Below the pieces are notes generated by a model, which was not told the DNA's origin, ran no database searches, and worked only from the letters and a program-made list of their open reading frames with translations. Below, piece after piece: positions 1 to 61,166 of a stretch of 61,166 bases of DNA (positions within the stretch are counted from its first letter, which is position 1; each line of letters starts with the position of its first letter). The stretch comes from a bacterium (GTDB lineage Bacteria > Planctomycetota > Planctomycetia > Pirellulales > Pirellulaceae), in assembly GCA_024743355.1 (NCBI GenBank), contig JANSWS010000003.1, positions 1 through 61,166 on the forward strand, given 5' to 3'. The translations under genes were made by a program, and so were the position numbers.

Positions 1-2731
1 CGCCGGTATTCTCGTCGACGAAGGAGCGAGTAAATTCGACCGGAGGCAGTGAGTCAGGCAGATTGATATGTTCGTGCCGTGCCGCCATCAGTTGCCAATG
101 CTCCAGGCATTGCTTCAATTCCTGTGCATCAGGCAGCCGACTGTAAACCAGCTCAAACGCCCGAGTTACGACGCCCTTATCATCCAGTCCGTATTGTTGG
201 CCTTCATGCAACAGGCGTTCCGCCATGGCCAGCGCACGGTCGAAGGAAAAACTACTGTTAAACAAGGTGAGCGCTTGTGGGGCGACGGTAGAAATATCCC
301 TTTGCTCGCAAGGTAGATCCGGTGAAGGCTGATTAAAGACCTCCAGCATGGGGTCACGCAGGCCACGCAAGCGGAGCGCATAGATGGTGCGTCGATTTCG
401 GTCGGCCGGAAGCGGTGAGGCCTGATAGATGGGTGCATAAGTTCCCATGATCTGCCTGGGCTGCACAGCCACTTCGGGATTGAGATTGGGTCTAACCGGA
501 GGTCCACCGGATTCCAGGTTCAATAGCCCGCTGATGGCCAATTGGGAATCGCGAATTTCTTCGGCAGACAAACGCCTGGCTTGAAACACGGCGTAAGAAG
601 TCCCCAGAGGATCTTTCTCCTTTAGCTGCTCGCGCTGCTGGGGCTGCGCGTAGTCTTCCGCGCGGCAGTATGCGTCGCTTAACAGGATCAGTCGATGTAG
701 CGTCTTGGCTGACCATTTCGAATCCACGAGCTCCGTAGCCAAAAAGTCTAGCAGTGCCGGGTGCGTTGGCTGCGAAGCGGCGGTGCCAAAGTTGTTGGGG
801 GTTTTGACAATGCCCTGCCCGAAGTGATGCTGCCAGATCCGATTCACCAAGACCCGAGGTGTGAGTGGATTGCGTGCGGCATCCACCAACCAGTGAGCGA
901 ACTCAGTTCTTCGACCGATCGTGTCAGTCGTCAGAGAGCTCTTTTCCAAAACTTGATCGTGGCTGAGTACTCCCGTCAAAACGGACAGGACGCCCGGGCT
1001 GACTGGGATGGTAGGCGAAAAGATATCCCCTCCCGAGAGGATGCTTGTCTGTTCAAGTTTGCCGGAAGCTTCGAGGTTCGCCGGCATCTCGATTCTGTCC
1101 TGAACGGAATTGCGCTTGGGAGTCGGCCCGCTGTAGGTGCTCAGTGCAATTGCGCGGAAGCGATCCAGCTCCCAACGATGCCGCTGCAAATACTTGCGGG
1201 CAATTCGTTCCAGTCCAAAATCGGCGGCGGTGAAACCCGTGTTCTTGGGGGCGATGAGTTCTTCGGGGACTCCCTGTTTAAGCTTCTTATCGCGGGTCGC
1301 ATACTGCAGTCCACGTTCTGCGTACCACTCACGGGACGCCTTAGTTTCCTTTTCCTTCAACTCCTGGATCACACCTTCAAAGAAGGCAATCCGCTGTTGC
1401 AAATAGTGGGTCTGTTGCTCGAAATCGGATTGGTTTTCCGAGCTGAGAAATGCGGCGTCGCGATCGGCAAACTGAGTGGTGGAAAAGACGGCTTGAATGC
1501 GGTAGTAATCCCGCGTGGGAATCGGATCAAACTTGTGATCGTGGCAGCGGGCACACTGTAGCGGGTGAGCCAGAAAGGCCTGTCCTATGACGTCCGTAAC
1601 GTCATCCAGAAACTGTTGCCGAGTGACCTTATCGATACTCATGCCTGTCTGTTCCCAGGGGCCCATGCGGAGCATGCCCACTGCAATCAGCATCTCTGGG
1701 TCGTGCGGGTCCAGTTCATCTCCGGCGATTTGCTCACGGATAAAATCGCTCAGAGGACGGTCCTGGTTGATCGCTCGAATGACATAGTCTCGATAACGCC
1801 AGGCATTGGGCCGCTGGTAGTCGTTGGCAAAGCCCGCGGAGTCGGCGTAACGCACCGTGTCCAGCCAATGACGGGCCCATTGTTCACCGAATCGCGGTGA
1901 GGCCAGCAAGCGATCTACCAGACGCTCCCAAGCCAATTCATCGGGTTCAGGATCTTCGACAAAGGCCCGCACTTGCTGCGGCGTAGGAGGCAAGCCCGTT
2001 AAATCAAAGAACAGTCGCCTGGCCAAGGTTCGACGGTCGGCCCGGCCAGCGGCCTCAATACCCAGCTCATCGAGCTTGGCATTTAAGAAGGCATCGATCG
2101 GATTGTCGGCAGAACCATCGGCGGTTGGCGAGCCAGTCTTGTTTAATGGTTGGTACGCCCACAGAGTCTTGGGTTCATAACGCCGCTGATCCCAGGAGGC
2201 ATTCAATCCACCACTGGTCGGCACCGTCAAACCCGCGCTAAATTGCTCGCGAATCTCTTGCTGACGAGCTGCGGAAGGCCAGGGCGCACCCAGGTCGATC
2301 CACGTCCCCAATGCCTCCAGAGTCTTGGCATCAAAACGATCGTTCTCTTTAGGTGGCATCTGCAACTCATCATGCTGCCAAGTTGCAGAAAGGTACAACC
2401 AGCTGGCCTGCCGATCTCCGGGAACCAACACGGACTCGCCGCTGTCTCCGCCTTCCAAGGTCGCTTTCAACGAAGTCAAAACAAGCCCTGATTCAATGGC
2501 GTCGGCTTCCTGTCCATGACAAGCGAAACACTTAGCCTCCAAGGCAGGAGCTACAGTCAGGGCAAACAGCTTTTCAGCTTCCGTCACTTCCGACCAAGTA
2601 CTAGCAGCCTTGGTTGCGGGACTGTCAGCGCCTTCTGCGTCGGCCGCCACTTCCTGGCCCAACAAACTCGAGCCAAGAAGCAAGCTGGCAACCAGCAAGG
2701 CAAAGAGGTGGGCAGAAATCTTGGTGATCAT
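1..2731 (-). CDS. DUF1549/DUF1553 planctomycete cytochrome C domain protein, C-terminus cut by window edge
   Basis: The frame is open on the minus strand from ATG at 2731 to the window edge (910 codons visible, no stop seen). An N-terminal hydrophobic signal segment (about residues 8-24) suggests export. A c-type heme motif CFACH at residues 68-72 marks a planctomycete cytochrome C domain. The DUF1549 region follows, with the family motif LTGLPPTP and a second CxxCH at 393-397 (CARCHDHKFDP). The DUF1553 region contains LVNRIWQHHFG. The family is abundant in planctomycetes. It is thought to be periplasmic and redox-linked, but no reaction is established. The order of domains is fully typical. 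The last residues, near ENTG, lie outside the window. Long plus-strand frames across this region are antisense shadows. Confidence 0.93.
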   Translation of the reverse strand, partial: MITKISAHLFALLVASLLLGSSLLGQEVAADAEGADSPATKAASTWSEVTEAEKLFALTVAPALEAKCFACHGQEADAIESGLVLTSLKATLEGGDSGESVLVPGDRQASWLYLSATWQHDELQMPPKENDRFDAKTLEALGTWIDLGAPWPSAARQQEIREQFSAGLTVPTSGGLNASWDQRRYEPKTLWAYQPLNKTGSPTADGSADNPIDAFLNAKLDELGIEAAGRADRRTLARRLFFDLTGLPPTPQQVRAFVEDPEPDELAWERLVDRLLASPRFGEQWARHWLDTVRYADSAGFANDYQRPNAWRYRDYVIRAINQDRPLSDFIREQIAGDELDPHDPEMLIAVGMLRMGPWEQTGMSIDKVTRQQFLDDVTDVIGQAFLAHPLQCARCHDHKFDPIPTRDYYRIQAVFSTTQFADRDAAFLSSENQSDFEQQTHYLQQRIAFFEGVIQELKEKETKASREWYAERGLQYATRDKKLKQGVPEELIAPKNTGFTAADFGLERIARKYLQRHRWELDRFRAIALSTYSGPTPKRNSVQDRIEMPANLEASGKLEQTSILSGGDIFSPTIPVSPGVLSVLTGVLSHDQVLEKSSLTTDTIGRRTEFAHWLVDAARNPLTPRVLVNRIWQHHFGQGIVKTPNNFGTAASQPTHPALLDFLATELVDSKWSAKTLHRLILLSDAYCRAEDYAQPQQREQLKEKDPLGTSYAVFQARRLSAEEIRDSQLAISGLLNLESGGPPVRPNLNPEVAVQPRQIMGTYAPIYQASPLPADRNRRTIYALRLRGLRDPMLEVFNQPSPDLPCEQRDISTVAPQALTLFNSSFSFDRALAMAERLLHEGQQYGLDDKGVVTRAFELVYSRLPDAQELKQCLEHWQLMAARHEHINLPDSLPPVEFTRSFVDENTG

Positions 2732-2995
2732 GAGCAAGACGGGAGGTGAGAGATGCAAAGGAAATCCAAACTTAATTCCAGAGACGAGTTGGAAAGCGCC
2801 ACGTTCGATTAGCCGTAAGGGTGTTAGCCCCGGTTTTCGAAGGGCTTAGGCACCACTTCGCCAGAAATCGTGTTATCTGGGCTAACCAAGGACTTGCCAG
2901 GAGCTTGTTCGAAAGTGCCGCTGTCCAACTAGGGTCTGTCCCGCACTGAGATGCATTTTTTGTAGGAACATTCAGCATTATAAGCCCAACATTTG

Positions 2996-4039
2996 TCAGG
3001 CGGCTACGATTTCGGTCAGCAGCCAAATCCAGGGCAAATAAATCAGCAAGACGTAAACAAACAGAGTGATGAGACCCACGATCACGGCCGTCAACATGGG
3101 AATCCAGCGGGTCTTGCGGGCTGAGAGAGTATCGGCGGAATCTCGCATGTGGTCCGCTAATTGGCTCAAGTTGTCTACCGCTTCTTGCTTTTGCATGATG
3201 CCCGCATGTACGGCGGAAAGCAGCATCGAAGATTCGCGGTTCAGGGGATGCGCTGGTTGTTGAGACTGGATATTGGAAAAGGCCTCGTCAACATTCTCGC
3301 GATCTCCACCGGCCACCGCGGTGGTGAGTGGGGCGATCTGATTCAGGGCGACCTGCGAATTCAACATCGAAGCGGCCATTTCCGAAGCCAATGCTTGCAG
3401 TCGCAAACGCTGGGAAGATTCCGCAGGCCAGTTGCGTTTTCGCTTGCCTCGATACCGCCAATAGAAATAGGTTCCCGATAGTAGGCCAGCCAGCAGGAGT
3501 CCCAACAAAATCGGCGCAAGTTGCTCGCGGATCCACACGATCGCATGCAGCCAAGCCGGCAGACTCTTGTCGAACAAGGCATAGGTCTCGCGGTATTCGG
3601 GAATCAAAGCCCATATGACATAGGTCAGCGAAATAGCCGTTACCACCACCAACAAAAATGGATAGACCAACGCAGATCGCAGACGCCGTTGGGCCAGACG
3701 ATTTGCAAAATGCATATTGGTCCAGCAATGCAGAGCATGGTCCAAGCGATCGGATAGCTCACCCGAGACGATACATGCGGAAAGTACTCGAGACTCGCGC
3801 GATTCATCGCTGGCTAGAGCCGCTGCCAGACTCTTACCCTGAGCAAGCTGAGTCTCGACGGATTGCGCGAGTGCGGATATCCGCGATGGGGCTGACTGGG
3901 TGCGTGATCCCAATTCGCCGCTGATCGGCAATCGAGCTTCCACCAGCTGAGCAACCTGCTGGCATACGGCGAGACGCTCCTCAAGACCGTAGCTGGAAGG
4001 TTGCGTCGGTTTCGGTTTGGCTTCGGATTGCGTCATCAT
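2996..4039 (-). CDS. Type II secretion / type IV pilus inner-membrane platform protein (GspF/PilC family)
   Basis: About 347 residues. Members of this family form the polytopic platform that couples the GspE/PilB ATPase to pseudopilus assembly in the inner membrane. The protein has the usual F-domain layout: a soluble helical part (to about residue 120), a first membrane pair (about 121-143 and 172-193), a second soluble part and a C-terminal membrane helix near 318-340. A TTG codon precedes the ATG, but ATG 4039 or 4036 is the more likely start. It lies 9 bases after the stop of the GspE-like gene, so the two are almost certainly co-transcribed. It is the third GspF homologue in the window, after the tandem pair on the plus strand at 7422-9733. 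Length is slightly short of the usual 400 residues. Confidence 0.88.
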   Translation of the reverse strand: MMTQSEAKPKPTQPSSYGLEERLAVCQQVAQLVEARLPISGELGSRTQSAPSRISALAQSVETQLAQGKSLAAALASDESRESRVLSACIVSGELSDRLDHALHCWTNMHFANRLAQRRLRSALVYPFLLVVVTAISLTYVIWALIPEYRETYALFDKSLPAWLHAIVWIREQLAPILLGLLLAGLLSGTYFYWRYRGKRKRNWPAESSQRLRLQALASEMAASMLNSQVALNQIAPLTTAVAGGDRENVDEAFSNIQSQQPAHPLNRESSMLLSAVHAGIMQKQEAVDNLSQLADHMRDSADTLSARKTRWIPMLTAVIVGLITLFVYVLLIYLPWIWLLTEIVAA

Positions 4040-4048
4040 CAATTTCGA

Positions 4049-5236
4049 CTAGAGCGCGTTGGCGGCGTCTTCAGCGGACACGCGTCCCTGATCCACGGCT
4101 TGCTTGGTCTGAGTCGCCAGAGTTGTCATGTTGAGCGAAACGGCGGCGGCCTGCAAGCTGCTGGAATCGGAACCTTCGGCAAGGCACTTGGCCAGTTCTC
4201 CATCCATGGCAGGAAGTACTTCGGCCAACAGGCATCTGCCAGACCGACCACTGCCGCCGCAGGCAGGGCAGGGTAGTTGCGCGGGCGTCGTGTGCCGGCA
4301 GTCGCACAGCTCCGGTAACAGTCGCTGACAGACCAGGCAGGTCAGGCCACTTCGCAGATGTTGGTAAGGTACTCCCATGTCGAGCAGTCTTTGCAGGGCG
4401 TCCACCACGGAGCGAGCATGTAGGGTGGAGATGACGAGCTGACCGGTCATGGCGGCTTGGAAAGTTACAGCCGCTGTTTGCGAATCGCGAATCTCGCCTA
4501 CGAAAATGACTTCCGGGTCCTGACGCAAGATGGCTTTCAGGCCCGAGCTCCAATCGTATTCCGAATCGGGCTGAATCTGTGACTGTGCGGCTCCGGATAT
4601 TTCGCATTCGATGGGATCTTCCAGCGTCACGACGCTTCGCAGTTCGGTTTGGCTCAACAACTGACGCAGCGCCGCATAGGCCGTAGTCGTCTTACCCGAG
4701 CCGGCCGTCCCCGAAATCAAGATGACTCCGGAGGGCCTGCCTAAAGCGTCGGTAAGTCTGCGATAAACGTCGCCGGGAAGACCCAGGTCCGCGGGCAGCC
4801 AAGGTTCCGCCTGCGCGGCCGCGAAACGCAGAACCAGACGTTCACCGTGCAAGGTCGGCAGCGTGCTCACGCGAACCTCCATGCGACCATTGCGCGAACT
4901 TTCAGCAGAGTTGCCATCCAAAGCAAAGACCAAACGTCCCTCTTGCGGAATATCGTGGCGGTAGGTGATCAATCGGGCCAGTGCCTTGATCCGTCCACTA
5001 ATACTCGTAGTGGAACCCGCGGGAATGTCCGGCAAACGCATCAATTTGCCATGCACACGGAATAACACAGTGTGCACCTGGTTGCCTTCGGTCAGATGCA
5101 CATCGCTGGCTTGCGCCGCCACCGCCGCCTTCAAGATGCGATCGACGACTTGTGCTGCATAAAGGTCACTGGCGGTATCCAGATCGTCAAAGCTGAGAAT
5201 GATGACATCTCCCACCACGCAAAAACTCTTGCTCAT
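4049..5236 (-). CDS. GspE/PilB-family secretion ATPase, short form without the N-terminal domain
   Basis: The 395-residue protein carries the whole motor core. Walker A is GTAGSGKTT at 176-184, a LEDPIE segment is at 205-210, Walker B is VIFVGEIR at 243-250, and the histidine box TGQLVISTLHA is at 264-274. A cysteine module (C300, C303, C311, C313, C323, C326) corresponds to the tetracysteine zinc motif of GspE. The family hexamer hydrolyses ATP at the cytoplasmic face to drive pseudopilus or pilus assembly. Usual GspE/PilB proteins have 500-570 residues. Here the N1/N2 region that docks on GspL or PilM-type partners is nearly absent, since the conserved core (SDVHL, 44-48) begins almost at once. 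It sits directly upstream of a GspF gene in an apparent two-gene operon. Confidence 0.92.
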   Translation of the reverse strand: MSKSFCVVGDVIILSFDDLDTASDLYAAQVVDRILKAAVAAQASDVHLTEGNQVHTVLFRVHGKLMRLPDIPAGSTTSISGRIKALARLITYRHDIPQEGRLVFALDGNSAESSRNGRMEVRVSTLPTLHGERLVLRFAAAQAEPWLPADLGLPGDVYRRLTDALGRPSGVILISGTAGSGKTTTAYAALRQLLSQTELRSVVTLEDPIECEISGAAQSQIQPDSEYDWSSGLKAILRQDPEVIFVGEIRDSQTAAVTFQAAMTGQLVISTLHARSVVDALQRLLDMGVPYQHLRSGLTCLVCQRLLPELCDCRHTTPAQLPCPACGGSGRSGRCLLAEVLPAMDGELAKCLAEGSDSSSLQAAAVSLNMTTLATQTKQAVDQGRVSAEDAANAL

Positions 5237-5312
5237 TCGTAGTCATAATCGCGTAACCTAAACTTAGGGCGGTTGCCTCAATACCTTTGATCCCATCCGA
5301 ATCGGAGGTCTA

Positions 5313-5792
5313 TTATTCCAGAGCCTGCATCCGCTTGCGATATTCTCGCTCATCTATGCGTTGCTCCAGGAACTGATGGCTCAGTACATATTTCTGGATG
5401 CGAGCCAGGTCCTTATTCTGTCGGTCGGGGCGGTACAGTACGCGACTCAGAGCGGAATTGTCGCGGAGATCCGCCAGCTTGACCTTTCGCGCCAAGGCAT
5501 CGTGACTGAGCGCCACAACATAGTCCGCATACGACTGATTGGGCTGATGGGTGACCAGTTCAATGGCCTTCAGCACGGCTGGCGCGAATCCCATCGACCG
5601 TAAGTCCTCCAAGGTTACATCGGTGTCTTCCACCAAGTCGTGCATCAAGGCAACCAGACGTGCCTGTGGATCATCCACCGCCATCATCACACGCAGGCAA
5701 TGCAGGATGTAAGGCTCGCCGTCTTCGTCCGTGACGCCGTGGAATTTGCTGATGGTCAGCAGGAGTGCATCATCCAGGGATGCTTCGGACAT
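5313..5792 (-). CDS. Small HD-domain phosphohydrolase (SpoT hydrolase / Mesh1-like)
   Basis: The 159-residue protein is essentially one HD domain. H18 and the segment GEPYILHCLRVM resemble the start of the SpoT hydrolase domain. H51-D52 followed by LVEDTDVTLEDL is the metal-binding HD motif, and KLADLRDN near 105-112 supplies the last metal-ligand aspartate. No synthetase, TGS or ACT domain is present. Small single-domain proteins of this type are often annotated as GTP-pyrophosphokinase-like or MESH1-type hydrolases. The activity on (p)ppGpp or another nucleotide is an inference from these motifs. It is on the same strand as the lactonase upstream and the GspE gene downstream (76-base gap), with no overlap. 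Confidence 0.82.
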   Translation of the reverse strand: MSEASLDDALLLTISKFHGVTDEDGEPYILHCLRVMMAVDDPQARLVALMHDLVEDTDVTLEDLRSMGFAPAVLKAIELVTHQPNQSYADYVVALSHDALARKVKLADLRDNSALSRVLYRPDRQNKDLARIQKYVLSHQFLEQRIDEREYRKRMQALE

Positions 5793-5904
5793 AGCTTGGT
5801 TTCGGCTTCTTGAAAAATCAGAAATGCGATGCGGAGATCGGCAGAAACAACCTGGACTTCGCAGTGCGGCCCCGTCAAACAGAGCTGCCGTACGGCTTTG
5901 GCAC

Positions 5905-6005
5905 GTTCGATCAACAAGTGTCGCCTGTCGCTCCGCGAAAGTAGCGCCTTTTTCCGCATCTTTCGCGGGAGCGAAAGGCGACTATCGGAAATTAATGGAT
6001 CGAAC
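5905..6005. repeat. About 100-bp palindromic MITE-like element, copy 1
   Basis: The element is bounded by perfect 8-bp inverted ends GTTCGATC and GATCGAAC. Inside lies a second dyad built from CGCTCCGCGAAAG and CTTTCGCGGGAGCG. The reverse complement aligns along its whole length with the element at 41791-41889. It fills most of the gap between the HD hydrolase and the lactonase gene. It has no coding capacity. Dispersal is shown directly by the two copies. A mobile (MITE) origin is inferred. Confidence 0.75.
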
Positions 6006-6021
6006 GTTGCTTAACGCGAGA

Positions 6022-7170
6022 TTAACGCGTTAGGAATTTAATACAGCATGGCGAGCCCACGCTCGCCGTGTTGCCGGTGTGCGTCAACTCCCCCGTTCGT
6101 GGATCGATGCGGAAGACGACAATCGAATCGGATTGCTGGTTCTCCGCCAGCAAAAACTTTCCGCTGGGGTCGATGCGGAAATTGCGTGGAGTTTTTCCGC
6201 TGGTAGGAGTGTGTCCGATGGAGCTCAGCTTGTTATCCATAAAACGGAAGCCCGCGATCGAATCATGACCACGATTCGAACCGAAAACGAACTTGCCACT
6301 CGGGTGGACCAAAACTTCGGCGGTGGAGTATCCGGATTGCATATCCACCGGCAAGGTGGAAATCTGTTGGAGCTCTTCGAGTCGCCCCGCTTCCGCATCC
6401 CAGCTGCAAAGGCTGAGCATACAGGTCAGCTCATGAATGACGAACGCGTGTTTACCATCGGGATGAAATGCCAGGTGGCGAGGCCCATGTCCGGGAGTGG
6501 CCTTGAAGGGCTTGCCGGTTGCTTGTAGCTGACCGCTTTCCCGATTCAGCTCATAAATCACCACCTGGTCGGTACCTAGATCGACTGCGCAAACGAAGCG
6601 GTCTGTCGGGTCGGCGAGAATGCAATGAGCGTGGGGCGATTGCTGACGACGCTCGTTGATACTGCTACCTTGATGTTGATGTTGGCTGGTAAGTGGTCCC
6701 AGCCCGCCGTCAGGCTTCAAGCGGAACGCGGCAATGCTGCCACTGCCGTAGTTGGCGACAAACAGAAACTCGCCGGCATGATCGGTGGAGACATAGCACG
6801 GGCCGCTACCAGCTGATGCCGCCGCTCCGATCTCCTCGAGAGTGAGGTCGTCTCGGATACGATAAGCGACCACCTGACGGTCACTTTCAGCCACTTCGCT
6901 AACCGCGTACAGCACGTTCCCGCTGGGATGGATCGTCAGAAAGGATGGGTTGGTCAGCTCAGCCACCAGACTTGGTTCCGCCAGTGATCCGTCATCCAGC
7001 GACAGTTCACTGCGGTAGATGCCTTGACTTGCGCCACCCGTGTAGGTGCCGATAAAGAAAGGAAGCTTGTTGTTCGCAGTGGCCTCCTCCGCGGGAGCGG
7101 AAGCGGGCGGCCAAAAACACAGACAAAAAATCGCAAGCAGGGTAATTGTCAGTTTCATAGTCTGCATCAC
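6022..7170 (-). CDS. Secreted lactonase-family beta-propeller protein (6-phosphogluconolactonase YbhE-like fold)
   Basis: 382 residues with an N-terminal signal peptide (hydrophobic stretch to about residue 25, then PAEEATANNK). The body is built from repeated propeller blades, with signatures such as FFIGTYTGG near the start, HAHCILADP, GHGPRHLAFHPDGK in the centre, and GKTPRNFRIDPSGKFLLAENQ near the end. These match the seven-bladed lactonase family (PF10282). Cytoplasmic members hydrolyse 6-phosphogluconolactone. Exported planctomycete members are numerous and their substrate is unknown, so no pathway is assigned. No partner gene is adjacent. Confidence 0.87.
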   Translation of the reverse strand: MMQTMKLTITLLAIFCLCFWPPASAPAEEATANNKLPFFIGTYTGGASQGIYRSELSLDDGSLAEPSLVAELTNPSFLTIHPSGNVLYAVSEVAESDRQVVAYRIRDDLTLEEIGAAASAGSGPCYVSTDHAGEFLFVANYGSGSIAAFRLKPDGGLGPLTSQHQHQGSSINERRQQSPHAHCILADPTDRFVCAVDLGTDQVVIYELNRESGQLQATGKPFKATPGHGPRHLAFHPDGKHAFVIHELTCMLSLCSWDAEAGRLEELQQISTLPVDMQSGYSTAEVLVHPSGKFVFGSNRGHDSIAGFRFMDNKLSSIGHTPTSGKTPRNFRIDPSGKFLLAENQQSDSIVVFRIDPRTGELTHTGNTASVGSPCCIKFLTR

Positions 7171-7421
7171 GTAGAGGTTTGTGGGTGCATGGGGTGGATC
7201 GTTGCAGAATCAGCGGCCAGCAACGGATTGCCTTCTAGGTGAGTATTGTAAGAGCTTCTGGCCCGGATGTGTTTTGTTGGCATTCAATTCCAGATTGCCG
7301 CCTGCCGAAGCTGCCGGACTCTGACACGTGGGTAAGGCGAGTTGCTACAATCGTCGGCCAGTAAGCCGCGCGATGTTCTATCCGGTGTAGCGGTCTTCAG
7401 TTGGACAAGAGTCAGGGCACC

Positions 7422-8438
7422 ATGGCGCAACAAGCTGAAATTTTGGATACCGCCGTGGGCCGCCATGTTTTGGACTCCTTGAAGCTGCGTTTGGCGGCCG
7501 AAATCGGACCTCTGCGATGGCGACGACCGCTGCAGAATTTGGCCGCTTTGCTCGGTCAAGGTATTCCATTAGACGATGCTTTGCGGCAGCAAAGCGGAGC
7601 TCTGCCGGCTGAATTGAACAGCTTGCTGCGTGAATCCTTGAAGGTACGTGATCCGGCTGGGCTGTTGATCGAGGCTATTCGCGTGCGGACCAAGTCCGAC
7701 AAGGGATGGCGGATTTTGGTTTCGACCTCGGTCTACCCAATGGTTTTGTTCGTGGCAGCCCTTGCCGTTGGGCTGGCATTCAGCTTTTCGATCCGCAGCA
7801 TGGTTACACTCGACTGGTTTGATGAGTTTGGATTGATGGGTTTCGAAAACTTACGGGCCTCCATCGATGATCAACACCACGCCATCTTGGGTATGGCGAT
7901 GATTACCGCATGGGTCTTGATGGTTCTCCTAAGTCTGTGGTTCGTCGGTCCGCCTTGGGCTTGGTTGGCGGTCATGGGTGGCATGATTCTGGTAGGTAAG
8001 CCTTTGCGTTGGATGTCGCTACAGGAAATGCTGAACCGCTATCACTTGTTCTTGGTGCATGGGCTCCAACCAGCGGCGGCGGTGGATGCTGCCGCACGCA
8101 GTTTTCACAGCAGCCGGCAGAGTGTGTTCAGCCAGTCGATCGCCCGCGATGTTCAGTTGGGAATGCCGCTGGGGCGGGCCATCGGAGCTTGTTCTCTAAC
8201 GGATGGGTTGTGTCGGCCCATCGTGCTGCTGATTGACCAGCGGTCCGAAGATCTTGATCTGGCTCTGTCGGATGCGGCTAACGTACTGGGACAGATGGCC
8301 GAGCAACGCTGTCGGTCGCTGGCCACCGTGGTGCCGGTCTTTGCCTTGGCGCTGGTGGGAACCATCCTGTTTGGCGCCATCGCTTCCTATCTTATGTCGT
8401 TGATGCCCTTGGTAACAATGATTAGCTCCCTGGCTTGA
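7422..8438 (+). CDS. GspF-family platform protein, first of a tandem pair
   Basis: About 338 residues from ATG 7422; an in-frame TTG at 7401 would add seven residues. It has a soluble N-terminal F domain with the typical stretch LAALLGQGIPLDDAL, a membrane segment near residues 103-125, a second membrane region around 155-190, another soluble F domain with LFLVHGLQP and GMPLGRAI, and a C-terminal membrane helix. It opens a plus-strand operon of secretion-like genes and is followed directly by a second GspF homologue. GspF proteins normally occur once per system, so the tandem arrangement suggests specialised or heteromeric platform subunits. Sequence conservation to canonical GspF is weak. 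Confidence 0.78.
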   Translation: MAQQAEILDTAVGRHVLDSLKLRLAAEIGPLRWRRPLQNLAALLGQGIPLDDALRQQSGALPAELNSLLRESLKVRDPAGLLIEAIRVRTKSDKGWRILVSTSVYPMVLFVAALAVGLAFSFSIRSMVTLDWFDEFGLMGFENLRASIDDQHHAILGMAMITAWVLMVLLSLWFVGPPWAWLAVMGGMILVGKPLRWMSLQEMLNRYHLFLVHGLQPAAAVDAAARSFHSSRQSVFSQSIARDVQLGMPLGRAIGACSLTDGLCRPIVLLIDQRSEDLDLALSDAANVLGQMAEQRCRSLATVVPVFALALVGTILFGAIASYLMSLMPLVTMISSLA

Positions 8439-8443
8439 ACACA

Positions 8444-9733
8444 ATGGTTCTGTTTTCATCTAATTGGCTCATACTGTTTCCAATCGCCTTCAGCCTGTTT
8501 GTGGCCCTGCGACTTTCGTTGGGCACAGTCAGAGCCGAGGGCCGCTCTTGGATGCTGTTGGCCGTCCGCAGCTTGATCTTGTTGATGTTCTGGTTTTCGT
8601 TGCTGGCTGTCGGCGGACGGGCACATTGGATCAGTATTGCCTGGCTGATCATCTTGGCCATGTTCTCGGTAGTCATTTTCTGGAAGCGGCGACGCATGGA
8701 ACGCAAGGCAATGCTTCTGAGCTGCCTGAGCGCGACCGACCTGCCGCAGCAGCAGGCGCTGTCCGGGTATTTTGTGCAGGAAAATGTAGGCTGGCCGCGT
8801 CGCAAGGCCGGGGCTCTGCAACGAGACATCGCGCAAGGTGTCCCGTGGGAGCTAGCTCTAGAGATGCGAGGCATAGCCGTGGGAGTCTACGAGAGGTTGG
8901 CGATACGCTTGCGATATGCATTCGGTATTGCCTGCCCGAACGAGTTGGAGTCTTCGACATCGCACTCGCCGCTGTCCATCGAAGCGGAGTTTGAGCGCTT
9001 GCTCGGTCGGCTGCTGATCTTTGCCTGGGTGGTGGTAATCATTCCCATCTTGTACTTGATTGCCGTGTTTATCATGCCGACGTTCCAGTCCATGTTTGAA
9101 GAAATGGGAGTCGAATTACCCCGGATGTCGCAATTGGTGTTGGGAATCGGAGATTGGACATCTTCGACCAGGATTTCACAATTCTTCGCGCTGCTACCGA
9201 TGCTGTTGTTAATCCTGTGCGCAGTGAGCTTTTTGCTGTGGCTGTTTCCAAGCTTGCTGCAGTTGCCGATGTTTCGCTATATCTCCGGTGATTACTACAC
9301 TAACGCCGGACTTTTCGCACTGGCTCAAATTTCAGAAAGTGAGCCCGACCTGATCGCCGCCTGTCGAAGAACCAGTGAAATCGTACCAGTTGCCTACATC
9401 GCCCGCAGGTTTCAGTTGGCCGCCGATTACCTCGAACAAGGCTTGCCATTGGCCACCGCCTTGCAGAAGTCGGGAATATTAAAGCGGCACGAAATTCGAC
9501 GCATCCGGGGACACACGATCTTTACGGGAGATTTGCAGCGGTCCAATGAACGGAACGTGGTGTGGGCTCTTCAGCAACTTGCGGCCTCGCGCATCGAACA
9601 GATGCTGAACCGATACTCCATGCTGACACAAGGTGCAGTGGTGGGGCTAACACTCATGCTGGCTCTGCTGATTGGGTTTGTGGTAGTCGGTATGATAATG
9701 GCGTTGACGCATCTCATTAGTTCCCTCGCCTGA
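8444..9733 (+). CDS. GspF-family platform protein, second of a tandem pair
   Basis: About 429 residues from ATG 8444. A TTG at 8435 overlapping the previous stop is an alternative start. The first 80 residues hold two or three extra hydrophobic helices not found in standard GspF. The F domain follows, with the conserved block around VYERLAIRLRYAFGI, a strong membrane pair (LLIFAWVVVIIPILYLIAVFIMPTFQSMFEEMGVELP region and IPMLLL region), a second F domain with LEQGLPLATAL, and a C-terminal membrane helix. FQSMFEEMGVELP resembles the conserved periplasmic loop of PilC/GspF. It is translationally close to both neighbours. The role is inferred as inner-membrane platform of a type II secretion-like system. 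Confidence 0.82.
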   Translation: MVLFSSNWLILFPIAFSLFVALRLSLGTVRAEGRSWMLLAVRSLILLMFWFSLLAVGGRAHWISIAWLIILAMFSVVIFWKRRRMERKAMLLSCLSATDLPQQQALSGYFVQENVGWPRRKAGALQRDIAQGVPWELALEMRGIAVGVYERLAIRLRYAFGIACPNELESSTSHSPLSIEAEFERLLGRLLIFAWVVVIIPILYLIAVFIMPTFQSMFEEMGVELPRMSQLVLGIGDWTSSTRISQFFALLPMLLLILCAVSFLLWLFPSLLQLPMFRYISGDYYTNAGLFALAQISESEPDLIAACRRTSEIVPVAYIARRFQLAADYLEQGLPLATALQKSGILKRHEIRRIRGHTIFTGDLQRSNERNVVWALQQLAASRIEQMLNRYSMLTQGAVVGLTLMLALLIGFVVVGMIMALTHLISSLA

Positions 9734-9751
9734 GATGTATGGGGTTCGCCA

Positions 9752-10324
9752 ATGCTAGGGCTAGACAATAAGGCACTCTTCTCGCTGGTCGCCGTTACCA
9801 GTTATTCTCCCTCGGGAGAGTCGGACGTATCAGCGGCCGGTGAGGGGCTTTCGCTCCCTGTAGTGAGAGCCTGGAAGCCTCGCAGCCGAAGACGTTCACC
9901 GCGATTGGCGGCCAGCGTGGCGGAGACCGTGGTGGCGACCGCACTTTTGGCGATTGCCATGAGCGGCGTTGGACGTTTCGCTTATCACCTTAAAGAAGGG
10001 CTCAGGAATCGCGAGATCGGTTCGCGGATAGAACTGGAGATGCTTAACCTGCGCGAGGAAGTTGGTAGCTGGGAGATTGCCGACATCAATCCGCAGCGCG
10101 TCGAGGAATTCCCAATTTCAACTGGTCTGCAGGCAATTGTGGAAGAGCCGCATTGGGAGGCCCAGGTGGTGAGGGTTTCCAAGCCTGCGGAGGCGGTGCA
10201 AGTTACGCTTCGTCTGAAGTGTCGGATCCAAGGGCAAGCGGCCTCTCCGGCGGAGCGAACTTTCTGGATTGTTGGCCGGACGCGTTCGGAGCCGCAGATC
10301 GAAAGCGGAGATGCCGATGACTGA
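9752..10324 (+). CDS. Minor pseudopilin-like protein (GspI position)
   Basis: 190 residues. A basic leader of unusual length (about 52 residues, ending SRRRSPRLA) precedes a pilin-like helix ASVAETVVATALLAIAMS. The glutamate of VAE stands at +5 if processing occurs between the two alanines, as in type IV prepilins. The usual glycine at -1 would then be alanine. The rest is a soluble domain rich in beta strands. Its position after two GspF genes and before GspJ- and GspK-like genes suggests a minor pseudopilin of the GspI kind. Sequence similarity alone would not prove this. A shorter start further inside the frame is possible. Confidence 0.6.
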   Translation: MLGLDNKALFSLVAVTSYSPSGESDVSAAGEGLSLPVVRAWKPRSRRRSPRLAASVAETVVATALLAIAMSGVGRFAYHLKEGLRNREIGSRIELEMLNLREEVGSWEIADINPQRVEEFPISTGLQAIVEEPHWEAQVVRVSKPAEAVQVTLRLKCRIQGQAASPAERTFWIVGRTRSEPQIESGDADD

Positions 10325-10853
10325 GCCAATCGCCGTTCCATCCAGGGTCCGCATCAAGGGCACACATAGATCAGGCTTCAGTCTGATCGATGCGGTAACC
10401 ATGATTATCGCTGTGGGAGTCTTGTTGTCGCTGGCAACGATCACCATGCACCGCTCGTTTCAATCTCACCGTCTTGCTCTGGAGGGCGTTCGGCTTTCAC
10501 AAAGCCTGCATCTGGTAGGTGACCGATTTCGGGAGGATGTCAGCCAGGCTTCCAGTTGCACACCCGGCGAGTCGCTCTGGCTGGATTTTTCAGACGGACG
10601 CCGCGTAAGCTACGGTGTCCAAGACGATCGACTCACCCGCAGCACATGGCTGGATGACGAGCAGGTCGGCGAAGACAGTTGGAAGTTACCCGTGGCCTGT
10701 CAGGCGAATTTTGTGGTGAATGACGAGAACGCAATCCCCTGGGTCGCTATGCAACTCAAGTCACACATGCCAAACAAGTTTGCCTCACTCGAGTGGAAGG
10801 CCCGCCTTTTGGATGGATCCCTTTCAGCAGCATCGGTGGAGGCGCGACCATGA
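10317..10853 (+). CDS. Minor pseudopilin-like protein (GspJ position) with Asp at +5
   Basis: 178 residues. ATG 10317 overlaps the previous stop by 8 bases and has GGAG six bases upstream, so it is preferred to ATG 10311. The leader ends SG and is followed by FSLIDAVTMIIAVGVLLSLA, a typical N-methylation helix, except that the invariant glutamate at +5 is aspartate. The remaining domain (VGDRFREDV..., WLDFSDGRRVSYGV...) has the look of GspJ-type minor pseudopilins, in which such text is common. It overlaps the next gene by an ATGA junction. Function in a pseudopilus tip is inferred from context. Confidence 0.68.
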   Translation: MTEPIAVPSRVRIKGTHRSGFSLIDAVTMIIAVGVLLSLATITMHRSFQSHRLALEGVRLSQSLHLVGDRFREDVSQASSCTPGESLWLDFSDGRRVSYGVQDDRLTRSTWLDDEQVGEDSWKLPVACQANFVVNDENAIPWVAMQLKSHMPNKFASLEWKARLLDGSLSAASVEARP

Positions 10854-11290
10854 AACTCGGAGGCATTCCATTAACGTGTCTGGCGGGAATTCGGAACGAC
10901 AAGCAACTGCGTCGCGAAAGTCGACGGAAGGGGCAGCGTAGAGCGGCCGTGCTGATTTGTGTTCTGGTTGTCTTGTTGATAGCCGGAGCCTTATCAATTC
11001 AGGCTACGCAGAGCCTGGCCATCATTCGCCGCGGTGAAGAGCGAAGATCACGATTGTATCAGGCTCGTGAATTGCTGGAGCTGGGTAAGGCCGCGGTGGA
11101 ACAGCAGCAGATCCAAAAAGAAGTAACATGGACGATCGAGTTAGACTCGGGTAGGGGAAAGATCCAAGTTATTCCCTACCCGCGGCCGGAAGCAACGGAT
11201 TATCGTATCCTGGCAACATTCCCGGCGGACAGCGATCACGCATTGCAGGTAACTTGGGATTCATCAGGACCACTTGGGAGACAACGATGA
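10850..11290 (+). CDS. Short GspK-like membrane-anchored protein
   Basis: 146 residues from ATG 10850, which overlaps the preceding stop (ATGA) and has GGAGG about seven bases upstream. A basic leader ([11 protein letters not shown]) is followed by [18 protein letters not shown], an N-terminal helix without the +5 glutamate. Lack of that glutamate is characteristic of GspK, the pseudopilus tip protein. GspK is usually over 300 residues, so only the helix and a short domain with REELLELGK-like helical text are present here. The call rests on gene order and the helix. It could also be an unrelated planctomycete pilus-operon protein. Confidence 0.55.
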
Positions 11291-12390
11291 ACTGGGTACT
11301 TAGGCGTCATAGGATTGCGGTTCGCAAAACCGCGGGATTCACGCTGGTGGAGTTGCTGGTGGTGATTGCCATCATCGGCATTCTGGTTGGCTTGCTGTTG
11401 CCGGCTATCCAAGCCGCCCGCGAAGCTGCGCGACGTGCCCAGTGCATGAATCAGATACTGCAGTTGGGTGTCGCATTGCATAATTATGAAATGGCCCACC
11501 GCGTTTTGCCTCCCGGCACGGTGGATCAACAGGGCCCCATCCAAAACCTGCCCATCGGCTTTCATCACAGCTGGATCGTCCAGATTCTACCGATGATGGA
11601 CGAGCGAGTCGCTTATATGATGCTCGACCACTCGCAGTCGATTTACAGCAAGGCAAACTTTCCCGTGCGAGCGCACCAGATTCCATGGCTCATCTGTCCA
11701 TCGACCCCCATGGGTCGCGAGGGACCCTATTCCAATTATGCCGGAGTGCACGACAGTCGCGAGGTTCCCATCGATGTGGACAACAACGGCGTTTTGTTTC
11801 TCAATAGCCATGTTCGATTGGACGATATCATCGACGGTGTGACGCATACCATTTTCGTCGCGGAGAAATTGACCGATGCAACCGATCTAGGCTGGAGCAG
11901 CGGTACCCGCTCGACGCTAAGAAATCTGGGACATGCGATCAATAGTATGGGAATGCCCACCGGAGTTTCTTTGCCGCCCGGATTTGCGGGCGGCTTTACC
12001 CGGGCCGGCGATGGCGATTTAGCCAGCGCAGGTTATGGCGGCGAAGGCTACGGCGTTGAGGCTACTGTCGAGGATTTATCCGTGGAACCCGATGAATGGG
12101 AAACGGTGCGCCAGAAGGAAAGCCAGTTTGCCGGCAGCAGTCGTTTCAAAATGCTGGATATTGATCCCAAGTCCTGGTTGAAAATCTCGGAGCTGCCCGA
12201 GGTGATTCCAGGCAAAGCCAATGATGGGCGACACGTCGGGGGATTTGGCAGCATGCACACCGGTGGGATGAACGTGTTGTTGGGTGATGGATCGGTGCAT
12301 TTCATGTCTCAAAATGCGGATCGCACCGTGATGCAGCAATTGGGCAATCGAGCCGACAAGACTCTGATGGATTTTGATCCCTTCTGGTGA
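11287..12390 (+). CDS. DUF1559 domain protein with prepilin N-terminus (major pseudopilin-like)
   Basis: 367 residues from ATG 11287, in an ATGA overlap with the previous gene and with GGGAG six bases upstream. The N-terminus [35 protein letters not shown] is a textbook type IV prepilin signal with G at -1, F at +1 and E at +5. A DUF1559 domain follows. It begins with the [16 protein letters not shown] block and ends with the [17 protein letters not shown] motif. Such proteins exist in very large numbers in planctomycetes and are thought to form pseudopili or surface fibres. Here it closes a pseudopilin operon and may act as the structural subunit in place of GspG. Confidence 0.92.
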
Positions 12391-12465
12391 AGAACGTTTT
12401 TGCTGACGACATGTTCAGCGGCCAGCCATCCGTATCGTATTCCCCAGGGCTAGGAGGGAACATCC

Positions 12466-12888
12466 ATTTCGAATTCACCATCGTCAGAAACCGAATTTGA
12501 TTTTGGCTCTCCGACCGACGCACCGCGGAAAACTCCGATTACCGTAGCCCTGATGTTTTACATTGTGACGGTGGGCGGGATTCTGTCTGCATGCCTCCGC
12601 ACCTTGGTCGGAAGTCCGGTGCTGACCGGGGAGTCGCTTCAGCGATTGATCTTGGCCGGGATCGTGGTTGGATGGGTCAGCGGCCTGCTGCTGGGTTTGT
12701 ACGTCATCCGGGGACGGCTGGCAGCAGTCTTGTGTTCGTGCGTCGGAATCTTGGTGGGGGCGGTAGCGGGAGCCTTGGCGTTGGTCCGAGGCGAGTACTT
12801 CGGCGAGATCGCCGCGATCGCTTTTTTCGGCTGTTGGATCATGGTTCTGGCCATGCTAATTTCGGCTCGTTTTGCCAAACCATTTTGA
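12466..12888 (+). CDS. Small membrane protein of unknown function, probable ATT start
   Basis: Not recognised as a known family. The only ATG (12553) lies at the edge of the first membrane helix. In the same frame, after a stop at 12451, AGGAGG at 12452-12457 is followed eight bases later by ATT at 12466. Starting there gives 140 residues with a polar N-terminus (MSNSPSSETEFDFGSPTD) before four hydrophobic helices. No ATG, GTG or TTG occurs at proper distance from this strong ribosome-binding site. I therefore prefer ATT initiation, while ATG 12553 (111 residues) is the conventional alternative. It follows the pseudopilin operon by 75 bases. Confidence 0.6.
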   Translation: MSNSPSSETEFDFGSPTDAPRKTPITVALMFYIVTVGGILSACLRTLVGSPVLTGESLQRLILAGIVVGWVSGLLLGLYVIRGRLAAVLCSCVGILVGAVAGALALVRGEYFGEIAAIAFFGCWIMVLAMLISARFAKPF

Positions 12889-12943
12889 AGTGCCGAAGCC
12901 CATCCAACTTACTTTCCCCTTTGGTGGGAGTCGGAGTCACTTT

Positions 12944-13013
12944 GCCCCTCACCCCCAACCCTCTCCCCGAAGTGGGGCGAGGGGAGAAGGAAATATAAGG
13001 CCGGTGAGGGGGC
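12944..13013. repeat. GC-rich hairpin repeat with C-tract and G-tract arms
   Basis: An outer pair, GCCCCTCACC and GGTGAGGGGGC, encloses an inner hairpin CCTCTCCCC / GGGGCGAGGGG with a loop GAAGT. The element lies between convergent genes (the small membrane protein and the DUF3500 gene). It could act as a bidirectional terminator-like structure. C/G-tract repeats of this kind are scattered in many bacterial genomes. Only one copy is visible here. Confidence 0.5.
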
Positions 13014-13043
13014 CCTACGTGAATAATGCGTGCTAGGCGAGGG

Positions 13044-14069
13044 CTAGGCGTTTAATTCGACGCTGGGATCTTGGGCCACGTTCACCCACACATGCACGTG
13101 AGGCGCACCGCGGAAGTGCCACACGAAGGCAGGGCCTTCCAGTCGCCAGTTGTCCCACACCTTGTCACGTCCGATGTCATTATCCGTGAAGAAAGACAAA
13201 TAGCAGGCGTCCAAACCGCCTTGGGCTTCCAGACACTTCATGGCCTCCTGACGATCCGCGCCTCGGAAAGGCTCGATGAGACTGGCCAGAACCTTTTGCA
13301 TTTGCTCTTTTTGATCGCTCGCTAGATCCGTGATCGGAATCCCGCTAAAGGTTCCGTTCTGACCTCGAAAAGCGACGCGACTTTCGCCGGGCGACTTTGG
13401 AACTTCAGCTTGACGACGCTGTTTGCCGTCGAGCATGGAATAGACTTTGTTGGCTTCCAGCGCCTGGTTCCAGAAGACGTTTCCGCTATGGTCGGCTTCT
13501 TCGTCTCCGCCGGTCGGAGCGTGTCCGTAAAAAATCGGACCACCAAAAGCCACGTGTTCCGCCGAGTCGCCGTCGCAGCGAAGCGTCATATGACGTCCCG
13601 TGAGAACGAACTCGAACTTGCCGCTGCCAGGCTGACCAAAAATGGCAAGCGCCTGCTCCTCTCCAAAGCCTCCGCAGTCGTCTTCGAGCTGCTTATCGAA
13701 CTTTGCGTGCCATTCTTCGTCGATCATGCTTTCGAACACATCGCGAATGATCGCCCTTTGTTCCGCTGTGTAGAAATCGCCGTTAATTTCCTTGTCGTTG
13801 ATTTGCCAGTTAGCGGAAACGCGGCTTCTTAACAGGCCGCGTTCTTTGTCGATATGGTCCCAGTCGTAACAAACTTGCTTTCTTTGTTCTGGCGTCAAGG
13901 AATCGTAGAGCACCTTGACCAGAGATTCCGCCGAAGTCTTTTGTTCCTCGGCCGCTGCTATATTGTTAGAAACAACCTTGGGTAGACAGCTTGCGGCTGC
14001 CAGCGATGCTGCTGAGCTCTTGATGAATCGTCGGCGGTGGGTGGGAAGGATCAGTTTGGGAGCTGTCAT
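13044..14069 (-). CDS. Exported DUF3500 domain protein
   Basis: The frame is open from 14231, but ATG 14069 is the likely start, because a twin-arginine-like leader (RRRFIKSSAASLAAA) then follows directly. The upstream 54 codons look non-coding in character. The 341-residue product carries the DUF3500 domain across most of its length: YDSLTPEQRKQVCYDWDH near the start, the TLRCDGDS and FGGPIFYGHAP block in the middle and AFVWHFRGAPHVHVWVNV at the end. Biochemical function is unknown. Such proteins are common in planctomycetes and are probably periplasmic. It is transcribed away from the AST operon, with a 280-base divergent spacer. Confidence 0.85.
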   Translation of the reverse strand: MTAPKLILPTHRRRFIKSSAASLAAASCLPKVVSNNIAAAEEQKTSAESLVKVLYDSLTPEQRKQVCYDWDHIDKERGLLRSRVSANWQINDKEINGDFYTAEQRAIIRDVFESMIDEEWHAKFDKQLEDDCGGFGEEQALAIFGQPGSGKFEFVLTGRHMTLRCDGDSAEHVAFGGPIFYGHAPTGGDEEADHSGNVFWNQALEANKVYSMLDGKQRRQAEVPKSPGESRVAFRGQNGTFSGIPITDLASDQKEQMQKVLASLIEPFRGADRQEAMKCLEAQGGLDACYLSFFTDNDIGRDKVWDNWRLEGPAFVWHFRGAPHVHVWVNVAQDPSVELNA

Positions 14070-14250
14070 CGAGATTCTCCGATTGAGAATAGGGGTTGAG
14101 GTGTGAGACCTGGAGTTGCGGAATACCCGACGGATCTGGAACGCACCAACGAGCGTAGCATGAAGTACAAGCTGGAGCCAAACCGATAGTCGTCGTGTGG
14201 TCCGCGAATGATCCAGCGGAGCCAGCCGCATTCCGGGTGATCACGGAGGG

Positions 14251-14291
14251 CAGTTGGAGTACGTCCAGGCATTCGTAGCGTACTCCAGCTG
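14251..14291. promoter_or_regulatory. Inverted repeat in the leader upstream of the AST operon
   Basis: CAGTTGGAGTACG and CGTACTCCAGCTG form a 13-base dyad with one mismatch around a 15-base loop, about 60 bases before the aminotransferase start. No T-run follows, so it is unlikely to be an intrinsic terminator. It could be an operator or an mRNA hairpin controlling the AST genes. No arginine-repressor consensus was recognised in it. Regulatory function is inferred from position only. Confidence 0.4.
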
Positions 14292-14349
14292 TGCTGTAGA
14301 TTACCACGTTCAAACCTGTCAGGTCAAAACTTATGCAAAAAGGAAAATC

Positions 14350-15762
14350 ATGACCGACGTCCACAAGCCAGGCTCCAGCCAGTTGATTGCCGACCGCCTT
14401 CAGGCAGATCCGCGCGTGCAGCAAGCCGAGGAACTGCTGAAGTCGGCACTCTTGGACGCCCAGGCGGAGATCCAAGGAGTCCAGCCAGCTGATCCGCAAT
14501 TGCGGACGGATTACCAAAATCTTCTCGAGCGGTTATCCGAGGCCCGTGGCGGAGCCCCCTATTTTCCCTATTTGGCTAGCGGTATCGGTAAAGGTCCTTG
14601 GGTCGAGCTGGCGGATGGAAGTATCAAACTGGATTTTATTACTGGCATCGGCGTGCATGGACTCGGCCATAGTCATCCCAGACTCTTGCAAGCCGGACTG
14701 TCGGCGGCGCTGTGCGATACTGTGATGCAGGGGAATTTGCAACAACATCGGCCATCCCTGTTGGTGGCGGAGCGTCTGCTGCAGCTGGCAAACACGCACG
14801 GGGCAGCCTTGGAACATTGCTTGCTAACCACCAGCGGGGCAATGGCCAATGAAAATGCGCTGAAAATCGCCTTTCACCACCGAGCGCCGGCCGACCGCAT
14901 TCTGGCGCTGGATGATTGCTTTGCCGGACGGACCCTGGCCACCGCGCAGATCACCGATCGGCCCCAATACCGCATTGGTCTGCCGACAGCCATCACCGTA
15001 GACTTTATTCCGCCGGAAGATCGTGAGCATTCGCAAGCATCGCAGCAGCGCTCGCTGGATGCCTTGGATAAATTGCTCAAGAGGCATCCTGGCAAGTACG
15101 CCGCCTTGTGGCTGGAGTTGGTCGCGGGGGAGGGCGGTTACTATCCGGGCTGCACCGAATACTTTCGCAAGCTCATTCACCGCGTCAAACAAGATAACGT
15201 GCTGGTTATCTTTGACGAAGTTCAGACCTTCGGGCGGCTCAGCGAGCCCTATGCCTTCCAACATTTTGGGCTAGATGAGCATGCGGAGTTGGTAACGGTG
15301 GGCAAGATCACCCAATTGTGTGCGACGCTGTACAAGCCGGAACTCAAACCGAATGGCCCATTACTGAGTCAGACTTTTACCGCAGCCAGCTCCGCCATAG
15401 CCGCTTCGCTGGCGACTCTGGATGAACTCGAGTCCACCAACTGTTTCGGTGAGGCTGGCAGAAACAATGAGTTGCATGCGTACTTCGCCCATCAGTTAGC
15501 CGCTCTCAGTAAGGACTATCCCGGAAAGATAAGCGGTCCGTTTGGTTGCGGTATGATGATTGCACTTACCCCTGGTGATGGCTCCGCGGAATACGCCAAG
15601 AATCTCGTGCATGCGCTATTCGATGCCGGGCTGATGAGTTTTGTGGCTGGTAGCTCTCCCGCCCGTGTCCGATTCTTGCCGCCGCCTGCCGTTACCGAAA
15701 AGCAGCATGTGGATCTAGCCATCGAGATCATGCGGAAGGTGCTGCCGTCAATGAATCCGTAG
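14350..15762 (+). CDS. Class III PLP aminotransferase in the astC position (probable succinylornithine transaminase)
   Basis: 470 residues from ATG 14350, with AAGGA six bases upstream; longer frames to 14254 lack support. The fold-type I class III features are present: a GIGVHGLGHSHP block, TTSGAMANENALK, D289 in VIFDEVQTFGR (pyridine nitrogen contact) and K319 in VTVGKIT (Schiff-base lysine). It is longer than the 400-residue AstC/ArgD group and has a distinct N-terminal 90-residue extension. The genes that follow are astA, astD and astB, the same order as astCADBE in enterobacteria. The likely reaction is therefore transfer of the amino group of succinylornithine to 2-oxoglutarate. The substrate is inferred from context. 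Confidence 0.8.
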   Translation: MTDVHKPGSSQLIADRLQADPRVQQAEELLKSALLDAQAEIQGVQPADPQLRTDYQNLLERLSEARGGAPYFPYLASGIGKGPWVELADGSIKLDFITGIGVHGLGHSHPRLLQAGLSAALCDTVMQGNLQQHRPSLLVAERLLQLANTHGAALEHCLLTTSGAMANENALKIAFHHRAPADRILALDDCFAGRTLATAQITDRPQYRIGLPTAITVDFIPPEDREHSQASQQRSLDALDKLLKRHPGKYAALWLELVAGEGGYYPGCTEYFRKLIHRVKQDNVLVIFDEVQTFGRLSEPYAFQHFGLDEHAELVTVGKITQLCATLYKPELKPNGPLLSQTFTAASSAIAASLATLDELESTNCFGEAGRNNELHAYFAHQLAALSKDYPGKISGPFGCGMMIALTPGDGSAEYAKNLVHALFDAGLMSFVAGSSPARVRFLPPPAVTEKQHVDLAIEIMRKVLPSMNP

Positions 15763-15823
15763 TGGACTCGGGGGTTGCCGGTCCATTTGAGGTCGATAGG
15801 TGAGTGTCCTTACGTGATCAACA

Positions 15824-15887
15824 ACCGATCCGAAAACCATGAGCCGCTTTGGCCTTAGCCGCGGTTCTCTTCGGGTTTTAGATAGGT
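15824..15887. repeat. Palindromic intergenic repeat, copy 1
   Basis: The sequence runs from ACCGATCCGAAAACC to GGGTTTTAGATAGGT around a GC-rich core (GCCGCTTTGGCCTTAGCCGC). It matches the element at 30967-31032 at most positions. Its arms are slightly degenerate here. It lies in the 156-base gap between the aminotransferase and astA, inside the presumed operon, so the transcript would carry a hairpin there. Confidence 0.75.
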
Positions 15888-15918
15888 ACCGAGTGTCCCT
15901 GAAGGCTAGGAGAAAACC

Positions 15919-16941
15919 TTGGAAATCGTGCGTGCGGTGTGCTTGGAAGATCTCGATCAGCTGTGGGAGTTGGTCGGCCGTGCAACCTACGGGTTAACCA
16001 CGCTGCAGGTAAGTAAGGAACAGTTGAGCGAGCGGGTGGAGCATTCCCATTTTGCTTTTCATCGTAAGACGGAGAAGCCTTCGGGTGAGCCTTATGTCTT
16101 TGTGATGGAAAACACTCTTACCAAGCAACTGGTGGGATTGTCCTGCATCTTCAGCAAGACCGGGGGTTATGAGCCCTTCTATAGTTATCGCCGCGTACGC
16201 GAAAGTCACTATTGCGAACTGTTGAATAAGATCCAGCATGTAGAGTCACTGCATCTGGAGAAAATTCACGATGGTCCCACCGAGATAGGCAGTCTTTTCT
16301 TGCTGCCTGAGTATCGGGGCCAGGGGCGAGGCAGATTGCTGAGTTTGTCACGCTTCGCCTTTATGGCAGCTCATCCCAACCGGTTTGCGCAAGAGGTGAT
16401 TGCCGAAATGCGCGGCGTGATGACCGACGAGGGGCAGTGTCCGTTCTGGGAGGCCATCGGTCGGCATTTCTTCGATATGGATTTTCCGCAGGCCGATACG
16501 TTATCGACCATTAACAAGAGGTTCATTGAAGATCTGATGCCTCGCTATCCCATCTATCTAAATCTTCTACCCGACGGATTGTTGCAGACCTTGGGTAAGG
16601 TACACACGAATACGCGGCCAGCCTTGGCCATGTTGGAAGCCGAGGGCTTTCAAGCCATTGACTTGATCGACATTTTTGACGGTGGGCCTGTGGTGCGTTG
16701 CAAGCGCGACGCTATCGGAGCTGTCAAACGCACCCAGCGTGCGACGCTGCTGTCCACCAAGGAGGAAGTTGATGGGCCGAGTGTCATTGTGGCCTCGAGC
16801 CAGGGCGGCTTTCGTGCCGCCATCGCCCGGGTTCAACGGGAGGAAGCTGGCTTGGTCTTGGCTCATCAAATGGCGGAACTATTGCAGGTCCAAGTCGGAG
16901 ATAAATTGGATCTGCTGGAGATGCATCCGAAAAAGCGTTAG
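15919..16941 (+). CDS. astA: Arginine N-succinyltransferase
   Basis: 340 residues. The start is TTG 15919, supported by AGGAG at 15908-15912 with a six-base spacer; no ATG fits. AstA transfers succinyl from succinyl-CoA to the alpha-amino group of arginine, the first step of the AST pathway in the cytoplasm. Family signatures are clear: VRAVCLEDLDQLWEL at the N-terminus, the IGSLFLLPEYRGQGRGRLLSLSRF acyl-CoA-binding region near 122-146, the EMRG and WEAIGRHFFDMDF blocks and the C-terminal LLQTLGKVHTNTRPAL region. Length equals that of proteobacterial AstA. It is followed after 70 bases by astD. Confidence 0.93.
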   Translation: MEIVRAVCLEDLDQLWELVGRATYGLTTLQVSKEQLSERVEHSHFAFHRKTEKPSGEPYVFVMENTLTKQLVGLSCIFSKTGGYEPFYSYRRVRESHYCELLNKIQHVESLHLEKIHDGPTEIGSLFLLPEYRGQGRGRLLSLSRFAFMAAHPNRFAQEVIAEMRGVMTDEGQCPFWEAIGRHFFDMDFPQADTLSTINKRFIEDLMPRYPIYLNLLPDGLLQTLGKVHTNTRPALAMLEAEGFQAIDLIDIFDGGPVVRCKRDAIGAVKRTQRATLLSTKEEVDGPSVIVASSQGGFRAAIARVQREEAGLVLAHQMAELLQVQVGDKLDLLEMHPKKR

Positions 16942-17011
16942 TCGGCGAAACACTGCCGTTAGGGTGCCAGCTGATCGCATGTAGTGACACGCGAGTGAGG
17001 AATGCTTCGAT

Positions 17012-18496
17012 ATGAAGATGCCCATTGATGGTCGAAACTGGATTGCGGGGGAGTGGGTCGCAGGCCAGGGGGAGTCTTGGGAGCGCCGTTCGCCAAGCGA
17101 TGAGAGTCTCGTTTGGAAAGGCGCCTGGGCGTCCGCCGACCAGGCACTGCAGGCGATGCAGGCTGCCCGCGCAGCCTTCCCGGCATGGGCGGACGCGGCA
17201 CTGGAAGATCGTATCGCCTACTGCCGCAGATTCGGCCAGTTGGTCAGTGAACGCCGAGAAGAATTGGCTCATTGCATCGCCGTCGAAAATGGAAAGCCGC
17301 TATGGGAAGCCCGAACGGAAGTTGCCGCTGCCATTGCCAAGGTGGAGAACTCCGTTGAGTCGATTTTGGAACGACGCTGGACCCGCACGCAAACGATCGG
17401 CGATTATCAGGCAGTGACGCGCTATAAACCGCATGGTGTGATGTTTGTCATCGGGCCCTTCAACTTTCCTGCCCACGTCCCCGGTGGCCATATCATTCCA
17501 GCTCTACTGGCTGGAAACACGGTTGTCTTCAAACCGAGTGAATATGTGCCGGCTTGTGGGCAATGGCTCACTCAGATCTGGCAGGATACTGGGCTTCCCC
17601 CGGGCGTGTTCAACCTGGTGCATGGCGCGACCGAAGTAGGCGAGACCTTGGTGGCGGATCCCCAGGTGGATGGTGTTTTGTTCACAGGCAGCCAAGCGGT
17701 CGGAACCCGCATCCACGCTAAGCTGGCGGGACAGCCGCAGCGCGTGCTGGCGCTCGAGATGGGTGGCAATAACCCGCTAGTTGTGCATGATCCAGCCGAT
17801 GATGCCGCGGCCGCCCTGACGATTATTCTGTCTGCGTTCTTAACCGCGGGACAACGCTGCACCTGTACCCGTCGCCTGATTATCAGTGGTGACCGAGCCT
17901 ATGCGAATGTGCTGGACGAACTGCAGCGAAAGATCCCTAGAATCCGCTGCGGCTTGTCCTTGGACGAACCTCAGCCTTTCATGGGCCCCATGATCGCCGC
18001 CAAAGCTGCCGACGATATGTTGCGAGCGCAGCAGCAATTAGTGGATCAAGGAGCGCGTATGCTAGTCGAAATGCGGGCGGACAAACGATCCAAGGCCTTG
18101 GTAACGCCCGCGTTATTGGCCGTTGATCCCGACGTGCAGATCGATGACTGCGAGTACTTCGGCCCGCTGCTGATGGTGCATCGTGCCGATGACCTCGAGG
18201 ACGCCATCGCCATCGCCAACCGCACTCGTTATGGGCTGTCAGCGGGCTTCATCGGCCAGAATTCCCTAGATTTTGAGCGCTTCTTGCGAGGAGTCCGGGC
18301 CGGAATCGTGAACTGGAATCGTCAAACCACGGGAGCCAGCGGAAAGCTTCCCTTTGGCGGTGTGGGCATCAGCGGCAACCATCACCCGAGCGGATATCAC
18401 GCCGCGGATTATTGTTCGTTTCCTGTCGCATCCTTGGAGAGCCCAAGCTTGAGCGAAGATCAAAATGTGTTTCCAGGGCTCGATTGGGATGCGTGA
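17012..18496 (+). CDS. astD: Succinylglutamate semialdehyde dehydrogenase
   Basis: 494 residues, the usual length. It oxidises N-succinylglutamate semialdehyde to N-succinylglutamate with NAD(P), the step after the aminotransferase. General aldehyde dehydrogenase features are present: FNFPAHVPGGHIIPALLAGN, the FTGSQAVG nucleotide-binding turn, the general base E249 in LALEMGGNNP and the catalytic C283 in TAGQRCTCTRR. The combination FNFPAH-GHIIPAL with TAGQRCTC is that of AstD. ATG 17012 is taken as start, though an ATG two codons later is possible. The stop overlaps the astB start by eight bases, which implies translational coupling. Confidence 0.93.
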   Translation: MKMPIDGRNWIAGEWVAGQGESWERRSPSDESLVWKGAWASADQALQAMQAARAAFPAWADAALEDRIAYCRRFGQLVSERREELAHCIAVENGKPLWEARTEVAAAIAKVENSVESILERRWTRTQTIGDYQAVTRYKPHGVMFVIGPFNFPAHVPGGHIIPALLAGNTVVFKPSEYVPACGQWLTQIWQDTGLPPGVFNLVHGATEVGETLVADPQVDGVLFTGSQAVGTRIHAKLAGQPQRVLALEMGGNNPLVVHDPADDAAAALTIILSAFLTAGQRCTCTRRLIISGDRAYANVLDELQRKIPRIRCGLSLDEPQPFMGPMIAAKAADDMLRAQQQLVDQGARMLVEMRADKRSKALVTPALLAVDPDVQIDDCEYFGPLLMVHRADDLEDAIAIANRTRYGLSAGFIGQNSLDFERFLRGVRAGIVNWNRQTTGASGKLPFGGVGISGNHHPSGYHAADYCSFPVASLESPSLSEDQNVFPGLDWDA

Positions 18497-19856
18497 ATTT
18501 CCGAACGGACCATCGGACAGCACGACTTCTTTGGTCGAAATGAACATCGATGCGGTGGTTGGGCCATCGCACCATTTCGGTGGCTTGGGGGTCGGCAATC
18601 TGGCCTCGCAGCAACACCAGAGGATGCCCAGCAATCCGCGGGAGGCCGCTTTGCAGGGACTGGCCAAAGCGGAAGTGCTGGCGGAACTGGGGATTCCGCA
18701 ATTCATGTGGCTGCCCCCAGATCGACCCAGGTGGGAGTTTTTGCAGCAGTTGGGTTTTTCGGGTTCGCAATCCGATCAGATCCGTAGAGCACTGGACGTC
18801 GCCCCGCAGGTTGTTTCCGCCGCTTTCAGTGGTGCCTTCATGTGGGCCGCCAACTCGGCAACTTTTACGCCTGCCGTGGATGCGTCGGATGGTCGCGACC
18901 ATGTTACCCCTGCCAATTTGGTCAGCAGTTGGCATCGATCGAGTGAAGCCAGTGAGCGGATGCTCGATTTGAGTCAGTTCACGCGTTCGCTGCCAGCCTG
19001 CGTCATGCATCGCCCGCTGCCCGCGATTTTTCCGTTACGAGACGAAGGTGCGGCAAACCATATGCGTTTGTGTGACGCCGAATTTCAATCTGGTTTTCAC
19101 ATCTTTGTTTACGCGGCTGACGAACAAGCAGAGCAACCCATACACTTTCTTCCCCGTCAGTCACAGGCAGCCTGCCGAGCCATCGCGCGATTGCATTGCC
19201 TGGATGAGCGGAGGACGTTTTTCTTGAAGCAGCACCCCAAGGCTGTCGATGCGGGGGTGTTTCATAATGACGTGATTGCCACCAGCCATCAGCACTTGCT
19301 CTTGCATCATGAGCTGGCATTCGACCAGGCGGAATCCGAGCTTGGGCGATTGGAGTCGGATTTTCACAAGCTCGCGGGAATGCGACTCCATAGAATTGAA
19401 ATCAGCCATGCGGAGCTACCGCTGGAAGATGCCGTGAAGAGCTACTTCTTCAATAGTCAGCTGGTAACTCCCCAAGTCTCGGGGAGCGACGGCGGGATGG
19501 TCATGGTCTGTCCCATGCAGTGTTCCCAAATTACTGCCGCCAAGACGTTGATTGATCGTCTGCTGGCGGACAACAGCAATCCAATCCAGCAAGTGCGCTT
19601 CGTTAGTTTGGATGAAAGCATGGCGGGCGGCGGCGGACCTGCCTGTTTGAGACTCAGAATGTGTGTGGCTCGGAAAATTGTGAACGCGATAGAGCCGCGC
19701 CTTCGTGCCACCCCGGAGAACTTGGAGCGGCTTCGTGGCGTAATTCGTTCTGAATATCCAAGCTCCTGTGATCTGACGCGCTTCGCGGATCCGGCCTTTG
19801 TAGAGCAGGTCGTGCAGGCGACGCGCAAGCTGCGAAGCGCGGCTCTGGCACGCTAG
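18489..19856 (+). CDS. astB: N-succinylarginine dihydrolase
   Basis: About 455 residues from ATG 18489; ATG 18465 and 18540 are also in frame, and the family homology starts at NIDAVVGPSHHFGGLGVGN close to 18540. AstB hydrolyses N-succinylarginine to succinylornithine, ammonia and CO2. The pentein-fold catalytic residues are visible: H259 in VFHNDVIA and the nucleophile C386 in GGGGPACLRLR. The arginine-recognition text SGSDGGMVMVCPMQC... and SYFFNSQLVT is well conserved. It ends the AST block. The fifth enzyme, succinylglutamate desuccinylase AstE, is not found downstream in this window. Confidence 0.93.
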   Translation: MREFPNGPSDSTTSLVEMNIDAVVGPSHHFGGLGVGNLASQQHQRMPSNPREAALQGLAKAEVLAELGIPQFMWLPPDRPRWEFLQQLGFSGSQSDQIRRALDVAPQVVSAAFSGAFMWAANSATFTPAVDASDGRDHVTPANLVSSWHRSSEASERMLDLSQFTRSLPACVMHRPLPAIFPLRDEGAANHMRLCDAEFQSGFHIFVYAADEQAEQPIHFLPRQSQAACRAIARLHCLDERRTFFLKQHPKAVDAGVFHNDVIATSHQHLLLHHELAFDQAESELGRLESDFHKLAGMRLHRIEISHAELPLEDAVKSYFFNSQLVTPQVSGSDGGMVMVCPMQCSQITAAKTLIDRLLADNSNPIQQVRFVSLDESMAGGGGPACLRLRMCVARKIVNAIEPRLRATPENLERLRGVIRSEYPSSCDLTRFADPAFVEQVVQATRKLRSAALAR

Positions 19857-20141
19857 TGCCAAAAGCCTGCGACGGTTGGCGGCTTCCAGGCAGGCCGTTT
19901 CCAGAGCCTGGTCGTGGGCTTGGGGAGCTCGATCCCCTAGACTTGTGGGGCCAACTGACTAACCTTGGAAGTCTCTTCGGGTAGACAAAAATCCCCTACT
20001 GGCTGCCAAACCGGATCCGTTGTTGCTGCGGATGACGCTGGATTGCAGACCCGGTACGGGCCAGGCTATACCGGACCTTAATACTGAAGTGGAAGTGGCT
20101 CGACAGTCATTAAAGACTGAGCGAGACGTCGGAGTTCACGC

Positions 20142-22640
20142 GTGCGACGGTTATCGACAATATCGCTTGCCTTTTTTGCGGCATGCCTCTTGATGTTGGG
20201 GTATGGGAGTTTTCATGCCTTGGGCCAGGTGTCGGAAGCTGGCTCGCTTCGCCTGAGCGCCTTGAATCGCGTGCCACATAGCCGCATCAAACCGGGTGAG
20301 GTACTAGCGCTGCAGGCGACGGTCGCGAACGCCGGGAACGATGCTCAAGAGGCCATATTGGTGGTGACCATCGATGGCCAAGCGAATCGGCAGAGCGTAC
20401 GGAAAGTAGTGGTGCCCGCGAATAACACCTCGATGGTGGATGTTTTTGTCAATGTTCCCAGTTCCGTCGTGGGCAAGAATCTCGTTGACGTGACCGCAGC
20501 GCTTTACGTCGAGCGAGATGGACAAGAGGTAGTCGTTCCTCGAGGACCCTCACAGCCGCCCGAATACACGCTGCAGTTAGGCCCCGATCCCCAGCCGACT
20601 CAGGTGGCTTTCATACTGAAATCCGACAGCGAGTCGACTCCGGCCTGGTATTGGCCTCAGCCGCTTCCGGCGATGAACTATGAATTCGCGCTGGCTTCGC
20701 GGATTGATACGGAATTAAATCGTCGCGGAGCCGTCTACGATGCCCGTCCCTTTCCGAATAGCAGCTTGGATTGGAGTTCCCTGGAAACGGTGATACTGGA
20801 CGACGAGGCCGCGTTGAGGGATGCTGCGTTTGTCGCATCTCTGCGAAAGTTCATGGCGGGAGGGGGTAAGCTGTGGGTGATGCTGGATCAGGTGTCCAGC
20901 GAAGCTGTGCGGCCGCTCCTGGGGCCAGAGCAAATCTGCGAGACCGTGGATACCGTGGCCATGAGCGATTTCACGGTCAAGGTAATCGGCGGTGAAAATC
21001 CGATCGCCGAACAAGACCGAACCGTGAGCTCGTACTCACCGCTGATGATGAAGCGTGTGATTCATCATGGTGGTCGCGTTACCCATGAAGTAGACGGCTG
21101 GCCGGCTGCTATCTGGATGCCCGTAGGCTATGGAACGCTTTTGCTTACGACTTTGGATGCCGCCGCGTGGTTGCAAGTCCGTGAGAATCCTTCTTCTCAG
21201 GAACCGTTTTTCGCCGCCTATCAGTCACGCATCTGGGCCAATCAACTGTCGATTGAAATCAATATGCCTTCCCTCAGTCAGCCGCTGTCGGACCAGGTTG
21301 ATTATCCGATGAAGCTGATTGGCAATCCGGTTGTGCCCAAACATTGGGTTGTCACCACTCTGGCTGCTTTTTGTGCGCTCCTGGGTTTGGCCGGAGTCTG
21401 GCGTTGGTTGGCTGGTGATCTGAGCTGGTTGGGTATTCTGGCGCCAGTGGTTGGACTAATCTTCGGTGGTGCGATGCTGCTGGCAGCCAGCTATGTTCGA
21501 CGTGATATCCCGGAGAGTGTTGCCCGCTTGCAATTGATCCAAGTGAACGAAGATGGCAGCCTGGCCGATGTGCGCGAGCAATCCGCTGTGTACCTGGAAA
21601 ATTCTGCGGATATGAGTCTCGTCAGTGATCTGGACGGAGGTGCCAGAGTCGACGAGCAGCTAGCTTCCGGAGTCGTGCGATTCGAGATTGATGATTTCCG
21701 CAAGTGGAGTCTCAAGAATACGGCCTGGCCACCTGGGCCATGGCGATACGAATCCTTTTATACGATTCCCACCCAGGGATTGGTTGCCGAGGCTTCACTC
21801 ACGGCAGATGGCGTCGAAGTACTGTTGCCGCAATTGCCGTATGCTTTTGAGGACGCGGTTTTGGGCTTCAATCGCGGTGACCCTATGATCTGCCAAGCCG
21901 CAGGTGACAACCGACTGATCATCGATGGCAGTCTGAGCGCGGATGGCGATCGTTGGATCGCTGGCACGCTGATTAGCAGCGAACAGCAAAGGCGCTTAGA
22001 GGTCTACCAAGACTTCTTCCGTCCGGATGACCGCACGCAGAACTTGGATCGCGTATTGTACGGCTGGACAAAGATCTGGCCTGAATCTCCCAAATGGACC
22101 AAGGACTTGATGGAAACGGGAGCCGCGTTGGTCAGTTTGCCGGTGCGATTAAGTCGGCCTGCGGCAGGAGAAACGGTTTTCGTGCCTCATGGACTGGTCA
22201 AGCTCCAGCGTGACTTGAATCAACCCAGCGCGACGTTTGCCTATAGCGACACTACTGGCAAGTGGCAGAAAGAGCTCACCATGGCCATCTCCGCCGATTT
22301 GCAATTTGTCTTGCCGGATGAGTTGTTGCCCTTTCAGGCGGAATCTATGGATCTCGAGCTGGATATCAAGGCACCGCAGCGGGATGTGGTGGTTTTGGTG
22401 ACGACCGCTGATGGCCCCGTTGAAGTCGGGCGACTCAGCAGTCCATCCATACCCTGGAACGCGACCATTACGGATCCGCGAGTTTTGGCAGAGGCCGCGG
22501 ATGGCGTGATCAATGTGGCCTTGCAAGTAGGTGAACGCAAAGACATCCAATCCGGTACCTCGTCGGCCAACGTTGTAGCCTGGCAGGTAGATAACTTTCG
22601 GGCCAGCTTCCGAGGTTCCGTAGCAGTTCCATCGAATTAG
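20142..22640 (+). CDS. Large secreted/membrane protein of unknown function linked to an ABC-2 exporter
   Basis: 832 residues from GTG 20142, with GGAG seven bases upstream. A signal peptide occupies residues 1-28. Residues 35-130 look like a CARDB-type Ig fold (LKPGEVLALQATVANAGNDAQEA pattern). Residues about 150-350 resemble the glutamine-amidotransferase-like fold that often replaces a VWA domain in such envelope proteins (DDEAALRDAAFVASLRKFMAGGGKLWVML). A membrane pair lies near 398-450. The remainder is beta-rich and periplasmic or external. It precedes an ABC ATPase by 13 bases and a permease further on, so it may act as the extracytoplasmic partner of that exporter. I do not recognise a named family, and the domain calls are by eye. 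Confidence 0.75.
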   Translation: MRRLSTISLAFFAACLLMLGYGSFHALGQVSEAGSLRLSALNRVPHSRIKPGEVLALQATVANAGNDAQEAILVVTIDGQANRQSVRKVVVPANNTSMVDVFVNVPSSVVGKNLVDVTAALYVERDGQEVVVPRGPSQPPEYTLQLGPDPQPTQVAFILKSDSESTPAWYWPQPLPAMNYEFALASRIDTELNRRGAVYDARPFPNSSLDWSSLETVILDDEAALRDAAFVASLRKFMAGGGKLWVMLDQVSSEAVRPLLGPEQICETVDTVAMSDFTVKVIGGENPIAEQDRTVSSYSPLMMKRVIHHGGRVTHEVDGWPAAIWMPVGYGTLLLTTLDAAAWLQVRENPSSQEPFFAAYQSRIWANQLSIEINMPSLSQPLSDQVDYPMKLIGNPVVPKHWVVTTLAAFCALLGLAGVWRWLAGDLSWLGILAPVVGLIFGGAMLLAASYVRRDIPESVARLQLIQVNEDGSLADVREQSAVYLENSADMSLVSDLDGGARVDEQLASGVVRFEIDDFRKWSLKNTAWPPGPWRYESFYTIPTQGLVAEASLTADGVEVLLPQLPYAFEDAVLGFNRGDPMICQAAGDNRLIIDGSLSADGDRWIAGTLISSEQQRRLEVYQDFFRPDDRTQNLDRVLYGWTKIWPESPKWTKDLMETGAALVSLPVRLSRPAAGETVFVPHGLVKLQRDLNQPSATFAYSDTTGKWQKELTMAISADLQFVLPDELLPFQAESMDLELDIKAPQRDVVVLVTTADGPVEVGRLSSPSIPWNATITDPRVLAEAADGVINVALQVGERKDIQSGTSSANVVAWQVDNFRASFRGSVAVPSN

Positions 22641-22653
22641 CAAAGAGTGGAAT

Positions 22654-23631
22654 ATGTCCGACAGCGAAGATTACGTAGTACGTACCGAAAATCTAACGAA
22701 GAGCTACGGCGAGTTTACGGCTCTGGACGATTTGTCCATCTACGTTAAACGCGGAACGATCTTGGGTTTTATCGGCCCCAACGGTGCCGGTAAGACGACG
22801 ACCATCAAGATTCTGGTGGGCCTTTCACGCCCAACTTCGGGAAGCGCTTACATTGCCGGAGTCAATTGCAGTGAAAATGCGGCCAAGATCAAGCATCTAG
22901 TCGGCTATATGCCTGACAAGTTTGGCTCCTACGACAACATGCGCGTGCGAGAGTATCTCGATTTCTTCGGGGCCGTGTTTGGGATCCGCGGACCCGAGCG
23001 CGCCAAGCGGATCGACGAGGTATTAGAGATCACCCATTCCGCCTACATGCAAGACAAGTTCGTCGAAAGTTTGAGCCACGGGATGCAACAGCGGGTAGGC
23101 ATTGCGCGAACGCTTTTGCACAATCCCGAAGTTCTGATTCTGGATGAACCGGCGAACGGCTTGGATCCCAAGGCCCGAATCGAAATGCGAGAAATCCTGC
23201 TCAGGCTGGCCGCCGAAGGGAAAACGCTGATCGTTACCAGCCATATCCTGCCAGAACTGGCCCGGATTTGTGATACGGTAGCCATCATCACGGGAGGCAA
23301 ACTTCGGGCCTTTGGTGAGCTCGACGAGGTTATGCGACGGCTGTGTCCGATGCGCAGCTTTGAGGTCCAGCTGCTCCGCGAGGCCGACCTGGAGCGCGCC
23401 GCCGATGTGATCGCCGAACACGTGGAACGCGATGATATCGCACTTTCCCCCCAAGAGCGCATTTTGCGTTTCCCGACGGCTCATACCGAAGAGGAGATGG
23501 CTACCGTTCTGGAGGCATTGGTCAGTAGCTGTATTCCAGTTGCTCAGTTCCGCGAGGTTGCCGGCGATTTGGAAGATGCTTTTCTTTCGGTGGCTGCACC
23601 GGGCGAGAAGCTGCAATCTGCATCCTCGTGA
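22654..23631 (+). CDS. ABC-2 type transporter ATP-binding protein
   Basis: 325 residues with a complete ABC cassette: Walker A GPNGAGKTTT (about 43-52), signature LSHGMQQRVGIAR (about 143-155), Walker B VLILDEP followed by ANGLDP, and the switch histidine in VTSHILPEL. The C-terminal 90 residues after the cassette are the usual extension of ABC-2 (CcmA/NatA-like) ATPases. It would energise the permease encoded by the next gene. The cargo is unknown. Gene spacing (13 bases from the previous gene) supports an operon with the 832-residue protein. Confidence 0.93.
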   Translation: MSDSEDYVVRTENLTKSYGEFTALDDLSIYVKRGTILGFIGPNGAGKTTTIKILVGLSRPTSGSAYIAGVNCSENAAKIKHLVGYMPDKFGSYDNMRVREYLDFFGAVFGIRGPERAKRIDEVLEITHSAYMQDKFVESLSHGMQQRVGIARTLLHNPEVLILDEPANGLDPKARIEMREILLRLAAEGKTLIVTSHILPELARICDTVAIITGGKLRAFGELDEVMRRLCPMRSFEVQLLREADLERAADVIAEHVERDDIALSPQERILRFPTAHTEEEMATVLEALVSSCIPVAQFREVAGDLEDAFLSVAAPGEKLQSASS

Positions 23632-23708
23632 TTCAGACAACACTTTTTTGGGTGCACGAAACATCTCGCATGTCATGAGACGCAGATCTAATAGGGCGAA
23701 GTAGACCG

Positions 23709-25364
23709 ATGTTCTGGCAGAATCCACTTTTTCGACGCGAGTTGCTGGGTCGCTTGCGGTCTTGGAAGACGATGGCGGCGATTCTAGCCGTGGCCCTGGT
23801 AAGCAGTGCTCTCGTACTGCTGCGGTGGCCTTCCGACAGCACCGTGGATATCGTTAGCCAGGGATCGATGCTCGTCTTTCGACCGCTGGCCTTTGCGCTC
23901 AGCTTGGCGGTAATGATGCTGGTGCCGGCCTTTCCGGCCACTTCGCTGGTCAGTGAAAGAAAGAAGGGGACGCTGACCTTGCTGCTGAATTCCCCTACCA
24001 CGCCCGTGCAGATTTACTTGGGCAAGCTACTCAGCAACGTTGCCTTGGCGTTGGTCCTGATCTCAGTGAGTCTACCCGCACTGGCGGCGTGTTACGCCAT
24101 GGGCGGAATTTCGATACGCAATCATCTCGGGCCACTCGCACTAGTGCTTGTTGTGATGGCATTTCAATACACGGCCTTGGGCCTGTGGATCAGTACGCGA
24201 TCCTCGTCTACGGATTCGAGTTTGCGATGGACCTACGCAACGGTCCTGGCGTTGGCGGTGCTGTCGATGGGACCTCTGGTGATCATCGGTAATCTGTCCG
24301 GTATCACCGCGACCGTAGCCAAATGGCTCACCGCCGTTTCTCCTGTCTCGGCTTTGCAGCAGATTACGGGCAATCAGGCTGCCGCGGCCACGCTGGGCAT
24401 CAGCACCGGTTGGGTTGAGTTTTTAGTTCTGAGTGTGCTGATTAGCTTGGCCCTGGCTGTGGTGACCATCCGCAAGCTGGATCCTATTTTGCTGGATCGC
24501 GCTCGTCCGACTGGCAAGGTAATCGGCGTGACCACCAAGAAGAGTTGGTTGCGCGGCATGGCCTACTTGATCGATCCGAACAAACGCAAGTCGGGTATTC
24601 CCGGCTGGCTGAATCCGATCATGGTCAAGGAGTTCCGGACTCGCAAGTTTGGACGTTTGCATTGGCTCGTGCGATTGGTGGCCATATGTGCCATTGTTTC
24701 ATTGTTGTTGACGGTGGTTGCCGCGACCGGAACCGTGAGCTGGGGTGTTGAGCGTATTGCTGGTCCGCTGGTTTTGATGCAAGTAGCTTTGCTGCTCTTG
24801 GTGGGGCCTAGTTTGGGCGCCAACCTGATTTCCTCCGAGATCGAATCGGGTGGTTGGCAAATTCTCAGAGCTACGCCGGTTTCGCCCTTGAGAATTTTCA
24901 GCGGCAAGATCATGAGCGTCGTGTGGACCATGTTGCTGGTATTGCTGGCCACGCTACCGGGCTACGCCGTGATGAGCTTCATCCAACCGGCCATGAGTGG
25001 GCAGGTCGGAAACGTCATTATTTCGCTGCTAGTAGCCGTTTGCATGGTCGTGTCGATCAGTGCCTGCATCAGCAGTTTCGTGCGCACGACGGCCGGAGCG
25101 ACGGCCACATCTTACGGCGTTTTGCTGGCCTTGTTTGCCGGTACACTGCTGATTTGGTTAGCCCGTGGCCGACCATTTGGGCCGATCTTCGTGGAGCGTG
25201 TGTTAATGCTCAATCCGGCTGCCGCAGCGCTCAGCGAGATGAATACGCCGGGTTTTGAGTCCTACAACTTGACGCCAACCGCCTGGTGGATAGGTGCGTT
25301 GATTTCGGTCGGTTGCTTGGCCCTGTTTGCGATTCGCATTTGGCGGCTAACCAAACCCGATTGA
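23709..25364 (+). CDS. ABC-2 type permease, large two-domain form
   Basis: 551 residues with about twelve predicted membrane helices. It appears as two ABC-2 permease units in one chain: the first covers roughly residues 20-260, with FPATSLVSERKKGTLTLLLNSPTT as the cytosolic coupling segment. The second spans 300-550 with LISSEIESGGWQILRATPVSPLRIFSGK as its counterpart. The two coupling segments are similar in layout, consistent with a fused dimer working with the ATPase homodimer. It resembles multicopper-maturation-type permeases (NosY/GldF kind). The 77-base gap after the ATPase gene contains no obvious terminator. Confidence 0.9.
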   Translation: MFWQNPLFRRELLGRLRSWKTMAAILAVALVSSALVLLRWPSDSTVDIVSQGSMLVFRPLAFALSLAVMMLVPAFPATSLVSERKKGTLTLLLNSPTTPVQIYLGKLLSNVALALVLISVSLPALAACYAMGGISIRNHLGPLALVLVVMAFQYTALGLWISTRSSSTDSSLRWTYATVLALAVLSMGPLVIIGNLSGITATVAKWLTAVSPVSALQQITGNQAAAATLGISTGWVEFLVLSVLISLALAVVTIRKLDPILLDRARPTGKVIGVTTKKSWLRGMAYLIDPNKRKSGIPGWLNPIMVKEFRTRKFGRLHWLVRLVAICAIVSLLLTVVAATGTVSWGVERIAGPLVLMQVALLLLVGPSLGANLISSEIESGGWQILRATPVSPLRIFSGKIMSVVWTMLLVLLATLPGYAVMSFIQPAMSGQVGNVIISLLVAVCMVVSISACISSFVRTTAGATATSYGVLLALFAGTLLIWLARGRPFGPIFVERVLMLNPAAAALSEMNTPGFESYNLTPTAWWIGALISVGCLALFAIRIWRLTKPD

Positions 25365-25443
25365 TCAGCGCGTAATCGAAAGTGTTTGTAAAAGCATGAA
25401 TCTCAATTCAGCATCACCACTGTTGCAATACTGCAGCCTTCCT

Positions 25444-27153
25444 ATGCGGGTTAATCTAGGCAGATTTTTTACTTGCTTTGTGTTTCTCTTGCCGTTGCAG
25501 GCTTCTGCACAAGAGGTGGAGCGAGTCACCGCGGAACGCGATCTGCAGAATCGATGGGAGTACGATCCCGACGTCGGGACGATTTGGTCGGTGTCTCAGG
25601 AACCAGTGGCCTCCAGTCTCGACCTGGAAAGTCTTAGCTCCAGCGATCTGCAGCGGCGATTGGAGGCCATGCAGATGGCCATTCGCGCAGTGGCCGCGGA
25701 GGGCGTGGTCAACAGGCGCGAGGCTCACGACACGGTCATGCAGCAATTGCAGCAGGACCTTTCAGCGGACGCTGGTCGGTATTCGCTGCTGACCGAAGTG
25801 TCGGCTGCAGCCGAATTGGCAGCGGATCGAGAACAGATCGAACAGTTATGGCAAGCAGTGGCCGAACGGCCTGAACTGCGGCATGTGGTCGAGCCCAAAA
25901 TGGTCGAATGGGAAAGTCCCTTGGCGCTACCGGTCTGGCGGAGTCGGCTCAGCGAAGGTCAGGCCGATTTCGCATTGCAGATGCTCGCCTTTGACGGAAT
26001 CTCCCAGCTGGGAGATGCGTCCGACAACGAAGTTCTGCGGCAATTGGTTGAACGCGGTGATACGCCCCAGCCGATTCGACTGCTGGCTTCTGAAGCCCTG
26101 GGCGGTCTGAGCGATGGCGGCTTGGAAGAGCTGGCACAGGAAAGTCTCGATTCCGGACAGCCGCAAGGCTTTCAGCGGGCTGCCAATTTGCTCCGGAATC
26201 ACACCAGCTCAGAAGCCAATCAGATTCTGGAACGCATCTTGAAAGACGGTGATTCCTATGCACAGGCAGTCGCCTTTCAAGGCTTGGCAAAAACCAACCC
26301 TAGTCGAGCCAGAGCCTTGGCCCAGTCCTTGGTTGAACATCCCGACGACAACATCCGATTGGCGGCCATTGAAGTTCTCAGTCTGGTCGATGATGCGGCC
26401 AGCCTGAATCTGCAAGCATCCGCCTTGGATGATGCGAATTTGCAAATCCGTCAAGAAGTTCGGCGGAATCTGAAGCGACGAGCAACTCAAGCCGAATTCT
26501 CCGCAAGCGTGAATGATGTGCTCTCGCATTTTCTGGCAGCGGACGCCTGGCAAGGCAACGAGCAAGCCATCTTGCTGGCCGCGGAACTAAAAAAGAGCGA
26601 TCGAGCCGACGCCATCATCGCACTGCTTGGCCATCCGAAACCAGAAGTCAGCATTCGGGCCGCGTGGGCGCTGCAGCACTTGGAGCTAACCACGGAACAA
26701 CTGGAGTCGGTGTTTCAGATTTGCCAAACGGTCACCCAGCGTTTGACGGAACAAAAGTTTGTTTCTTTCGAAGAAGAGATCCAGACAGCCTTTTTGTTCG
26801 AAGCGCTTGGTGTTCACGCGTATCGACCCGCCAGCGAAATGCTGGAACTGTACATCCCGAAGAATCAACAGATCATGAAACCCGTTACTCGTACCTCGGC
26901 TATCTACGCGCTGGGGCACATTTGGGCCGATTCGGAAAATCCATCTTTGGTAGAGAGTCTGGTACAGCGGGTCAACGATGGGAACCCGTTGGATCCGGAG
27001 CAGGTAACCGTCAAATACGCTGCGGCGATTGCCTTGGGTCGCATGGGAGCGAAATCGAAGCTGCGGGATGTGGAGACTATGCCCGAAAGACCGCCGAATG
27101 CTTTGGGATTCGCCCGCCAATGGGCGGTTGAGCAATTGGGGGGCCAACCCTGA
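25444..27153 (+). CDS. Secreted HEAT-repeat protein
   Basis: 569 residues from ATG 25444, chosen because a clean signal peptide (RVNLGRFFTCFVFLLPLQASAQE) follows; ATG 25396 would add 16 residues. The mature protein contains several HEAT-like helical repeats, seen as DEVLRQLVERGD...LLASEALGGL, NIRLAAIEVLSLVDD, KPEVSIRAAWALQHLEL and VKYAAAIALGRMG. Such solenoids bind proteins or ligands. No catalytic motif is seen. It is on the same strand as the ABC-2 genes, 79 bases after the permease, and may belong with them. The convergent sulfatase next to it also carries HEAT-like repeats. Confidence 0.78.
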   Translation: MRVNLGRFFTCFVFLLPLQASAQEVERVTAERDLQNRWEYDPDVGTIWSVSQEPVASSLDLESLSSSDLQRRLEAMQMAIRAVAAEGVVNRREAHDTVMQQLQQDLSADAGRYSLLTEVSAAAELAADREQIEQLWQAVAERPELRHVVEPKMVEWESPLALPVWRSRLSEGQADFALQMLAFDGISQLGDASDNEVLRQLVERGDTPQPIRLLASEALGGLSDGGLEELAQESLDSGQPQGFQRAANLLRNHTSSEANQILERILKDGDSYAQAVAFQGLAKTNPSRARALAQSLVEHPDDNIRLAAIEVLSLVDDAASLNLQASALDDANLQIRQEVRRNLKRRATQAEFSASVNDVLSHFLAADAWQGNEQAILLAAELKKSDRADAIIALLGHPKPEVSIRAAWALQHLELTTEQLESVFQICQTVTQRLTEQKFVSFEEEIQTAFLFEALGVHAYRPASEMLELYIPKNQQIMKPVTRTSAIYALGHIWADSENPSLVESLVQRVNDGNPLDPEQVTVKYAAAIALGRMGAKSKLRDVETMPERPPNALGFARQWAVEQLGGQP

Positions 27154-27171
27154 ACTCAACTGTCCGCCGAG

Positions 27172-29079
27172 TTATGGCTGCTCGCTGGTGATAGACTGAA
27201 GGCGATTCATCAAGTTGAGAATGTAGCTGTCGTAGCGCTGCGAAAGCTGAGCGTTTCGGGTTGGAATATTGGCGAAGTCCTTCCCGAGCTCCTCACTGGT
27301 AGGCTCGCACCAGTCCAAGCTGTTCATGGCCGTCATGGCTACGAACGTGTTGCTGTTTCTGGGATCCGCCATGAACACGAGCTGCTGCATGGCCACTTCG
27401 CGATCCGCTGGTTTGCCAAAGCGAGCCAGTGTTTCGTTGGCTATACACCGCACGTAAGGCGATGGGTCGGTGGTCATGCCTCGGGCGGCGGAAAGAGCTT
27501 CGGTCCGGGACTGGTCGCGCTGAGCCCGGATCAGCAAACCGTTGGCGACCCAGAATCGCACCCCCGAATCTTTGTGTAGGCGATGGCTCAGCAGTGCCGC
27601 TAAGTCCCCCTGAATAGTGCGACTGGCAAGATCTGCGACAGTGTAAAGGTCCTGCAGGGGATATTCCGGACTGTGTCCCAGTTCGTAGGGGGAAGCATCG
27701 CCGGCTCGTTCCAGCATCTCGCCTTCGGGTAAAAAGCCCAGGTCTTTGACTTCTTCCATCCACTCCCGGGTTGCATTTCGCATTCGGGACAGAACATCGG
27801 CATGCTTCGGAGAATCCGCTAGATTCTTGATCTGATAAGGATCTTCCTGAAGATCAAACAGTTCCTCGGAGGGCTTGGGTAGCCAGAATGCACGCTGAGC
27901 ATCATTCAATTGATTGGCGTCAAACATTCGTTTCCAGACTTGCGTAGTGGGAGTCTGAAACATGTAGTCCAGATAGGCGCCTTGCGGACGTTGTGGGTAG
28001 AAATTGCGAATGTACATGTAGCGTTCATCACGTACCGCCCGGGACATGTCATATCTTTCGTCCATCCGATCCCGAAAGCCGTAAATGTAGTCGGGATCTT
28101 GCGTGGCAAAGGGCCCGAGGAAGGCTTTTCCATGCAAGTACTCGGGAGGCTCTTTACCCGCCAGGCTCAACACGGTGGGCATCAAGTCAACGAAGCTCAC
28201 TAAACGATTCGATTCGCCCCCGGCTTCATATTGGTTCTGCACAAGATCTGCGAAGCGACTTGGTACGTGCACGATGAGCGGCACGTGAAGTCCGCTTTGG
28301 TACAACCACCGCTTCCCGCGCGGCATCCCGCTGCCATGATCGCCGTAGTAGAAAACGATGGTCTCATCCGCCAGTCCATCTTCGTCCAGTTGAGAAAGAA
28401 TCTGCCCAACCTGCTGATCCATCTCGCTAACGCGGTCGTAGTATTGTGCCCAATCCTGACGCACCTCGGGCGTGTCGGGATGGTAGGCAGGCACTGTTAC
28501 TTCATCCGCATTGTGCACGGCACGATGCGGCCGCGTGCGGAGTTTACTCTCGTGGCTGATGGTGAAGTTGAAAACGGCGAAAAAGGGCTGACCTGCTTGG
28601 CGGTTTCTCCAGTGGGCCTGATTGCTGGAGTCGTTCCACAGATCCTTTGGCGTGTCTAGGTTGTAGTCCTCTTTGGAGTTATTGGTGCAGTAATATCCCA
28701 GCTCGCGGAAATACTGAGGGTAAAGCTTGGCAACCGGAGGCAATCCCACTTGGCTCCGCATGTGCTGAGCGCCAAGACTGGTGGGGTACAATCCTGAAAT
28801 AAGCGTTGTCCGCGCTGGAGCGCACACCGGAGCGTTGGACCAGCAGTTTTTGTAAATCATGCCCTTGGCTGCCAGCGCATCGATGTTCGGCGTATCAGCA
28901 AAGGCGTCGCCATAGCATCCGAGCTGGGGACCATTGTCCTCCGAGGTGACCCACAGGATGTTGGGTTTGAAGGTGCTTTGCGCCCCACATTCGGTGGTGG
29001 CCAATAGGCAGCAAGCAGCTGCCAAGCCGCAAACAACCACGAAGTGCCAAGAGCTGGTTCGTCTTCCCATCCGCATCAC
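27172..29079 (-). CDS. Secreted type I sulfatase with C-terminal HEAT-like repeats
   Basis: 635 residues with a signal peptide (to about residue 33). The sulfatase start KPNILWVTSEDNGPQLGCYG carries the metal aspartate and asparagine, and C86 in CAPAR (86-90) is the formylglycine site of the C-x-P/A-x-R type. Activity therefore needs a formylglycine-generating enzyme. YYGDHGSGMPRGKRWLYQSG holds the distal metal ligands. After the alpha/beta core, residues about 480-610 form HEAT-like helices (DSGVRFWVANGLLIRAQ, SPYVRCIANETLARFG), an unusual tail that may bind the polysaccharide or a partner. Sulfated polysaccharides are the probable substrates, as in other planctomycetes. The precise linkage is not predictable from the sequence. 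Confidence 0.92.
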   Translation of the reverse strand: MMRMGRRTSSWHFVVVCGLAAACCLLATTECGAQSTFKPNILWVTSEDNGPQLGCYGDAFADTPNIDALAAKGMIYKNCWSNAPVCAPARTTLISGLYPTSLGAQHMRSQVGLPPVAKLYPQYFRELGYYCTNNSKEDYNLDTPKDLWNDSSNQAHWRNRQAGQPFFAVFNFTISHESKLRTRPHRAVHNADEVTVPAYHPDTPEVRQDWAQYYDRVSEMDQQVGQILSQLDEDGLADETIVFYYGDHGSGMPRGKRWLYQSGLHVPLIVHVPSRFADLVQNQYEAGGESNRLVSFVDLMPTVLSLAGKEPPEYLHGKAFLGPFATQDPDYIYGFRDRMDERYDMSRAVRDERYMYIRNFYPQRPQGAYLDYMFQTPTTQVWKRMFDANQLNDAQRAFWLPKPSEELFDLQEDPYQIKNLADSPKHADVLSRMRNATREWMEEVKDLGFLPEGEMLERAGDASPYELGHSPEYPLQDLYTVADLASRTIQGDLAALLSHRLHKDSGVRFWVANGLLIRAQRDQSRTEALSAARGMTTDPSPYVRCIANETLARFGKPADREVAMQQLVFMADPRNSNTFVAMTAMNSLDWCEPTSEELGKDFANIPTRNAQLSQRYDSYILNLMNRLQSITSEQP

Positions 29080-29522
29080 GAAGGTCCCTGAAGGATGACA
29101 TGAGTCTTGCTCGGCCGTATGAAGACCGTACCAACTTCATGATAGCGTTTCGCATGTCGGCGGGGACAGCAGATGCTGGTTTGCACCCATTCTCGATCAA
29201 GTAGCTGGCGATAGAATAGTGAGTAGACAAGATGGTGAAGCTTTACCGTCCTGGTGTTGCCACCCAGCCAGGCAAGCCCGGCTTGCAACGCTGTGCAGCA
29301 TTTTGCATCGAGCGGCTCGCCCGAAAATAAAGCACGACGAGCGAGTGAGTGAGTTTCGGTCGCCATCGAGTACATACTCGCTGGTGCCTTTGGCGCCTCG
29401 TGCTTGTAAATCCAATGCAAAAATGTTGCACAGCGTTGCCAGGCCTGTTGTTCAATCCCGATGAATGACGGGCGGGATTCGTTTCTGCCATTTCAAACGA
29501 GAATCTGCAAGGAGAAATAGCC
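29080..29522. other. 443-base divergent spacer between sulfatase and cyclophilin genes
   Basis: Holds the MITE-like element at 29285-29439, described separately, and a ribosome-binding site AAGGAG eight bases before the cyclophilin ATG. No convincing gene was found in the remainder. A promoter for each divergent gene is expected here but no clear consensus is visible. Confidence 0.5.
29285..29439. repeat. MITE-like element with long terminal inverted repeats
   Basis: Left end GCAACGCTGTGCAGCATTTTGCAT (29285-29308) is mirrored at 29415-29439 by ATGCAAAAATGTTGCACAGCG plus TTGC, with two differences. The interior also shows a weaker dyad (AGCACGACGAGCGAGTGAGT versus ACTCGC...CTCGTGCT). It contains no gene. 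A non-autonomous mobile element is inferred. Confidence 0.65.
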
Positions 29523-30110
29523 ATGTTTCGTTGGATTTCAGCGTTGCTCATGCTCAGTTTTCTCAGCGCCAACAGTTGGGCGCAGGATGACACATCGCAA
29601 GACAAGAAAGGTAAGACAGTGATCGAATTTAAAACGAACGTGGGCGACTTTAAGGTGGAACTATTCACCAAGGAAGCTCCGATTTCCTCCGAGAATTTCC
29701 TTCAGTACGCCAAGGATGGATTCTATGAGGGCACAATCTTCCACCGGGTCATCGACGGGTTCATGATCCAAGGCGGTGGTTTCGACAAGAATCTCCAACA
29801 GAAGAAGACCCGCGCGGCCATCAAGAACGAAGCCGGCAATGGCCTCAAGAATGACAAGTACACGCTGGCTATGGCTCGCACATCGGTTCCCGATAGTGCT
29901 ACCAGTCAGTTTTTCATTAACACGACCGACAATGGATTCCTCAATCGTGAAGAGGCCCAAGATGGCGTTGGCTATGCGGTGTTCGGGCGCGTTATCGAGG
30001 GTCAGGATGTCATCGACAAGATCGGCAAAGTGGCCACAGGCACGCAAGCCGGCATGCGCGACGTGCCACGAGAGGCAGTGGTAGTCGAAGCCGTGCAAGT
30101 TCAGGAATAG
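29523..30110 (+). CDS. Exported peptidyl-prolyl cis-trans isomerase, cyclophilin type
   Basis: 195 residues with a signal peptide ([20 protein letters not shown]), so the enzyme is probably periplasmic. It would catalyse proline isomerisation during folding of exported proteins. Cyclophilin signatures are intact: [21 protein letters not shown] with the catalytic arginine in [23 protein letters not shown], and the [18 protein letters not shown] block. It resembles PpiA. The ribosome-binding site AAGGAG, eight bases upstream, fixes the start at 29523. It converges on hisA with a 45-base gap. Confidence 0.95.
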
Positions 30111-30155
30111 CTCGCAGGCTGGTCGCGGCGGAAGCGCTGACTGCCTGCACGGAAG

Positions 30156-30893
30156 CTATTGCTGGAAGCGGCGAATGGCTTCCGCCAGGTCGAGCGAGCC
30201 ATCATACAGGGCCCGCCCAATGATGGCCGCATGAGTACCGGCCGCGGCCAGCTGCTCGAGATCCTGAAGAGTGCTGACTCCCCCCGAGGCGACAACCGGA
30301 ATGGACGTTGCCGACCGCATTTCAGCCAGTTGCTGAAAATTCGGTCCGCTCATCATGCCGTCCTTAGCGATGTCGGTATACACGATGGCGGCTACCTGCT
30401 GCGTAGCCGCGGCGATCTGCTGCACCAAGGCAACGGCGGAGGTATCAGACGTATTGAGCCAACCGTCCGTGGCGACCATGCCGTCTCGGGCATCGACCCC
30501 AAGCACCAATTGCTTGGGGAATTTCTCAGCCATCCGCACGAACCAATCCGGCTCGCGCAAGGCCCGGGTGCCCACGATCACGCGTTTTAGTCCTAGCTTT
30601 AGCCAGCGTTCAATGGTTGCTTCGCTGCGAACGCCGCCTCCCAGTTGGCATTCCAGGTCGGTCTCTTTGAGAATCTGCTCGACGACTGCCGTATTGGGGG
30701 ACCCACGCTCGGCGATTTCCCCATCGCGTGCACCGTCCAGATCCACTAGATGGAGATAGCGGGTGCCGGCATCCCGCCACTTGGCAGCCATGATGGCGGG
30801 GTTATCGGAGAAGATCGTTTCGCGATTATAGTCGCCTTGCTTGAGGCGAACGCACATGCCTCCGCGTAGGTCGATGGCTGGCCAAATCTGCAT
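30156..30893 (-). CDS. hisA: Phosphoribosylformimino-5-aminoimidazole carboxamide ribotide isomerase
   Basis: About 245 residues from ATG 30893; an in-frame ATG at 30905 adds four residues. HisA isomerises ProFAR to PRFAR in histidine biosynthesis. It is a (beta/alpha)8 barrel with two phosphate sites. Visible markers are WPAIDLRGGMCVRLKQGDY with the catalytic first-strand aspartate, LQLGGGVR-like text (CQLGGGVRSEATIERWLKLG), VLGVDARDGMVATDGW, IYTDIAKDGMMSGPN with the second catalytic aspartate, and PVVASGGVSTLQDL. No other his gene is adjacent, so hisA is apparently isolated here. Confidence 0.96.
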   Translation of the reverse strand: MQIWPAIDLRGGMCVRLKQGDYNRETIFSDNPAIMAAKWRDAGTRYLHLVDLDGARDGEIAERGSPNTAVVEQILKETDLECQLGGGVRSEATIERWLKLGLKRVIVGTRALREPDWFVRMAEKFPKQLVLGVDARDGMVATDGWLNTSDTSAVALVQQIAAATQQVAAIVYTDIAKDGMMSGPNFQQLAEMRSATSIPVVASGGVSTLQDLEQLAAAGTHAAIIGRALYDGSLDLAEAIRRFQQ

Positions 30894-30905
30894 GGCAACT
30901 CTCAT

Positions 30906-31273
30906 TGAAGTGGGTGACTGAGGACCGAAGGCTGAGGGCTGAGTGCCAACCCAGGTCTAAACTTAAAACCTATCCGAAAACCGTTAGCCGCTTTGGCGTT
31001 AGCCGCGGTTCTCTTCGGTTTTCGGATAGGTTCTTGTGCGCATGACGCAGCTGCCCAGGATTCCCAAACCTGGCTCAGTGGCCTCCGAATCCGTTGATTT
31101 ACAGATCTACTTAGGGATACACGTGCCGAAGGTGCTCAGGTTTGCTAAGCCTATTTGCCATATTGGTCGCCGGCGCAGCGGCATCAAGCTTGGCAACAAA
31201 AGAGTCAGCGACTCGCGCAACAGCAGCTTTGCTGTGATGGGTTGGGACAAGCCGCCGCAATTTTACGCGATAT
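30906..31273. other. 368-base spacer between MacB-type permease and hisA
   Basis: Contains the perfect palindromic repeat at 30967-31032. The rest shows no supported gene. A plus-strand open frame here (31036-31344) is short, overlaps the permease end and lacks a recognisable product. The final 40 bases are rich in short GC dyads but lack a T-run. Confidence 0.45.
30967..31032. repeat. Palindromic intergenic repeat, copy 2, with perfect 16-bp arms
   Basis: AACCTATCCGAAAACC and its exact reverse complement GGTTTTCGGATAGGTT bound a GC-rich core containing GCCGCTTTGGCGTTAGCCGC. It aligns with the copy at 15824-15887, which has fewer conserved arm bases. The symmetry would form a strong hairpin in either DNA strand. 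It occupies the leader region upstream of hisA on the minus strand. Confidence 0.85.
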
Positions 31274-32596
31274 CTACTGGTGGCGGAGCGCCTCGATGGG
31301 ATTCATCATGGCGGCTTTGCGAGCAGGGTAGACTCCGAAGATGACGCCCGTGAATACGGAAATGGCGAAGGCTACCAGGATGCTCCAAGCACTGGTCAGA
31401 GTTGGAATACCGGCGAATCGGGTCACAGCCCATGGCAGGCTGACTCCGATGATGACCCCGATGAGACCACCGGTGGTGCTCAGAACGACGGTTTCAAATA
31501 AGAACTGTCGAATGATATCTCTGCGCTTCGCCCCGATCGCGCGACGAATACCAATCTCACGCGTCCGCTCGGTAACGGTCGCCAACATGATATTCATGAT
31601 GCCGATACCACCCACAAGCAAACTGATGCCCGCAATGGAACCCAGAACTATATTCCAAATTTTCTTTTCGTGTTCTGCCTGTTGCAGCAATTCCAGAGGC
31701 ACAACGACTTCATATTCGTGGTCGTTCTTATGTTTGGTCGAGAGTAGCTTGCGTACCATCTCTGCTGTTTGCGGAACAACTTCCTCTGACTCCACGCTGA
31801 TGGCAATCTCGCTGAGTTCATTCAGTTCGTAGGAGCGACTGCCGGCGCTGACGATACGTTGCAGTTCACCGAATCGGCTGCGAGAGGATGAAATTGGAAT
31901 GTACAAGTCTTCGTTGAGGTCATCAGCGCCGATCTGTCCGGCGCGGGCGTTGCCCGAACCCTGCTGTCGCAAAATACCTACCACTCGAAAAGCCCCTTTG
32001 TCGATCAGCACGTTTTGGCCGAGTGGATCCTCGAAAGAGAACAGTTTGCGGGCTGCACCTTCACTGAGCACCACGACATTGGCGAACTCTTGCAGGTCGT
32101 CGTGATTGAGGAATCTTCCCCGGGCCATTTTCAAGTTCTTGACCTGCAACAGTTCCGGGGTAGTTCCCAGAATGCGTGCGTTGGGCATCCGGTGCCGTGT
32201 ATGTTGACAATCCTTGCGAAGCAAGGAGATCGGCACGATCTGGCTGGCCACTGTACTTGAGTTGTGGTCGAGTTGCTTGAGACCCTCCAGCACCCGCAAA
32301 TCTTCGTGCTTAAGGCCGTAGGCGAGCACCCGCGAGCTGGATTGCTGCGATCCAGAATTTGTCGATGACCCACCATCGTTCTTTCCGCCGCTTCCGGGGC
32401 GCACGCTGCGAACCATGATGTTGTTTGCCCCCAGCTGCCGAATCTGGTCAACAGCCGCTTTCTTGGAGCCTTCGCCGACGCTGAGCATGGCGATGACCGA
32501 AGCCACGCCCAGAATGGTTCCCAGGATGGTTAAGAAGCTTCGCAATTTGTGAAGCAGAAGATTTCTGGCTGCAAGTTTAAAAGTGGCAATCCACAC
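31274..32596 (-). CDS. MacB-type ABC transporter permease (FtsX-like, without ATPase domain)
   Basis: 440 residues. It has an N-terminal membrane helix followed by the MacB periplasmic core domain (residues about 45-290). A C-terminal FtsX three-helix permease block includes TERTREIGIRRAIGAKRRDI, the conserved cytosolic loop. GGIGIMNIMLATV precedes that loop as in MacB. No Walker motifs are present. It begins 112 bases after the adaptor gene and shares its strand, so the two likely belong to one tripartite-type efflux or export pump. The matching ATPase is not in the neighbourhood. Confidence 0.9.
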   Translation of the reverse strand: MWIATFKLAARNLLLHKLRSFLTILGTILGVASVIAMLSVGEGSKKAAVDQIRQLGANNIMVRSVRPGSGGKNDGGSSTNSGSQQSSSRVLAYGLKHEDLRVLEGLKQLDHNSSTVASQIVPISLLRKDCQHTRHRMPNARILGTTPELLQVKNLKMARGRFLNHDDLQEFANVVVLSEGAARKLFSFEDPLGQNVLIDKGAFRVVGILRQQGSGNARAGQIGADDLNEDLYIPISSSRSRFGELQRIVSAGSRSYELNELSEIAISVESEEVVPQTAEMVRKLLSTKHKNDHEYEVVVPLELLQQAEHEKKIWNIVLGSIAGISLLVGGIGIMNIMLATVTERTREIGIRRAIGAKRRDIIRQFLFETVVLSTTGGLIGVIIGVSLPWAVTRFAGIPTLTSAWSILVAFAISVFTGVIFGVYPARKAAMMNPIEALRHQ

Positions 32597-32708
32597 GATG
32601 AAACACAGCCTCTCTCGCTAACAGGAGCGCTCACGACCGGCTTAGGAATCGCGGCCAGTACGAGACGTTCGGCATCAACCAGAATTCTTGCTAATCGATA
32701 GCGGCCGA

Positions 32709-34337
32709 CTAATTGATGGCCGCCGAGTTGGAATCGCTGTGTGCCACCAGGTTCTCGGTGGCATCGACGGCTTCCGAAGTCTCGGGTTCCGCTTCCTGGG
32801 CGGAATCATCGCGAATGGCTCCTGGGTTCAGAACCACCAGATCGCCCACATTTACGCCGTCATTGATGGCCACGTATTGATCATTGCTGGGGCCGACTTC
32901 CACCCGTCTGCGTACCAGACCTAAATCCGATTTTACGTATACCCAATTGTTTCCAGAACGTTGCACGACGGCCTGAATGGGCACGGCATTAACGGCGGGG
33001 AAGTAATCCACGTTCACTTCGCAGACAGCAGTCATACCAGGTTTCAGCTGATAGACATCGTCGTTAATGGTCACGACCGTCTTGTAGGTTTTGGTATTGG
33101 AGTAGTAGCTTCTTTCGGGAAGAACTGCGACTGACTTGACCGTTCCCGAATAGGATCGATCGGGAAAAGCGTCAACGGTTACTGCTACATTGAGCCCGGG
33201 TTGCATGCGATCCAACGCCGACTCGTGAACATCCATAACAACTTGCATTTGTCGCAAGTTGGGGATGGAAAGAATATGCTGTCTTGGACGCACGGGTACG
33301 CCCTCGGCGATGTCATCATCACGCGAGGATTGTGGCTCGGCATACGCGACCATACCGTCTTGAGGCGCGTAAATTTTGCAAAGCTCCAGTTGTCGCTTGT
33401 AACGCTTGAGCCGTTCTTCTTCCTTCATCAGCTGTTCGGTGCGGCTCTTCAGTACGCCTTCCATCTGCGCCATTCGAGCTCGGTTACTAACGACCGTTTG
33501 GCGAAGATTTTGTTCCGCAGTTCGCAGTTTGCCTTGCAGTTCCAGCTTCTGCATTTCCCGATCATAAGTGTTGAGTTTCTCCAGCGAGGCCGTTTGGGTC
33601 TGCAACTTATTCAGCTTGGCGGCGTAGTCACCCTCAGCCTGCAAGTATCCGAGAACGGATCGATCCATCTCGCTCTTGCCCGCGTAACCCAACTTGAACA
33701 AGCTCTCCATGCCAACCTTTTCGTTGCGACGAAGTTCGAGATTCATCTCGGCAGCCAGGATTTCATTATTGAGATCGTCAATCGCTCGTTCGATGGCTTC
33801 CAATGCCAGCTGGTGTGACCCGCGGGTTTCGTCTTCGAACATGGCCAACTCCAATTTGGAGAGCTCAACATCCAGCTTGGCCTTATCTTCATCCGTCTGA
33901 TTTTGGATGACTTGATTCTCCAAATTCGCCTCTGCCTGAAAGAACTGGCTGCGAGCCTCTTCGGTATCCAGAATCTGCTCATCGAGCTCCGTTTGAATGG
34001 CTGTGGAATCCAATTCGCAAATCAGATCGCCCTTGGAAACGGATGCACCGTTGGGAATGATCCAAACAATTGGTGTACCCGAGATGCCATCGTTGCGAAC
34101 ATCGTCGACTTCACACAAGACTTGAATGTTGGTTTGGCTTTCTAGATTGCCCTGTTCCACGATGGTCAATGGCAAATCACGAGGTTCAACGCGGTACGTC
34201 AATAAATCTGACTCGGCGACCATGTCGGCTTCGGGTAATAGTCCGAACTGACTGAAGCCCACAGCACCCACCACCATCAGGGCAGCGAGACCATAGAAAC
34301 GCGGACTACGGGCGATATGGAGAAGGCCTTGTAACAT
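32709..34337 (-). CDS. MacA/HlyD-type periplasmic adaptor (membrane fusion) protein
   Basis: 542 residues from ATG 34337; a further 22 codons upstream are unlikely to be used. A single N-terminal membrane helix (about residues 14-32) anchors the protein. A lipoyl-like half (VLCEVDDVRNDGISGTPIVWIIPNGASVSKGDLICELDS) is followed by a long alpha-helical hairpin (about residues 105-290). The second lipoyl half (YAPQDGMVAYAEPQSSRDDDIAEGV) comes next, then beta-barrel and membrane-proximal domains ending in a Glu-rich tail. This is the order of MacA/HlyD adaptors. It is longer than usual (370-400) mainly through the hairpin and a tail. It pairs with the downstream permease. Confidence 0.88.
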   Translation of the reverse strand: MLQGLLHIARSPRFYGLAALMVVGAVGFSQFGLLPEADMVAESDLLTYRVEPRDLPLTIVEQGNLESQTNIQVLCEVDDVRNDGISGTPIVWIIPNGASVSKGDLICELDSTAIQTELDEQILDTEEARSQFFQAEANLENQVIQNQTDEDKAKLDVELSKLELAMFEDETRGSHQLALEAIERAIDDLNNEILAAEMNLELRRNEKVGMESLFKLGYAGKSEMDRSVLGYLQAEGDYAAKLNKLQTQTASLEKLNTYDREMQKLELQGKLRTAEQNLRQTVVSNRARMAQMEGVLKSRTEQLMKEEERLKRYKRQLELCKIYAPQDGMVAYAEPQSSRDDDIAEGVPVRPRQHILSIPNLRQMQVVMDVHESALDRMQPGLNVAVTVDAFPDRSYSGTVKSVAVLPERSYYSNTKTYKTVVTINDDVYQLKPGMTAVCEVNVDYFPAVNAVPIQAVVQRSGNNWVYVKSDLGLVRRRVEVGPSNDQYVAINDGVNVGDLVVLNPGAIRDDSAQEAEPETSEAVDATENLVAHSDSNSAAIN

Positions 34338-34806
34338 GTTGTTAAGTGCCTGTCTGGAAAGCGTGGTGGGAAACTCGAAATACCGCCGGCCAAAGCGACG
34401 CAAGCGGTAACATCAGTTTTGGGTTTTGCTATCTCTCACAACCGATTCCGAAAGAGAGCGGTTCATTGGAGCTAACAAAAGGGTGGGATCAATGACAGAT
34501 CGAAGTATTTCATCTGTCGAGGCGGGACCCTCAGTATAGTAGGTATCCGCACAGGCCACCATTCGAATAAGCCACGTTTCGTGCTTTCCCGCCACGATTC
34601 TGTATCTATCGGATCGGCTGAAGGGCCCCGGAAATGCCATGCAAAGGCAGCTGGAATGGCCGCTCTGCGTAAGTTAAAAGTTGCTTGAAGGGGTTAGTAG
34701 GAAAGTGCGTTTAGCCCACTCGAGGGGTGTGCTTCTCCCTCGAGCACTTAGGTCTCGAATATCGAAGCAATTGGATCGGATTGGTTCTTGCCCGGGGCCC
34801 CTTGCC
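34338..34806. other. 469-base spacer between adaptor and prepilin-peptidase-like genes
   Basis: No coding region is supported; short frames such as 34413-34640 have no recognisable content. A perfect 8-bp hairpin CTCGAGGG / CCCTCGAG (34719-34726 with 34737-34744) lies about 60 bases after the minus-strand peptidase-like gene and could weakly terminate it. No T-run follows it. A promoter for the adaptor gene is presumably present but was not recognised. Confidence 0.4.
34719..34744 (-). terminator. Hairpin downstream of the prepilin-peptidase-like gene
   Basis: Eight perfect base pairs (CTCGAGGG with CCCTCGAG) around a ten-base loop. No downstream U-tract is seen, so a Rho-independent terminator is doubtful; the symmetry is the only evidence. 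Confidence 0.3.
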
Positions 34807-36105
34807 TTACCCCGCAGTAGAGCCGTTCAGGCTTTCCTGGGCCTCGTCGTCTTCCCAGTCCTCATCGCTATCGCTGTCTGGGTCAGGCTCGCTCGGTTGT
34901 GATTCAGACTCTGCGGCGGGTGCAACTGCCACAAAAAAAACCGTCCCGATCGCAAGCAGCAGCAGTCCCAGCAGCTGTCGCACGACCACCGGGATACTGT
35001 CGGGCAGAAGTTCCAGGCCGTAGATGGGCTTCCACATAGCCCGAAAGAGCAGCAGTCCCAGCCAGACCCAGACCGTCAGATCGGACACACGCGCAAAACG
35101 ACTGACGAGCTTTGGACGGACGAAAATCCCGATCAACCAGCAGCATAAGGAGGCAGCCATGAGGAGGACGAAGGTCATCGACACGACTGACTGCCATCCG
35201 ACCAGGCATCCGGCTACAGCCATGGAGCCGCAGAATTGCCGGGCTCCCGCGGTGGCGGGATCCGAACTCATCAGTGAGCGATCGAAATGTCGGTAGAGCA
35301 AGGGAGCGAGCACGCGCGCAACGGCCATGCCGGCCACCGCACCACATAGCAGGCTGGTGAGCGCATCGAGCCGTGCCTCCACAAAACCGTCGGCAGCAGC
35401 CTCTCTCCAGCGAACCACGATGACCTGTGGATCTACCATGGCAGCCACGGACACTGGTACGAGACACCACAAGAAAAGTGTCAGAGGAACTGCACGACGA
35501 CGAACGGCGATCAGAGCGGCCGCGATCAGGCCGCTCAGTGCAAACAAATAAACGGTCAACCTCAGGCCCAAAAGCCACGGATCAGCGATGCGAGCCAAGC
35601 CGCTGACGCCGATCGAATTCCCGCGAACTCCCGGCAAATTGCCGCCAGTGCTCAAGAACTCGGACAAATAAACAATGAAGAAGACGATGGCCACTCCCAA
35701 CTCAACCAATGGATATTGGACCGAAATCGGCAAACGGCAAACACGGCAGCGACCGCGCAGTCGGACCCAGGCCAGTACCGGAATATTATCGCGGGCTCGA
35801 ATCGAACTGCCGCAATAGGGGCAGCCGGAATGTCCGCCGATTTTGCGCCCTAGCGGCAAGCGATAAGCGACTACATTCAAAAAGCTGCCGATCGAGGCGC
35901 CGACGGCGACAAACCAGGTGGCAATCGTGGCGTCCAAGAGGCTGGATACGAAGGCCAAACCCCAATCGCTGCCCGTGGAACGTTTGGCAAAGGTCATCCC
36001 GCCAATCAAGGTTTGGACGCCGACATATACTAGCATCGCTGAGATGATCGCCAGCCATAGACCGCGGTAGGGCCAATTGGGGTGTTTCTTACGTCGCGAG
36101 CGCAT
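34807..36105 (-). CDS. Prepilin peptidase (A24/PilD)-like membrane protein, apparently without catalytic aspartates
   Basis: 432 residues from ATG 36105; the frame continues to 36387 without support. After one membrane helix comes SIGSFLNVVAYRLPLGRKIGGHSGCPYC, the N-terminal domain of PilD. The spacing C95-x2-C98-x21-C120-x2-C123 is exactly the zinc-binding pattern of that domain, thought to serve the N-methylation activity. In the peptidase half, by eye alignment, the family LIDLE...IPD site reads LIAVRRRAVPL (about 198-208). The GxGD stretch before the GWQ motif reads GARQFCGSMAVAGCLVGWQ, so both aspartates seem to be lost. D225 is the only nearby aspartate. Several further membrane helices follow and the tail is acidic (DSDEDWEDDE). 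Active processing of pseudopilins by this protein is therefore doubtful. Confidence 0.82.
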   Translation of the reverse strand: MRSRRKKHPNWPYRGLWLAIISAMLVYVGVQTLIGGMTFAKRSTGSDWGLAFVSSLLDATIATWFVAVGASIGSFLNVVAYRLPLGRKIGGHSGCPYCGSSIRARDNIPVLAWVRLRGRCRVCRLPISVQYPLVELGVAIVFFIVYLSEFLSTGGNLPGVRGNSIGVSGLARIADPWLLGLRLTVYLFALSGLIAAALIAVRRRAVPLTLFLWCLVPVSVAAMVDPQVIVVRWREAAADGFVEARLDALTSLLCGAVAGMAVARVLAPLLYRHFDRSLMSSDPATAGARQFCGSMAVAGCLVGWQSVVSMTFVLLMAASLCCWLIGIFVRPKLVSRFARVSDLTVWVWLGLLLFRAMWKPIYGLELLPDSIPVVVRQLLGLLLLAIGTVFFVAVAPAAESESQPSEPDPDSDSDEDWEDDEAQESLNGSTAG

Positions 36106-36447
36106 GCCGTCTTTCGTTTGATGGCGTTGAGAATGGTTACTTGCAGCGGTTCTTGCTGGATTCGCTCGCCGAGCAATTTGGCCGGCGATGGCCGGTAGCC
36201 TCGTTCGAGAAAAGCTAGTCCCTGTATTCAGTAAAAGAGTATTCGCTAACAGATTTCCACGTAGAAGGAACACGGTGGCCAAAATTACCGTCCGGGCCAC
36301 TGCCAGGTTCTCTGTCGGCGACGTCTGGTACCTTGTGCGCGGCTTAGGAGATTGACCTGCAAGACTGTCTGTGGCACCCATGGCCATAGCGCGGAAGCAA
36401 TAGCCAAGCTAGTATAACCGCAAATAAAATATCGGAATGATTCTGAG
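36106..36447. other. 342-base divergent spacer upstream of photolyase
   Basis: Nothing convincing is encoded here. The minus-strand frame of the peptidase-like gene remains open for 94 codons into it, but lacks a plausible start or conserved text. Promoters for both divergent genes are expected. The last 30 bases before the photolyase are AT-rich (ATAAAATATCGG). Confidence 0.4.
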
Positions 36448-37914
36448 ATGGTCAGTTGTGTACCTGAAATTCGAATCCGCAAGGCGAACCGCGGAGAGCT
36501 TATCGAAGACGCGGAGTGCGTCGTTTACTGGATGACCGCATTTCGTCGTTTGCGCTACAACTTCGCACTTCAGCATGCGCGGGACCTGGCTGTCGAATTG
36601 TCGAAACCGCTTGTAATTTTCGAACCTTTACGGGTTCGCTATCGCTGGGCCAGTGACCGCTTTCATCGCTTTATCATCGAGGGTATGCGGGACAATGCAG
36701 TCGCTTGTCAGCAGCAGCAGGTCCTGTACTTTCCCTACGTTGAACCCAAGCCCGGGGCTGGCAGTGGCTTGCTTGCCAAGCTCGCGGAACTGGCGGCGGT
36801 GGTAGTGACCGACGACTTTCCCTGCTTCTTTCATCCCACCATGATTCAAACGGTAGCCCGCAAGCTTCCGCAGCCCTTGCGAGTGGTGGACTCCAATTGC
36901 CTGATGCCCTTGGCGCACGCGGAACGCACTTTCACCGTGGCCCATTCATATCGCCGTTGGATGCAGAAGGAACTGCCGCAGCATTTGCAGGATTTTCCCG
37001 AAGAGCAACCGCTCGATTGCGATCAACTGAAACCGCCTCCAAAGCAGCTTTTGCAGGCCGTGCAGAAGTCTTGGCCCGCCGCAGATCTTGATGCTCTGCT
37101 GGCCAAGGACGGTTTGTGCGAGTTCGAAATTGATCACAGTGTTCCTCCTGTCGATCAATCCGGCGGAAGTCAATCCGCGGGGCAGCTGCTCGATCAATTC
37201 ATCCAGGATCGTTTGGGTAGCTACGATGAAGAGCGGAATGAACCCAACGCGCGAGGTTCCAGTGAACTGTCGCCGTATCTGCATTTCGGCCACGTTAGTC
37301 CCCACGAAGTTTTTGAACGCATCATGAAGGCCGAGCGGTGGAATCCCGATAAGCTCCAAAAGCCGAATGGAAAAGTAAATGGTTTTTGGGGAGTCGGAGA
37401 GAACGCGGAGGCTTTTCTGGACCAGTTGTGTACTTGGCGCGAGATCGGATTCAACATGAGCTGGCGCGAGCCCGATTACGATCAATTCGATTCTTTGCCG
37501 GAATGGTCCCGCAAGACCATGAAAGCCCACATCAAGGATGATCGCGAATACGTCTATTCGCTGGAAGAATTCGAGCAAGCCCAGACACACGATCCAATTT
37601 GGAATGCCGCGCAACGTCAGTTGGTCCGTGAGGGCAGGATTCACAACTATCTCCGTATGTTGTGGGGCAAGAAGATTTTGCATTGGACTAAGACCCCCCG
37701 CGACGCTCTGGACATCATGATCGAGCTGAACAACAAGTACGCTCTCGATGGCCGGGACCCGAACTCCTACAGTGGTATCTTTTGGGTGCTGGGGCGTTAC
37801 GATCGCGCCTGGGGTCCGGAAAGACCTATATTTGGCAAGATTCGCTACATGACCAGCGAAAACACGGCGAAGAAGCACAAGCTGGACGCGTATCTGGAGC
37901 GTTTTTCCGACTAA
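36448..37914 (+). CDS. Class II CPD deoxyribodipyrimidine photolyase
   Basis: 488 residues. It repairs cyclobutane pyrimidine dimers using light and FAD. The N-terminal alpha/beta domain (YWMTAFRRLRYNFALQHA...) is that of the class II group, with the typical opening VVYWM. The C-terminal FAD domain contains SSELSPYLHFGHVSPHEV, FLDQLCTWREIGFNM, RIHNYLRMLWGKKILHWT and YALDGRDPNSYSGIFWVLGRYDRAWGPERPIFGKIRYM, all diagnostic of class II enzymes. Length and order are normal. A hairpin GCGTACGC / GCATACGC (37929-37948) lies 15 bases past the stop and may help to end the transcript. The minus-strand frame over its 3' half is a shadow. Confidence 0.95.
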   Translation: MVSCVPEIRIRKANRGELIEDAECVVYWMTAFRRLRYNFALQHARDLAVELSKPLVIFEPLRVRYRWASDRFHRFIIEGMRDNAVACQQQQVLYFPYVEPKPGAGSGLLAKLAELAAVVVTDDFPCFFHPTMIQTVARKLPQPLRVVDSNCLMPLAHAERTFTVAHSYRRWMQKELPQHLQDFPEEQPLDCDQLKPPPKQLLQAVQKSWPAADLDALLAKDGLCEFEIDHSVPPVDQSGGSQSAGQLLDQFIQDRLGSYDEERNEPNARGSSELSPYLHFGHVSPHEVFERIMKAERWNPDKLQKPNGKVNGFWGVGENAEAFLDQLCTWREIGFNMSWREPDYDQFDSLPEWSRKTMKAHIKDDREYVYSLEEFEQAQTHDPIWNAAQRQLVREGRIHNYLRMLWGKKILHWTKTPRDALDIMIELNNKYALDGRDPNSYSGIFWVLGRYDRAWGPERPIFGKIRYMTSENTAKKHKLDAYLERFSD

Positions 37915-37928
37915 TTGGCGTCGGATGG

Positions 37929-37948
37929 GCGTACGCAGTCGCATACGC
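37929..37948 (+). terminator. Possible terminator hairpin after photolyase
   Basis: GCGTACGC and GCATACGC pair with one mismatch around the tetraloop AGTC, 15 bases downstream of the stop. Only a weak T-rich stretch (AGGTTTGC) follows, so intrinsic termination is uncertain. Confidence 0.3.
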
Positions 37949-38078
37949 CGATAGGTTTGCTCAACCAGCTTTGCCCCTCTTGGCCCTGAGATCGCACGTG
38001 GCCTTCGCCTTGGGCCGGCTCTACAATGAAGGACTGATCAGATGGGTCGTCATTCATCCACGGGCTGCTCGCCTATCC

Positions 38079-41000
38079 ATGTCCGGTATCACCGCAGCAA
38101 ACAAGAATCCCTCGCCAGCCGAAGACCCTGATTCACCCTACAGTGATTCCGGGTTGCAACAGACAAGGTCTGAGCTGTTGGGCGGTGCAACCCAGCTTGT
38201 TCAAAGCGCGAAACGCTTGTTGCGGAGGCGATCGCTGTTGCTGTGGGGAGCGCTCGTTCTGGCAACGGTGGGCACTCTGGTACTTGTGGACGCTGTGCTG
38301 CGGCGTGAGGAAACCGGATTGCGGATCGTGTTCCACGTCTTGCTGTGGTGCGTGGCTGGCTATGCAGCCTATCGACTCATGTGGCCCGCATGGCGCTTTT
38401 CGCCCACGCTGACCGACGTCTCGCGATGGCTGGAGCAATCCGATCCAGGCTGGCAGAGCCGCTTGTCGACTGCCATGCAGCTATCCAATATTCCGCAGGA
38501 AGACACCCGGTTTGGCAGCCCGCAGTTACGCGAGGCAGCCCTCAGACAATGGCAAGCCGAAGGACGCGCACCTGTCTGGGATTCCTATTTGCAAGGCGAG
38601 AAACTCTGGCAGGCTCTGGCGGTTATGGGTTCCGTCGTCATGCTCCTGGGGATCGCTGGCTGGCTATGGCCCCAGGAGAGTATGGTCGGCGTAAAACGGC
38701 TGGCCATGCCCTGGGCAGAAGCCCCTTGGCCACGGCAGGATCAATTGCAGTTCCACAATTTGCCGCAGGCCGTCGCCCTGGGTAGCGATCTGCAGATTGA
38801 AATCGTGGACAGCAAACCGCCGCTGCCAGACGAAATCGATGTTTTGGTTCGCGAAGCCGGTCGCGATGACAGCCAGGCAACCCAGCTCTCCGCTCAGGTT
38901 TTGGGAGATATGGCGGTAGCCAACTTAGTGTCATTGGAGCGAGCCATCGAGATTCGCGCCCAAGGCGGGGATGATGATCAGATGGCCTGGCATCGCATCG
39001 AAGTAGTGAGGCCGCCAAGTCTCGAGAACTTCCGCTTCGTGATACAGCCTCCCAACTATAGCGGTCTCGACGAGTACGAGATCGCGGGGAATCGGATACA
39101 GGTGCTGAAGGATTCCCAAGTTCTCTTCACGGGCAGACTGAGTGAGCCGGTGAGCCAGTTAAGGCTGAGTCTCGCCGAGGATGCCAGTCTCAGCCGCCAG
39201 AGCGCGCCACCCGACTGGAAGTTGCAGCTCCTGGACGATCGACGAACCTTTTTTATCGGGCATGCAGCGGTCAACGCAACCAACCCGGAAAACATGGCGG
39301 CAAGCGATGGCTGGCAAGCCACGGGCTCCGTCACCTGGCAATTCTCCATGCTAGCGGAAAATGACCTCGAGATTTTGCTGCCGCAGCTTTGGTCGGTCGA
39401 AGTCACCGCGGATCGAGCTCCCAGCGTAGTGCTTCGAGAGCCGACTCTACACGAATTGACCCAACAAGCGGAGCTTTCTCTGGAAGGCCTGGCCAGCGAC
39501 GATTTGGGTCTGGTGGGTATCCGATTGGTGGCCCAGCTTGGCCAGCCAGCCGATCTCGGTGGGAATATCGACGCGGAAGCCGATGGACCACCAAATTTCG
39601 ATCCCCGCTTGGATCAACGAGATTTCGAGAAATGGCTTTGGCAGCCAAACCGCGAAGCGACCGATGCGTCGCCACGACAGCGTATGCCGATCGCGGAAGT
39701 CTGGCGGCCCGGCCAAGCTCTCGCTCTTTCGGACGGTCAGCGGTTGACCATCTGGATCGAGGCCATCGATACGCTGGGGCAAATCGGCAGCAGCCAAAAG
39801 CACGAGTACACCATTCGTAGCCCCGAGGAAATATTGAAGTCGATCCGAGAGCAGGAGCGTGAATTACTAAATCAGATGCGGGACATCGTGGATGCTCAAC
39901 GGCGGAATATGCAATTGGCCACGCGAACCGAGGAGCTTTTGCTTCAGTCGGACCGAGTCGATGCGGAGGCATTGTCGGGATTGGCCAGTGTGACGCAGAT
40001 TCAGGATTCCATCCGTCGACGGCTAAGTGAGGGTGACAAGAGTCTGCTGGGACAGCTGCAGAGTATGCGGACTTTGCTTAGCAGGAATCAATTAAGCGAT
40101 AGTGATTCCGCGCGTGAGTTGCAAAGCCTGTCGGAGAGATTGGATCAAGTCAACAGCAGCGAGATTGCACAGGCATTGCAGGAAGCCACTCAAGCCCAAC
40201 GGCAAGCGCAGGAATTGATTCATTCAAGCCCGGCGGAATTGCCCGATGCCTTTAAGGATGGTTTGCGGGCTTCGTCCGCATTGCAGACGCAGGCGCTGAG
40301 CGAGTTGCAGTCTGTGCTCGGAGATTTAGCCGAGAATGAAGCAATACAGCAGCTTCGCAGCGAACTAGCGGGTATCTACCAGTTGCAATCGCAATTACAA
40401 ACCGACACCGATAGGCTCCGCATCGAGCAGATTTCAGGCATGGAAGCGGACCAATTGGAAGATAAAAGTCTCATTTTGAACGCCGATCAATTGAGTTTGG
40501 CCAGGGAGCTCGAGAGTCTATTGCAACGCATTCAACAATCGGCCGAATTGGTAGGACTGGATGCTGCCCGAGCCGAATTATTGCAAGCCACTGCGGAACA
40601 GCTTTCAAGTCAACAAGTCGGCAGCGCCATGCGCACTAGCGGTCGCCAATTGCGCGGTCGCAGACTTTCAGAATCCATCCAGACTCAAGAATCCGTTTTA
40701 GAGGAGCTCCGCGAAGCTCTGGATAAAATGGGTGGCGATACGGTAGCCGGTGAACGTGAGTCGAACACGGCCGATGCGTTGATGGAAGCCAGTGGTCGTC
40801 TGGAAGATCTTGCTGCGCGACAGCAGCTTTTGGTGGATGAGATTCGTCAGCAGCCTGCGGAGGCCAGCTTGCCTGAGTGGACGGAAGTCCAGGTTGAGCT
40901 GCGAAGGGAGTCACAAGCTGTGTTGGACGGACTCGCTGCCCAGGCCTCAACGGTTCGTGATGCTTTGGAACGGGCGATCCAAGCCCAGCAACAAACCGAA

Positions 41001-41786
41001 GCCGCCTTGCAGGGCAGCCAACGGCGGCCGGCGATCGAGCAAGGGCAATTAGCTGCCGACGCCCTAAGAGAAGCCTCGCTGTCAGCCGCCGAGAACTCGG
41101 AGCAAATCGCCGAGCGATCAAAACAACAACAGCTGACCGAGTTGCTGCAGCTGCTGGAAAGGTTGGCGGATGATCAGCAACAGGTTGTGCAGCAACTGAT
41201 GCAGGCTGCCGAGCATCTGCGTTCGAGTCCCTCGCAGCAAGATGCCGCCCGGGCGGTTGCGCAACAGAGCGTCACTCTGCAACGCAAGGTTGAGCAAGGC
41301 TTGAAATCCCTGCGCAGCCGGTTTTTGGATCTGTCCGCGGATGCCAAGTCCGAAATGTTCCACTGGGTCTTGGAGCAGGCACAACAAGATATGGTGCGTG
41401 CGTCGGCAGCCGCGGAAAGACTGAGGATCGAGCCAGAGTCCATCGACGCTGGGCAAGCCGCATTGACCAAGTTGAAGTTGGTTTTGGATGCTTTGGAGCA
41501 AGGCCAAGACTCGGATGCGTCTGGGTCCGAGGATGCTGACGAAGAACCGACCACCACCAATCAAGAACCAGAAACAGGTGAGTCACAGTTGGTGCCACCG
41601 GTTGCCAGTCTGAGACTGGTGCGGGCGCTGCAACAGGACATCAACGCCAGAACAAGAGCCATCCATGCATCGGAAGCTCCCGAGAATCTTCGCCGACAAT
41701 TGTTGACTGAGTTGACCCGCCAGCAGCGCGCATTAGGACAAAAGCTGGAAGATTGGGTCAGTGATATGATGCAGCCGGCACCTTAG
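38079..41786 (+). CDS. Giant membrane-anchored coiled-coil protein (DUF4175-like architecture)
   Basis: About 1235 residues from ATG 38079; the frame is open from 37782, but that part overlaps photolyase. Two adjacent membrane helices (about residues 51-68 and 80-98) and a third (about 168-187) anchor the protein. An Ig-like beta region containing the recurrent ASDDLGLVGIRLVAQL motif lies near 455-475. Residues about 580-1235 are almost wholly helical, rich in Gln, Glu, Leu and Ala with clear heptads, and end with DWVSDMMQPAP. Such proteins resemble the DUF4175 type found in many bacteria next to MoxR/BatA-type genes. The job is unknown; a scaffold spanning the envelope is plausible. The next two genes are tightly linked downstream. 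Confidence 0.75.
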   Translation: MSGITAANKNPSPAEDPDSPYSDSGLQQTRSELLGGATQLVQSAKRLLRRRSLLLWGALVLATVGTLVLVDAVLRREETGLRIVFHVLLWCVAGYAAYRLMWPAWRFSPTLTDVSRWLEQSDPGWQSRLSTAMQLSNIPQEDTRFGSPQLREAALRQWQAEGRAPVWDSYLQGEKLWQALAVMGSVVMLLGIAGWLWPQESMVGVKRLAMPWAEAPWPRQDQLQFHNLPQAVALGSDLQIEIVDSKPPLPDEIDVLVREAGRDDSQATQLSAQVLGDMAVANLVSLERAIEIRAQGGDDDQMAWHRIEVVRPPSLENFRFVIQPPNYSGLDEYEIAGNRIQVLKDSQVLFTGRLSEPVSQLRLSLAEDASLSRQSAPPDWKLQLLDDRRTFFIGHAAVNATNPENMAASDGWQATGSVTWQFSMLAENDLEILLPQLWSVEVTADRAPSVVLREPTLHELTQQAELSLEGLASDDLGLVGIRLVAQLGQPADLGGNIDAEADGPPNFDPRLDQRDFEKWLWQPNREATDASPRQRMPIAEVWRPGQALALSDGQRLTIWIEAIDTLGQIGSSQKHEYTIRSPEEILKSIREQERELLNQMRDIVDAQRRNMQLATRTEELLLQSDRVDAEALSGLASVTQIQDSIRRRLSEGDKSLLGQLQSMRTLLSRNQLSDSDSARELQSLSERLDQVNSSEIAQALQEATQAQRQAQELIHSSPAELPDAFKDGLRASSALQTQALSELQSVLGDLAENEAIQQLRSELAGIYQLQSQLQTDTDRLRIEQISGMEADQLEDKSLILNADQLSLARELESLLQRIQQSAELVGLDAARAELLQATAEQLSSQQVGSAMRTSGRQLRGRRLSESIQTQESVLEELREALDKMGGDTVAGERESNTADALMEASGRLEDLAARQQLLVDEIRQQPAEASLPEWTEVQVELRRESQAVLDGLAAQASTVRDALERAIQAQQQTEAALQGSQRRPAIEQGQLAADALREASLSAAENSEQIAERSKQQQLTELLQLLERLADDQQQVVQQLMQAAEHLRSSPSQQDAARAVAQQSVTLQRKVEQGLKSLRSRFLDLSADAKSEMFHWVLEQAQQDMVRASAAAERLRIEPESIDAGQAALTKLKLVLDALEQGQDSDASGSEDADEEPTTTNQEPETGESQLVPPVASLRLVRALQQDINARTRAIHASEAPENLRRQLLTELTRQQRALGQKLEDWVSDMMQPAP

Positions 41787-41790
41787 GATC

Positions 41791-41889
41791 GTTCGAACAA
41801 TTACGGCCGCCTTTCGCTCCCGCGAAGGCTGCGAAAAAACGCTACTTTCGCGGAACGCAAGATGACTATCAGAAATTTGTTGATTGAAC
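41791..41889. repeat. About 100-bp palindromic MITE-like element, copy 2
   Basis: Opens with GTTCGAAC and closes with GATTGAAC (one change from the other copy's perfect ends). The inner block CGCCTTTCGCTCCCGCGAAG ... CGCTACTTTCGCGG aligns in reverse orientation with 5905-6005. It begins five bases after the stop of the giant coiled-coil gene. Confidence 0.75.
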
Positions 41890-41962
41890 GTCTTTTAATT
41901 GGCATGGAAGCCTTCGCTCTGCGAGCGAAAAACTACAGATCGAACAACAATAAGATCCACCG

Positions 41963-42838
41963 ATGAATCGAACAGTCAGGTTTGATGCCATGAGCCCCGG
42001 GTATTCGCCCAGAAAAATCCAGTATGCTTTGGCTTTGATGGTGGTTACGTTTTCCATGCATCCGCAGCGCGCCTGGAGTGTCTTGCCTATTCAACAAGAT
42101 CCAAAGCCGGCTGTTGATCGTTCGAACGAAGAAAAAACTCCCGCATCGGAACTTACGGGCGACTTGTTGGAGCTGCTTAAGCAGCCCGAAGAGAAGGCGG
42201 ACACCGCGCGGGGGCTCGGAACCTCCAAGCCAAACCAGGTCATACCGCCGGATCTGAAGCCGGAGGATCTCGGCTTGCGAGCGGACGATCTCGAAGAGCA
42301 ATCCGAGAATCCACTCAAGGCCATTCATCAGAGTATGCTGATTGCCGCTGGGTATCTCGGTAAGGGGGTAACCGATGAACAAACCCAGACTCTGCAAGAC
42401 GATATCTTGGCGCGGCTGGATGATCTGATTGACCAGATGAATCAGTCCGATTCCCCTGAGAACAACAGTAGCAGCAGTTCGCAGAGTCGCTCTCAAGCGG
42501 ATGCTTCCGCCGAGCCGCAGCCGCAAGAGCAGCCGAGCCAGCCCAAGGATGGAGAATCGTCACCCTCCGGCGGCGAGTCAGGTGGTGAACCGCAACCCGA
42601 TCAGGAAGGGGATGAGAAGGATGCCGCCCAGCCTTCACAGGATCGTCCAGGTCAGACCGGAAGTGGTCGTAATACCCGTGTCCAAGCGGCAACTCCCAGC
42701 GAGCTTCAGCAGGGTGCGTGGGGGCAGCTACCGGAACGCGTACGCAAGCAGATGCAATCGAAAATGGTGGAACAATTTTTGCCCAGCTATCGCGAGCAAA
42801 TCGAAGCGTACTTCCAGGCATTGTTGAAGACGCCATGA
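41963..42838 (+). CDS. Secreted Gln/Pro/Ser-rich protein of unknown function
   Basis: 291 residues. A hydrophobic segment (IQYALALMVVTFSMHPQRAWS, about residues 15-35) can serve as signal or anchor. Residues about 155-245 are low complexity, rich in Gln, Ser, Pro, Glu and Gly (QSRSQADASAEPQPQEQPSQ). The last 45 residues form a compact conserved-looking motif, WGQLPERVRKQMQSKMVEQFLPSYREQIEAYFQALL. The same C-terminal motif recurs, from memory, in secreted proteins near MoxR/BatA-type operons in planctomycetes. No enzyme activity is suggested. The stop overlaps the start of the next gene (ATGA), so the two are translated together. Confidence 0.72.
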   Translation: MNRTVRFDAMSPGYSPRKIQYALALMVVTFSMHPQRAWSVLPIQQDPKPAVDRSNEEKTPASELTGDLLELLKQPEEKADTARGLGTSKPNQVIPPDLKPEDLGLRADDLEEQSENPLKAIHQSMLIAAGYLGKGVTDEQTQTLQDDILARLDDLIDQMNQSDSPENNSSSSSQSRSQADASAEPQPQEQPSQPKDGESSPSGGESGGEPQPDQEGDEKDAAQPSQDRPGQTGSGRNTRVQAATPSELQQGAWGQLPERVRKQMQSKMVEQFLPSYREQIEAYFQALLKTP

Positions 42839-43968
42839 AACACTTCTCACCGCTTTTCGCATCTGGCCGCAGTCCGCTCATGACGGGACAATCCAGACTT
42901 GGCGAACCCCGCACTCCCCTGAACCGTCGCAGGCTGCTGCGAGTGGCAGGTGCGTTGGCTCTCGGCGGATCCGCGATCTCAGTCGGCTCGACTTTGCCAG
43001 CCCAGGTGGTTGAGCCGCGCGGTGATCTCGATGAGCTCTACGATCAACGCGTCGATCAAGCGATACGTTCCGGTCTGCAGTTGCTAATCGAGCGTCAGAA
43101 TGAAGATGGAACCTTTCGCTCGAGAGAGCAGGGCAGATGGGTTGGTGTTGTGTCACTGGCAGGCTTGGCCTTTCTGAGTCGCGGCGTGCGATCGGGAGTT
43201 GGCGAGCCGGGAAAGGCCTTGCGGCGAGCTGCCGAATACGTGTTGTCCCAGGTTCAGGCGAGCGGATTTTTATCCGCTCGCGGTGAAACCAGTCACGGTC
43301 CCATGTACGACCACGGTTTTGGGACTTTGTTCTTGGCAGAGCTATATGGCATGGATCGTGAACTCGAAGTTCGCGTGAAGCTTGGCAAGGCAGTGGACTT
43401 GATTCGACGCACGCAGAATGAGGAGGGCGGTTGGCGATACAATCCTGCTCCCGAGGAGGCGGACCTGTCCGTAACGGTGTGTCAGATGATGGCCTTGCGA
43501 GCCGCTCGCAACGCCGGCATTGGAGTGCCCAAGGAAACCATCGATCGCGCGGTCGAGTATGTCCGCAGAAGCCAGAATGCTGATGGCGGGTACATGTATC
43601 GGCTGACGGGCGGCGAAAGTCGCTTTCCATTGACGGCCGCCGCGGTAGTCGCGCTGTACAACGCTGGAATCTACTCGGGGCCCGAGATCAGCTCCGCGAT
43701 TCAATACTTGCAGGCCAACATGCGATCCAATTTTTCCTTGGAGCGCAATAGCTTCTTCTTCTATGCTCACTATTATTCAGCACAGGCGTTTTGGCATCAG
43801 GGAGGAACCGCCTGGGAGTCCTGGTATTCGAGCTTGAAGAAGACTTTGTTGGGTTTGCACAATTCTCAGGGCGGATGGTTCGATTACAACAGTATCGAAT
43901 ATGGCACTGCCATGGCATGCTTGATTTTGAATATGCCGCGTACGGTACTACCCATCTTCCAACGTTAG
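42835..43968 (+). CDS. Exported terpene-cyclase/prenyltransferase-like repeat protein (alpha/alpha toroid)
   Basis: 377 residues from ATG 42835, which overlaps the previous stop (ATGA). A twin-arginine-like leader (NRRRLLRVAGALALGGSAIS) implies folded export. The mature chain shows repeats of the squalene-cyclase/prenyltransferase type: IRSGLQLLIERQNEDGTFRSREQGRW, VDLIRRTQNEEGGWRYNP, VEYVRRSQNADGGYMYR and LLGLHNSQGGWFDYNS. Each repeat contains the QN-x-DG-G-W style turn. The DXDD catalytic motif of squalene-hopene cyclases is not seen, so binding or an unknown reaction is as likely as catalysis. The neighbouring genes form one cluster with it. Confidence 0.85.
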   Translation: MKHFSPLFASGRSPLMTGQSRLGEPRTPLNRRRLLRVAGALALGGSAISVGSTLPAQVVEPRGDLDELYDQRVDQAIRSGLQLLIERQNEDGTFRSREQGRWVGVVSLAGLAFLSRGVRSGVGEPGKALRRAAEYVLSQVQASGFLSARGETSHGPMYDHGFGTLFLAELYGMDRELEVRVKLGKAVDLIRRTQNEEGGWRYNPAPEEADLSVTVCQMMALRAARNAGIGVPKETIDRAVEYVRRSQNADGGYMYRLTGGESRFPLTAAAVVALYNAGIYSGPEISSAIQYLQANMRSNFSLERNSFFFYAHYYSAQAFWHQGGTAWESWYSSLKKTLLGLHNSQGGWFDYNSIEYGTAMACLILNMPRTVLPIFQR

Positions 43969-44010
43969 ACATGAAATTCCGCTGTCAGTCCATTGCGAGG
44001 CGAATTGATT

Positions 44011-45570
44011 ATGGCCCCTCACAAGTTGGTTCATCCGCGGCCTCTGCTGCCATCCGCGCAGTACCTGATGTGTGTCGCTTTCTGCCTGCCGCTCAACGCT
44101 GCCCTCGGTCAGTTTCAGCCCGGGCAGCAACTGGAATTTGAACTGAGAGCCGACGGACAGAGGGCCGTTTCCCAGGCTTTTTGGTCGGAACAGGAATTGC
44201 GAATTCTCAGCCGTGACGACGGTACGACTGTCTATCGTCGCGACGCTCGTCTGGATTCGGAGGATGGCCGTTGGCTGGCCTATGTCAGTCGAAACGCAAA
44301 TCAGGTGATCCGTTGGCCCATCTCCCACGCAGGACACCTTCAGATCGGACGTACGGAAGCTGGCCGGATTGCCTATCGGACCAGCCAGATGAAGATCTAC
44401 GCCTTGGATCATACGCCTCAATCGTCTTTTCCGATGGATAATCGGCAGAGCCCCATCATGCCAGCTCACGATGGGGGCAATTTTGGGTTGGCACCGCTAG
44501 AAGGTGCGACGGCGAGTCCGCTGTTCGAAGGCTTGTTGCAGCCGGCAAGAGGGATCGGGCAGAACCCTCTCACGGCACAGATGGTCCGCTTGGCTTCGTT
44601 CAGTCAAGCTGGCAGTCCCATGCTGCTCTCCCGCCTGACCGGTTCCGCACTGGGAATGGCCAGCTCCATGACATCCGACGCGGATTGGTGGGCCACCCCA
44701 GTCGGCAACGGTTACGTGCGGCTACAGACAATGAATGGCGGTTTGCCTCAAGCCATTACGGTGAGCTCGCAAAATCGGCTGACTCTCTCACCTGTCAATC
44801 AGCAGGTACAACAACTTTGGCGCGTATCCTCTGGCAGAGTAGCCAATCGCTTCGTGCTTGAGAGCGCCGCCTTTCCCGGCAGATGCCTGGCTTACGGTGG
44901 CGGAGGTAATCTGATGCTGCAGCCCATTGGTTTTGCTCCACCACAGCTTTGGGCCCCCTTCGTTCCTCCCGTGCTGCCATCTTTTGAGCCCTTTTGGCGC
45001 TCCGTGAATTCGCAGATCATTCCACAACCCGCCCTGCCGCCAGCCCAATTGGAACTGGTGAATTCACACAAATACGCTTTGGTACTGTTGCTCGGCGATA
45101 GCCGCTATCCCAACGACGTACAACAAATACGCTTGGAGCCTGGAAGCTCCCAGGTGTTGGAAATCGAACGCGATGCGGGTGCAACCATCGTAGAGACGGT
45201 GGAGATTAGGTCGCCGTCGGGAGTCTGGGACCGACAGGAATTCGTAACGGAGATTCCACCCCAGACATTCTACGATCTGAGTGTCTACGAAGAGCATCTG
45301 CAGTCCATCGCTATTGATGCAACGGGCAAGAGCCCCAATCCCATCGAAGACGTCAACTATGTTCCCAAGAGCGTTGGTTGGCTGCCGCTACCCGGTGGAC
45401 AAGGCTTGCCCGACTATGCTCAGCTAGACGTTTACTCCAGAGCCTTAGCGGCCAAAAATCCAGGAGCCGTTCGTCGCTTGGATCCCAAGCAGTTTGAAGA
45501 GAAAGCGGATGAAAATCCACTGGAACGGATTCTGGATAAATTCCAATCGACACCCAAACGCAAGTTCTAG
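44011..45570 (+). CDS. Secreted beta-rich protein of unknown function
   Basis: 519 residues from ATG 44011, preceded by GAGG at ten bases; a TTG at 43993 is also in frame. A long basic N-terminus ends in a hydrophobic signal-like segment (YLMCVAFCLPLNAALG). The middle (about residues 230-310) has ricin-type lectin-like text (LWRVSSGRVANRFVLESAAFPGRCLAYGGGG). A second beta domain (LVNSHKYALVLLLGDSRYPNDVQQIRLEPGSSQVLEIERDAGATIVET) follows. No family is named with confidence. It stands 42 bases after the terpene-cyclase-like gene and may share its transcript. The palindrome at 45569-45649 lies just beyond it. Confidence 0.65.
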   Translation: MAPHKLVHPRPLLPSAQYLMCVAFCLPLNAALGQFQPGQQLEFELRADGQRAVSQAFWSEQELRILSRDDGTTVYRRDARLDSEDGRWLAYVSRNANQVIRWPISHAGHLQIGRTEAGRIAYRTSQMKIYALDHTPQSSFPMDNRQSPIMPAHDGGNFGLAPLEGATASPLFEGLLQPARGIGQNPLTAQMVRLASFSQAGSPMLLSRLTGSALGMASSMTSDADWWATPVGNGYVRLQTMNGGLPQAITVSSQNRLTLSPVNQQVQQLWRVSSGRVANRFVLESAAFPGRCLAYGGGGNLMLQPIGFAPPQLWAPFVPPVLPSFEPFWRSVNSQIIPQPALPPAQLELVNSHKYALVLLLGDSRYPNDVQQIRLEPGSSQVLEIERDAGATIVETVEIRSPSGVWDRQEFVTEIPPQTFYDLSVYEEHLQSIAIDATGKSPNPIEDVNYVPKSVGWLPLPGGQGLPDYAQLDVYSRALAAKNPGAVRRLDPKQFEEKADENPLERILDKFQSTPKRKF

Positions 45571-45649
45571 AGCATTCTAACGTTTGACATAGTGCCGATC
45601 GCTCTGCGATCGGCGACTTGCGCTCCTACGTCATTCTTGAAAATGCTCT
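45569..45649. repeat. About 81-bp palindromic element with 8-bp inverted ends
   Basis: AGAGCATT at 45569-45576 is mirrored by AATGCTCT at 45642-45649. Between them a perfect 8-bp hairpin GCCGATCG / CGATCGGC (45594-45601, 45607-45614) has a five-base loop. It starts inside the stop codon region of the preceding gene. A MITE-like or REP-like nature is inferred; no second copy is in the window. Confidence 0.55.
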
Positions 45650-45704
45650 CATTGGCCCCATTTTTTTGGTTGCCCAAATCCGCATCAACCATCCGCGCCT
45701 GTTC

Positions 45705-47018
45705 ATGTTGTCAGCAGATCGATTGCGAAGTTGCCCCCTCGATCATCGCGATTGGATTTTATCCAAGTTGCGAATGTGCGCTTGTTCCATCTTTGGAGCG
45801 TTGATTATTGGAGGCGGACTGTTGCCGGCTCAAACGCTGCACACCCGTGACGGGATTCAGGTTGGACTTACTCTCCAAGACCTGAAGCAGAGCGGATGGG
45901 TGTTTGTAGACAGGGAAGGAAACAAGCGAGCCACAGAGCAAGTGCTGCGCTGGGGTGCTTACCGAGGCGTTGTCGATCAGCAAGCTATTTGGCTCAGCGA
46001 CGGTACTTGGCTGTGCGGTGAACTCGAATTGTCGGGCGACCGAGTCACACTGAACAGTACTTGGCTGGAGAGTGTCACACTGCCTCTCACGGCCGTCCGC
46101 GGCTTGGTGTTGCAACCTGGTGAGTCGCTGGAGAAATGGGATCAGATGCGGTCCATGATGGAAGGCGCCGCTGGAGGAGAGGATCAAGTCTGGTTGCGGG
46201 ACGGCAATCGGCTTTCTGGGGTGCTTCGCGTTCTTCCCGGTCAAGGCTCGGAGGGACCCAAGCTAACGATGGATTTATCCGGCCAGCAGTTGGATCTCTC
46301 GCAGGACCGCGTTCAGAGTGTGGTGTTCAGCCCGGCCTTGCTGGGACCGCTTGAGCCACATAGCGCCGTGGAGCGAATTGCATTGAGGGATGGTTGCTGG
46401 TTACTGGCGGCCAGCAAACAGGTGGAGAATGGCAAGGTCATCATTCGCACCGCGGGCGACTTGGAGCTGACAAGTTTGGATGCCCCCAACGATTTCGCGG
46501 TGGCGGTCACGTATGTGGCGAAGATTGACAAGGACGTCCGGGAGTTGGCTGCGCTGACGCCGGCCAGCTATCGACATGTACCCGATAATTTGCTGGAGTG
46601 GAAGCTTGGAAGAAATCGTGATGTCATCGATCGACCACTGTTGGTAAGTCAAGACGGAGTAGATCAAGGACTGGTTGAGAGCGGATTGGCCATGCACGCG
46701 GCTTCTCAAGTGGCCTACCGTTGGGATGGCACTCCGGCTCGCTTTCAGGCGGAGCTCGTCTTCGCGGAACCCGAGCCAGGGGGCCATCGGGAGCTCGGCA
46801 GTGTACTTTGCCGCGTGATGATTGCCCGAGAGGGCAAGCTGCAGACCGTCGCGGAGCAGTTGCTGCGTCGTGATGCGAAGGAACATCCTCAACGAGCTAT
46901 TGTCACGGCCGATATCAGCGGGGCGCAGCTGCTGGCTCTGGTGGTGGAGCCTGCGGACCAGGGCAGCTATGGAGACCATGTGCTGTGGCTGAATGCGGCC
47001 CTGGTTATCAATCCCTAG
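45705..47018 (+). CDS. Secreted protein with NPCBM-like C-terminal domain
   Basis: 437 residues from ATG 45705; ATG 45774 nearer the signal segment is also possible. A hydrophobic signal (MCACSIFGALIIGGGLLPAQ) follows a basic stretch. The middle is beta-rich and repeats an LSDGTWLCGELELSGDRVTL / LRDGNRLSGVLRVLPG pattern, so it may contain two similar units. The C-terminal 140 residues look like the NPCBM/NEW2 domain, a carbohydrate-binding fold (GLAMHAASQVAYRWDGTPARFQAELVF ... GSVLCRVMIARE ... LVVEPADQGSYGDHVLWLNAALV). Glycan binding is therefore plausible. The minus-strand carboxypeptidase-regulatory-like gene converges on it. Confidence 0.75.
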   Translation: MLSADRLRSCPLDHRDWILSKLRMCACSIFGALIIGGGLLPAQTLHTRDGIQVGLTLQDLKQSGWVFVDREGNKRATEQVLRWGAYRGVVDQQAIWLSDGTWLCGELELSGDRVTLNSTWLESVTLPLTAVRGLVLQPGESLEKWDQMRSMMEGAAGGEDQVWLRDGNRLSGVLRVLPGQGSEGPKLTMDLSGQQLDLSQDRVQSVVFSPALLGPLEPHSAVERIALRDGCWLLAASKQVENGKVIIRTAGDLELTSLDAPNDFAVAVTYVAKIDKDVRELAALTPASYRHVPDNLLEWKLGRNRDVIDRPLLVSQDGVDQGLVESGLAMHAASQVAYRWDGTPARFQAELVFAEPEPGGHRELGSVLCRVMIAREGKLQTVAEQLLRRDAKEHPQRAIVTADISGAQLLALVVEPADQGSYGDHVLWLNAALVINP

Positions 47019-47033
47019 CGCGCAAGCGCTGGA

Positions 47034-48740
47034 CTACTTGCCGAGCAGGTTTCTGATAGCCTTCTCCGCGGCTTGCAGAGCTTGCCCCGCTTCCTGCATG
47101 ATCTCTTGAGGTTTCTTATGTTCATGAGGTACTGCGGTCAGGGTCATGGACTTGGGTTCGTCGGATTCCAACGTAAATCTGGGATACTCATCCAAGCCGC
47201 CCTGCAGGCGGAAATCGTCGTGCATCAAAGCCAGAGACTCGCTGCGGTTAAGCGGGATGCCTCGCAGTACGACCAATCCGTTCTTAACGGGGCAATCGAG
47301 GTAGGGCAGTTCCGATCTGCCATCGCTCCAAAGTCCTGTTCTTTCGGCAGCAGGTTTCATCTGGTTGATAACGGCGTCGATCGATCGAAAGCGACTGCCT
47401 AACAAAGTGGAACCGCCTTTGTAGTATTTCTGATTTGGCCAGGTTGAAACATTGCCGTCCTGCAAGGCTTCTCCGTCTGGTCTGAGGATGGTCAGTTCAA
47501 GGGTTCCCGTCGGCTCCATCTCAACCGTTAGCTGCGTGCTGGGCTCGTTAACCGTGAACAGCTGTCCCATCACAAAGCTCCTGGCTTCCGGGACCGTTGT
47601 CTTGGAGACCCACCCATCGCAGGTAACGATGACCTGGATCTCGCCGGAGCGAGGTACGGATTCAAGCACAAAGTTGCCGTTTTCATCCACGCTTGTCCAA
47701 TCATGCCAAACCAGGGATGGCGAATGCTCTTGCCACGAATCACCCTCTGCTTTCGGTACGCTAGTGATCATTGCGTAACCGCCGCGAATGGGTCTGGGCA
47801 CGGCTTCGTCGAGTCGCCCTTCAATCCTGGCGCCGGGTGAGAGCTTAACGTTCCGAATGTGCAATGCCTGCGTGGGGCGCACCCGAAGAGGAAGAAGCCC
47901 GCTGAAGAGTGTGGGTCCATCAGTTTGTGGCTTGACCAACATGGTTTGCCAGGTACCGTCGTTGAGCGAGCTGGTGCGGAGGCCGCCTTCACCATCCTTG
48001 GCCCACATATCAGGCTGAAAAGGACCCGCCATGACGACTCCAAATTCTTCCACCGGTTGGTCATCCGCGTCCACGGCTGAAAGTTGCAGCTCGCAGCCTT
48101 TCTTCAAATCAACCGTGGTCTCCTCGGGTACGTTCTCCAGGTCCGGACCCAGATCAAAATGCACGACCTCTCGAACGTAGTCGGCGTGACGAATCTGAAA
48201 CGTCACCAAGGAAGTTGTCAGGGGATTGGGCAGAGAGAAGACTTTGGCCGGGTAGCGGATGGTAGCCACGCCCGTCTCATCGCTAAAATAGTCGCGCGGC
48301 GGCCCCAACTTTTCACGATTCCAATAACCGTGGCCAGTGTCCTCTTTCATACGCATGGCGTAGGGCATTACGGCCGCTCCCACCACCGGCTCGCCACCTT
48401 CACCGACCAGCTTGACCCGCAGTTCGGTTAGTGACTTGATATCAATGTTTTTCGGATCTTCAAGGTCGGAAGCGAACTCTGCTTCTTGCGCAGAACCGAT
48501 GCTGGAGGCGACGTACATTGCCACCAGCAGTATTGAAATCAGTGCTTTCGCAGCGGTGACGATCGCCCCAAAGCTAGGCTGCGGGCGATGCAGCGATTGC
48601 GGCTGCTGGTTGAATTGCGGGGGTGCGGTCAGCAACTTTCGCGGCTCAAATGATTCCAGCTGCTGTCTTTGCTGACGATTCCCGTAATGCCTGAGCTTGG
48701 AAAGCGAACGAAGCTTGCCGAGGAATCCACAACGCGACAT
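47034..48740 (-). CDS. Carboxypeptidase-regulatory-like exported protein with a LEPR-like N-terminus
   Basis: 568 residues from ATG 48740; the frame is open to 48971 without need. Residues 31-38 (FEPRKLLT) lie before a hydrophobic helix at about 58-83 and resemble the planctomycete LEPR motif (LEPRRLL pattern) of secreted proteins. The mature part holds beta domains that look like carboxypeptidase regulatory-like or CnaB folds (ELRVKLVGEGGEPVVGAAVMPYAM, GCELQLSAVDADDQPVEEFG, LELTILRPDGEALQDG), with helices at the end. No catalytic residues were recognised. It ends the minus-strand run that starts at the right edge. The start of the next gene upstream (50236) is on the same strand. Confidence 0.72.
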   Translation of the reverse strand: MSRCGFLGKLRSLSKLRHYGNRQQRQQLESFEPRKLLTAPPQFNQQPQSLHRPQPSFGAIVTAAKALISILLVAMYVASSIGSAQEAEFASDLEDPKNIDIKSLTELRVKLVGEGGEPVVGAAVMPYAMRMKEDTGHGYWNREKLGPPRDYFSDETGVATIRYPAKVFSLPNPLTTSLVTFQIRHADYVREVVHFDLGPDLENVPEETTVDLKKGCELQLSAVDADDQPVEEFGVVMAGPFQPDMWAKDGEGGLRTSSLNDGTWQTMLVKPQTDGPTLFSGLLPLRVRPTQALHIRNVKLSPGARIEGRLDEAVPRPIRGGYAMITSVPKAEGDSWQEHSPSLVWHDWTSVDENGNFVLESVPRSGEIQVIVTCDGWVSKTTVPEARSFVMGQLFTVNEPSTQLTVEMEPTGTLELTILRPDGEALQDGNVSTWPNQKYYKGGSTLLGSRFRSIDAVINQMKPAAERTGLWSDGRSELPYLDCPVKNGLVVLRGIPLNRSESLALMHDDFRLQGGLDEYPRFTLESDEPKSMTLTAVPHEHKKPQEIMQEAGQALQAAEKAIRNLLGK

Positions 48741-48994
48741 GATGGTGGTCCAGCTAAGGTCGTCTAGTTGGATCAAAGAAAAAGGCGGAAGAGAACGCGA
48801 CGAGGGCGTTGATCCAACTCTAGCAGAGTAAAAACCGGCTGTAAACATATCGAAGGCCGCCGCTAGCCGGCCGCGTCGTGGAATACCTGCTGATTCAATT
48901 TCAGTCAGATGTTCGTTCCACAAAGCCATTTCATTTTGAGTGCGAGCTGCGCGAAGCGCGGCGTAGAACAACGTTGTACCGAGATAGGTTGGTA

Positions 48995-50236
48995 TCAGCT
49001 GCCCTGGTCGCGAATGAGGAACAAGTGCCGATCGCCGCGAATGACCAAATCGCCATTGGATGCGGCAAGCGAGGCTACTACTCCTTCACCGATATCGTTC
49101 TCCGATAATACTGTCCAGTGCTCGTCATTGTTAACTACCGTGGTTCGTCCAGTAATATCGGTAACGTAAATGTGCCTGTCGTTGGCGATCATGGACGACC
49201 GGACTTCCGCAACGGCTCGTTTCTCCTTCAAGAGGTCACCGCTTGCGGCTTCATAACAACGGTAAACACCTTCATCCGACAGGATGTGAAGCTTACCAGC
49301 GGAAAGCAGCGGCGAAGTTATGTAGGGAATTCCCTTGGTGGCCTGCCAGACGATTCTGGATGTCGGGTGTTCGGTCTGATTCGCTGAGTTCAGGTCGATA
49401 GCAAAGAACTTTTGATCTCTTCCACCACAAACAAAGGCAATATTGCTCTTCGAACAGGCAACTACTGAAGAAACGGTCTTTGAACCGGGACCATCGATTT
49501 CCCAAATTGGTTCACCCGTCTGGCGATGATACGCGACGGTCTGATCGGCACCGGAAAGCAGCAAAGCCGGTTGATTCTCGACAGTGCACAAGCAAGGTGT
49601 TGAATACGAGCGGATCCGATTGCCGCGAGGTACTTTCCAGACAATCTGCCCGCTGCGTTTGTCCAGGGCTGCTACAAAGGCGTCGGACCCATCCTGCAGT
49701 CCGCTGAGGAATAAAAGGTTCACATCCAGGATCAGGCTGGAGCAGAAGCCGTGTGACGCCTGGAAGCTTCCAACACGACGGCTCCATACTTTCTTACCGT
49801 CAAAGTCCAAAGCCGTCACTTCCAAACCGTCATGGACCATGAATACCACAAAAATGCTTTGTCCATCCGTCACCGGCGTCGCCGCGGCAGGATTATTGTC
49901 GCGATGCATTTCTTCAATGGGTGAAATCGCGATCTTGCGATCCCATAAAATCCGACCGGTTTCACGATCGATGCGGAGCAGATGCCGAGATAGCTTTTCA
50001 GGAACGCAGGTCGTGACGAAGATCGCATCGTCCCACACAATCGGCGACGAATGACCGATGCCCGGCAGGCTGATCTTCCAGTGGACATTTTCGGTGGGGC
50101 CCCAGCGGATGGGTAACTCTTGCTCCTTACACAATCCATCGTGAGAAGGGCCTCGCCAGCCGGGCCACTGATCCCCGCGAGCGTTAGAAAAGAGCGTCAC
50201 AAGGATGGACAACGCCACTAAAGATTTCATTGACAT
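48995..50236 (-). CDS. Exported PQQ-like beta-propeller protein (BamB-like fold)
   Basis: 413 residues from ATG 50236, with GGGAAATCTCC just before it (50314 is less likely). A signal peptide (KSLVALSILVTLFSNARG) precedes repeated blades of the PQQ_2/BamB type: WPGWRGPSHDGLCKEQ, the family opening in planctomycetes, then VTALDFDGKKVWSRR, VAALDKRSGQIVWKVPRG and VYRCYEAASGDLLKE. These match beta-propeller proteins near BamB, but the gene is not in an outer-membrane assembly context, and many planctomycetes encode dozens. No PQQ ligand set or enzyme activity is evident. It follows the cytochrome-WD40 gene in the same direction. Confidence 0.87.
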   Translation of the reverse strand: MSMKSLVALSILVTLFSNARGDQWPGWRGPSHDGLCKEQELPIRWGPTENVHWKISLPGIGHSSPIVWDDAIFVTTCVPEKLSRHLLRIDRETGRILWDRKIAISPIEEMHRDNNPAAATPVTDGQSIFVVFMVHDGLEVTALDFDGKKVWSRRVGSFQASHGFCSSLILDVNLLFLSGLQDGSDAFVAALDKRSGQIVWKVPRGNRIRSYSTPCLCTVENQPALLLSGADQTVAYHRQTGEPIWEIDGPGSKTVSSVVACSKSNIAFVCGGRDQKFFAIDLNSANQTEHPTSRIVWQATKGIPYITSPLLSAGKLHILSDEGVYRCYEAASGDLLKEKRAVAEVRSSMIANDRHIYVTDITGRTTVVNNDEHWTVLSENDIGEGVVASLAASNGDLVIRGDRHLFLIRDQGS

Positions 50237-50331
50237 GGAGATTTCCCTGCGGCAAAGCGAACGCGAAACAAAATCGAGAGACAATCCATGGAAATTGAAG
50301 TCAGCACCACTCAAGCCTGCGTAGCGACGGG

Positions 50332-52173
50332 CTACTTGAGGCCTGTTTCTCCGATGCCTGCCTGCTGTAGCTGCTGGTTACCGACTCGCATACGCTCCAG
50401 CAATTCCGTTTGATCAGCAATGCTCTTTGCCAATTCCGCTTGTGTTTGACTCGTCTTCTGCAGCAGATCGACTAGCTGGTTGCTGATCGTCGCTAATGCA
50501 ATGAGCGTCTCATTGGACTGTTGAATCGATTTTTCGAGTACCTGCAAATGACTTTGGTAGAGTTCCGTATCCGTCGGCAAGTTGATAGCGGTTTGAGAGC
50601 TTGGCGCGGCCGCAGGCTTCAAAGGCGGTTCGGGGGCGATCGATGACTCTAAGTTGTTCGTCTCTTGCGATCGGGCCAATCGCATTTCGTTTTTTTGTTG
50701 GATCGCAAACTCTTCCTTTGCCACTTCCAGACGCGCGAACAACTCTTGCAAAGAACTTGGATCCTGTGGCAAACTCGCTGTGGCAGCAAGACTGAAATCC
50801 TGAGTTCGCAGAATCGAGATTTTTCCAGACGCGTCACCAACCAACAGATGGGCTCCATCGTGGGTCAGCGAGAGCGCTTCGCCCTGATCTTGCAATTCGT
50901 GCACCTGGGCCAGGACCTCTGGCTGGTTCCAAAGGCTAACGCCGCCTTTGCGCCCGGTAGCGGCAATGAAACCTGCTCCCCGAACGATGGAGAGAATGGG
51001 ACCGACCTGTGCATCCCAACTGCTGGTCAGTTGGCCGTGATGCAGGTTCCAGGTTCGGATCTTGGCATCTTCTCCAGCCGAGATGAGGGTCTCGGAATCG
51101 CTATCCCAAGCCAGTGCATGGACTGGGCCCTCGTGATCTTTGAGAGCGTGGAAAACATTGGCTGCCTTGGGTTCCCAAACGAAGATGCCTCCGAAACGGT
51201 CACTGCTGGCCAGCAATAATCCGTCCGGGCTGAAACGCACAGACAGCACCCAGTCGGTATGCTTCTTAAGGGAATGCAAGATCTCCCCCCGAGGAACGTT
51301 GTAGAGTCGTACCGTTTTGGATGGCCCGCCCACGGCGAGTGTCTGCCCATCCGGTGATAGATCCATCGACAGGATGGAGTCTGTCTCATCTCCAACTTGC
51401 CAGATTTGTCTGCCCGTAGCGACGTCAAAGGCATACACGGAACCCGAAAGTGCAGGAGTTCCAGCGGCGACTAGCAGCAGTTCACCACTACTGGAGAACT
51501 TTAGTGCTGTCACATCCAAGCCCGGTATGTCCAGAGCACCCAGCAATTCCCCGCGGCTGGGCGCAAACAACACAACTTGTTGCAGGCCAGCCAGGGCGGC
51601 AAGATCCTGGCTAGGATGCGAGGCTAGGGTGGTCACAGCCGTCGCTCTGGGAACCGCGCGAACCGCAGACAATGAGCTACCTGCGGAGCTTGACTCAGCG
51701 GAGTTCATCACCACCGATTCGGAGGAAGGATCGGGATCCCTGCCGACCTGTTGGCGATCCATCTCATTGGCCGGATTTGTCGCCTTCACGCTACCTGATT
51801 TTTCGGCCAGACCGCCTTCGATCCAGCGACGGATCAGATCCTGCTCCCGAGCCGGAATCGGCGGGCTGTTGGGCGGCATGGTGGGATCTTCCAGGTGTGC
51901 GACGGTGGTATACAGCAGACTAGCGTTTGGGTCGCCAGGCACCACCACATCGCCCGAACCAGATCCAGCCCTGATAGCGTTCAAGTCCTTTAAATCCAAG
52001 TCGCCGCGAAGCTCATCGGGATTGTGACAAGTAACACAGCGTTTTCGGAGTATTTGTTTTACCTGGTCGTATCCGATGACTTCCGTCTCTTCGGCGTGAG
52101 CCATACCGCAAGAGTAAAAGCACGCGCTCAGCAGAAAACCGAGGATCGACAAAGCTTGAAATGAGTAAGACAT
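50332..52173 (-). CDS. Cytochrome C-WD40 fusion protein with C-terminal coiled coil
   Basis: 613 residues. A signal peptide (to about residue 27) is followed by a planctomycete cytochrome C domain with CVTCH (C46, C49, H50) and its PPNSPPIPAREQDLIRRWIEGG motif. After a low-complexity linker comes a WD40 propeller, with blades such as QTLAVGGPSKTVRLYNVPRG, LLLASSDRFGGIFVWEPKAA and ETLISAGEDAKIRTWNLHHG. The last 130 residues are helical with heptads (LEKSIQQSNETLIALATISNQLVDLLQKTSQTQ region), probably an oligomerising coiled coil. Covalent heme is predicted. It follows the DUF1549 gene by 172 bases that hold a MITE-like repeat. Confidence 0.88.
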   Translation of the reverse strand: MSYSFQALSILGFLLSACFYSCGMAHAEETEVIGYDQVKQILRKRCVTCHNPDELRGDLDLKDLNAIRAGSGSGDVVVPGDPNASLLYTTVAHLEDPTMPPNSPPIPAREQDLIRRWIEGGLAEKSGSVKATNPANEMDRQQVGRDPDPSSESVVMNSAESSSAGSSLSAVRAVPRATAVTTLASHPSQDLAALAGLQQVVLFAPSRGELLGALDIPGLDVTALKFSSSGELLLVAAGTPALSGSVYAFDVATGRQIWQVGDETDSILSMDLSPDGQTLAVGGPSKTVRLYNVPRGEILHSLKKHTDWVLSVRFSPDGLLLASSDRFGGIFVWEPKAANVFHALKDHEGPVHALAWDSDSETLISAGEDAKIRTWNLHHGQLTSSWDAQVGPILSIVRGAGFIAATGRKGGVSLWNQPEVLAQVHELQDQGEALSLTHDGAHLLVGDASGKISILRTQDFSLAATASLPQDPSSLQELFARLEVAKEEFAIQQKNEMRLARSQETNNLESSIAPEPPLKPAAAPSSQTAINLPTDTELYQSHLQVLEKSIQQSNETLIALATISNQLVDLLQKTSQTQAELAKSIADQTELLERMRVGNQQLQQAGIGETGLK

Positions 52174-52201
52174 TCTTCAGACCAAGTCTTCTTCGGCGAG
52201 G

Positions 52202-52338
52202 GGCAGATGAAAATTGACCATTCGTAGCCACCGTCGCCAGACGGCGGACGACGTCGACCAAGCTCTGGCGAGCGTGCCTGCGGGTAACTCGACCACCACG
52301 CTCTGGCGAGCGTGGCTACGGGTAAGAATTCATCTGCC
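52202..52338. repeat. MITE-like element with 10-bp inverted ends and tandem hairpin units
   Basis: GGCAGATGAA (52202-52211) is mirrored by TTCATCTGCC (52329-52338). Inside are two similar units, GACCAAGCTCTGGCGAGCG and GACCACCACGCTCTGGCGAG, each ending in a GGGTAA run. The second holds a perfect CCACGCTC / GAGCGTGG hairpin. It lies between the cytochrome-WD40 and DUF1549 genes and contains no gene. It is not a CRISPR array because units are too few and imperfect. Confidence 0.65.
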
Positions 52339-52345
52339 ATTCGCC

Positions 52346-54811
52346 TTAGTGGTTAAAAATAAATTCGTTCGAGTTCAATACTGCCCAGAACAAGTCAATT
52401 AGTTCTTGTTCCGGATCCGCGGCGGATGTCAAACGGCTCGCGATCGCCGAGGCTTCTGCCGCAGTCAGCGATCGAGTCAAGCACGTCAAGTAAATGGACT
52501 CAGCAACTTCTAGAGGTGTCTGTCCCCGCGATAGCCAAAAGCCGATGCGGTTGCCTTCTTCAATCTTTCCACTTGTGTTCTCACCGTTGAGCAGGTGCAA
52601 GGCTTGTGAAAGAGTCGGAGAAGTGCTGACCTCGCAACTGCAGGGAGTTTCGCGTGAAGCGCGTCCGAACGTTTCCAAGAAATAATTGTTCGAGTCGCCG
52701 CCCGGAACTTGAATGGCTCGTCCACCCAAGGGAAGCCCTGCCAGGTCATCCGAAGTTCCCGTGACTTGATTGATGCAATCCAACAGCACTTCAGCTCGCA
52801 ATCGGCGGATACGTGCGTGGCTAAAATTGCGATCATCCCAGACATTCCAATCGCTTGCCTGCGTGTCGAGCTGATAGGTCTTCGACGAGCAAATGTCCAG
52901 GGCCAGCTTCTTAACGTCGAAGTCGTATTCCACCAACTTGGCCCCGAGCGCATCCAAAAGCTGAGGGTTGGATGGTGGATTGCTAACTCGCACATCGTCG
53001 ACAGGATCTACAATTCCCATTCCCAGGAAATGGGCCCACAGAACGTTGGCGATATTGTTGGCGAATGCCTTATTGTCGGGAGATGTAATCCAGAGAGCTA
53101 AGTCCTTTCTCAGGTCTGTGCCGGGGGCGCTATCGACAAACTCGCCTCCCAAGAACTTGGGACGTACCTCACGGCCCTCGACGGGGTGCTGCAAATTGCC
53201 TTCGCCCAAGTTGTAGACGGTAATCTCGCGCGGGTCGCGAGCCTGCTTGTAACCGACCTGGCTCACAAAACTTGCAAAGCCGTAGTAATCATCCATCGTC
53301 CAGCGGTCGAATGGATGGTTGTGACACTGCGCGCATTGGATGCGAGTACCAAGGAATGCCTGCGCGATATTCTCCGCCAAGAGCTGGGGTGTCGTTTCGG
53401 TTTGGTAGTAGGCAGTGGCTGGGTTCTCAAAGGTGCTGCCGCTGGCCGGGATCAATTGCCGTAACAGTTGGTCGACTGTCACGCCAGCATGTACCTGTTC
53501 TCGTAGCCAGTCGTCGTAAAGCTGCAGACCCTTGCTGCTAAGGCCATTCGCGCTGCGAATCTGCAGTAGCTCTGCCAGCTGCATCGTCCACATATCCAGA
53601 AACGCGTCTTGCTCGATCAGATGCCGGATCAGATCTTGTCTCTTACTGGCAGTCTTGTCCTCCAGAAACGCTTGTCGTTGTTGCGGGGTCGGAAGCAAAC
53701 CGGTTGTGTCGAGGTATACACGGCGAAGGAAAGTCTCGTCGTCGCATGGTTGTGATGGCAGCACATGCAAATCGCGCCAGCGGGCAGCCGTTAGCTCATC
53801 GATGTAGTTGTTGGGTTCAAAATCAGTTTCGGGAAACTCGTTGCCGGAACGAACGACAACCGAAGTACCCGCGGTGAACTGATCGAATCGCGCCATCACA
53901 AACCCGCTGCCCGGGCCGGTGGCTGCTACCTGACCGGCTGAGGTGACAGTGGCAACAGCGTCATTATTGCTGAGGTAAACTGCCAATTCGGAAACATCGC
54001 GTTTGGAGCCATCATCGTAACTTGCCAGAACGACAAGAGACTGCTTGAGCCCAGGACGGGACATGACCGCTCTGCTGGGATAGACTTCAATGCCGACCGG
54101 CACTGGCACGTCGTCCGGATCTGGTCGGGCGCCATCCGCGATCCAGCTGACCAGCGTCCGGTATTCTGGAGAGCCCACATCAATGCATGTCCCTCCCGTA
54201 TGTGGGACCTCGCCGATCGCTTTGTTGATCAGCAGGCAGGCATCTGGATTGGACACATTGATGCGTCGGCCACTCAATTCGCGGGTCAAGCGATAGAAGT
54301 CGCCTTCAGGATCAAATCCGTAAAGACTCAATCGAAAGCCATCCTTGCCAGAAGCTGCCCCGTGGCATTTCCCCGCATTGCAACCGGCCGTTGTCAAGAC
54401 GGGCAGCACGTCGTTGCGGAAACGCAGAGACCGCGGTGATAGGTCACTGCTGACCTTCGCCACGGCGGTCGATTCGAGATTACGCCACGTCGCATGGATT
54501 TCGGAAGTGCCAGCTTGGGCGGCCTCGATCTTAGCATCAGCTGAGAGGATGACGCGGGTCTCATCGGCAACGGATAATTTTGCCTGCTCGGTAACATCCA
54601 GCGTGCTTCCGTCGGACATTTCGACCATCACCATCAATCGCTGCTTGTCTCCCAGGTAGCGAAAATCGACTTCGCTTGGAATGAGCCGCAACGAAACGGC
54701 CTCCGAGGTCGGAGATTCCGCTCGGATGGCCACAGACAGCATTGCGGTAGCCAGTGCAGCCCACGGAAGAACGGGCTGTCGAGTGAAAAAGGGCTGGAAC
54801 AAGCGGATCAT
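52346..54811 (-). CDS. DUF1549/DUF1553 protein with Ig-like domains and C-x4-CH heme-like motif
   Basis: 821 residues with a signal or anchor near residues 13-30. Two bacterial Ig (Big-2-like) domains flank the first conserved block (SLRLIPSEVDFRYLGDKQRL and EVYPSRAVMSRPGLKQSLV). The motif CNAGKCH (C144, C149, H150) has four residues between the cysteines, which from memory is usual for this subgroup (CNSGACHG type). The DUF1549 region holds LDTTGLLPTP and CAQCHNHPFDRW (C493, C496, H497). DUF1553 follows, with NVLWAHFLGMG and RLRAEVLLDCINQVTG. Heme binding is inferred. Its ATG overlaps the upstream stop (ATGA), so it is coupled to the PPC-domain gene. Confidence 0.92.
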   Translation of the reverse strand: MIRLFQPFFTRQPVLPWAALATAMLSVAIRAESPTSEAVSLRLIPSEVDFRYLGDKQRLMVMVEMSDGSTLDVTEQAKLSVADETRVILSADAKIEAAQAGTSEIHATWRNLESTAVAKVSSDLSPRSLRFRNDVLPVLTTAGCNAGKCHGAASGKDGFRLSLYGFDPEGDFYRLTRELSGRRINVSNPDACLLINKAIGEVPHTGGTCIDVGSPEYRTLVSWIADGARPDPDDVPVPVGIEVYPSRAVMSRPGLKQSLVVLASYDDGSKRDVSELAVYLSNNDAVATVTSAGQVAATGPGSGFVMARFDQFTAGTSVVVRSGNEFPETDFEPNNYIDELTAARWRDLHVLPSQPCDDETFLRRVYLDTTGLLPTPQQRQAFLEDKTASKRQDLIRHLIEQDAFLDMWTMQLAELLQIRSANGLSSKGLQLYDDWLREQVHAGVTVDQLLRQLIPASGSTFENPATAYYQTETTPQLLAENIAQAFLGTRIQCAQCHNHPFDRWTMDDYYGFASFVSQVGYKQARDPREITVYNLGEGNLQHPVEGREVRPKFLGGEFVDSAPGTDLRKDLALWITSPDNKAFANNIANVLWAHFLGMGIVDPVDDVRVSNPPSNPQLLDALGAKLVEYDFDVKKLALDICSSKTYQLDTQASDWNVWDDRNFSHARIRRLRAEVLLDCINQVTGTSDDLAGLPLGGRAIQVPGGDSNNYFLETFGRASRETPCSCEVSTSPTLSQALHLLNGENTSGKIEEGNRIGFWLSRGQTPLEVAESIYLTCLTRSLTAAEASAIASRLTSAADPEQELIDLFWAVLNSNEFIFNH

Positions 54812-57279
54812 TTTTCTCTTCTCAACGCTTCAAGGGGACTTAGAACGCGACCATCGTCAGAGCGATGCAGTTTGCCGGGTTCCGCAATCATCAACGGAAC
54901 CTGAGACTCGACTACGAAACTAACGGGAGTCGAATTCCACTTGCCCGACAGGCGGCACTGAATTCCAGAAAACGTTCCCAGCGGCGCGTCTGCGGGGACG
55001 TTCAACTCGAAAGACAACTCATCCGCGGATGATTCGAAGCTAACGGGGCCGGTGGTGACACGATTGGGCAAGCCTTCCAGCGTTGCGGTGAACTGCTCAG
55101 GCACCTCATCATCGAAGCCCAGCTTGCAACGTACCGTCACCTGCTGCCCCTGTTCAGCTGCCAGGCCATCAAAGTCACCGGTTATGGGACACTCGCCAAC
55201 TTGCAGATCGATCATCCGTGAGGCTACCAGCCGATCTTTGAGGTAGCTCCAATCACGCGGTTCGTTGGCCGCACTATTCCGGCTGTTTGATCCGGTATCG
55301 AGTGATCCTCGTGAGCGAGTGCTGATCAACTGCACCTGCGCGGTGGCAGCCAATTTGAATTCTCCGAGCTTCGCATCCGGTTCTGCGTGGAGGCGGTAAA
55401 CCACTTCGTTGGAGCCTGGCTCGATCACGGCAAAAGGTTCGGCGAAACAACCATCAGGCAGAAATGGGAATTCGATGCGTACAGCACCGTCGAAGCCTTC
55501 GTTGCGTTCCATGCGCACCGTCAGATCGATGCTACCGCCGACCGCCAATTTCGCCTCAGGCTGACTCACATCGATTGAAAATGGGACAGGCGGTGTTACC
55601 GATATCGCCAAGCGGTCCACGCTTGCACCTTCATAGAGCCGATCCGCAGATTCGGCAATCAAGTCCACAACCTGTCGGAATTGGCCCTCGATCACCCGTC
55701 CGTCAATGCTGGCCACAGGGGTGAGAGTAACCAGCCGTCCGGAGAGCTCCGCATCGGGTGCTGCCTCGACAATTGCCAGTGCCCAGAAATCGTCAGGTCC
55801 GATCAAGATGGGAGACGCATGCACCCCCGCAGGTAGATCCACGAAGCTGATTTGTGCGGTCGTGTCGGAGTAGTCGCCCGCAGCTAAATTCTCGCGGAGG
55901 ATGCCGATCCTTGCCAAGGTACGGTTGCCCTGCGGCACCGAGATCGTTTGTTGCTTTTGCGATAGTCGATCCGGTCGTGGAAGAAACGCTGTTAGTTGGG
56001 GCGCAACCTGCGTTACTTCGATGCGGTAGACCGCATTCGTGCTTCCGCGCCCAAGCTTGTCGCGAACGGACACAAAATAGGATCCCGAATAGGGAGCTGT
56101 AAACTCAATTCGGCTGTCTTGAGATCCCCAATCGTCGTTTTGGGCGAGCAGCTGTCCGCCCGAGGAATGCAACTCTAGGTACGTGTCTGCAGGCGAGCCG
56201 ATTTGCTCGGCAAACACTTGCAGCCGCAGTGCTTGCCCTTGACTTGCTTCGAGACCAAACACGTCCACATCTCGATCGGTTTGAAGAATTCCGTTGAAGG
56301 CGATTGGAATCGCGGCGGTGCCTACGGTGTGCTCGAAGCTATCGTTGGGTTCATTCTCCAAAACGTTCGGAAAGGAACTGAGCCGAAAAGGAACGCAGGA
56401 AGCGGACTTCCCAAATTCATCCTGGACGAAAAGCTGGAATCCGTCTGCGATTTGGGGGAGTTTCACCTGCTGAGATTTAAATTCAGCCGAGACTTCTGTC
56501 GCCGATTTCCATTGCACCTCCAAAGTAGTTCCCAGCTGGCCACCTGCGGGATAGGCTAAGCCAGCAGGTGGAAAATGACCGACATGCAATGCGTAATAAC
56601 TCGAAGGACTCCCGGAGTAATTGGTCTCGCGAACTTCAACGACATATCGCCCCGATTTCTCAGCGACGAAACTGGCGGTTGGATCCTGCCGTAGCAGCGG
56701 ACCATCGTCCTGGATTGCCAGTTGTTCGCCTTCAGGGCCCACAATGGAGAGAATGGTATCTAGCATTTGACCGCCTAAACGAATTGCGTCGACCTCCACG
56801 GTCAGTCGCTGACCGCGCGTCAGCTCGATTGCATAGCGGTCATATTCTCCTTCGTTTAGGACACCGAGTATTGTTCGCGGTAACGCGGATAACTCCACGA
56901 TCTCATCGACCGAATCCCGTTCGCCCTCAGGCTGAACGGGAAACGGTGCAACTCGAAGCGAGCGTAATTCAGAAAACCCTTCCTCGCCCAGCAAGCGAAA
57001 AGCATGACTGGTGATCGCACAATCCGAATCGACTGCAAGCGTGGCGGTCAAGGAATACTCGTCCTCGACTTGAACATTCATGCATCGGATCCCAGGCTGG
57101 TAGAACACCAGCTCTCGAGCACCGATGAAGCCAGAGCCAATAATCTGCAGTTCAACCTGCTGACCGCGCGCGAGCACCATGGGGGTCGCGCTCTCTACGG
57201 ATGGTTCCGAGCCTATGCAGCAAGTCATTGCCAGCCAGCTGACCCACAGCGTCAATGGAATTTGTTTTGGAATAGTCAG
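54808..57279 (-). CDS. PPC-domain exported protein, probable CTG start
   Basis: About 823 residues. The frame is open to ATG 57336, but that ATG lies inside the preceding gene with no ribosome-binding site. AAAGGAGAC stands six bases before CTG 57279, which gives TIPKQIPLTLWVSWLAMTCCIG, a good signal peptide. PPC (bacterial pre-peptidase C-terminal) beta domains are visible near 141-234 (NEGEYDRYAIELTRGQRLTV ... GRYVVEVRETNYSG) and near 320-425 (DRDVDVFGLEASQGQALRLQV ... SGSYFVSVRDKLGRGS). Additional Ig-like beta domains precede and follow them. Such proteins accompany DUF1549/DUF1553 genes in planctomycetes. Peptidase activity is not indicated. The stop overlaps the next start (ATGA). Confidence 0.83.
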   Translation of the reverse strand: MTIPKQIPLTLWVSWLAMTCCIGSEPSVESATPMVLARGQQVELQIIGSGFIGARELVFYQPGIRCMNVQVEDEYSLTATLAVDSDCAITSHAFRLLGEEGFSELRSLRVAPFPVQPEGERDSVDEIVELSALPRTILGVLNEGEYDRYAIELTRGQRLTVEVDAIRLGGQMLDTILSIVGPEGEQLAIQDDGPLLRQDPTASFVAEKSGRYVVEVRETNYSGSPSSYYALHVGHFPPAGLAYPAGGQLGTTLEVQWKSATEVSAEFKSQQVKLPQIADGFQLFVQDEFGKSASCVPFRLSSFPNVLENEPNDSFEHTVGTAAIPIAFNGILQTDRDVDVFGLEASQGQALRLQVFAEQIGSPADTYLELHSSGGQLLAQNDDWGSQDSRIEFTAPYSGSYFVSVRDKLGRGSTNAVYRIEVTQVAPQLTAFLPRPDRLSQKQQTISVPQGNRTLARIGILRENLAAGDYSDTTAQISFVDLPAGVHASPILIGPDDFWALAIVEAAPDAELSGRLVTLTPVASIDGRVIEGQFRQVVDLIAESADRLYEGASVDRLAISVTPPVPFSIDVSQPEAKLAVGGSIDLTVRMERNEGFDGAVRIEFPFLPDGCFAEPFAVIEPGSNEVVYRLHAEPDAKLGEFKLAATAQVQLISTRSRGSLDTGSNSRNSAANEPRDWSYLKDRLVASRMIDLQVGECPITGDFDGLAAEQGQQVTVRCKLGFDDEVPEQFTATLEGLPNRVTTGPVSFESSADELSFELNVPADAPLGTFSGIQCRLSGKWNSTPVSFVVESQVPLMIAEPGKLHRSDDGRVLSPLEALRREK

Positions 57280-57310
57280 AGGATGTCTCCTTTGTGTTTC
57301 ACCACTCGGA

Positions 57311-58675
57311 TTAGGCCAGCAGTTCTTGAACGACATTGCCGTTCATAACAATGGCCTGCGGCCGATCACCAGGTGACATCAGTTGTTCTCTGGCATCGAT
57401 GCCCAACAGGTAGTACAGAGTATGTGCATAGTCTTCCACGCTGAGTGGTTGATCCGCGGGCTCTGCGGCTAGCGAGTCGGAAGCACCATGAACGTAACCG
57501 CGTTTGATACCACCTCCGGCCATCACGATGCTAAACACCCGAGGCCAATGGTCACGCCCACCACCGGCGTTGATTCGAGGCGTTCGGCCGAATTCGCTGG
57601 TGAGCAGAACAAGAGTCGAATCTAACAGACCGCGTTGATCGAGATCGGTAATCAGGCCAGCAAAGGCGCGATCCAAATCGGGCAGCTGGGTTTCGATACC
57701 GCGATAGTGATAAGCGTGGGTATCCCAGGCGCCGTAGGTCACGGTCACGAAGCGAGTCCCGGCTTCAACCAGTCGGCGAGCGATCAAGAAGCTGGCGCCG
57801 GCGCGAGGCCGCAATACAGGTCCCCAAGCTTCCATACCGTAGAGCTGCTTGGTCGATTCACTTTCGCCATCCAGACTAAATGCTTCCTTGGATTCCTTAG
57901 AAGCAAGCAAGTCATAAGCGCGTCCATAGAATGCATTCATCGTATCCAGCTTGTCATCCCGCTCGGCGCTGGCAAAGTGCTGATCGACCAGCGTTTTCCA
58001 TGACTTTCGCCGTTCAAACCGCTGTTCATCAATTCCTTCCGGCAGGCTTAAATCGCGCACCTGGAATCCGCTTCGCGCGGGGTCTCCTCCCAAGGCGAAG
58101 GGGCCGTAGGCGTTACTGAGGTAGCCGCTGCCCAGGAATTGGCTTCTCTGCGTCGGTACGACGACGTAGGGCGGCATGGAACCCCGAGGTCCCAGTTCAT
58201 GCGCTACGACGCTGCCCATGCTTGGGTAGACCAGCGCGGGACTCGGCCGGTAACCGGTAAACATACTGTGCTCGCCACGGCTGTGGTCAACCTCCGTGTG
58301 TGTCATACTGCGGACCACCGTAATCTTGTCGGCAACTTTGGCCGAAGATTGCATGTGACTGCTGAATAGTACGCCGGGGACCTTCGTGTGGAGCGTCCCA
58401 AGGATGCCGCGATATTCTGAGGGTGCATCCGGTTTGGGATCGAAGCTATCCATGTGGGCGAAACCGCCCTGCAAATAGATGTGAATGACGCTCTTGGCTT
58501 TAGGCTCAATAGCGGCTGCTCCAGCCTGGGCGCGGAGTTCGAAATAGTTGCCCAGGGTAAGCCCCAAACCACCAAGCCAGCCGACCCGAAGCATGTCGCG
58601 TCGCCGAGGACGAAAATGGGAAGGGTCCGAATGCCATGTTCCGGCCGGGTGCTTGGACTTTTGATTGAGATGCAT
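57311..58675 (-). CDS. DUF1501 exported protein (alkaline-phosphatase/sulfatase-like superfamily)
   Basis: 454 residues with a twin-arginine-like leader (RPRRRDMLRVGWLGGLGLTLG), so export in folded form is likely. DUF1501 signatures run through the chain: KSVIHIYLQGGFAHMDSFDPKPDAP, TVVRSMTHTEVDHSRGEHSMFTGYRPSP, TRFVTVTYGAWDTHAYHY, STLVLLTSEFGRTPRINAGGGRDHWPRVF and GGGIKRGYVHGASD. These resemble the metal-ligand loops of the alkaline phosphatase superfamily, but no activity has been proved for the family. DUF1501 genes usually sit beside DUF1549/DUF1553 genes. Here a PPC gene lies between them. Confidence 0.94.
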   Translation of the reverse strand: MHLNQKSKHPAGTWHSDPSHFRPRRRDMLRVGWLGGLGLTLGNYFELRAQAGAAAIEPKAKSVIHIYLQGGFAHMDSFDPKPDAPSEYRGILGTLHTKVPGVLFSSHMQSSAKVADKITVVRSMTHTEVDHSRGEHSMFTGYRPSPALVYPSMGSVVAHELGPRGSMPPYVVVPTQRSQFLGSGYLSNAYGPFALGGDPARSGFQVRDLSLPEGIDEQRFERRKSWKTLVDQHFASAERDDKLDTMNAFYGRAYDLLASKESKEAFSLDGESESTKQLYGMEAWGPVLRPRAGASFLIARRLVEAGTRFVTVTYGAWDTHAYHYRGIETQLPDLDRAFAGLITDLDQRGLLDSTLVLLTSEFGRTPRINAGGGRDHWPRVFSIVMAGGGIKRGYVHGASDSLAAEPADQPLSVEDYAHTLYYLLGIDAREQLMSPGDRPQAIVMNGNVVQELLA

Positions 58676-58750
58676 TGGCTTCCCTTCAAATAAAAACGAG
58701 AACCGACGAAGACAAATTGTTAGGTTGTAAAACTTTGAGCGGCAGGATAA

Positions 58751-59482
58751 CTAACGCGCAGAATCCGGTTCGACTTGGGTGATCGGGCTGCGAGAAAGCA
58801 ATGTCGGTGCTGCGGACGCAGCAGGCACAAATCTCACCGTCAATCTGGGTCTCTGTTCGACCTTCTCAAATTCGGACGCATAAAAATCCCAGCCATTTCC
58901 ACCGGTATTCAAGAAGACCCATCCATAATTGGGGCTCCCGTGAACCCATAACTGGACGGTGTCCGTGACATCGAAAATGGCCCCCGATGAACTGGCCGCT
59001 ATCTTTCCGAAAGTAAAGCCATCCTTATGCCGCGAGGCCTCCAAGCCGTCCGCCGATACGCCTGCGATCATGCTGTCCCACGTTGCGGCCTTGCCAAAGG
59101 GAACCAGCATGCGGTGCAAGTTAACCGTGGTACCTTGGTCAAACGCACTGACGATGAGCTTTGCCGAAACGATGGTCGACCCTGGTGGTATCTGCCCTTC
59201 GCCACTACCAATAATTCCGTCGAACCGCATCAGAACCTGGCTTTCACCGCCATCGTTGTTGGCATCGCTGGATGCGTTCGGGTTTGCATTCAAGATGGTT
59301 TTCGTGGCTAAAGCCCAGATTTCCGTATCGACAGTTCCTGAATAGCCATGAATGCCTTGTTGGAACGAGACTTCCACTTCCTGACCGTTCGAACATTTCG
59401 TGGACTGTCCAAGCGTGGCCCCCACAAGGCAAAGGATGGCCCACAGCGGCTGAAACAGGTGAACAAGACGACGACGCAACAT
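58751..59482 (-). CDS. Exported DNRLRE-domain protein
   Basis: About 243 residues from ATG 59482; 59503 is a longer option. A signal peptide (LRRRLVHLFQPLWAILCLVGATLGQS) precedes a DNRLRE-type beta domain, recognisable from SQVLMRFDGIIGSGEGQIPPGSTIVSAKLIVSAFDQGTTVNLHRML, AATWDSM, FDVTDTVQLWVHG and GWVFLNTGGNGWDFYASEF. Such domains are found in bacterial surface and secreted proteins and probably stabilise or bind, without known catalysis. It lies between the DUF1501 and PhoX-like genes, 75 bases from the former, in a single-strand run. Confidence 0.83.
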   Translation of the reverse strand: MLRRRLVHLFQPLWAILCLVGATLGQSTKCSNGQEVEVSFQQGIHGYSGTVDTEIWALATKTILNANPNASSDANNDGGESQVLMRFDGIIGSGEGQIPPGSTIVSAKLIVSAFDQGTTVNLHRMLVPFGKAATWDSMIAGVSADGLEASRHKDGFTFGKIAASSSGAIFDVTDTVQLWVHGSPNYGWVFLNTGGNGWDFYASEFEKVEQRPRLTVRFVPAASAAPTLLSRSPITQVEPDSAR

Positions 59483-59610
59483 GAAGCAATCTCCGATCTG
59501 CAAGTCTTGGCAAAAATGTTTTCAACGTATTTCTTTTGGAGACCGGCTCTTCGCGAAGCGACGCTGCCGAGAATGAGTAGTCAAAGGTCAATGAGTAAGA
59601 GGATTGACAG

Positions 59611-60981
59611 CTATACCGCCTTCCAGGGACCGGTAATGGCGAGAGTCACTCCCGGGGTTTGAATGTTGACGAACAGCCATTGTCCGTCCTTCGAAAAGGT
59701 TGCTCCGGCCAACTCGCTGCCGCGGAAATCTCCGGAATGTCCGAACATGCCATTAAGGCGCAGGTTGTTCTCGGCAAAGGGACTGAGCTTTCCATCCGGA
59801 GTGAGCAGCTGCAGCCGCTGCGGAACATAATCGCCATCTTCACAGAGCAAGATGTCGCCACGAATGCTGACACACATGTTGTCCGGCATGTCGAGCACTT
59901 CGGAACTGGGCGATTCGAAAAGCAGCCTCAGTTGCTCTTGCTTCGGATCGTATTGCCAGACTTGTCCTGCTTCCGCATCGCCACCGCTGGTTGCCGTGAT
60001 GAATACTTTGCCATCGTGAATGGCCACACCTTCCAGACGGGCGAAGGTCAGACCGCCCCGCTCACGACCTTGTTGAAATACGCCGAGTCCATCTTGGGTT
60101 CCGGGGCTGTGAGCTCGCAGCCGATCGGGAATATCAACCCAGCTCACATCAAACACGCTGCCCTGGGCAACACCTTTGCGGACATCAAGAGCCTGGCGAG
60201 CACACAGCATTTGGAAACGTCCGCTGCCCAAGTCTGACTTGCGCTCAGGAAGAAAACGGTAGAGTCCCGCCGTTCCGGCATCCTCAGTGAGATAGACGAT
60301 GTGGGTCTCTGGATCCACGGCAACGGCTTCGTGGACAAATCGCCCCAGCGACAGGAGTGGCTTGGGATTCAGTTGTCCTGCTACAGGGACTTCAAAGACG
60401 TAACCATGCGATTTCTGCAGCGGGTTGGTGTCCATGTCGTCGAGTTTCGTTTCGGGACCAACCACAGTCTCTTCACAGCTGAGCCAAGTGTTCCAAGGCG
60501 TAGCACCGCCCGCGCAGTTCTTCACGGTGCCGGCCAAGCTCGGCCTCGAGTCGATAAACACTTCCTTCTTGCGATCGAAAACAAGATTGGTACAACCGCC
60601 GGCGGCAAAACCATCGTAGGCGTGATGCTTCCAGAAAGCGCTACCGGGCGAGCCGATCTCGTGGTTGCGACAAAGAACAATCTGGTCGTCCATTTCGGAA
60701 ATGACAGCCATCCCGTCATGGGCCCCCGGCGTTGGTTCTCCGGTACTCATGGGTTGATTTGTCCAACCGTAGGACCAATAGCGAAAACCCTCGGGTAGCC
60801 TGAGCAGAGACTCGCCTGTGGTTTGATCGGGCGTTTCAACCAGTTCGCCGTAGAGGTTCGCCAGAGACGATTCGGCGAAGGCTAGCCTACCGGAGAGTTC
60901 GCTGAAAGCAGATCCGATGGCCGCGGCAGTGGCGCTTGCGGAAAGCTTGGTCAAGAACGAACGACGATGCTGGTCTGACAT
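59611..60981 (-). CDS. PhoX/DUF839-family exported phosphatase-like protein
   Basis: 456 residues with a twin-arginine leader (QHRRSFLTKLSASATAAAIGSAFS). PhoX-family text is clear: RLPEGFRYWSYGWTN, PGAHDGMAVI, LCRNHEIGSPGS, GGCTNLVFD, GATPWNTWLSCEETV, HGYVFEVP, GRFVHEAVAVDPETHIVYLTEDAG and GGLTFARLEGVAIHDG. Characterised PhoX enzymes are periplasmic calcium/iron-dependent alkaline phosphatases; several planctomycete members are uncharacterised, so the activity is probable, not certain. The start at 60981 has AGGAGAAATAGAACT upstream, a good ribosome-binding site. Only 13 bases separate it from the truncated gene at the right edge. Confidence 0.92.
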   Translation of the reverse strand: MSDQHRRSFLTKLSASATAAAIGSAFSELSGRLAFAESSLANLYGELVETPDQTTGESLLRLPEGFRYWSYGWTNQPMSTGEPTPGAHDGMAVISEMDDQIVLCRNHEIGSPGSAFWKHHAYDGFAAGGCTNLVFDRKKEVFIDSRPSLAGTVKNCAGGATPWNTWLSCEETVVGPETKLDDMDTNPLQKSHGYVFEVPVAGQLNPKPLLSLGRFVHEAVAVDPETHIVYLTEDAGTAGLYRFLPERKSDLGSGRFQMLCARQALDVRKGVAQGSVFDVSWVDIPDRLRAHSPGTQDGLGVFQQGRERGGLTFARLEGVAIHDGKVFITATSGGDAEAGQVWQYDPKQEQLRLLFESPSSEVLDMPDNMCVSIRGDILLCEDGDYVPQRLQLLTPDGKLSPFAENNLRLNGMFGHSGDFRGSELAGATFSKDGQWLFVNIQTPGVTLAITGPWKAV

Positions 60982-60994
60982 AGTTCTATTTCTC

Positions 60995-61166
60995 CTAGTA
61001 TTCAGCTGACACTTTGGTATCCGTAGCCGTCCCCTGTGAATCTAATGGCTTAGACTTTTCCCTGGTCATGGTGTAGGTCGCAGCGTCATCGTCCAGCGAA
61101 ACGGATTGTTTGGACATGAATTTCAATTCTGGAATGTCGACATGAGCCCGCCACTGGTCGATTGGC
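60995..61166 (-). CDS. C-terminal fragment of an unidentified gene, cut by the window edge
   Basis: Fifty-six codons and the stop TAG (60995-60997) are visible in the frame that starts at 61165. The readable end is polar and charged (LKFMSKQSVSLDDDAATYTM, then TREKSKPLDS), without a membrane helix. The gene precedes the PhoX-like gene by 13 bases, so it heads or continues the same transcript. Product not recognisable from this part. Confidence 0.7.
   Translation of the reverse strand, partial: PIDQWRAHVDIPELKFMSKQSVSLDDDAATYTMTREKSKPLDSQGTATDTKVSAEY

Follow-up and report, generated by a model that had tools for sequence, protein, structure and literature searches.

How a genome processes its prepilins when one of its PilD homologues has retained the zinc motif and lost both catalytic aspartates is the question raised by a gene on the reverse strand of the window (the whole stretch of DNA analyzed, 61,166 nucleotides). 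The answer favored here, with a probability of roughly 0.6, is that one bifunctional PilD gave rise, through complementary degeneration of its copies, to a protease-only enzyme and to a zinc protein that probably carries out N-methylation, the split being read from sequence comparisons and the methylation deduced. The features of the gene are as follows.

34807-36105, minus strand: zinc-only PilD homologue, 432 amino acids plus stop, consisting of an A24_N_bact domain and a degenerate peptidase half
35665-35904, minus strand: A24_N_bact (methylase/zinc) domain, residues 68-147, PF06750 match
35737-35823, minus strand: zinc motif C95-x2-C98-x21-C120-x2-C123, with G118-R119 before the third Cys
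35485-35514, minus strand: first catalytic site, degenerate, LIAVRRRAVP in place of the canonical LIDxDxxxxP, with A200 instead of Asp and P207 retained
35191-35247, minus strand: GxGD site, degenerate, GARQF...GWQ, with F291 instead of the second Asp and GWQ retained

The Window Protein Possesses an Intact Zinc Domain

The gene comprises 432 codons without interruption from an ATG at position 36105, and the start KKHPNWPY of the deduced protein is common to its orthologues, which show 44-57% identity within the genus and are present across the order. Among Pfam families, only PF06750 (A24_N_bact; IPR010627) matched the protein (E 2.7e-27, 95.1 bits versus a cut-off of 23), PF01478 (Peptidase_A24) being absent even at E ≤ 10, and a search of NCBIfam returned no match. 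The exact C-x2-C-x21-C-x2-C pattern noticed in the sequence-only reading was confirmed and is located within the PF06750 match. Its spacing corresponds to that of P. aeruginosa PilD, in which removal of zinc abolishes N-methylation and leaves cleavage intact (PMC3584216). Moreover, the third cysteine is preceded by glycine and a basic residue (G118-R119-C120), and such residues at this position contribute to methylation according to Pepe and Lory (1998), as cited in PMC3584216.

The AlphaFold2 model of the protein (pLDDT 89.1, pTM 0.88) represents a helical membrane protein, the zinc loop of which is flanked by one long helix on each side. Foldseek matched no prepilin-peptidase structure to this model, nor to the model of a bona fide control protease; since the control was equally without a match to solved relatives such as FlaK, the fold search had no power here. 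Likewise, Foldseek/VIA-align against the PDB provided no useful match for the window protein and none for the control, and a PDB sequence search yielded chance zinc-finger matches only.

Both Catalytic Aspartates Are Replaced

In order to locate the catalytic columns, the window family was compared by profile-profile alignment (hhalign) with the active-looking protease family of the same genomes, which carries both aspartates. A collinear full-length alignment was obtained (Prob 99.2, E 1.7e-19), in which LIAVRRRAVP of the window protein is placed opposite FIDFDEQSIP and GARQFCGSMAVAGCLVGWQ opposite LGFGDVTLMAMIGTYIGWQ of the protease. Based on these columns, the first catalytic Asp corresponds to A200 and the Asp of GxGD to F291 (ARQF opposite GFGD). 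The earlier alignment by eye, which had paired LIAVRRRAVP and the GARQF preceding GWQ with the two catalytic sites, was therefore correct, and the loss of both aspartates claimed from it is borne out. D225, named at that time as the residue that could overturn the claim, was rejected as a catalytic Asp: it resides in the loop M-V-D225-P226, opposite a non-Asp before a conserved Pro and off the active-site positions. The first Asp, the Asp of GxGD and the PF01478 domain, which characterize an active A24 type IV prepilin peptidase, are all missing from the window protein.

A Zinc-Less Protease Is Encoded in the Same Genome

Screening of the window's own genome for PF01478 revealed two peptidases. 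One, on contig C494, is a CpaA/TadV-type peptidase of 223 amino acids. The other, on contig C804, is a Peptidase_A24 protein of 419 amino acids featuring FIDFDEQSIPD (D138) and GFGDVTL; its match to the A24_N domain is residual (15 bits), and the four zinc cysteines are all missing. The sequence-only reading had predicted a separate leader peptidase and proposed a genome-wide search for a second PilD, and both proteins, in particular the C804 homologue with its two aspartates, answer to that prediction. The window gene and the C804 gene are located on different contigs (C367 vs. C804). A second zinc-only paralogue of this genome, on C800 (L011:1535-3142), runs off the contig end, so that its membrane half is only partly seen.

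Zinc-Only and Zinc-Less Proteins Co-Occur across the Order

The analysis was extended to 60 genomes, namely 15 of the genus (including the window's own), 22 further members of the family and 23 further members of the order, with nine intact PilDs serving as the yardstick for residue counts. Zinc-only proteins, 68 in total, were found in 59 of the 60 genomes. All four cysteines are present in every one of them (68/68), glycine two positions before the third Cys in 66 and the basic residue directly before it in 67. At the first catalytic position (D1), Asp occurs in six of the 68; two proteins possess an Asp near the GxGD position, accompanied by His or Glu at D1, and the two aspartates occur together in none. 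Given the invariance of the four cysteines and the lack of any relative with both aspartates, chance is excluded as the cause of this pattern. The catalytic site is still recognizable in the zinc-only proteins, as 48/68 still have the non-catalytic Asp at D1+2 and 57/68 the Pro. Furthermore, GWQ, P207 and P226 are conserved, and much of the membrane half is retained in most members.

The partner set (n = 53) shows the reverse: D1 and GxGD are present in 53/53 each, the zinc cysteines are lost (one stray Cys in one column) and the Gly-basic pair is replaced by Arg-Glu in most proteins. It is exactly the methylation-linked residues that the window family retains and its partner lacks, and the reverse applies to those required for cleavage. 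The reciprocal pair was found in 55 of the 60 genomes. Four genomes harbor a zinc-only gene for which no partner was found (G003, G019, G030 and G046), all of them drafts of 80-94% completeness. The only genome devoid of a zinc-only gene, G041, encodes one intact PilD with the zinc site and both aspartates. Tandem copies of the zinc-less protease gene, identical in 1371/1371 bases and 2.5 kb apart, were observed in G035 (L169:1360-5207); they may represent a recent duplication or an assembly artefact.

In some genomes, the whole peptidase half of the zinc-only protein is gone. Short forms of 130-170 amino acids are encoded in G042, G059 and G038, and the zinc-only protein of G057, comprising 215 amino acids, likewise has no peptidase half. 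Since G042 and G059 are single-contig genomes, short forms occur in closed genomes; beyond the stop of the short gene, G042 and G057 carry an unrelated reading frame. According to the review PMC10191384, the methylase domain consists of the first two helices of PilD and the loop between them, and it is just this part that the short forms keep. Thalassoglobus neptunius (Planctomycetales) has a zinc-only gene (L046) alongside a frame of 461 codons that encodes a peptidase domain.

Distribution and History in Other Orders

Outside the class, nearly all readable A24_N proteins are intact PilDs. Within the class, other orders feature three arrangements. Some genomes encode an intact PilD only (e.g., G081, G136, G182 and most of families f72 and f73), others an intact PilD together with a zinc-only gene (G162, G166, G178, G197, G159, G161, G181, G163 and G187), and a third group a zinc-less protease together with a zinc-only gene (read in G121, G174 and G186, and assigned from the same pattern in G102 and G189). 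In family f74 (G150, G154, G157), the partner retains the cysteines within a degenerate surrounding domain. A zinc-less PilD-type protease without a zinc-only gene was not seen among these genomes, those of G152, G170 and G193 having an unclassifiable protease. An intact PilD thus frequently accompanies the zinc-only copy, which is therefore no mere substitute for it, and this coexistence shows that a zinc-only gene can be of value beside the full enzyme.

In the peptidase tree, the zinc-less proteases of the order form one clade (100/99), with the intact PilD of G041 as its sister (98/93). The zinc-less proteases of family f21, genus g48, are nested among intact f21 PilDs (100/99) and occur in genomes that also carry a zinc-only gene. 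This nesting indicates that zinc was lost from the protease at least twice; a single common loss for all zinc-less proteases was rejected by the AU test (p-AU 2.2e-4). In the zinc tree, the main zinc-only clade (100/100) includes most zinc-only genes of other orders, whose branching within it is an unresolved bush; their presence there may be due to transfer or to deep paralogy, since the tree fits either. A few zinc-only proteins of f72 (L259, L282), f73 and f76 (L298, L302) group with intact f72/f73 PilDs, suggesting further, putative independent origins of methylase-only forms in these families. In f21 genus g48, a third PilD-like protein was noticed in G121 and G174 (L213, L306), which possesses the four cysteines, both aspartates and GxGDVT and features an altered loop, NRC or NRCP instead of GRC. 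It is possibly a methylation-dead form that still has its cysteines.

Proposed Function and Alternative Explanations

At the level of sequence, homology of the two proteins, reciprocal loss of motifs, co-occurrence and repeated independent zinc loss are established. The following course of events is proposed. A duplication of PilD would have taken place in an ancestral member of the class Planctomycetia, after which each copy would have lost the half that the other kept: one, ancestral to the window gene, would have retained the zinc (methylase) domain without the two catalytic aspartates, the other, ancestral to the C804 gene, the aspartates without the zinc cysteines. At the cytoplasmic face of the membrane, the C804 protein is predicted to cut the leader peptide off (pseudo)pilins and DUF1559 proteins. 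The window protein would then receive the new N-terminal residue, usually Phe, and N-methylate it with SAM, which is presumed to be bound at the zinc loop. The dead peptidase half, kept in most members, may serve to hold the pilin helix. That a stand-alone pilin N-methyltransferase exists here, with protease-only and methylase-only enzymes across an order and zinc lost from the protease at least twice independently, is assigned chances slightly above even.

Several other explanations were weighed against this proposal. The zinc protein may be a pseudoprotease without enzymatic activity, its dead groove binding prepilins in order to regulate or chaperone them or to deliver them to the C804-type protease, and its zinc loop being structural. 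Such a role is played by iRhoms for rhomboid clients. It would fit a catalytic site that is dead within a membrane half largely kept in most members (GWQ, P207, P226) as well as the presence of an intact PilD beside it in other orders. However, the residues conserved are the methylation-linked ones, the whole groove is gone in the short forms, and it would stay unexplained why only genomes with a zinc-only gene have a partner that lost its zinc site; this explanation is regarded as unlikely. The sequence-only reading had considered a methyltransferase-only or regulatory paralogue. The former is best supported, since the methylation residues are retained, the partner shows the converse loss and standalone methylase-domain forms exist; a regulatory role is possible. 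Even less probable is an obligate heteromer that rebuilds one PilD, each protein being inactive without the other and the C804 protease receiving its zinc domain in trans from the window protein. The two proteins have degenerated reciprocally, most genomes retain what is left of both halves, and a single intact PilD suffices for G041, all of which would agree with a heteromer. Against it, PilD of P. aeruginosa cleaves without zinc (PMC3584216), Tad peptidases function without a methylase domain, and the two genes reside on different contigs.

Recruitment of the zinc domain to a purpose unrelated to pilins, such as another methylated substrate or redox or metal sensing, is distinctly improbable. 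The window gene is located beside MacB/HlyD and photolyase-like genes, an arrangement showing synteny within the genus, and the synteny check revealed no pilus genes in its neighborhood; moreover, some genomes contain several zinc paralogues. PilD genes are, however, often unlinked to pilins, and the complementarity with a prepilin protease would be left without explanation. The loss of catalytic residues and the second zinc paralogue on C800 might finally suggest a decaying pseudogene of a redundant PilD. Given the open frame, the cysteines retained in 68/68 proteins over an order and orthologues of 44-57% identity, this possibility is next to negligible and was rejected.

The proposed division of PilD into protease and methylase can be compared with known systems. 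The window protein has the zinc domain, the Gly-basic pair and the collinear membrane half in common with PilD/PulO/XcpA (MEROPS A24A; PF06750+PF01478); in contrast to these enzymes, it is devoid of both aspartates, and the peptidase function is encoded by a second, zinc-less gene. PilD is described as bimodular in the review PMC10191384, which names methylase-less peptidases (TadV). In the TadV/CpaA Flp prepilin peptidases, one of which is encoded on C494, peptidase and methylase parts are likewise separable; these enzymes lack the methylase domain, whereas the window protein represents the opposite half. Within the same superfamily, one ancestral component also gave rise to two genes in the TadB/TadC platform proteins, a case of gene fission reviewed in PMC10191384. 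TadB and TadC are, however, two halves of a platform, while here two activities of one enzyme would have been separated via complementary decay of full-length copies. A split or methylase-only PilD was not found described in the literature searched, subscription papers being outside its scope, and the available text of the review PMC10191384 names no methylase-only protein.

One difficulty in the study of pilin methylation is the location of both activities in one enzyme, the loss of which blocks processing. Separate genes for methylation and cleavage would permit a clean methylase deletion and hence offer a natural way to study methylation alone. If zinc was indeed lost at least twice, each time in genomes with a methylase-only gene, pilin methylation would be under selection there. 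Every genome read retains a zinc domain in some protein, which suggests that lineages with dozens of pilin-like DUF1559 proteins benefit from maintaining methylation. Furthermore, a standalone domain of approximately 130 amino acids would represent a simpler target for structural and mechanistic work than full PilD.

Candidate Substrates

The prepilin N-methylation motif (N_methyl) was identified in 55 proteins encoded by the window's own genome, one of them the DUF1559 protein listed below. A T2SS/type IV filament-like cluster spans positions 2999-12390 of the window and contains the following features.

2999-4042, minus strand: T2SSF
4052-5236, minus strand: T2SSE-type assembly ATPase (PF00437, 6e-82)
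7401-8435, plus strand: second T2SSF, weak
9752-10853, plus strand: candidate pseudopilins
10269-10853, plus strand: possible minor pseudopilin, GFSLIDAVTMI, with Asp instead of Glu at +5
11254-12390, plus strand: DUF1559 protein, candidate substrate (PF07596, 2e-51; PF07963, 2.9e-7), with a prepilin methylation motif

The possible minor pseudopilin is proposed from its motif, as Pfam gave no match for the product of 10269-10853. The DUF1559 gene lies next to the T2SS-like genes.
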